DNA from: Candidatus Tectimicrobiota bacterium
GTDB taxonomy: Bacteria > UBA8248 > JACPRG01
Length of the DNA: 27,149 bases
NCBI GenBank assembly: GCA_016190025.1
Contig: JACPRG010000120.1
Span: 1 to 27,149 of the forward strand
Direction: 5' to 3'
The notes beneath the pieces are model-generated. The model ran no database searches, had not been told where the DNA came from, and saw only the letters and a list, made by a program, of their open reading frames with translations. Positions 1 through 27,149 of the stretch are shown one piece after another. The position numbers and the translations under genes were made by a program. Each line of letters opens with the position of its first letter. Position 1 is the first letter of the stretch.

Positions 1-140
1 ACTTTCACCTGCCCCGATCAACGCTGCTCGTGCTCGTTGCGGCCTTCGCGGGGCGGGAACGGATTCTCAAGACGTACGCGGAGGCGCTGCACAAGGACTA
101 CCGGTTCTACAGCTACGGAGACGCGATGCTCATCCTCTGA
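1..140 (+). CDS. queA: tRNA preQ1(34) S-adenosylmethionine ribosyltransferase-isomerase, C-terminal fragment
   Basis: Reading from base 3, an open frame runs in from upstream and stops at the TGA at 138-140, giving about 45 residues. It starts FHLPRSTLL, continues through an AFAGRE segment and ends [13 protein letters not shown]. These are the hallmark C-terminal motifs of QueA, which moves the ribosyl group of SAM onto 7-aminomethyl-7-deazaguanine in tRNA to make epoxyqueuosine. Only the last eighth or so of the protein is in the window, so the start, promoter and upstream neighbours cannot be judged. The gene converges on the HU/IHF gene, whose stop lies 25 bp away. The short gap contains GC-rich complementary runs but no T-tract, so I do not call a terminator there. 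Confidence 0.9.
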
Positions 141-164
141 GCCCGGGGCCGAGAGAGCCGGGGG

Positions 165-467
165 TCAGAGCTCGAACGACGAGGCTGGGACCGTGTTGTT
201 GACGGCCTCCCGGAAGTGTTTGCCGGACTTGAAACGGACGACCTTGCGGGCCGCGATGGGAGCCTCCTCCCCCGTCTTGGGGTTTCGTCCAACGCGGTCC
301 GATTTGGTGCGGACCCGGAAAGAACCGAAACGCCTCAGGATGACCGGCTCCCTGTTCCGGAGAGTCTCCTTGACAACGTTGATGATGGTCTCGACCGCAT
401 CCTCGGCCTTGACCTTGGTCAGCCCCGTGTCTCCCGCCACTCGGTTGATGATCTCGATCTTGGTCAC
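165..467 (-). CDS. HU/IHF family nucleoid DNA-bending protein
   Basis: This encodes 100 residues, the usual size for the HU/IHF family. The N-terminal helices (MTKIEIINRVAGDTGL) are followed near residue 45 by the RRFGSFRVR strand. The DNA-intercalating arm GRNPKTGEEAPI lies near 60-72, and the C-terminal helix near 80-93. The GRNPKTG arm and the ILRRFGSF strand look more like IHF-alpha than classical HU, but members outside Proteobacteria cannot be split reliably by eye. The protein bends DNA as a dimer and compacts the nucleoid. The start is GTG at 467-465, preceded by a GGGAGGG ribosome-binding site about 8 nt away; no ATG start fits better. A sigma70-type promoter lies about 85-110 bp upstream, so the gene is probably transcribed independently of rpoZ. 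Confidence 0.95.
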   Translation of the reverse strand: MTKIEIINRVAGDTGLTKVKAEDAVETIINVVKETLRNREPVILRRFGSFRVRTKSDRVGRNPKTGEEAPIAARKVVRFKSGKHFREAVNNTVPASSFEL

Positions 468-550
468 GGAAATACCCTCCCGCTACCCGCCTTCGGGCCA
501 CCCAGGTCCCTCTGACCGATGAGAGACAACCCGAAATCCGCAATAACTTG

Positions 551-579
551 CTTATAGCGCAAAAGCCGTTCAATTTCAA
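551..579 (-). promoter_or_regulatory. sigma70-type promoter for the HU/IHF gene
   Basis: On the minus strand TTGAAA (579-574) and TATAAG (556-551) are separated by exactly 17 bp in a locally AT-rich patch. The nearest downstream gene is the HU/IHF gene, leaving a leader of about 75 nt. The rest of the 468-769 gap holds only this promoter and the rpoZ terminator. Confidence 0.65.
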
Positions 580-667
580 TGTATTTTGCAAAAAAGGAAC
601 GAGACGTTCCGAGCGCAGTCAAGAGAGTCCGCAGGGCGACGCGAGGGGAGAGGAGGGCGCGCGCAAG

Positions 668-730
668 AAAAAAACGGGGCCGGCGCGCCGAGGCCCCCCC
701 CGAGAGGCGGGGACCTCGGCGTCGGCCCCG
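668..730 (-). terminator. Intrinsic terminator after rpoZ
   Basis: Read on the minus strand, GGGGCCG and CGCCGAGG pair with CCTCGGCG and CGGCCCC, making two stacked stems of 7 and 8 bp with a small internal bulge. Seven consecutive T residues (674-668) follow directly. It sits about 40 bp past the rpoZ stop and is the clearest terminator in the window. It marks the 3' end of the chaperone-rpoZ transcription unit and insulates the HU promoter downstream. Confidence 0.9.
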
Positions 731-769
731 GACGAAGACCTTTCCTCCCCGCGTCCCACGCTCAGGGAA

Positions 770-1018
770 TCATCCTTCCCCTTCCTCCAGCGGGGTTTCG
801 ACTTCCGTGGAGGCGGGAGGCGCCTTCGCAAGCTGCCACTCGAGCTTTCCCTCGATGATCTCCCGGAGGGCGATGGTTTCGTAATCCTCCTCGTTGGTTT
901 TAATCAGCGGCTCGGACCCCTTCCGGAGCTGAATGACGCGTTTGGCGATCACGTTGGTCAGAAGAAAACGGTTTTGAACCCTCTCGAGCGCCTGCGTGAG
1001 CAGAGTCTTATCCGCCAT
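770..1018 (-). CDS. rpoZ: DNA-directed RNA polymerase omega subunit
   Basis: The 82-residue product matches omega in size and core pattern. It has an N-terminal helix (TLLTQALERVQNRFLLTNVIAKR), then RVIQLRKGSEPLI and ALREIIEGKLEW, with an acidic tail. Omega binds the C-terminus of beta-prime and helps assemble RNA polymerase. I chose ATG 1018 because the AAAGGGG ribosome-binding site lies 6 nt upstream of it. The in-frame ATG at 1024 directly abuts that site, and the ATG at 1108 would add unrelated sequence. It lies 86 bp after the DUF1844 gene and is the last gene before the strong terminator. Its position at the end of a chaperone operon is unusual, since rpoZ often follows gmk or precedes spoT. 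Confidence 0.9.
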   Translation of the reverse strand: MADKTLLTQALERVQNRFLLTNVIAKRVIQLRKGSEPLIKTNEEDYETIALREIIEGKLEWQLAKAPPASTEVETPLEEGEG

Positions 1019-1064
1019 GAACATCCCCTTTCCCAGATTCCCCGTGAGACTGAAAGACAAAGAG

Positions 1065-1082
1065 GAGAGGGTCTCCCCTCTC
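1065..1082 (-). promoter_or_regulatory. Small hairpin between the DUF1844 gene and rpoZ
   Basis: A perfect 7-bp stem, GAGAGGG/CCCTCTC, closes a GAGA (GNRA-class) tetraloop about 50 nt before the rpoZ start. A pyrimidine-rich but not T-only tract follows. It may be an attenuator or an mRNA-processing stem; this is inferred from shape only. Confidence 0.35.
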
Positions 1083-1104
1083 AAAGGGTCTTTTGTGGCC
1101 CGAC

Positions 1105-1548
1105 TCACATGGTCCGGCCGGCGCTCCCGACGAGGCGCGCCACCTCCACGTACCGGAGCCTCACCTCAGACAAGATCTCCCGCAAAAGCCTGTCTTCCTC
1201 CTGGTCCAGGTTTCCCCGGGTCTTCTCTTGGAGGATCGCCAGGATGTCAATCGTCTGCCTCGCGGCGTCCAGCCGGATCTCGGGCTTCCCCTCGACGGGG
1301 TCCGGAATCAGCCCCATGTTGATCAGGGCCATATTGGCCAGCCAGACGATCAATCCGGAAAAATCCATCTGGGGCGCAGCGCCCTGCGGCTGTCCCTTGG
1401 ACGCCCGTCCGGTCGCCGCTTCAGCGGTCCCGGTCTCCGCGGCCGGCTTCGGCTTCCGGACTTCCTCGGAAGACTCCTCCTCCGCCCGCCGGGAGAGCCG
1501 CCGGTCGGTGACAGTAAACCCTTTTCTCTCTTCATCCTCTTCCGGCAT
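1105..1548 (-). CDS. DUF1844 domain protein
   Basis: This encodes 147 residues. The first 60 or so are charged, Ala/Pro/Gln-rich and probably disordered. The conserved core starts at MDFSGLIVWLANMALINMGLIPDP and continues through a helical segment with DAARQTIDILAILQEKT and a terminal EEDRLLREILSEVRLRYVEV helix. This matches the DUF1844 family, whose biochemical role is not established to my knowledge. The apolar helix around residues 62-80 could be a membrane or packing helix. The start is well placed, with GGAGGGAGAGGG upstream of ATG 1548. It lies between dnaJ and rpoZ on the same strand, 144 bp after dnaJ, and is probably co-transcribed with them. Confidence 0.85.
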   Translation of the reverse strand: MPEEDEERKGFTVTDRRLSRRAEEESSEEVRKPKPAAETGTAEAATGRASKGQPQGAAPQMDFSGLIVWLANMALINMGLIPDPVEGKPEIRLDAARQTIDILAILQEKTRGNLDQEEDRLLREILSEVRLRYVEVARLVGSAGRTM

Positions 1549-1692
1549 CGTCGCCCTCTCCCTCCGCGAACGGACCCAAAAGGATTGCCCCCTGCTGCGG
1601 ACGGCACAGCCCTCGGGCCATGGGTCCCCTCTCCCAGGCTCGCCGCGCCACCCCCGGGCGGGAAAACCGGGCTTTCCCCCGAGCGGGCCGTC

Positions 1693-2853
1693 TCATCCGA
1701 AGAACTTCCACTTTTTCTTTTCTCCGCCCGAGCCCTCTTCGTCCCCCTCGCCCTTTTTCCCCTGAACCTCGCCGGGGGAGGAAGAGGCGTCGGCGATCTC
1801 GATCTCGCGGAGATCCTCCAGCAGCGCCCGCGCGCGGGGCGAGAGCTTTTTGGGGGTCTCCACGTACACCTCGACCACCAGGTCTCCGGGCGACCCGCCT
1901 CGGACGTCCGCAATCCCCGCCCCCCGGACGCGGAACCGCTCGCCCGACTGCGTGCCCTCGGGCAGGGTGACCCGGCGGCGGGTCCCGTTCAGCGTCGGGA
2001 CCTCCAGTTTCCCGCCCAGGGCTGCCAGGCCGAAGGGAACCGGCGCCCGGCAGAACAGCGTCTGGCCGTCTCTTTGGAAGTAGGGGTGAGGCTCGACGCG
2101 GATGCAGACGTACAGGTCCCCCCCAGGCCCTCCCAGGGGTCCATCCTCCCCCTCGCTCTCCAGCCGGAGGCGGGCCCCGGTGTCCACGCCCGCGGGGACC
2201 TTCACCTTCAGCGATTTGGTCTTCTCCACCCGGCCCTCGCCCCGGCACTCCTTGCAGGGGTGCTCCAGCACCTGGCCGCTTCCGCCGCAGTGGGGGCAGG
2301 TCGTGGCCACGCTGAAGAAGCCCCGGCTGTGCCGCACCTGCCCGTACCCGCCGCAGGTCCGGCAGGCGCCGCGTCCGGTCCCCGCCGCGGCGCCGCTGCC
2401 GCCGCAGGTCTCGCAGGTCTTCAGACGGGGGACCTCCAGCGTCACCTCCGTGCCCAGCGCGGCGTCCTCGAAAGAGAGGGAGAGGTCGTAGCGGAGATCG
2501 TGGCCCCGCTGCGGACCGCGCCTGCCGCGCCGCGGCTGGGCTCCCACGCCGAACAGGTCCGAGAAGATATCCCCGAAGGCGGAGAAGATATCCTCATACC
2601 CGCCGAACCCGTGGAAACCGGTCCCCTCGAGGCCTTCAAAGCCGTACTGGTCATAGACCCGCCGCTTCTCGGGGTCCCGGAGGACTTCGTACGCCTCGGA
2701 GGCCTCTTTGAAGCGCTCCTCCGCCTCTTTATCCCCGGGATTTCGGTCCGGGTGATATTCCAGGGCTTTTTTCCGATAGGCCTTCTTGATCTCCGCTTCG
2801 GCGGCGTCCCTGGAAACGCCCAGGACTTCGTAGTAGTCGCGCTTGCGGCTCAT
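1693..2853 (-). CDS. dnaJ: Chaperone DnaJ (type I J-protein)
   Basis: The product has 386 residues and full class I architecture. The J-domain occupies residues 5-70 with HPD at 34-36. A Gly/Phe-rich linker spans about 73-103. The zinc-binding region has four CXXCXGXG-type repeats with cysteines at 147/150, 164/167, 186/189 and 200/203. The substrate-binding beta domains follow, ending in a Lys/Glu-rich tail. DnaJ delivers unfolded clients to DnaK and stimulates its ATPase. ATG 2853 overlaps the grpE stop as ATGA, implying translational coupling. A longer in-frame start at 2916 would place an unrelated extension before the J-domain. This is one of two J-protein genes in the island. Confidence 0.97.
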
Positions 2854-3503
2854 GAAACCTCTTGGTTGACCCCCGTCTCCGCCGCACCCGCTCCGGAGGC
2901 AGGACCCTCCACCCACTTGGCGACGCGCACCTGGGCCGCTCTCAACAACCGGCCTTTGAGTAGATAGCCCGGAAGAAGCTCCTCGACCACTTGATTTTCC
3001 GCCTCCGGGCCCGCCGCTCGCGCGACGCCGACGGCCTCGTGGACATTGGGGTCGAAGGCCGCCCCCTGGCTTTGGACCCGCTCCAGGCCCAGGGCCTGAA
3101 GGAGGGAATAGAGGCGGCCGTGCACCAGCCGGACCCCCTCGAAGATGGGGGAGACGTCCGCTCCGCCAGCGGACCCGCCGCTCGCGAGGGCCCGCTCCAG
3201 GTCATCCAGGACCCCGACGAGCTCCTGGACCTGTCCGGCCAGGGCCCCCTCGACCCTGCGCTCCGCCTCCCTGCGGACCCTCTCCCGGAAGGCCTCGCTT
3301 TCCGCCCGCTGCCGCTCCATGAAGGCCTTCAGCCGTGCTTCCTGCTCCTTCGCCCGGGCCTCCAACTGCTCGATGTAAGTAGGGAGGAGGGAAGGCGCCG
3401 CCTCTCCGGCGACCCCTCCTTCGCCTTCGCCCTCTTTCCGGGCCGAACGCCTTCGGTCAATCACCTGGACCTTGACGGGGGCCCCTTCGTCACTTCCTGC
3501 CAT
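2850..3503 (-). CDS. grpE: Nucleotide exchange factor GrpE
   Basis: This encodes 217 residues. A long charged coiled-coil (about 40-85, [21 protein letters not shown]) is followed by a four-helix bundle with [10 protein letters not shown]. The C-terminal beta-wing carries [13 protein letters not shown] and the typical [25 protein letters not shown] motif. GrpE releases ADP from DnaK. It starts 40 bp after htpX, with a GGTGAG ribosome-binding site upstream of ATG 3503. It shares four bases with dnaJ downstream. Its distance from dnaK, which lies 3 kb upstream within the same island, is unusual compared with the common grpE-dnaK-dnaJ order. Confidence 0.96.
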
Positions 3504-3543
3504 TTCGGTCTCACCGTTGCGACAGATCAGGAACCGGCCGGGA

Positions 3544-4404
3544 TCACAACGCCGGCGCCAGCGCGTTGAGGCGGGCGATCCGCTTCTCGACGGGCGGGTG
3601 GGTGCTGAAGAGCGACATCAGCGACTCGCCCGACAGGGGATTCACGATGAACAGGTGAGCCGTCGCCGGGCTCGCCTCCTCCATGGGAATCCGCCGGCTG
3701 GCGGTGTGCAGTTTCTGCAGGGCGCTCGCCAGCCCTCGGGGGGAGCCGGCGACGCGGGCGCCCGTCTCGTCCGCCAGGTACTCCCGGGAACGGGAGATCC
3801 CCATCTGGATCAGAGTGGCCGCGATCGGCGCCACGACCGCCATCACGATGAGGCCGAGGGCCCCGCCTCCGTGGCCCTCGTCGTCGCGGCCGCGGCCGAG
3901 GCCGAAGATGGCCGCCCACTGGGCCCAGTGGGCGATCATCATGACGGCCCCCGCCAGCGTCGCCGCCACGGAGCTGATGAGGATGTCCCGGTTTCGGATG
4001 TGGGCCAGCTCGTGCGCCAGGACCCCCTCCAGCTCCTCCGCGTCCAGAAGCCCCAGGACCCCCTCCGTCACGGCCACGGCCGCGTGCTGAGGGTCCCGCC
4101 CGGTGGCGAAGGCGTTGGGGGTCTCGCTCGGGACGACGTACACCCGGGGCATGGGGAGCCCGGCCCTCTGGCAGAGCCGCCGGACCATGGCGTGAAGCTC
4201 CGGCGCCTGGCCCTCGGAGACCTCCCGGGCCCCGTAGCTGTGGAGGACGATCTTGTCGGAGAACCAATAGGCGCTGGCGTTCATGACCACGGCGAACAGA
4301 AACGCCAGGACCAGCCCCCCCGAACCGCCCAGCCAGTTGCCGATCAGAAGGATCAAGGCCGTCAGGGCCGCAAGCAGCGCCGTGGTCTTGACCGTGTTCA
4401 TCAT
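3544..4404 (-). CDS. htpX: Membrane zinc metalloprotease HtpX (M48 family)
   Basis: The product has 286 residues. Two N-terminal transmembrane helices lie near residues 8-22 and 30-46. The zinc motif HELAH is at 131-135, followed by further hydrophobic segments near 143-160 and 182-202. SREYLADE (205-212) supplies the third, Glu zinc ligand. HtpX degrades misfolded inner-membrane proteins, with its active site facing the cytoplasm. ATG 4404 overlaps the hspR stop as ATGA and lies 10 nt from an AGGAG; ATG 4401 directly follows it and cannot be excluded. A 37-residue longer frame exists but lies entirely within hspR. Its place after the heat-shock repressor gene suggests HspR-controlled expression. 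Confidence 0.95.
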
Positions 4405-4820
4405 GGCCGACGCTCTCCTCTCACACGCTCCCGCCCGACGGGGACAACGCCCTGGCTGTCCACGACCGTCAGCGCGGTGGACGTCTGTCCGTATTTCTCC
4501 TTCAGGATGGTCCACATCCCTTGCCGGATGAACTCCTTCATCTCTTCCACGCGGGCCTGCTGCTCCTCGAAGCGCTCCAGCAGGTTGAGGATGACCTGGA
4601 CGCCGGCCAGGTTGACCCCCATCTCCCGCGTCAGGTTCAGGATGGTCCGAAGACGCTCGATGTCCTTGCGGGAGTACATCCGGGTGTTGCCCGGCGTCCG
4701 CTTGGGCGTGAGAAGGCGCTCCCGCTCGTAGAGACGGAGCGTCTGCTGGTGCACGTCCAGCATCTCCGCCACAACGCGGATGGTGAAAAATTCTTTCTCC
4801 TCTCTTTCTTGGGAACTCAT
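4401..4820 (-). CDS. hspR: MerR-family heat-shock repressor HspR
   Basis: The product has 139 residues. The winged-helix DNA-binding domain covers about 11-80, with [27 protein letters not shown] and the [14 protein letters not shown] wing. A coiled-coil ([18 protein letters not shown]) follows, then a short polar tail. The sequence has the HspR hallmarks of an N-terminal FTIxVVAEML and [10 protein letters not shown]. It has no metal-binding cysteines, unlike metal-sensing MerR proteins. In other bacteria HspR represses dnaK and clpB by binding CTTGAGT-N7-ACTCAAG with DnaK as co-repressor. The gene lies 4 bp after the second dnaJ and overlaps htpX. No perfect copy of the operator was found in the window. 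Confidence 0.93.
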
Positions 4821-4824
4821 CCGG

Positions 4825-5793
<969 letters not shown>

Positions 5794-5844
5794 TCACCGC
5801 CTTTACTTGTGAGTACCACCCCGAAATCTCATTTGCCACTCGGC

Positions 5845-6225
5845 TCAAAACCCAATCCTGTGCATTGTTTGCTTGGTTTGCTTGGCCTTCAAGCCGGTCT
5901 CCTTCTCAATTGTTTCAATGATCTCGCGTTCCATCCATCGTCGCTCTTTCTCCCGGTACTGTGGAAGGGTATCTCCTTGGTCAATCCTTTCACTCGCGTA
6001 GGCCCAATCCCCCACAGTCGCCCCCATAGACGTTTGGAACCCCCACACACCATTAGGGAATACTCCTTCGGCATTAGGGAATACTCCTTCGGCTAGGTGG
6101 ACCATGATGTCTGGCCCGCGGAGTTCTGCCTGAATTCGCTTTCCTTCCACACCGAAGACATCTTGAAAAAGCCTTGCCAGGTGTTTTTGAATCATTTTTT
6201 CTTCCTCAGGCTGATCGATGCTCAT
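5845..6225 (-). CDS. Small unknown protein, possibly DUF2294-like
   Basis: I do not recognise this gene with confidence. It encodes 126 residues from ATG 6225, preceded by GGAAGGAAGAA; a longer frame to 6333 has no ribosome-binding site and crosses an inverted repeat. The N-terminal helix (EEEKMIQKHLARLFQDVFGVEGKRI), the following strand pair and the C-terminal helix ending in ETGLKAK loosely resemble the DUF2294 layout. That is only a weak resemblance. An in-frame 7-residue duplication (AEGVFPN twice) sits in the strand region. Base composition is clearly AT-richer than its neighbours, and the gene interrupts the dnaK to dnaJ-like order. These points suggest later acquisition. It is on the same strand and may be read with the chaperones. 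Confidence 0.6.
   Translation of the reverse strand: MSIDQPEEEKMIQKHLARLFQDVFGVEGKRIQAELRGPDIMVHLAEGVFPNAEGVFPNGVWGFQTSMGATVGDWAYASERIDQGDTLPQYREKERRWMEREIIETIEKETGLKAKQTKQTMHRIGF
6051..6092. repeat. 21-bp perfect tandem duplication
   Basis: Two identical 21-bp units (6051-6071 and 6072-6092) lie head to tail inside the unknown gene. Because 21 is a multiple of three, the frame is kept and the heptad EGVFPNA is duplicated. Confidence 0.95.
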
Positions 6226-6270
6226 TCTTCTTCCTTCCGAACAGGAGGTCGCAGCCCAGCACCCAAAACA

Positions 6271-6434
6271 GGGTGCCACTGGCGGCTTGTCCGCCAGTGC
6301 CTCCACCAGCTCAATGAAAATGCTTCCAAACACCCACTGTTTTACCTATCTAAAGACTCCTTTTACTTGCACCACAGCAAAGTTTTTTTGAAATCAAGAA
6401 GGACACACTGGCGGACAAGCCGCCAGTGGCACCC
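6271..6434. repeat. 29-bp perfect inverted repeat pair with internal hairpins
   Basis: Bases 6271-6299 are the exact reverse complement of 6406-6434, separated by 106 bp of AT-rich DNA with no convincing gene. Each arm is itself a hairpin: CACTGGCGG and CCGCCAGTG around a 5-nt loop. The arms' GCCACTGGCGG core recurs at 21349-21359. The element fills most of the gap between dnaK and the unknown gene. It could be a miniature mobile element or a pair of REP-like palindromes. No target-site duplication is evident. Confidence 0.9.
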
Positions 6435-6472
6435 CTTCTCAGTTCCACGCCGGCCGATGGCAGAGGCTTTCA

Positions 6473-6494
6473 GGGGCGGCCCGGAGGCCGCCCC
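6473..6494 (-). terminator. Strong hairpin after dnaK
   Basis: A perfect 9-bp GC-only stem (GGGGCGGCC/GGCCGCCCC) with a 4-nt loop starts 30 bp past the dnaK stop. An outer TTCCACGC/GCGTGGAA pair (6442-6449 and 6514-6521) can enclose it. There is no T-tract, so it may protect the mRNA 3' end or mark partial termination rather than act as a classical terminator. Confidence 0.45.
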
Positions 6495-6524
6495 CGACCG
6501 GGATTTTCCCTTGCGTGGAAACCC

Positions 6525-8429
<1,905 letters not shown>

Positions 8430-8516
8430 CGCGCCCTTCCTCCTTGAAACCCAGACAGAGGGAAGCCGTCTTCAAAGCCCGGACGACGCCCGCGGAGAAT
8501 CGCGGGAGCGCCGGCC

Positions 8517-11183
<2,667 letters not shown>

Positions 11184-11244
11184 GTTTCTCACCCTTTTCC
11201 CGATTCTGGATACTGGGAGACCTTTTCGAGCTTTTTCTACGAAG

Positions 11245-11273
11245 AATTTAGAATCTTAGTGTAGGATTGTCAA
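11245..11273 (-). promoter_or_regulatory. Promoter of the clpB-dnaK operon
   Basis: TTGACA (11273-11268, a perfect -35) and TAAATT (11250-11245) are 17 bp apart, giving a leader of about 55 nt before clpB. Just upstream and overlapping the -35 box is an imperfect dyad, ACTCAA followed by CTTGA (about 11269-11287). It contains HspR half-site words but not in the canonical order or spacing. No CIRCE element is present. Confidence 0.75.
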
Positions 11274-11349
11274 GTTTTATGATTGAGTTTTTGAATAGAA
11301 ATGCCGGGGGGATCTCACCCGGACAGAGCCCGTCGGCGAACGCGCCCGC

Positions 11350-12246
11350 CTACCGCCCCTCCACCATCGGCCCCTCCCGGAACATCCGATGGCAAGTCCC
11401 GCAGGCGACCCGGGCCTCGGCTAGATCCCGGACAGCCTCCGCCAGCTTCCCCCGCTCCACCTGCCGCGCGAGCCTCCCGGTCTTTTTCTTCAGGTCCGCC
11501 GCCAGGGCGGTGAACTCATCCTGCCTCTCCCCGTACCGAAGCTGGGGGATCAACCCGGCCAGCCCATCCAGCTCTCTCGCCCGCCGGGCCGCCGCCCGCA
11601 GGGCCGGCTCCTGCGCCGGCTCGGGCAGCCCCAGGGCCAGCAAGTCGCCCGACAGGGCTTTGAATCCCCCGAACAGATCGCCCATCAGCTCCTTCAGCCC
11701 CTGGTAGCCGTACTCGAAATCAAACTTGACCTCGCGGGTGCGAAAATACTCCTTCCGCCTCTTGGAATGCTCGCTCAGCTGGAGGTGACCGGGCGACAGG
11801 ACGACGACCAGGTCGTAGCGCCCCCGGTGGGTCAGGCGCACGTTCGCGCCGTAATGGAACCCCCTTTCCTCGAACCGGGGCGACAGGAGGAAGTCCTGCC
11901 GGAAGCCGTCCCCCTTGCGGGCGGAAAGGGTCACCTCCAGATACGGGACGGGCTCCCGCAGACGCAGGTCCTCGACGAAGACCTGAAAGTGGTGGGTGAA
12001 CCGCGCCAGGTCCTTGTGCCCGTCGTCCGGACTCCCCTTCGGCGCGAGGCCGCCGGCCCCCACGGAACGCTCCGGCGGCTTGACGATCACCGTGACGCGG
12101 TAGCCGTCCACGTCGGCCTTGCCCACCTGCATCCAGGTGTAGGTGAACCGGGTGATGTGATGCGCGCCCAGGGGAGCGAGGAGAAAGCCCAGGAACCCGA
12201 TCCCGACGGACGCCGAGGCAAAAACCCGAATGCGCTTACCGCTCAT
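11350..12246 (-). CDS. Exported P19/Tp34-like domain fused to a C-terminal c-type heme site
   Basis: This encodes 298 residues. An N-terminal signal segment (about 6-28, ASVGIGFLGFLLAPLGA) is followed by a beta-rich domain (about 30-155). That domain carries HH at 29-30, a THHFQVFVED strand at 84-93, PYLEVTL and the motif HYGANVRL (131-138). These features match the P19/Tp34 family of periplasmic metal-binding proteins tied to iron and copper handling. Residues about 185-298 are helical and end in CGTCH (282-286), a covalent heme c motif near the C-terminus as in four-helix cytochrome c'-like domains. I infer an exported metal- and heme-binding protein. The combination is unusual. It is divergent from a cupredoxin-like gene. 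ATG 12246 lies close behind a GAGGG. Confidence 0.75.
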   Translation of the reverse strand: MSGKRIRVFASASVGIGFLGFLLAPLGAHHITRFTYTWMQVGKADVDGYRVTVIVKPPERSVGAGGLAPKGSPDDGHKDLARFTHHFQVFVEDLRLREPVPYLEVTLSARKGDGFRQDFLLSPRFEERGFHYGANVRLTHRGRYDLVVVLSPGHLQLSEHSKRRKEYFRTREVKFDFEYGYQGLKELMGDLFGGFKALSGDLLALGLPEPAQEPALRAAARRARELDGLAGLIPQLRYGERQDEFTALAADLKKKTGRLARQVERGKLAEAVRDLAEARVACGTCHRMFREGPMVEGR

Positions 12247-12340
12247 CCCTCACCGCTCCCCTGTTTCCGGCAAGACGCGCCGGCAGCCTCCGCGGCGCTC
12301 CCCCGCGGCCCACCCCCGGAACGAATCCGCCTCATTCCTC

Positions 12341-12368
12341 TTGACTCAACCCCTTCGACCGATAAACT
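12341..12368 (+). promoter_or_regulatory. Promoter for the cupredoxin-like gene
   Basis: TTGACT (12341-12346) and TAAACT (12363-12368) are 16 bp apart, 48 bp before the ATG at 12417. It lies in the 170-bp divergent gap shared with the P19/heme gene. No matching minus-strand promoter was recognised. Confidence 0.55.
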
Positions 12369-12416
12369 GTGCCCGGCGGGGCGTTCCCGGGCCGCCGGAT
12401 CCAGGAGTCATCCCTC

Positions 12417-13220
12417 ATGAGAAATCGCCTTTCGGCGTGGCTGGCGCTGGCCTTCCTGCCGGCCCTTTGCGCCTCCGCCCAGAGCCAGGGCTACCGGGAA
12501 ATCCCGGTCCGGAACGGAGGCGCCGTCTCCGGCCTCGTCCGGTGGGCGGGTCCGCAGCCGTCTCTGCCTCCCTTTCCCGTCCATCAGGACGCGGGGGTGT
12601 GCGACCTCGACAAGAGCGGGGCAAGACCCTCCCCCCGGCTGCGCATCGGCCCGGGGGGCGGCGTCGCCGACGCGGTTGTCTACCTCTCCAATATCTCCCG
12701 AGGGAAACCCCTTCCCCCCCGCGGCCTCCGGGACGCCAGGGCGTGGGTCATCCGGGAGTGCGAATACCGCCCCCACGTCCTGATCGTCCCCGTCCACTCC
12801 TACCTGGCCATGCGGAACGACGACCCCCTGCTTCACAACCTCCGGATGTTCGGCGCGGCCGGTTATAACCTGCCCATGCCCGAAAGGGGGACCCTGTTCG
12901 TGAAGCGCCTGCCCAAAGCCGGGGTGATCTCCGTCCGGTGCGACGCGGGCCACGGCTGGATGAGCGGCTCCATCCACGTGACGGAGCACCCCTACTACGC
13001 CGCGACCGACCGGGAGGGGAGGTTTTCCCTCACGGACGTCCCCCCAGGAAAGTATCTGCTGAAAGCCTGGCACGAGGGCTGGCGGGTCCGGCGCGTCATC
13101 CCGAAAGACGGCAGGCCCGCCTTTTACGAATTCGAAAGGCCCGTGGAGCTTTCCCGGGAAGTGACCGTCCGCGAGGGGGGGGCGGAGGTGGTGGAGTTCA
13201 CCCTTTCGGAAGACCGCTGA
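12417..13220 (+). CDS. Exported cupredoxin-like protein with carboxypeptidase-regulatory domain
   Basis: The 267-residue product has a signal peptide (MRNRLSAWLALAFLPALCASA). A beta domain with a potential type 1 copper site follows: His140 in LLHNLRMF, Cys175, His179 and Met182 in RCDAGHGWM. The Cys-X3-His-X2-Met spacing fits a short cupredoxin ligand loop. Residues about 195-265 form a carboxypeptidase-regulatory-like fold (TDREGRFSLTDVPPGKYLLKAWHEGW). Such proteins are often labelled methylamine-utilisation-like, but no amine dehydrogenase genes are nearby. I infer a periplasmic copper or electron-transfer protein; the substrate is unknown. ATG 12417 has AGGAG 9 nt upstream, and a longer frame from 12369 lacks a signal. 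It is divergent from the P19/heme gene, so the two may share a redox or metal role. Confidence 0.8.
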   Translation: MRNRLSAWLALAFLPALCASAQSQGYREIPVRNGGAVSGLVRWAGPQPSLPPFPVHQDAGVCDLDKSGARPSPRLRIGPGGGVADAVVYLSNISRGKPLPPRGLRDARAWVIRECEYRPHVLIVPVHSYLAMRNDDPLLHNLRMFGAAGYNLPMPERGTLFVKRLPKAGVISVRCDAGHGWMSGSIHVTEHPYYAATDREGRFSLTDVPPGKYLLKAWHEGWRVRRVIPKDGRPAFYEFERPVELSREVTVREGGAEVVEFTLSEDR

Positions 13221-13244
13221 AGCCGGGCCCGGGCGGGGCGCGCT

Positions 13245-13391
13245 TCACCGCGCGGCCTCTCCTCCGTAGCCCGCCCAGTACAGGATGAGGTGGTAGAGGC
13301 TCCAGGCCCCCACGAGGACGTAAAGGAAAATCACCCCCCGGCGTTTCCCTCTCCCCTGTTCTCGCTCTTCTTGAAATTCCGGCCCATCCAC
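13245..13391 (-). CDS. 48-residue single-span membrane peptide
   Basis: This short frame is easily missed. GTG 13391, 7 nt after AAAGG, opens 48 codons to TGA at 13247-13245. The product has a highly charged N-terminus ending RGKRRG. One transmembrane helix follows, rich in aromatics (VIFLYVLVGAWSLYHLILYW), then a short tail AGYGGEAAR. The positive-inside rule places the N-terminus in the cytoplasm. It lies 42 bp after the binding-protein gene on the same strand and may be the last gene of that unit. The function is unknown and I recognise no family. Support comes from the clean helix with its basic flank, not from homology, so it could still be fortuitous. Confidence 0.5.
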   Translation of the reverse strand: MDGPEFQEEREQGRGKRRGVIFLYVLVGAWSLYHLILYWAGYGGEAAR

Positions 13392-13433
13392 TGTCGCGCC
13401 TTTGCGGCGAAGAGCCACCCCCGAGACGGGGCC

Positions 13434-14363
13434 TCAAGCGGAAGCCACAGCCTCCCGGTAGTACATCAGATCAAGATACTTCTCGGGCGGGGGCGCGGGG
13501 GGCGCGAGGTGGCCCATCTCCGCCCGCAGCGAGAGCGCCGCCGCCACGCCGGGGACGTTCAGCTCCGCCCTGGGGTAGAGCCCGTGGCGGGGGTCCAGGA
13601 GGGCGTCGAGCGTCCTCTCCGCCGCCGCGTCCCTCATTCCGCCCTGGGCGGCCAGGATCTCCAGACAGGCCCGGCGGTAGAGGGGATCGAAGCACCACTG
13701 GGTGGCTTCCACGTAGGCCCGGATGTAGCGGACCAGGACGTCGGCGTTTCGCCGCGCCCAGCTCCGGGTCGCCGCCCCGCAGGTCGCCTGGTAGACGGGG
13801 ACGGCCTCGTGGCCGCGGGCCAGGAGCCGGCAGCCGGCCTCCACCGCGTCGCCGAGGAAGGGCTCGGTGAGCAGGGTGCCCGCGTGCCGCCCTTCCAGAA
13901 GAGCGCGGCAGCGGCTCTCCCATCCGCCCACCTCCACCAGCTCGTACTCCTGTGGACCGATCCCCCTGCGCCGGAGCATCTTTTCCAGGATGAAGACGAA
14001 CCCCGTCGTCCTCGCGTCCACGGCAAGGGACTTGCCCCGCAGCGACTCGATGTCCCGGACCCCGGGCGCGCCCACCAGGCTGAGAAGGCCGCTGTGAAGG
14101 CCCATGAAGAGGAACAGGTCCGATCCGCCGGGTACGCCCAGGGTGCGGCCCTCGACCTCGGCGATCACGTCGTCGGCGGAGGCGTGGCCGACGTCGAACG
14201 CGCCGGCCTCCAGGGCCTCCACCAGATACACCGAGTTCGAGGTGTAGCTCGCCTCCACCTCGAGGCCGTGCCGGGCGAAGACCCCCTTCTCCACACCGGC
14301 GTGGACGGGGAGGTTGTACCCCGCGCGGAACTGGATGAGGCGGACCCCCGCGAGGGACGTCAT
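13434..14363 (-). CDS. NMT1/SsuA-type substrate-binding protein without signal peptide
   Basis: The 309-residue product has the periplasmic binding-protein type II fold of the NMT1/THI5/SsuA group. The N-terminal strand (VRLIQFRAGYNLPVHAGVEKGVFARHGLEVE) is typical. ALEAGAFDVGHASADDV, LRGKSLAVDARTTGFVFILEKML and LLTEPFLGDAVEAG follow. Relatives bind sulfonates, nitrate, pyrimidines or aromatic compounds for an ABC importer, or catalyse steps in thiamine pyrimidine synthesis. It begins straight at the first beta strand with no signal peptide or lipobox, and no ABC permease or ATPase lies nearby. It may act in the cytoplasm, or an exported start may have been lost. ATG 14363 overlaps the TPR lipoprotein stop as ATGA, and no other ribosome-binding site is close, so translation is probably coupled. 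Confidence 0.8.
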   Translation of the reverse strand: MTSLAGVRLIQFRAGYNLPVHAGVEKGVFARHGLEVEASYTSNSVYLVEALEAGAFDVGHASADDVIAEVEGRTLGVPGGSDLFLFMGLHSGLLSLVGAPGVRDIESLRGKSLAVDARTTGFVFILEKMLRRRGIGPQEYELVEVGGWESRCRALLEGRHAGTLLTEPFLGDAVEAGCRLLARGHEAVPVYQATCGAATRSWARRNADVLVRYIRAYVEATQWCFDPLYRRACLEILAAQGGMRDAAAERTLDALLDPRHGLYPRAELNVPGVAAALSLRAEMGHLAPPAPPPEKYLDLMYYREAVASA

Positions 14364-16084
14364 GGCTTCGGCAGGGGCTTTCCCTCTTTGAGGGCCTTGG
14401 CCTTGCGGCCGAGCTGCAGGGACTCCTCAACGAGAGCCGCTTCGTCGCGCTGCCGGCCGAGGTCATAGAGGAGCCGGGAGGCCTCTTCGTACGGCTCGTA
14501 GCGGTTGGGGCTCAGGCTGATCACCTGCCTGTACTTTTTCACGGCCTCCTCGGGCTGCTTGTCGCTCACCAGCGTGCGCGCCCACTCGAAATAGATGTCG
14601 GCGTTGTTGGGCTGGAGACTCGCGGCGCGCTCGAAGCGCGGCAGGGCGTCCTTGAACCGGTTCAGATGGACCAGGGCCTTGGCCAGCTCCAGTTGGTAAT
14701 CAAAACGCCCCCCCTCCAGGTCGGACGCCCTCCGGAAGCTCTTCGCCGCGGCCTCCCAGTCGCTCAGCTTGGCCTGGGAGCGGCCGAGGTCGAAGAGCGC
14801 CGGGCTCAGGTTGGGGTTGATCTGCGTCGCGCGGGCGCACAACTCCACCGACTTGGCGTAATCTCCCTCCTGGAAAGCCTCCTGGCACTTCCGGTACTCT
14901 CCCATCCCGGTCAAGGGTTTCAGGACGAGCTCGGGACCCATCTGCCCCGGCCGCATCTGAACGCGCGCTTCGTGCGTCTCGTAGCCTTCCTTCTCGACCC
15001 GGACGGGAACGAACTCCTCCGCGTACTGGGCCAGGACCTGGAACAGGATGCCTCCGTCGCTTCGGGTCCGGTCCCGCAGGGGCGGGTCGGTCTTGAGGGT
15101 CACGACGGCCCCTTCCAGCCCCTCCCCCTTCTTATCCGACGCCACCACCGTGGCCCGAAAGACGAACCGCGCGCGGCTCAGGCGGATCTCGACGGGGGGC
15201 GTCTCGGGCGAGAACTTGGCCGTCCGGCTGTGGCCCAGATAGCGGGGAGGCTTCTCCACGCGGAGCTTGAGGTCTTTGTTAATGTAGTCCTTCGGAACCT
15301 TGAGAAGAAACTCCCCGCCCGACTGGCTGGCCACCCTTTGGGGAGGGACGCTCTCCAGGATCAGATGGGCCTCCTCGACCCCCCGGTCGGCGGCCTCCGC
15401 GTCCACCACCCTCCCCCTCACCGGGAACCAATCCAGCTTGGGCCGCAACGGGATCGGGAGGGCTCCCCCCGACGCGCTCAGGGCAATCCTGGGCTTGACG
15501 TAGATCTCGTAGCCCTCCCTGCGGACCCGCAGGGTCGGAGTCTTCCCCTCGTCCTGGCCCCGGATGACGAAGCTGAACGTGCCGTCCACCGAAGTGGCCG
15601 CGTACCGAAGGGGCTCCAGGGTCAATTCCACCTCCGCGCCATCGATGCGCTTGCCCGGATTGCCCTCCTCGAACACGTCCCCGGTGAGGACGAACTTCTT
15701 GCGGAGCTGTTCGGGGTCGAAAGCACCGGAGGCGGAGCCCGACGCCGAGGCCATCATCTGCTCGTAGACCTCACGGTTGATGATCCCGTTGGCGTAAGAC
15801 TCGCAGAGCCGCCAGGCGATGATGTCGAAGTCAGCCCCCTTGGGAGAGACCTGGCGGATGCGCTGCCACTTGGTCTCCACCGTCCCCTTGCCCTTGGCGA
15901 TACTGAACACGGAGCTGAAATCGAGGCCGAGGGCGTACGTCCGCTTCGCCTCATCCCCGGGGGGCTCGCACTTGACCTGCTGCCCCCTGACCACCGCCTC
16001 CCGGGCTTCATTGGCGCACCCCGCGAGAATGAAGAATCCCGCCCAGGCAAGGAGAAACGCCTTCCACATACGGGGCCTGTTCAT
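14360..16084 (-). CDS. TPR lipoprotein with carboxypeptidase-like beta domains
   Basis: The 574-residue product begins MNRPRMWKAFLLAWAGFFIL and has the lipobox ILAGC, with Cys23 the lipidation site. A helical domain (about 35-130) precedes three beta-sandwich segments resembling carboxypeptidase-regulatory or PEGA domains. They lie at about 150-225 (TLRVRREGYEIYVKP), 235-320 and 330-410 (PVRVEKEGYETHEARV). From about residue 420 at least four tetratricopeptide repeats follow (GDYAKSVELCARATQINPN, WEAAAKSFRRA, RFKDALPRFERAASLQPN, PEEAVKKYRQVISLSPN). I infer an outer-envelope scaffold; the partner is unknown. ATG 16084 follows AAAGGGA by 9 nt and puts the signal at the N-terminus, whereas 16135 would bury it. 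It is coupled to the binding protein downstream and has its own promoter. Confidence 0.85.
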   Translation of the reverse strand: MNRPRMWKAFLLAWAGFFILAGCANEAREAVVRGQQVKCEPPGDEAKRTYALGLDFSSVFSIAKGKGTVETKWQRIRQVSPKGADFDIIAWRLCESYANGIINREVYEQMMASASGSASGAFDPEQLRKKFVLTGDVFEEGNPGKRIDGAEVELTLEPLRYAATSVDGTFSFVIRGQDEGKTPTLRVRREGYEIYVKPRIALSASGGALPIPLRPKLDWFPVRGRVVDAEAADRGVEEAHLILESVPPQRVASQSGGEFLLKVPKDYINKDLKLRVEKPPRYLGHSRTAKFSPETPPVEIRLSRARFVFRATVVASDKKGEGLEGAVVTLKTDPPLRDRTRSDGGILFQVLAQYAEEFVPVRVEKEGYETHEARVQMRPGQMGPELVLKPLTGMGEYRKCQEAFQEGDYAKSVELCARATQINPNLSPALFDLGRSQAKLSDWEAAAKSFRRASDLEGGRFDYQLELAKALVHLNRFKDALPRFERAASLQPNNADIYFEWARTLVSDKQPEEAVKKYRQVISLSPNRYEPYEEASRLLYDLGRQRDEAALVEESLQLGRKAKALKEGKPLPKP

Positions 16085-16146
16085 GGTTCGGGTCCCTTTC
16101 CGACGCGAGCCGCCCATCCGTCTTTGGAGTTCCAAAGCACGGAGGG

Positions 16147-16176
16147 ATTATACGTTCTCCCAAAAAGTCTATGCAA
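16147..16176 (-). promoter_or_regulatory. Promoter for the TPR lipoprotein gene
   Basis: TTGCAT (16176-16171) and a perfect TATAAT (16152-16147) are 18 bp apart on the minus strand, about 60 bp before the start codon. It shares the 301-bp divergent gap (16085-16385) with the yggS promoter. I see no gene or other structure in that gap. Confidence 0.7.
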
Positions 16177-16276
16177 GCCTTTGTGCGGGTTCAAGACGCG
16201 GGAGACTCCAGGGTCTCGGTTTCGAGTTCTTCCGGGGCCCGGGCGGGCGTCGGGCCACCCAAACGGGCGATTTTCC

Positions 16277-16305
16277 TTGCGGGCGCGGGGCGAGGCTGTT
16301 ATAAA
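16277..16305 (+). promoter_or_regulatory. Promoter for the yggS-proC-yggT-divIVA unit
   Basis: TTGCGG (16277-16282) and TATAAA (16300-16305) are 17 bp apart, about 80 bp before the yggS ATG. It would drive the whole + strand housekeeping run. Confidence 0.6.
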
Positions 16306-16385
16306 AAGGGCACTTTGAGGAAGTTGGGGGGTCTTCACTGCCCGCCCGGCCTCGTGGGTCCCGACAGTCCGGCTCTTTTGATCGC

Positions 16386-17093
16386 ATGGGCGCCATCCGC
16401 GATAACCTGCAAGAAGTCCGGCGCCGCATGGCGGAGGCCGCGCTTCGCGCGGGCCGGGAACCCTCCTCGGTCCGGCTCGTGGCAGTGACCAAGACCGTCC
16501 CTCCGGAAAGGGTGCTGGAGGCCTTCTCCGCCGGGGCCGACATCTTCGGAGAGAACCGGGTCCAGGAAGCCCAGCAAAAAGCGCCCCTCGTCCGGGCGGC
16601 GGTGGGGACGTCCGAAACCGCTCCCCGATGGCACTTGATCGGGCCCCTTCAGCGGAATAAAGTTCGCCACGTGTTCGGGCTGTTCGAGCTCATCCACTCC
16701 GTGGATAACCTCCCGCTGATCGAGGAGCTGGAAAAGCGCGCGGCGGACCGGGGCGAACGGATGCGGGTCCTGCTGCAGGTGAACGTGGCCGGGGAGGGCG
16801 CCAAGCACGGCTGCGGCCCCGCGGAAGCGGAAGGGCTCGCCGCCGCCCTCGAAAGCAGCCCCCACCTGAAGCTGGAGGGCCTGATGACGGTCCCCCCTCT
16901 CCCGGAGAACCCCGAGGACAGCCGCCCCTGGTTCCGGAAGCTCCGGGAGTTGCGCGACCGGCTGGCGGAGGCGGGTCGCGGAGATCTGCGGGAGCTCTCC
17001 ATGGGCATGACGGCCGACTTCGAGGTGGCCGTCGAGGAAGGCGCCACGATGGTGCGCGTGGGCTCGGCCATCTTCGGCCCGAGGGACGGCTGA
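16386..17093 (+). CDS. yggS: YggS/PLPBP family pyridoxal-phosphate homeostasis protein
   Basis: The 235-residue product is a single TIM-barrel PLP protein with no decarboxylase domain. The PLP lysine is Lys36 in LVAVTKTVPPE. Family motifs GENRVQEA, WHLIGPLQRNKVR, HSVDN, VLLQVNVAGEGAKHGC, LMTVPP, ELSMGMTADFEVAVEEGATMVRVGSAIFG are all present. YggS proteins buffer free PLP and affect amino-acid and keto-acid pools; no enzymatic reaction is firmly established. ATG 16386 has no strong ribosome-binding site. It lies 39 bp before proC, the classic yggS-proC-yggT arrangement beside the cell-division genes in many bacteria. The gene order here is otherwise free of fts genes. Confidence 0.95.
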   Translation: MGAIRDNLQEVRRRMAEAALRAGREPSSVRLVAVTKTVPPERVLEAFSAGADIFGENRVQEAQQKAPLVRAAVGTSETAPRWHLIGPLQRNKVRHVFGLFELIHSVDNLPLIEELEKRAADRGERMRVLLQVNVAGEGAKHGCGPAEAEGLAAALESSPHLKLEGLMTVPPLPENPEDSRPWFRKLRELRDRLAEAGRGDLRELSMGMTADFEVAVEEGATMVRVGSAIFGPRDG

Positions 17094-17132
17094 GCGGGGC
17101 GGTCCCGCCGGCGGTCCAATGGGGGAGACTCC

Positions 17133-17996
17133 ATGGCAAAGGCGCAGCGGAAAGGAAAGGCCGACAAGGCCGCCTCCCGGCTCGGCGGGGCGACGATCGC
17201 CTTCATCGGCGGGGGCAACATGGCGGAGGCCCTGATCCGGGGCCTGCTGCGAGCTGGCGCCGCCGCCCCCGGATCGCTCCTCGTGTCGGACGTGGCCCCC
17301 GCCCGCCTGGAACACCTCCGCGGCGCCTACCGGGTCCGGACCGTCTCCGACAACGCCGAGGCCGCGAGGGAGGCCGACATCCTCGTCCTCGCCGTCAAGC
17401 CCCAGAACATGGACGAGGCCGTCGGGAGCGTCTCGGCCGCCGTGGACGACTCCCGGCTCATCGTGAGCATCATGGCGGGGGTCCCCACCGAGAGGATCGA
17501 GGCGGCGCTCGGCGGAAAGGGGCGGGTCGTCCGCGTGATGCCCAACGCCCCCGCCCTCGTGGGAAAGGGCGCGGCGGGCGTGGCCGGCGGGAAGAAGGCC
17601 CGGCGAGAGGACGTCGAAACGGTGGTGGAGATGTTCGAGTCCGTGGGACGGGCCGCGGTCGTGAGCGAATCCCACATGGATGCGGTGACGGGTCTTTCCG
17701 GGAGCGGCCCCGCCTTCGTGGCGCTCGTCGTGGAGGCCCTGGCCGACGGGGGGGTCCTGATGGGCCTTCCCCGGGAGACGGCGTTGACCCTCGCGGCCCA
17801 GACCGTGGCGGGAGCGGCCGAGATGGTGCTGGAGACCGGAGAGCACCCGGGCCGCATCAAAGACATCGTGGCCTCTCCCGGAGGGACAACCATCGCCGGG
17901 CTCGCGGCCCTGGAGGACGGGGGGCTGAGGGGCGCCCTCATCCGGGCCGTCGAGGCGGCGACCCGGAGGTCGCGGGAGTTGGGACAGAAGAAATAG
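17133..17996 (+). CDS. proC: Pyrroline-5-carboxylate reductase
   Basis: The 287-residue product catalyses the last step of proline synthesis, NAD(P)H reduction of pyrroline-5-carboxylate. The Rossmann motif FIGGGNMAEALIRGL is at 24-38, after a basic 18-residue extension. ILAVKPQN, VRVMPNAPALVGKGAAG and the C-terminal SGSGPAFVALVVEALADGGVLMGLPRE with DIVASPGGTTIAGL complete the family signature. ATG 17133 has GGGGGAGA upstream. A later methionine is not available before the Rossmann strand, so the extension is probably real. It is 10 bp from yggT, so they are co-transcribed. Confidence 0.96.
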   Translation: MAKAQRKGKADKAASRLGGATIAFIGGGNMAEALIRGLLRAGAAAPGSLLVSDVAPARLEHLRGAYRVRTVSDNAEAAREADILVLAVKPQNMDEAVGSVSAAVDDSRLIVSIMAGVPTERIEAALGGKGRVVRVMPNAPALVGKGAAGVAGGKKARREDVETVVEMFESVGRAAVVSESHMDAVTGLSGSGPAFVALVVEALADGGVLMGLPRETALTLAAQTVAGAAEMVLETGEHPGRIKDIVASPGGTTIAGLAALEDGGLRGALIRAVEAATRRSRELGQKK

Positions 17997-18006
17997 GGGG
18001 GCCGAG

Positions 18007-18327
18007 GTGTTCGTTCTCGGGAACCTTCTGGGGGCCGTCGCCCTCATCCTGGACTGGATCCTCAGCATCTACCTGTGGATGATCTTCATCCGCGTCATCC
18101 TCTCGTGGGTGGGACACCTGCCCTCCAATTACCAGGTCCGCATGTTCTTGCACAGCCTCGCCGACATGCTCGACCGCTTCACCGAGCCGGTCCTGGCGCC
18201 CATCCGCCACCGGCTGCCCGCCGGATTGGGGCTCGACTTTTCGCCGGTGGTGGCCATCTTAGCCATCTATTTTCTACAGCGGTTCCTCGTACTTTCGTTG
18301 CATCAGATCGCGGCGCGCCTACAATAA
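18007..18327 (+). CDS. YggT family integral membrane protein
   Basis: The 106-residue product has two YggT-type hydrophobic regions. The first, about residues 5-32 (LLGAVALILDWILSIYLWMIFIRVILSW), carries the conserved WMIFIRVILSW. The amphipathic centre contains the family motif RFTEPVLAPIRHRLP. The second, about 77-100, is LDFSPVVAILAIYFLQRFLV. YggT/YlmG proteins affect cell division, nucleoid or thylakoid membrane organisation and sometimes osmotic stress; the mechanism is unknown. The start is GTG 18007, with no ATG near the N-terminus. It sits between proC and divIVA, as in the ylm cluster of Gram-positive bacteria. Confidence 0.93.
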   Translation: MFVLGNLLGAVALILDWILSIYLWMIFIRVILSWVGHLPSNYQVRMFLHSLADMLDRFTEPVLAPIRHRLPAGLGLDFSPVVAILAIYFLQRFLVLSLHQIAARLQ

Positions 18328-18379
18328 ACCTGTACGGGCGCCCGGGCCGTCTCGGCGCGCGACCAAGGAGACAAGGCGC

Positions 18380-19009
18380 ATGAAGATCGCGCCCATCGAC
18401 ATCCGGCAGCAACGCTTCTCGGTGAAGTTCCGGGGATTCGACCCGCAGGAGGTGGACACCTTCCTGGAAATGGTGGCGGACGAGCTGGAAGAGCTGTCCA
18501 GGGAGAACGGGCGGCTGAAAGAAGAGACGCAAAGGCTCAAGCGGGAGGTCGAGGACCTCCGCGCCACCGAAACCGACGTCAAAAAGACCCTCCTGGCCGC
18601 CCAGACCCTCAAGGAGGAGTTCTCGGCCAACGCCCGCAAGGAAGCGGAACTGATCCTCCGGGACGCGCGGGCCAAGGCCAACGACATCCTCGGGTCCACG
18701 AAGAGCGCCGCCTCGGAGGCGCACGAGGAGCTGGCCGCCCTGCTGCGCAGGAAAAAGCAGGTCATCCTCAACATGCGCTCCATGCTGGAGACCCACCTGC
18801 ACATGCTGGAGGCCGAGGAGAAGACCGACCCCTATCCCTATGCCGAGGCCGCGCGGAAAGAATCCGGCGCCGCCAGAAGCGGTCCGGGGACGGGCGAGCC
18901 GGAACCCCCGCGCAAAGGCGCCTCCAAAGAGGGACCGGCCGAAGCCGAGCGTCGCAAGGCCGACTCCTCCTTCCCCGCTTTCCTTCCGAGAGACCGCGCG
19001 GACGAATGA
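18380..19009 (+). CDS. DivIVA domain coiled-coil protein
   Basis: The 209-residue product starts with the DivIVA lipid-binding motif (PIDIRQQRFSVKFRGFDPQEVDTFLEMVADELEEL). A long parallel coiled-coil covers about 30-150, with LSRENGRLKEETQRLKREVEDLR and an HEELAALLRRKK segment. The last 50 or so residues are Pro/Gly/Lys-rich and likely disordered. DivIVA proteins sense negative membrane curvature and recruit partners at poles and septa. In diderms outside the Firmicutes their partners are largely unknown. ATG 18380 is preceded by AAGGAG. The stop lies one base before the DUF167 ATG, implying coupling. The yggS-proC-yggT-divIVA order matches the ylm cluster. Confidence 0.92.
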   Translation: MKIAPIDIRQQRFSVKFRGFDPQEVDTFLEMVADELEELSRENGRLKEETQRLKREVEDLRATETDVKKTLLAAQTLKEEFSANARKEAELILRDARAKANDILGSTKSAASEAHEELAALLRRKKQVILNMRSMLETHLHMLEAEEKTDPYPYAEAARKESGAARSGPGTGEPEPPRKGASKEGPAEAERRKADSSFPAFLPRDRADE

Positions 19010-19010
19010 G

Positions 19011-19319
19011 ATGTCCGGCGGGCGCGACGGCTCCACCTTCATCCAGAAAGTCCCGGGCGGCGTCCTCCTCCGGGTGCGGGTCCATCCCCGGTCTTCCCGG
19101 GTCTCGGTGGGGCCGGCCGAAGGGGACGTTCTGACCGTCCGGCTGACGGCCCCGCCCGTGGAGAACGCCGCCAACGATCAATGCGTCCGGGTCCTGGCCA
19201 AGGCCCTGGGGGTCCGGCCGCGCCAGGTGGCCGTCGTGTCTGGGCACAAGAGCAGAGAGAAGCGCGTGCGGGTGGAAGGCGTGGACGCGCGCCGCGTCCG
19301 CGAGGCCCTGGGGACCTGA
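19011..19319 (+). CDS. DUF167 family (YggU-like) protein
   Basis: The 102-residue product has the DUF167 pattern: GGVLLRVRVHPRSSRVSV, LTVRLTAPPVENAANDQCVRVLAKALGV, VAVVSGHKSREKRVRVEG. The conserved APPVENAAN and SGHKSREK elements are intact. The small alpha/beta fold is widespread and of unknown function. ATG 19011 follows the divIVA stop by one base. A much longer frame from 18840 overlaps divIVA and is low-complexity Pro/Arg, so I reject it. It is the last gene of the housekeeping run before the AT-richer RNA/DUF3800 insert. Confidence 0.93.
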   Translation: MSGGRDGSTFIQKVPGGVLLRVRVHPRSSRVSVGPAEGDVLTVRLTAPPVENAANDQCVRVLAKALGVRPRQVAVVSGHKSREKRVRVEGVDARRVREALGT

Positions 19320-19361
19320 GCCGGGCGATTCAGTTTTCCGGGAGGAGGCGGTCATTTATCC

Positions 19362-19390
19362 TTGAAAAATTGCCGCTTCGGGCCGATATT
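19362..19390 (+). promoter_or_regulatory. Promoter for the structured RNA and DUF3800 gene
   Basis: TTGAAA (19362-19367) and GATATT (19385-19390) are 17 bp apart in an AT-rich patch. Predicted transcription would begin near 19397-19400, just before the first hairpin at 19406. This means the structured region would be the 5' end of the transcript rather than a random leader segment. Confidence 0.55.
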
Positions 19391-19405
19391 TATTTGTGCA
19401 TGGAT

Positions 19406-19493
19406 GCTCTGTAAAGAGCGACCTACATACAGAAAGGTCCCTCCCCGCTGAAAGGACCCCAAGGGGGTCGGCCGAACAGGCTAGGCGGGGAGG
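19406..19493 (+). ncRNA. Candidate structured RNA upstream of a DUF3800 gene
   Basis: Three consecutive structures can be drawn. Hairpin 1 is GCTCT-GTAA-AGAGC (19406-19419), a 5-bp stem with a GNRA tetraloop. Hairpin 2 is GACCT/AGGTC (19420-19424 with 19435-19439) around a 10-nt loop. The third is a three-way junction: a 9-bp closing stem (19440-19448 with 19485-19493) holds an arm GACCCC/GGGGTC (19455-19460 with 19464-19469) and an arm GGCC/GGCT (19470-19473 with 19479-19482) with a GAACA loop. The 3' strand of the closing stem contains GGGGAGG, which could act as a ribosome-binding site and be hidden by folding. Comparative work has reported several RNA motifs upstream of DUF3800 genes (DUF3800-I to -XI in Rfam); I cannot assign this one to any of them. 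Confidence 0.6.
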
Positions 19494-19511
19494 TCACATT
19501 TTGGCATAAGG

Positions 19512-20165
19512 TTGGCTACCCTCCATGTCCACTTAGATGAATCGGGGAATCTCGGATTCTCCCCACGAGACACCAGATATTACGTCTTTGCTGTCGCTTG
19601 GACTTACGATCCCGCGCCCCTTGCCACCGAACTCACTGAAAGCCGCTTTTCCCTCTTAAAGAACGGCCACAACATCGAGGCATTCCACGCTGCCGAGGAG
19701 AGAAAGGAAAATCGCAACACGGTCGTTTCCATTTTGAGTCGCCATGAGAATTGGCAATTTGCTGGAATCGTCATCGAGAAAGCCAAGGTAGACCCGCGCC
19801 ACTACGAACCACACAAGTTCTACCCGAGGTTTGCGACGATCCCGCTGACGGTGGCCTTTAGCCGCGCGCTCCGGTCGACCACAGATCATGTACTCGTCTT
19901 CACCGACGCTCTTCCGATGAAAAAGCACAGGAAATCGGTTGAGAAAGCGATCAAAATAACATGTCGAAAAATGCTGCCGAGAATTCTTCGCTTCGAGTCT
20001 TTCCATCATCACCGGGCAAGCAATGCCTGGATCCAGGTGGCAGATTACTGCTCATGGGCCGTATACCGAAAATGGGAGCATGGCGACGACCGGACGTATA
20101 ATCAACTCCGCTCCTATCTCGTCACCGAAGAGATCGAGTTTTTCAAAAAGGAACCGGTTAAATAA
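19512..20165 (+). CDS. DUF3800 domain protein
   Basis: The 217-residue product starts with the DUF3800 signature strand [13 protein letters not shown] (Asp9, Glu10). It also has VFTDALP (Asp132) and [15 protein letters not shown] (Asp178). The spaced acidic residues resemble an RNase H-like metal site, and nuclease activity is a reasonable inference but unproven. The family is often in mobile or defence-type contexts. The start appears to be TTG 19512; no ATG is in frame near the conserved strand. AAGG abuts it, and a stronger GGGGAGG lies 19-25 nt upstream inside the RNA stem. Codon usage is distinctly AT-richer than neighbours, consistent with horizontal transfer into the gap between the DUF167 gene and mtnA. 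Confidence 0.85.
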
Positions 20166-20182
20166 CTGCTAGAGCGAAAGAG

Positions 20183-21235
20183 ATGATTCGCACCATCGAG
20201 TACCGGGACGGCAAGCTGGTCCTGATCGACCAGCGCAAGCTCCCCCTGGAGGAGACCTACGTCCGGTGCGCGGATCACCGGGAGGTGGCCGAGGCCATCC
20301 GGGGGATGGTCGTGCGAGGCGCGCCCGCCATCGGCGTGACGGCCGCTTACGGAATGGCGCTGGCCGCGCGGGAGGCCCAGGACCGGGACGGGGCGGAATT
20401 CCTCGGGCGCCTGGAGGCGGCCGCGAAGACCCTGGGGGCGACGCGGCCCACGGCGGTCAACCTCTTCTGGGCCATTGGGCGCTCCCTGGAGAGCGCGCGC
20501 GCCGCCCTCGCCCGGGGCCGGTCGCCCGAAGAGGCCGCCCGGGAAATGCTCGGCCTGGCCCACGAGATGCTCAAGGAAGACATCGCCGTCAACCGGCGCA
20601 TCGGGGACCTCGGAGCCGGTCTCCTGCCCGCCAACGCCCGGGTCCTCACCCACTGCAATGCGGGCGCGCTGGCCACGGCCGGGTACGGCACGGCGGCGGG
20701 CGTCATCCGCTCGGCCCACCGGCAAGGCAAGATCGCCGAAGTCCTCGTGGACGAGACCCGGCCCTTCCTGCAGGGGGCGCGCCTGACCGCCTGGGAGCTC
20801 CACCGGGAGGGCATCCCCGTCACGCTGATCCCCGACGGCGCGGCCGGCTTTTGCATGAAGAACCGGAAGGTGGACTGCGTGGTGGTGGGGGCCGACCGGA
20901 TCGCCCGCAACGGCGACGCGGCCAACAAGATCGGCACCTACCCCCTCGCCGTCCTGGCGCGGGAGAACGGCGTCCCCTTCTACGTCGCCGCGCCGACCTC
21001 CACCATCGACTTCGCCCTGGAATCGGGCGACGCCATCCCCATCGAGGAGCGAAGCCCCGAGGAGGTCACCCACTTCGGCGGTCGGCGGATCGCGCCGGAA
21101 GGCGTCCGGGCGTTCAACCCCGCCTTCGACGTCACGCCCGCCCGGCTCGTGGACGCCCTCGTCACCGAGCGGGGGATCGTCCGGCCCAGCCGGGGGGAGA
21201 CGCCCGAGGTCTGGGCGCCGGGAAAAACGTCCTGA
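20183..21235 (+). CDS. mtnA: S-methyl-5-thioribose-1-phosphate isomerase
   Basis: The 350-residue product converts methylthioribose-1-phosphate to methylthioribulose-1-phosphate in methionine salvage. [19 protein letters not shown] (42-60), [17 protein letters not shown] with catalytic Cys158, [17 protein letters not shown] and [21 protein letters not shown] with catalytic Asp238 are all intact. These separate it from regulatory eIF2B-like paralogues. It starts 17 bp after the DUF3800 gene at ATG 20183, with only a weak GAAAGAG upstream. It may have been part of the yggS-divIVA unit before the DUF3800 insertion, and could now rely on the DUF3800 transcript. No other methionine-salvage gene is in the window. 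Confidence 0.96.
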
Positions 21236-21240
21236 AGACA

Positions 21241-21318
21241 GTGGGGGCCTTTTTGAAAGCCGGCCCCCACACCCCCGGAAAACTTTCACTCGCGCAAAAG
21301 GCAGGACGCCTTTTGCGC
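21241..21318 (+). repeat. Two strong hairpins after mtnA
   Basis: A 9-bp stem GTGGGGGCC/GGCCCCCAC (21241-21249 with 21262-21270) starts 5 bp past the mtnA stop. A perfect 11-bp stem GCGCAAAAGGC/GCCTTTTGCGC (21292-21302 with 21308-21318) follows. Neither is followed by a T-tract on either strand. They probably stabilise or end the mtnA mRNA, but I cannot call an intrinsic terminator. Confidence 0.6.
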
Positions 21319-21348
21319 ATCCTGCACGGAAAGACTTTGCACCGGGGC

Positions 21349-21415
21349 GCCACTGGCGGGCCGGGCGCAGCACGAGGTCGCAGACCTCAAGCTGCGCCCC
21401 TACAAAACCCGCCAG
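21349..21415. repeat. Nested three-level palindrome (REP-like)
   Basis: Three inverted repeats are nested: CTGGCGGG/CCCGCCAG (21353-21360 with 21408-21415), GGGCGCAGC/GCTGCGCCC (21363-21371 with 21391-21399), and GAGGTC/GACCTC (21374-21379 with 21383-21388). The outer part shares GCCACTGGCGG with the inverted repeat at 6271-6434. The core is one copy of the GAGGTC palindrome found again around ftsY. Confidence 0.85.
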
Positions 21416-21427
21416 AGGCCCGCGGAA

Positions 21428-21444
21428 AGGTCATAGACCTCAAG
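21428..21444. repeat. Copy of the GAGGTC palindrome family
   Basis: AGGTC-ATA-GACCT followed by CAAG, 37 bp after the previous copy and 8 bp before the end of the cysteine-hydrolase gene. The orientation is the same as the copy at 21374-21391. Confidence 0.75.
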
Positions 21445-21451
21445 GCGGGCT

Positions 21452-22126
21452 TCAGGCCCTCGACGCCGCCCTGGACGCGGAGGCGCGCTCGTCGGCGAGG
21501 GCCGCCCAGGTCGCTTCGACTTCCCGGAAGGTGGAGACCACGCCGAGATACTCATCGACGATCCGCTTCGTCCCCGCGTGGAGGGCCGGGTCGTAGGTGC
21601 CGCAGCAGTCCTCCACCAAGACGATGTAATACCCCAGGAAGAAGCCGTGGCGCGAGGCGGACTCCACGCAGCACTCCGTCGTCACGCCCGTCATGAGGAG
21701 GGTGTGGACGCCGTTGGACTTGAGGACGACGTCCAGGTCCGTCCCCTCGAAGGCGTCGTAGCGGTGCTTGGTGACGATGACCTCGCCCTCCCTGGGCCGG
21801 ACCCCGTAGAACTCCTGCCCCCACGTCCCCGAAAGGCACGGGGCGGCGCCGTAGCCCTTGCGCAGCGTCCTCTCCTTCTGGTTCGCCCCCAGGAACACGT
21901 CGTCATAGGCGTTCCTCACCCAGACGACCCGCGCGCCGTTCGCCCTGGCGGCGTCGATGAACCGCGCGAGCCGGGGAACCATGGCCTGCATGTCCTTGAG
22001 GTTTTTCCCGATCTTTCCGAACCAGCCCGCGTCGGCGCAGAAATCGTTCTGGACATCGACCACGACGACGGCCGAATGGGCGGGGTCCACCTTGGCTTCA
22101 AAGGACGTGAACAGGGGAGATTGCAT
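21452..22126 (-). CDS. Isochorismatase-like cysteine hydrolase
   Basis: The 224-residue product has the isochorismatase-superfamily fold and a complete catalytic triad. Asp24 is in VVVVDVQNDFC, Lys120 in EVIVTKHRYDAFEGTDLD, and Cys153 in MTGVTTECCVESASRHGFFLGY. Relatives include nicotinamidase, peroxyureidoacrylate amidohydrolase (RutB), biuret hydrolase and others; the KHRYDAF segment and overall length resemble the RutB/biuret-hydrolase branch. The substrate cannot be set from sequence alone. ATG 22126 is preceded by AGGAGAAGAAA. The gene stands alone on the minus strand between repeat elements, 163 bp from the small-ORF cluster, with no pyrimidine-catabolism neighbours in view. Confidence 0.88.
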   Translation of the reverse strand: MQSPLFTSFEAKVDPAHSAVVVVDVQNDFCADAGWFGKIGKNLKDMQAMVPRLARFIDAARANGARVVWVRNAYDDVFLGANQKERTLRKGYGAAPCLSGTWGQEFYGVRPREGEVIVTKHRYDAFEGTDLDVVLKSNGVHTLLMTGVTTECCVESASRHGFFLGYYIVLVEDCCGTYDPALHAGTKRIVDEYLGVVSTFREVEATWAALADERASASRAASRA

Positions 22127-22289
22127 TTTCTTCTCCTCGCATTCTTGCGCCGATGTTCAGCAAAAGGATTTTTTAACATGTTCGCACAGTTCCGCGCCGG
22201 GTGACAAGGCGGAGCGGCCCTGGAACGTGTCCTCATTTAGCGTTTTGAGAGAAGTTCGCTTTTCCGTCGGTAGGGCGGCGGACGCCGGA

Positions 22290-22560
22290 TTATGAGTCCA
22301 TCCTTGCCCCGAAAAGCCGGGAGCCCAGAGCTTCGAGAAGCTCGTTTCCCCGCTCGTAGCCGGGGATGATGCGGATGTCGTTCTCGATCCCGATCTCGTG
22401 GATGGAGGCGATCTCCTTCCGCTCAGGCCCTCGTTGCAGGTGGATGGCGTTCTCGACGTCGATGCTGAGCCCGAATTCCCTCGCGATCCCTTCCAGGGTC
22501 GCCCATTTCTCGCCCGTCCACCCGATGGTGGGTTTCAGGCGAAAAATCAGCTTGGCTCAT
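22290..22560 (-). pseudogene. 86-codon ORF with an apparent start-proximal frameshift
   Basis: From CTG 22550 an open frame of 86 codons runs to TAA 22292-22290. It reads LIFRLKPTIGWTGEKWATLE, then GIAREFGLSIDVENAIHLQR, and closes IIPGYERGNELLEALGSRLF. The protein-like composition argues that it is real, but this frame has no ATG, GTG or TTG start. The ATG at 22560 overlaps the upstream stop as TGATG, as expected for a coupled gene, but it reads a different, short, Arg/His-rich frame. Removing one C from the CC at 22555-22554 would join ATG-AGC-AAG-CTG to the long frame. I infer a one-base frameshift or a sequencing error. No family is recognised. Confidence 0.55.
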
Positions 22561-22685
22561 CAGTAGCCTGCGAAGGCGTAGTCGCCCCGCGCGATCCGCC
22601 TTCTTTTCTTGCGGGCCTTCTCGAAGAAGTCCGCCTCCCGGCTGATCTCCTCCATGGCCCGCTTGGCCTCCTCAAAGAGGTTCAT
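22560..22685 (-). CDS. 41-residue basic helical peptide
   Basis: ATG 22685, with GGAGG 4 nt upstream, opens 41 codons (MNLFEEAKRAMEEISREADF, then FEKARKKRRRIARGDYAFAG and a final Tyr). An amphipathic N-terminal helix is followed by the strongly basic KARKKRRRIAR, which could bind nucleic acid or acidic protein surfaces. The stop overlaps the start of the next ORF as TGATG. It begins 15 bp after the Met-rich peptide gene. The frame stays open to 22751, but that longer start overlaps the upstream gene and lacks a ribosome-binding site. No family is recognised. Confidence 0.55.
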   Translation of the reverse strand: MNLFEEAKRAMEEISREADFFEKARKKRRRIARGDYAFAGY

Positions 22686-22699
22686 GACGCCTCCGCCCG

Positions 22700-22897
22700 C
22701 TACTTGGTCACGGGAGTTGTGGAAGCCCTCTCCGCCCCATCTATATGGCACTGCCCGCCATCATGGCCCATCATTCCCATCATGCTGGCCATCCGCATGC
22801 CCAAGCCCATACTCTGAGCGGCGGCGTATCCTTCCACTGCCAAAGCGAGCGCGAGCCCAATCCCGGCAAACCAAAACCTGCGAGTTCTTTGACGCAT
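22700..22897 (-). CDS. Exported Met-rich small peptide, possible metal binder
   Basis: The 65-residue product has a typical Sec signal (MRQRTRRFWFAGIGLALALA, cleavage near AAAQS). The short mature part is packed with Met and His: MGLGMRMASMMGMMGHDGG, then CH at 50-51. Methionine clusters of this kind bind Cu(I) or Ag(I) in periplasmic proteins such as CusF-type and PcoE-like chaperones. A metal role is inferred from composition and from the MerR regulator upstream. ATG 22897 lies behind GGAGAAAGAAG. A longer frame to 22978 would put the signal internally. It is 90 bp after the CxxCxC gene and probably in the same transcript. Confidence 0.65.
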   Translation of the reverse strand: MRQRTRRFWFAGIGLALALAVEGYAAAQSMGLGMRMASMMGMMGHDGGQCHIDGAERASTTPVTK

Positions 22898-22987
22898 CTT
22901 CTTTCTCCGATTCACGGAAGCGGCCAAAGATTCAGTTCTGGCGCTTCCAGGTTTTCCCCAAACCGAAAGAATTCGCACCTGGCTTGG

Positions 22988-23143
22988 TCACAGGGCCTTC
23001 TTGGCGATCCGCTCCTGGGCACCCTTTCTCTTTGCAGAAGCCTCTCTCTTTGGTCTATCCGCCCTCTCCTTGATCTCCGGAGGGAGGATGACCTTCACGC
23101 TCTGAAACTCATTCTTCTCCACACATCCACAGAAGAAACACAT
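22988..23143 (-). CDS. 51-residue peptide with N-terminal CxxCxC motif
   Basis: This gene is too short for routine detection. ATG 23143 is preceded by a near-perfect AAAGGAGGT 5 nt away and opens 51 codons to TGA 22990-22988. The product starts MCFFCGCVEKNEF (Cys2, Cys5, Cys7), continues with a strand-like QSVKVILPPEIKERADR and ends in a highly basic helix (KREASAKRKGAQERIAKKAL). The N-terminal three-cysteine cluster is a plausible soft-metal site. It lies 22 bp after the merR-like gene, so co-transcription is very likely. No family is recognised. The strong ribosome-binding site and the position are the main evidence that it is real. Confidence 0.7.
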   Translation of the reverse strand: MCFFCGCVEKNEFQSVKVILPPEIKERADRPKREASAKRKGAQERIAKKAL

Positions 23144-23165
23144 GGTCCACCTCCTTTATCTCGAA

Positions 23166-23624
23166 TCAACCCCCTTTGCTGTTCCCCAGAACCTCAATCG
23201 GAATCAGCGTCGGGAGTTCTCCCAGGCACTCGCAGTATCCCTGGCCGTGATCTGAAAGGGGGCGCTTGTCCAATTCGGAAAGTTCCCCTTCCAACTGGTC
23301 GCGCAGTCCACGGAGAAATTCAAGCTGAGAATCGATCTCATCCATCTGGTCCCGCAAAGCCTCCTTCAAGGCTCCCCGGCTCGTCGCGCAAGTTCCTTGC
23401 GGCCAAAGACGCAAGAGGTCTGAAATCTTCCCCAGCGACATGCCCAACTCCTTGGCCCGCCGAATAAAAAGGAGGCGCTTCACGTCCGCCTCCTCATATT
23501 GGCGGTATCCGCCCTCCGTCCGCAGGCGAGGGGCCAAAAGGCCTCTGCCCTCGTAATAGCGGATCGTCTTCGGGCTCAGCCCCGTCGCTTTTGCCACTTG
23601 GCCGATGGTCATTTTCTCCGGCAT
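23166..23624 (-). CDS. MerR-family metal-responsive regulator
   Basis: The 152-residue product has the MerR winged helix at about 5-73 (MTIGQVAKATGLSPKTIRYY, GLLAPRLRTEGGYRQYEEADVKRLLFIRRAKELGMSL). A dimerisation coiled-coil follows (about 85-120). Cys79 lies at the N-end of the dimer helix, where divalent-metal sensors such as ZntR, PbrR and MerR have cysteine and the monovalent sensor CueR has serine. Cys131 and Cys133 (YCECLG) follow the helix and can complete a metal site. The metal is not identifiable; a soft +2 ion is the best guess. I chose ATG 23624, 6 nt after GGGAG, over ATG 23630, which abuts it. It heads a row of four tiny ORFs, with its own MerR-type promoter. Confidence 0.9.
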   Translation of the reverse strand: MPEKMTIGQVAKATGLSPKTIRYYEGRGLLAPRLRTEGGYRQYEEADVKRLLFIRRAKELGMSLGKISDLLRLWPQGTCATSRGALKEALRDQMDEIDSQLEFLRGLRDQLEGELSELDKRPLSDHGQGYCECLGELPTLIPIEVLGNSKGG

Positions 23625-23643
23625 GTCCATCTCCCTTACTTCA

Positions 23644-23674
23644 ATCTAAACCCTTCCCCTTAGGGGAGAGTCAA
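23644..23674 (-). promoter_or_regulatory. MerR-type promoter and operator with 19-bp spacer
   Basis: TTGACT (23674-23669) and TTAGAT (23649-23644) are 19 bp apart instead of 17. The spacer carries the dyad TCCCC-TAA-GGGGA. An overlong spacer with a central dyad is the diagnostic layout of promoters that metal-bound MerR proteins untwist. It lies about 20 bp before the merR-like gene, predicting autoregulation and control of the small ORFs after it. Confidence 0.85.
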
Positions 23675-23693
23675 GGCCTTTTTGGAGGATTTA

Positions 23694-23890
23694 GTAGTGG
23701 GTCCATTTGACTTTTCGGTGTAGCCGCGATTTGAGCGAAGGGCTGAAAATCCTGAGCGGAAATCGCGGCCCAAGCCCCGATCTCCGCTCGGCCCAAGGGC
23801 CTCTCTCAGATCGGGGCTACACCCTTTCCGGGAGAATCCGCTTTAAGCAAAAGGACCCTTTGTCTACGAAACAGCAAACCGACCCACTAC
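23694..23890. repeat. 197-bp nested-palindrome element
   Basis: Outer arms GTAGTGGGTC (23694-23703) and GACCCACTAC (23881-23890) are perfect 10-bp inverted repeats. Inside, GGTGTAGCC/GGCTACACC (23717-23725 with 23815-23823) encloses two side-by-side perfect hairpins. These are GCCGCGATTT/AAATCGCGGC (10 bp, 23723-23732 with 23760-23769) and AGCCCCGATCT/AGATCGGGGCT (11 bp, 23773-23783 with 23808-23818). The first hairpin and the enclosing stem share a few bases, so they may be alternatives. The element fills the merR-ftsY gap and contains no gene. It could be a MITE-like or REP-derived element, or an RNA structure. No target duplication is evident. Confidence 0.85.
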
Positions 23891-23909
23891 CCGCTTCCTC
23901 TCTTTCGTC

Positions 23910-24854
23910 CTATTCCCCCAGAATCGCCCGCACAAAAATGTCAGGATCAAAAGGCTGGAGGTCCTCGATGCCTTCCCCCAGGCCCACGTAGCGGATGGGA
24001 ATCCCCAGCTCGTCGGCGATGCTGAGGACGATCCCCCCCTTGGCCGTGCCGTCCAGCTTGGTGAGGATGACGCCGGTCACCCCCACCCCTTCCAGGAACA
24101 TCCGGGCCTGTTGCAGGGCGTTCTGGCCCGTGGTGGCGTCCAGGACCAGGAGCACCTCGTGGGGCGCGCCCTCGATGACGCGGCCCGCCGCGCGGCGGAT
24201 CTTCTTCAGCTCGTCCATCAGGTTCCGGCGGGTGTGAAGGCGGCCGGCCGTATCGGCGATGAGGACGTCGCACCCCCGGGCCAGCGCCGCCTGCGCGGCG
24301 TCGAACACCACGGCGGAGGGGTCCGCGCCCGCCGCGCCCTTGACGATGTCGGCCCCGGCCCGCTCCCGCCAGACGTCGAGCTGCTCCACCGCGGCCGCCC
24401 GGAAGGTGTCGGCCGCCGCCAGGAGCACGCGCTCTCCCTCCGCCCGGAACCGGTGGGCGAGCTTGCCGATGCTCGTGGTCTTCCCCGTGCCGTTGACGCC
24501 GACGACCAGGACGACCCGCGGCTTCGGGGCGGGGGTCTCCGCGGCGGGCGGACCCCCCTGCCTCTCCAGGAGGAGCGCCCGCAGGGTCCCCTCCAGGTAG
24601 GCCCGCACCTCCCCCGCTCCGTGAAGCTCCCCGGCCCGCTGGGCCTCCTCCATCCGCCGGATCAGCCGGGTCGTCAGGGACACGCCCAGGTCCGCGCCGA
24701 TGAGGACTTCCTCCAGGCTCTCGAGGAGGTCGGCGTCGACGCGCCTCCCGCCCAGCGTCATCCGAATCAGCGGCCCCAGCAGCCCCTGGCGGGTCTTGGC
24801 CAGACCCCGGCGGAAAAGCTGGAGCAAGCCTCGTTTCGGCCGCTCTTCACTCAC
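23910..24854 (-). CDS. ftsY: Signal recognition particle receptor FtsY
   Basis: The 314-residue product contains the NG domain of the SRP GTPases. The N-domain helices (about 5-95) are followed by the P-loop GVNGTGKT (119-126), DTFRAAAVEQL (149-159), DTAGR (201-205) and TKLDGTAKGG (265-274), ending GEGIEDLQPFDPDIFVRAIL. FtsY docks SRP-ribosome complexes at the membrane. The acidic A domain of enterobacterial FtsY is missing; instead a short basic N-terminus (KRGLLQLFRRGLAKTRQGLL) probably forms the membrane-binding amphipathic helix. The FtsY rather than Ffh assignment rests on the lack of an M domain. ATG 24854 has no strong ribosome-binding site. It lies 166 bp after smc, a common pairing. 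Confidence 0.96.
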   Translation of the reverse strand: MSEERPKRGLLQLFRRGLAKTRQGLLGPLIRMTLGGRRVDADLLESLEEVLIGADLGVSLTTRLIRRMEEAQRAGELHGAGEVRAYLEGTLRALLLERQGGPPAAETPAPKPRVVLVVGVNGTGKTTSIGKLAHRFRAEGERVLLAAADTFRAAAVEQLDVWRERAGADIVKGAAGADPSAVVFDAAQAALARGCDVLIADTAGRLHTRRNLMDELKKIRRAAGRVIEGAPHEVLLVLDATTGQNALQQARMFLEGVGVTGVILTKLDGTAKGGIVLSIADELGIPIRYVGLGEGIEDLQPFDPDIFVRAILGE

Positions 24855-24891
24855 TGCGCAAACCCCCGCCCGCGAAAGGAACCGTATTCAT

Positions 24892-24912
24892 CTTGAGGTC
24901 TGTGACCTCTTG
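24892..24912. repeat. GAGGTC palindrome, inverted copy
   Basis: GAGGTC-TGT-GACCTC (24895-24909) with CTTGAGG on the left, so the CAAG flank is on the minus strand. It lies in the smc-ftsY gap, 41 bp upstream of the ftsY start. Confidence 0.8.
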
Positions 24913-24990
24913 ACGCGGGAATCCGTCGTTCCGGGAAAACGGAAGGAGGGAAAGTCGCGGTCCCGGGGAGGCCGCCCTCATGTCCGCACA

Positions 24991-25025
24991 GAGGTCGCGG
25001 ACCTCAAGAGACCACAGACCTCAAG
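24991..25025. repeat. Two tandem GAGGTC palindrome copies overlapping the smc stop
   Basis: GAGGTC-GCG-GACCTC-AAG (24991-25008) is followed immediately by a diverged copy GAGACC-ACA-GACCTC-AAG (25008-25025). The second copy runs through the smc stop codon (25023-25021), so the last codons of smc lie within the repeat. Confidence 0.8.
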
Positions 25026-27149
25026 CGGGCCCGGCCCGGGCCGTCTCGGGTTGATCCGGCTCCGGGGCGCCTTCCCCGTGGAAGTCGCCGTTCTTCGCCT
25101 TGACCTCCCGGCCGGCGGGCCGGCCGTTCTCCTCGGCCTCATCGACCGGCTCGATCTCGGCCCACCGGTCCGCCTGTCCCCGACTGCTGCTTTCGGGGGC
25201 CAGCGGGGCGGAGCTCTCCGGCCTGTCCCTCGCGGCCTCGGGCGGCGTCTCCGCTCCGTCGGCCGCCCGGGCGGCCGAGACCTCGTGCGCGGGGCGGCTC
25301 AGCTGATTCAGCTCCACGGACACCATCCGCGAGACGCCCTTCTCCGCCATGGTGACGCCGTAGAGGACATCGGCGAAGGACATGGTCCGCTTGTTGTGGG
25401 TGATGACGATGAACTGCGTCTTCATGGAAAGCTCGCGCAGGATATCGATGAACCGGCCCACATTGTGGTCGTCCAGCGTGGCGTCCACCTCATCCAGCAG
25501 ACAGAACGGGCTCGGGTTGTAGCGGAAGATGGCGAACAGAAGGGCGATGGCCGTCAGGGCTTTCTCCCCCGCCGAGAGCAGCAGGATGTTGCCCAGCCTC
25601 TTGCCGGGCGGCTGGACGACGATGTCCACGCCCGTCTCCAGCAGGTTGTTCTCGTCGGTCAGGACCAGAGAGGCCCGCCCGCCGCCGAACAAGCGCCGGA
25701 ACACCTCCGAGAAGGTCTCGTGGATGGCGTCAAAGGCCGCCCTGAACCGCTGGCGCGTGGTCCGGTTGATCCGGTCGATGGTCTCGTGAAGGCTCCGGAT
25801 GGAGCGGATGAGATCCTCCTGTTGCCCCTTGAGGAACTGGCAGCGCTCGTTGAGCTGCTCGAACTCGCTGAGGGCCCCCAGGTTCACCTCCCCCATCCGG
25901 CGGATGCGGTCCTGCAAAGCCGCCGACTCCTCCCGGAGGGACTCCCGCTCCTCCTCGGACAGCTCCTCCGCCCCCTCCCCCCCGGCGGAGGCCGCCGCGA
26001 GGTCGATGCCGTACGTGAGCTGGGCCTTCTGGCGCAACAGGTCGCGCTCCACCTTGAGCTCCGAAAGACCGGCCGAGATCGCCTCCACCTCCTCCAGCAG
26101 GGCGGTCACCTGGTCCTTGAGGCTCCGGGAGCGCTCCTGCATCTCCCGCAGGAAGGCCTGGTCCTGGAAGACCGCCTCCTCCAGGTCTTGGGCCTCTTTC
26201 CCCCATCCCTCCCGCTGGAGCAGGACCTGCCGGATTCTCTCCCGGGCCTGAAGGTCCGAGAGGCGGAGATCCTCCCGCTTGCCTCGATCGGCCTCGGCGT
26301 CGGCCTCGAGGCGGCGCGTCCGGGAGCGGATTTCGGCGCACCGCTCCTCCAGCCGCCGCACCTCGGAAACCACGTGATCGGCCCGCGCCCGGATCCCGGC
26401 CAACGCCTCCCGCTGGGAAGCCACCGCCTCGGCCGCCGATTCGATGCGCTCGCGGACTTCCACCAGGAGGCGAGAGGTCTCCTCCACGCGCCCCTCGGCC
26501 TCGGCCCGCTCCCGGCCGATCTGGCCGATGAGCGCCTCGGCCTCCTGCCGCCCGGCGCGCAGGGTGCCCTCCTCCTCGGCCGCCCGCCCCAGCTCCAAGC
26601 GGTAAACCTCCAGGCCCTCCTCCAGCCGGGCGAGGGTCCCGGAGAGTCCGTCCATCTCCCGGCGGACCTCCGCCCCCTCCGCCTCCGCCTCGCGGCGCCG
26701 CTGGACGCACCCCTCCAGCCGCGCCGCGGCGTCTTCCCGGCGGGCCTTGTCCGCCTCCCGGCCCGCCTCCGCCCGGGAGAGGGCCTCGCGCAGCCGGGCC
26801 GTCGCCGCCCGCAGGCCTTCGATCTCCCGGCGGCGCCGAAGGGGGCCCGCTCCATCGACCCCTCCGACCGCGACCCCCGAGGCGTACAGAACCTCTCCGT
26901 CCCGGGTGACCCACGCGCCTCCCCGCCCGTCCTCCCTCCACAGGGAAAGGGCGGCGTCGAAGTCCTGCACCACCCGGACGTCATCCAAAAGACCTCGAAC
27001 CACGGGAGCGAACTCGGCCGGGGCCCGCACAAAGTCCGCGGCCTTGCCCAAAATGCGGCCGTCTGCGGCCGGAGGGTCTGCGCCGCCCGGGTCGCCGGCG
27101 GAAAACGCGGCCGGGTTCCCCCCGTCGGGCCGGACGCGGAGGGTCTTGG
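25021..27149 (-). CDS. smc: Chromosome segregation SMC protein, C-terminal part
   Basis: The frame is open from the window edge to TGA 25023-25021, giving 708 residues; the N-terminal ATPase half and first coiled-coil lie outside. The hinge is first (GRILGKAADFVRAPAEFAPVV, VVQDFDAALSLW, AWVTRDGEVLYASGVAVGG). The returning coiled-coil follows (about 27.0-25.7 kb). The C-terminal head has the signature LSAGEKALTA (around 25.57 kb) and Walker B CLLDEVDATLDD (around 25.49 kb). LSAGE replaces the usual LSGGE. After the head a tail of roughly 95 residues, rich in Ala, Pro and Glu, is probably disordered and atypical for SMC. The protein compacts and separates chromosomes with ScpA/ScpB. A TTG at 27051 is not the true start. 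Confidence 0.96.
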   Translation of the reverse strand, partial: KTLRVRPDGGNPAAFSAGDPGGADPPAADGRILGKAADFVRAPAEFAPVVRGLLDDVRVVQDFDAALSLWREDGRGGAWVTRDGEVLYASGVAVGGVDGAGPLRRRREIEGLRAATARLREALSRAEAGREADKARREDAAARLEGCVQRRREAEAEGAEVRREMDGLSGTLARLEEGLEVYRLELGRAAEEEGTLRAGRQEAEALIGQIGRERAEAEGRVEETSRLLVEVRERIESAAEAVASQREALAGIRARADHVVSEVRRLEERCAEIRSRTRRLEADAEADRGKREDLRLSDLQARERIRQVLLQREGWGKEAQDLEEAVFQDQAFLREMQERSRSLKDQVTALLEEVEAISAGLSELKVERDLLRQKAQLTYGIDLAAASAGGEGAEELSEEERESLREESAALQDRIRRMGEVNLGALSEFEQLNERCQFLKGQQEDLIRSIRSLHETIDRINRTTRQRFRAAFDAIHETFSEVFRRLFGGGRASLVLTDENNLLETGVDIVVQPPGKRLGNILLLSAGEKALTAIALLFAIFRYNPSPFCLLDEVDATLDDHNVGRFIDILRELSMKTQFIVITHNKRTMSFADVLYGVTMAEKGVSRMVSVELNQLSRPAHEVSAARAADGAETPPEAARDRPESSAPLAPESSSRGQADRWAEIEPVDEAEENGRPAGREVKAKNGDFHGEGAPEPDQPETARAGPA

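Follow-up and report, generated by a model that had tools for sequence, protein, structure and literature searches.

An RNA of the DUF3800-IX type goes with DUF3800 genes in two opposite layouts and occurs in phages without a detectable DUF3800 gene

The window analysed here, a stretch of 27,149 nucleotides from Candidatus Tectimicrobiota bacterium (contig JACPRG010000120.1), carries a real, divergent RNA of the DUF3800-IX type next to a DUF3800 gene. RNAs of this type go with the DUF3800 family in two opposite layouts, and they are also present in phages that have no detectable DUF3800 gene. We hold in even balance the proposal that the pair is a toxin or anti-phage module in which an RNase-HII-like protein is neutralised by the RNA, the phage RNAs being decoys; we infer in it that the RNA binds and inhibits the protein, that the protein is catalytic and toxic, that the module serves in defence and that the phage RNAs act as decoys.

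The RNA and the gene in the window

The DUF3800 gene (19512..20165, TTG start, 217 amino acids) is preceded by a gap of 192 bp (19320-19511) which contains, all on the plus strand, a sigma70-like promoter (19362..19390; -35 TTGAAA, 17 bp spacer, -10 GATATT), two leader hairpins (19406..19439; hairpin 1 at 19406-19419 with a GTAA loop, hairpin 2 at 19420-19439) and the RNA (19433..19505), recognised by Rfam RF02968, by our own models R1 and R2 and by covariation. The initial annotation had placed gap, promoter, hairpins, junction and open reading frame correctly, and the sigma70-type promoter that it proposed stands: this is the top match in the 120 nt ahead of the RNA, equalled by 6 of 300 shuffles.

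The RNA consists of AAAGGT, stem P1 (19440-19449/19484-19493), J12 (GAAAG), P2 (19455-19460/19464-19469), P3 (19471-19473/19479-19481), J31 (UA) and a tail with TTTT at 19499-19502. The three-way junction (19440-19493), drawn initially with a closing stem of 9 bp, is there, and its closing stem counts 10 pairs. None of 200 shuffles is as stable as the fold of 19380-19515 (z = -3.6), and two of 200 match the 73-nt junction alone (z = -2.7), so that folding energy by itself lends modest support and the weight lies on covariation.

Model R1 was built from five window-type RNAs and model R2 from nine RNAs. In the R2 alignment of 19 RNAs from bacteria, plasmids and phages, nine of them in the training set of the model, 99.2% of 353 pair cells are standard and 12 of 19 pairs have changed on both sides; slid controls give 42.8-58.6% and no shuffle out of 500 reaches any of five measures. 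Since this alignment was fitted to the model, we recounted P1 on a MAFFT alignment of the nine RNAs, in which 98.9% of the cells are paired, against 47.8-65.6% in slid controls. There, none of 500 shuffles reaches the paired cells or the covariation score, 26 reach the number of doubly changed pairs and 192 the number of pair types. The initial annotation had named covariation of the stems as the check on its structures, and in the junction the stems do covary.

An alignment with four relatives confines the conserved part to 19433-19505, with similarity beginning abruptly at AAAGGT (19433) and running to the T-run. Hairpins 19406-19439 have, as judged by eye, no similar sequence in L001, L002, L005 and L009, and ahead of AAAGGT the five-sequence alignment shows similarity solely between the close pair G001 and G065. 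The two leader hairpins are therefore peculiar to the window; of the three structures drawn initially, the junction is conserved and these hairpins lack a counterpart in the relatives.

The Rfam DUF3800 models, to which the initial annotation pointed, give no match in the window at the gathering threshold. Below it, RF02968 (DUF3800-IX) matches 19439-19498 over its full length (model positions 1-67 of 67) with 27.7 bits and E 0.00097 (E up to 10, 501 nt searched), short of the cut-off of 36.8 bits, and we consequently name the RNA IX-type and not a member of RF02968. The relatives L001, L002 and L005, at 33.7-34.9 bits, are also under the cut-off. With RF02968 the RNA shares the three-way junction with its conserved joiners, GAA in J12, UA in J31 and an adjoining DUF3800 gene. 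The claim that the gap holds a DUF3800-associated RNA motif is upheld, the RNA being of RF02968 type, covarying and going with the gene. Our own models score it at 96.5 (R1) and 88.6 bits (R2), with the window in both training sets; R2 finds a single copy on the RNA's strand, and a 12.0-bit match on the minus strand is its mirror. The motif reportedly goes back to Weinberg et al. 2017, and we know of no function for the DUF3800 RNAs of Rfam.

The open reading frame matches DUF3800 (PF12686; 37.9 bits against a cut-off of 21) and no other Pfam family. Its structure model (pLDDT 90.6) has an RNase-H-like fold, and the best PDB structure match is RNase HII, from which the protein differs in being 14% identical and in having no PDB chain by sequence at E up to 1. 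Residues D9, E10, D132 and D178, invariant among 60 close homologues, are a candidate RNase-H-type active-site set. The set is not strict in remote relatives, as an Asp aligned with D132 is missing from G352 and, in Gordonia phage Kenna, stands one residue earlier, which counts against the neutraliser reading, although the odds that we give the module do not depend on this set. The fold model supports the RNase H-like character proposed initially.

Two layouts of RNA and gene

Five chromosomal relatives of the DUF3800 gene were found in species genomes, three with the RNA ahead of the gene (33.7-34.9 bits). In L003 and L004 the frames stop after 43 and 44 residues and the RNA is weak and partial (R1 24.6 and 11.4 bits), and the gene fragment of G073 has no RNA; both points count against a neutraliser. 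A further RNA is present in G065, and two damaged DUF3800 genes retain an intact RNA.

Applied to 51 sources, R1 detected the RNA outside its training set in phage Kenna, in the Acidobacteriota genome G122 and in plasmids of Phaeobacter and Ruegeria (E 2.2e-11 or better), in all of which it lies at or just behind the stop codon of the DUF3800 gene and on the opposite strand. R2 adds G352 (24.6 bits), G617 (L084, 80.2 bits) and L096, a contig with a protein 80% Kenna-like, again with the RNA behind the gene on the opposite strand, a position found in seven relatives (L078, L079, L080, L014, L015, L084 and L096). The initial annotation had asked whether homologues lack the upstream structure: close relatives carry the RNA, and these seven have it behind the gene.

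Among 20 RNA-bearing loci (19 distinct; L096 excluded), nine have the RNA upstream on the same strand and 11 (10 distinct) downstream on the opposite strand, and the 3' end of the RNA points toward the gene in 20 of 20. A protein tree (12 rows, two of 43-44 residues, Kenna on a long branch) places the upstream type on one side of a branch with support 99/97, so that one layout switch suffices. The switch, as read from the sequences, argues that the RNA would work in trans.

Promoters were scored in fourteen upstream stretches with 300 shuffles each (L093-L096 and L098 left out). From the end of the -10 box of the best promoter to the start of conservation the distance is 6 nt in Phaeobacter, Ruegeria and G122 and 7 nt in G617 (in this order, 0, 3, 4 and 1 of 300 shuffles score as high), and four loci have their predicted start at the first base of the RNA. 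Promoters lie 19, 19, 27 and 42 nt before the RNA in G001, G065, G002 and the window (0, 1, 4 and 6 of 300). L082 scores well (1/300), but its site abuts the RNA inside a gene end. No convincing promoter was detected in G005 (240/300), Kenna, G352, L081 and L083 (range 154 to 289 of 300 shuffles). Downstream-layout RNAs have a well-placed promoter in four of six tested, Kenna and G352 being without; the absence at these two and at the lone RNAs L081 and L083 counts against the neutraliser reading.

We also searched 38 of 39 further DUF3800 loci with Rfam (L076 left out; L038 and L047 are identical). Nine contain other DUF3800 RNA classes (L048 weakly, E 0.63) and 29 none, which also weighs against neutralisation, though several of them have unlisted RNA-like folds. 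RNA-like junctions with T-runs adjoin the DUF3800 genes of L035 (about 1322-1385, plus strand), L036 (downstream), L055 and L065 (upstream flanks). They have no Rfam match at E up to 3, are pairwise alike by eye, and are possibly unlisted DUF3800 RNA classes. When the flanking DNA on either side of DUF3800 genes was scanned with a descriptor, the noise was too high for counting. The gene-downstream and lone phage RNAs L014, L015, L078-L083, L093 and L094 likewise gave no Rfam DUF3800 match (E up to 3, 5 or 1).

Three loci showed particular surroundings. In L091 (5160-11266) the row hsdS, NYN, DUF3800, RNA (opposite strand) and hsdR places DUF3800 within a type I restriction locus. On the Ruegeria megaplasmid (L079:4814-5932) a second, weak DUF3800-like frame adjoins the first (18.7 bits, under the cut-off). 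In phage Kenna (L080:2213-3642) the DUF3800 gene shares 4 bases with the end of the gene for the immunity repressor and, because of this overlap, may be expressed in lysogens.

RNAs in phages without a detectable DUF3800 gene

Three RNA-pattern scans of viral contigs yielded eight distinct contigs. Three have DUF3800 adjoining the RNA (L084, L096 and L097, the protein of the last identical to Kenna's), and no DUF3800 was found in the examined DNA of the other five, L081, L082, L083, L095 and L098 (3.2 of 39 kb in L098). PF12686, searched over whole records at E up to 10, gave no match in L081-L083, Mycobacterium phage Nebkiss and Corynebacterium phage phi16; the two phages are deposited complete genomes, and viral contigs may be fragments.

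The Nebkiss RNA (63.3 bits) is 92% identical over 62 nt to that of Kenna and adjoins tRNA-Asn and tRNA-Trp. The two RNAs of phage phi16 (58.8 and 45.6 bits) lie in a stretch that bears no annotation, but in which ARAGORN predicts five tRNA genes, one with an odd anticodon. Each phi16 RNA core ends 3 nt ahead of a tRNA, as does that of L098 before tRNA-Asn, and in L095 the RNA lies between genes that by eye resemble head-protein genes. L081 (4149-4670) and L082 (3113-3634) share a non-coding block of 523 bp, 97.7% identical, which begins at the first bases of the RNA and directly follows different genes in the two. Beyond the RNA, the block is predicted to fold as one domain closed at its right end (z -3.0, L081); it matches nothing in Rfam or in the phage collection.

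Altogether, lone RNAs were found in seven records (eight RNAs). These are few, and not all are independent, given the block common to L081 and L082 and a possible relationship between phi16 and L098; the small number, this dependence and the limited stretch of L098 covered count against the neutraliser reading. Since it was BLAST with lone or Kenna-type RNAs, not an even survey, that led to Nebkiss and phi16, seven lone against three with a gene is no frequency. Protein-pattern searches of the viral contigs gave no relative, a weak negative because the RNA-pattern scans revealed one in at least three of these contigs (L084, L096 and L097), and the window RNA as DNA query gave chance-level matches in plasmids and none in phages. 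The portions of the DUF3800 literature consulted, a scope outside which the motif's source paper lies, report neither lone phage RNAs nor a tested RNA function.

Phage tRNA genes can counter tRNA-cutting defences. The lone phage RNAs, some of them among tRNA genes, suggest an opponent, and would make a testable link between orphan RNAs, an RNase-H fold and counter-defence. They are also a hint that there may be antidotes among the other unannotated RNAs that accompany phage tRNA genes.

Possible function and mobility

In the proposed two-part module, an independent RNA of about 65-75 nt with a three-way junction would bind a small RNase-HII-like DUF3800 protein and keep it inactive. Loss of the RNA, for instance in phage infection, would free the nuclease, nucleic acid would be cut and growth would stop, and phages with the RNA alone would bring their own neutraliser. 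Neutralisation would account for an RNA that is more than merely a leader, that leaves little space for a guide, whose form stays constant while protein and layout change, that survives undamaged next to two damaged genes, and that is found by itself in phages, in part among tRNA genes. The more specific claim, of an RNA-gated RNase-HII-like anti-phage system in several bacterial phyla, with the bare phage RNA, in part among tRNA genes (twice in phi16), as an antidote spread apart from the nuclease, we put forward tentatively, somewhat short of even probability. That the RNA may control a nuclease had been suggested at the outset, and the position switch and the lone phage RNAs now motivate the idea better. 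Against it count the flanking of the window's copy by housekeeping-type genes (yggU-like and mtnA), the lack of a PADLOC match in the window, and the fact that an activating RNA would yield the same genomic pattern.

Two known systems offer comparisons. In AbiF/RCd22 (RF03085), one ncRNA with promoter and terminator lies ahead of a small toxin gene, and RCd22 RNA neutralises AbiF in cis and in trans by protein binding, a tested case (PMC12373285). The protein there belongs to the Abi_2/AbiD/F family, linked to Cas13, and the RNA is another one, with two abiF motifs against one junction here. Type III toxin-antitoxin systems (ToxIN) have an RNA gene, a terminator and a nuclease gene, and phages escape ToxIN-type systems with an RNA mimic, 'pseudo-ToxI' (PMC5086642). 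Unlike them, the window has a single RNA copy without tandem repeats and an RNase-HII-like, not ToxN-like, protein, and the RNA can be behind the gene on the other strand. Between RNA and DUF3800 gene the terminator candidate is only TTTT, five nt past the closing stem.

The main rival, which we consider unlikely but worth weighing, is that the protein depends on the RNA as a working cofactor, with the RNA serving as scaffold or adaptor to position the nuclease; the phage copies would then be dominant-negative decoys or serve partners of their own. The same linkage, layouts and lone RNAs would be expected, and DUF3800 proteins, acting there beside RNA, have also been described together with Cas12a2 and from CRISPR loci of types VI-F and V-A2 (PMC10910872 and PMC12669027). 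The intact RNAs of two damaged genes, however, are easier to understand with a neutraliser, and little room is left for a guide, as almost all of the conserved RNA is taken up by the junction and in four loci transcription is predicted to begin at the first base of the RNA. An OMEGA-like guide was rejected on this lack of a free 5' segment, and because G001 and G065 (one pair), at different sites, share most of the leader by the RNA.

A leader that attenuates or senses within the DUF3800 mRNA would suit the window's clade, where the RNA ends 6-23 nt ahead of the start codon (model end, entered start codons) with a T-run after the stem, and Rfam types class VI as Cis-reg. An RNA behind the stop codon on the other strand cannot be an mRNA leader, however, and phage records have the RNA with no DUF3800 found, so that a cis-acting leader appears improbable; pure cis-regulation is contradicted for the family as a whole, the 5' UTR place holding in the window's clade and not in the seven relatives. 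Even less probable, in our judgement, is that the conserved structure serves as a signal in DNA or in transposition, marking a mobile-element end on which the RNase-H-fold protein acts. The 523-bp block starting at the RNA after different genes, and the G001/G065 stretch recurring as a single piece, would agree with it, but in G001/G065 nothing is conserved behind the gene or before the promoter, the promoters fit the RNA start, and phi16 has its two copies among tRNA genes.

The gene was said initially to be AT-richer than its neighbours, suggesting transfer. The composition is as described (51.5% GC against 72.3% and 72.8% in the neighbours; window 67.0%), and a piece does recur in two Rokubacteria-type genomes, G001 and G065, which have 821 bp in common at 92.4%; the shared piece runs from slightly ahead of the -35 box up to the stop codon, and the sequences on either side of it are unrelated. 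The window's copy itself is no recent arrival, because a counterpart probably sits in the corresponding position on a Nitrospinota contig: the DUF3800 protein there is 78% identical, as is the MtnA, mtnA being the window's next gene, and both proteins come from a contig of 10710 bp, which we infer to be one and the same. The locus is thus probably old in the window's lineage.

The distribution of the gene is patchy. Close relatives of the DUF3800 gene were found in 4/95 genomes of the phylum of G001, 3/396 of the phylum of G002 and 1/162 of the order of G002, and any DUF3800 in 10/95 and 44/347 genomes. The RNA pattern matched 3/95 genomes, each time ahead of the gene; since a reversed control matched 4, it is position and not count that is evidence here. 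A stricter pattern matched 1/396 genomes with no control match, and misses G122 and G352; a whole-genome search with RF02968 missed the known G001 RNA, 150 of 488 candidates being scored.

The G065 module lies in an insert of 1.9 kb, together with a ribbon-helix-helix/PIN pair; the relatives G062 and G066 are without the insert. An 81-bp direct repeat (L029:4892-4972 and 6795-6875, 91%) surrounds the insert and overlaps the 3' end of a reading frame resembling, by eye, a dehydrogenase; a tRNA gene as insertion site was ruled out, as no tRNA was found. In G005, an HTH and Fic gene pair (L005:5355-6406), which we take to resemble the 'mobile mystery' A/B proteins, is inserted into the DUF3800 gene.
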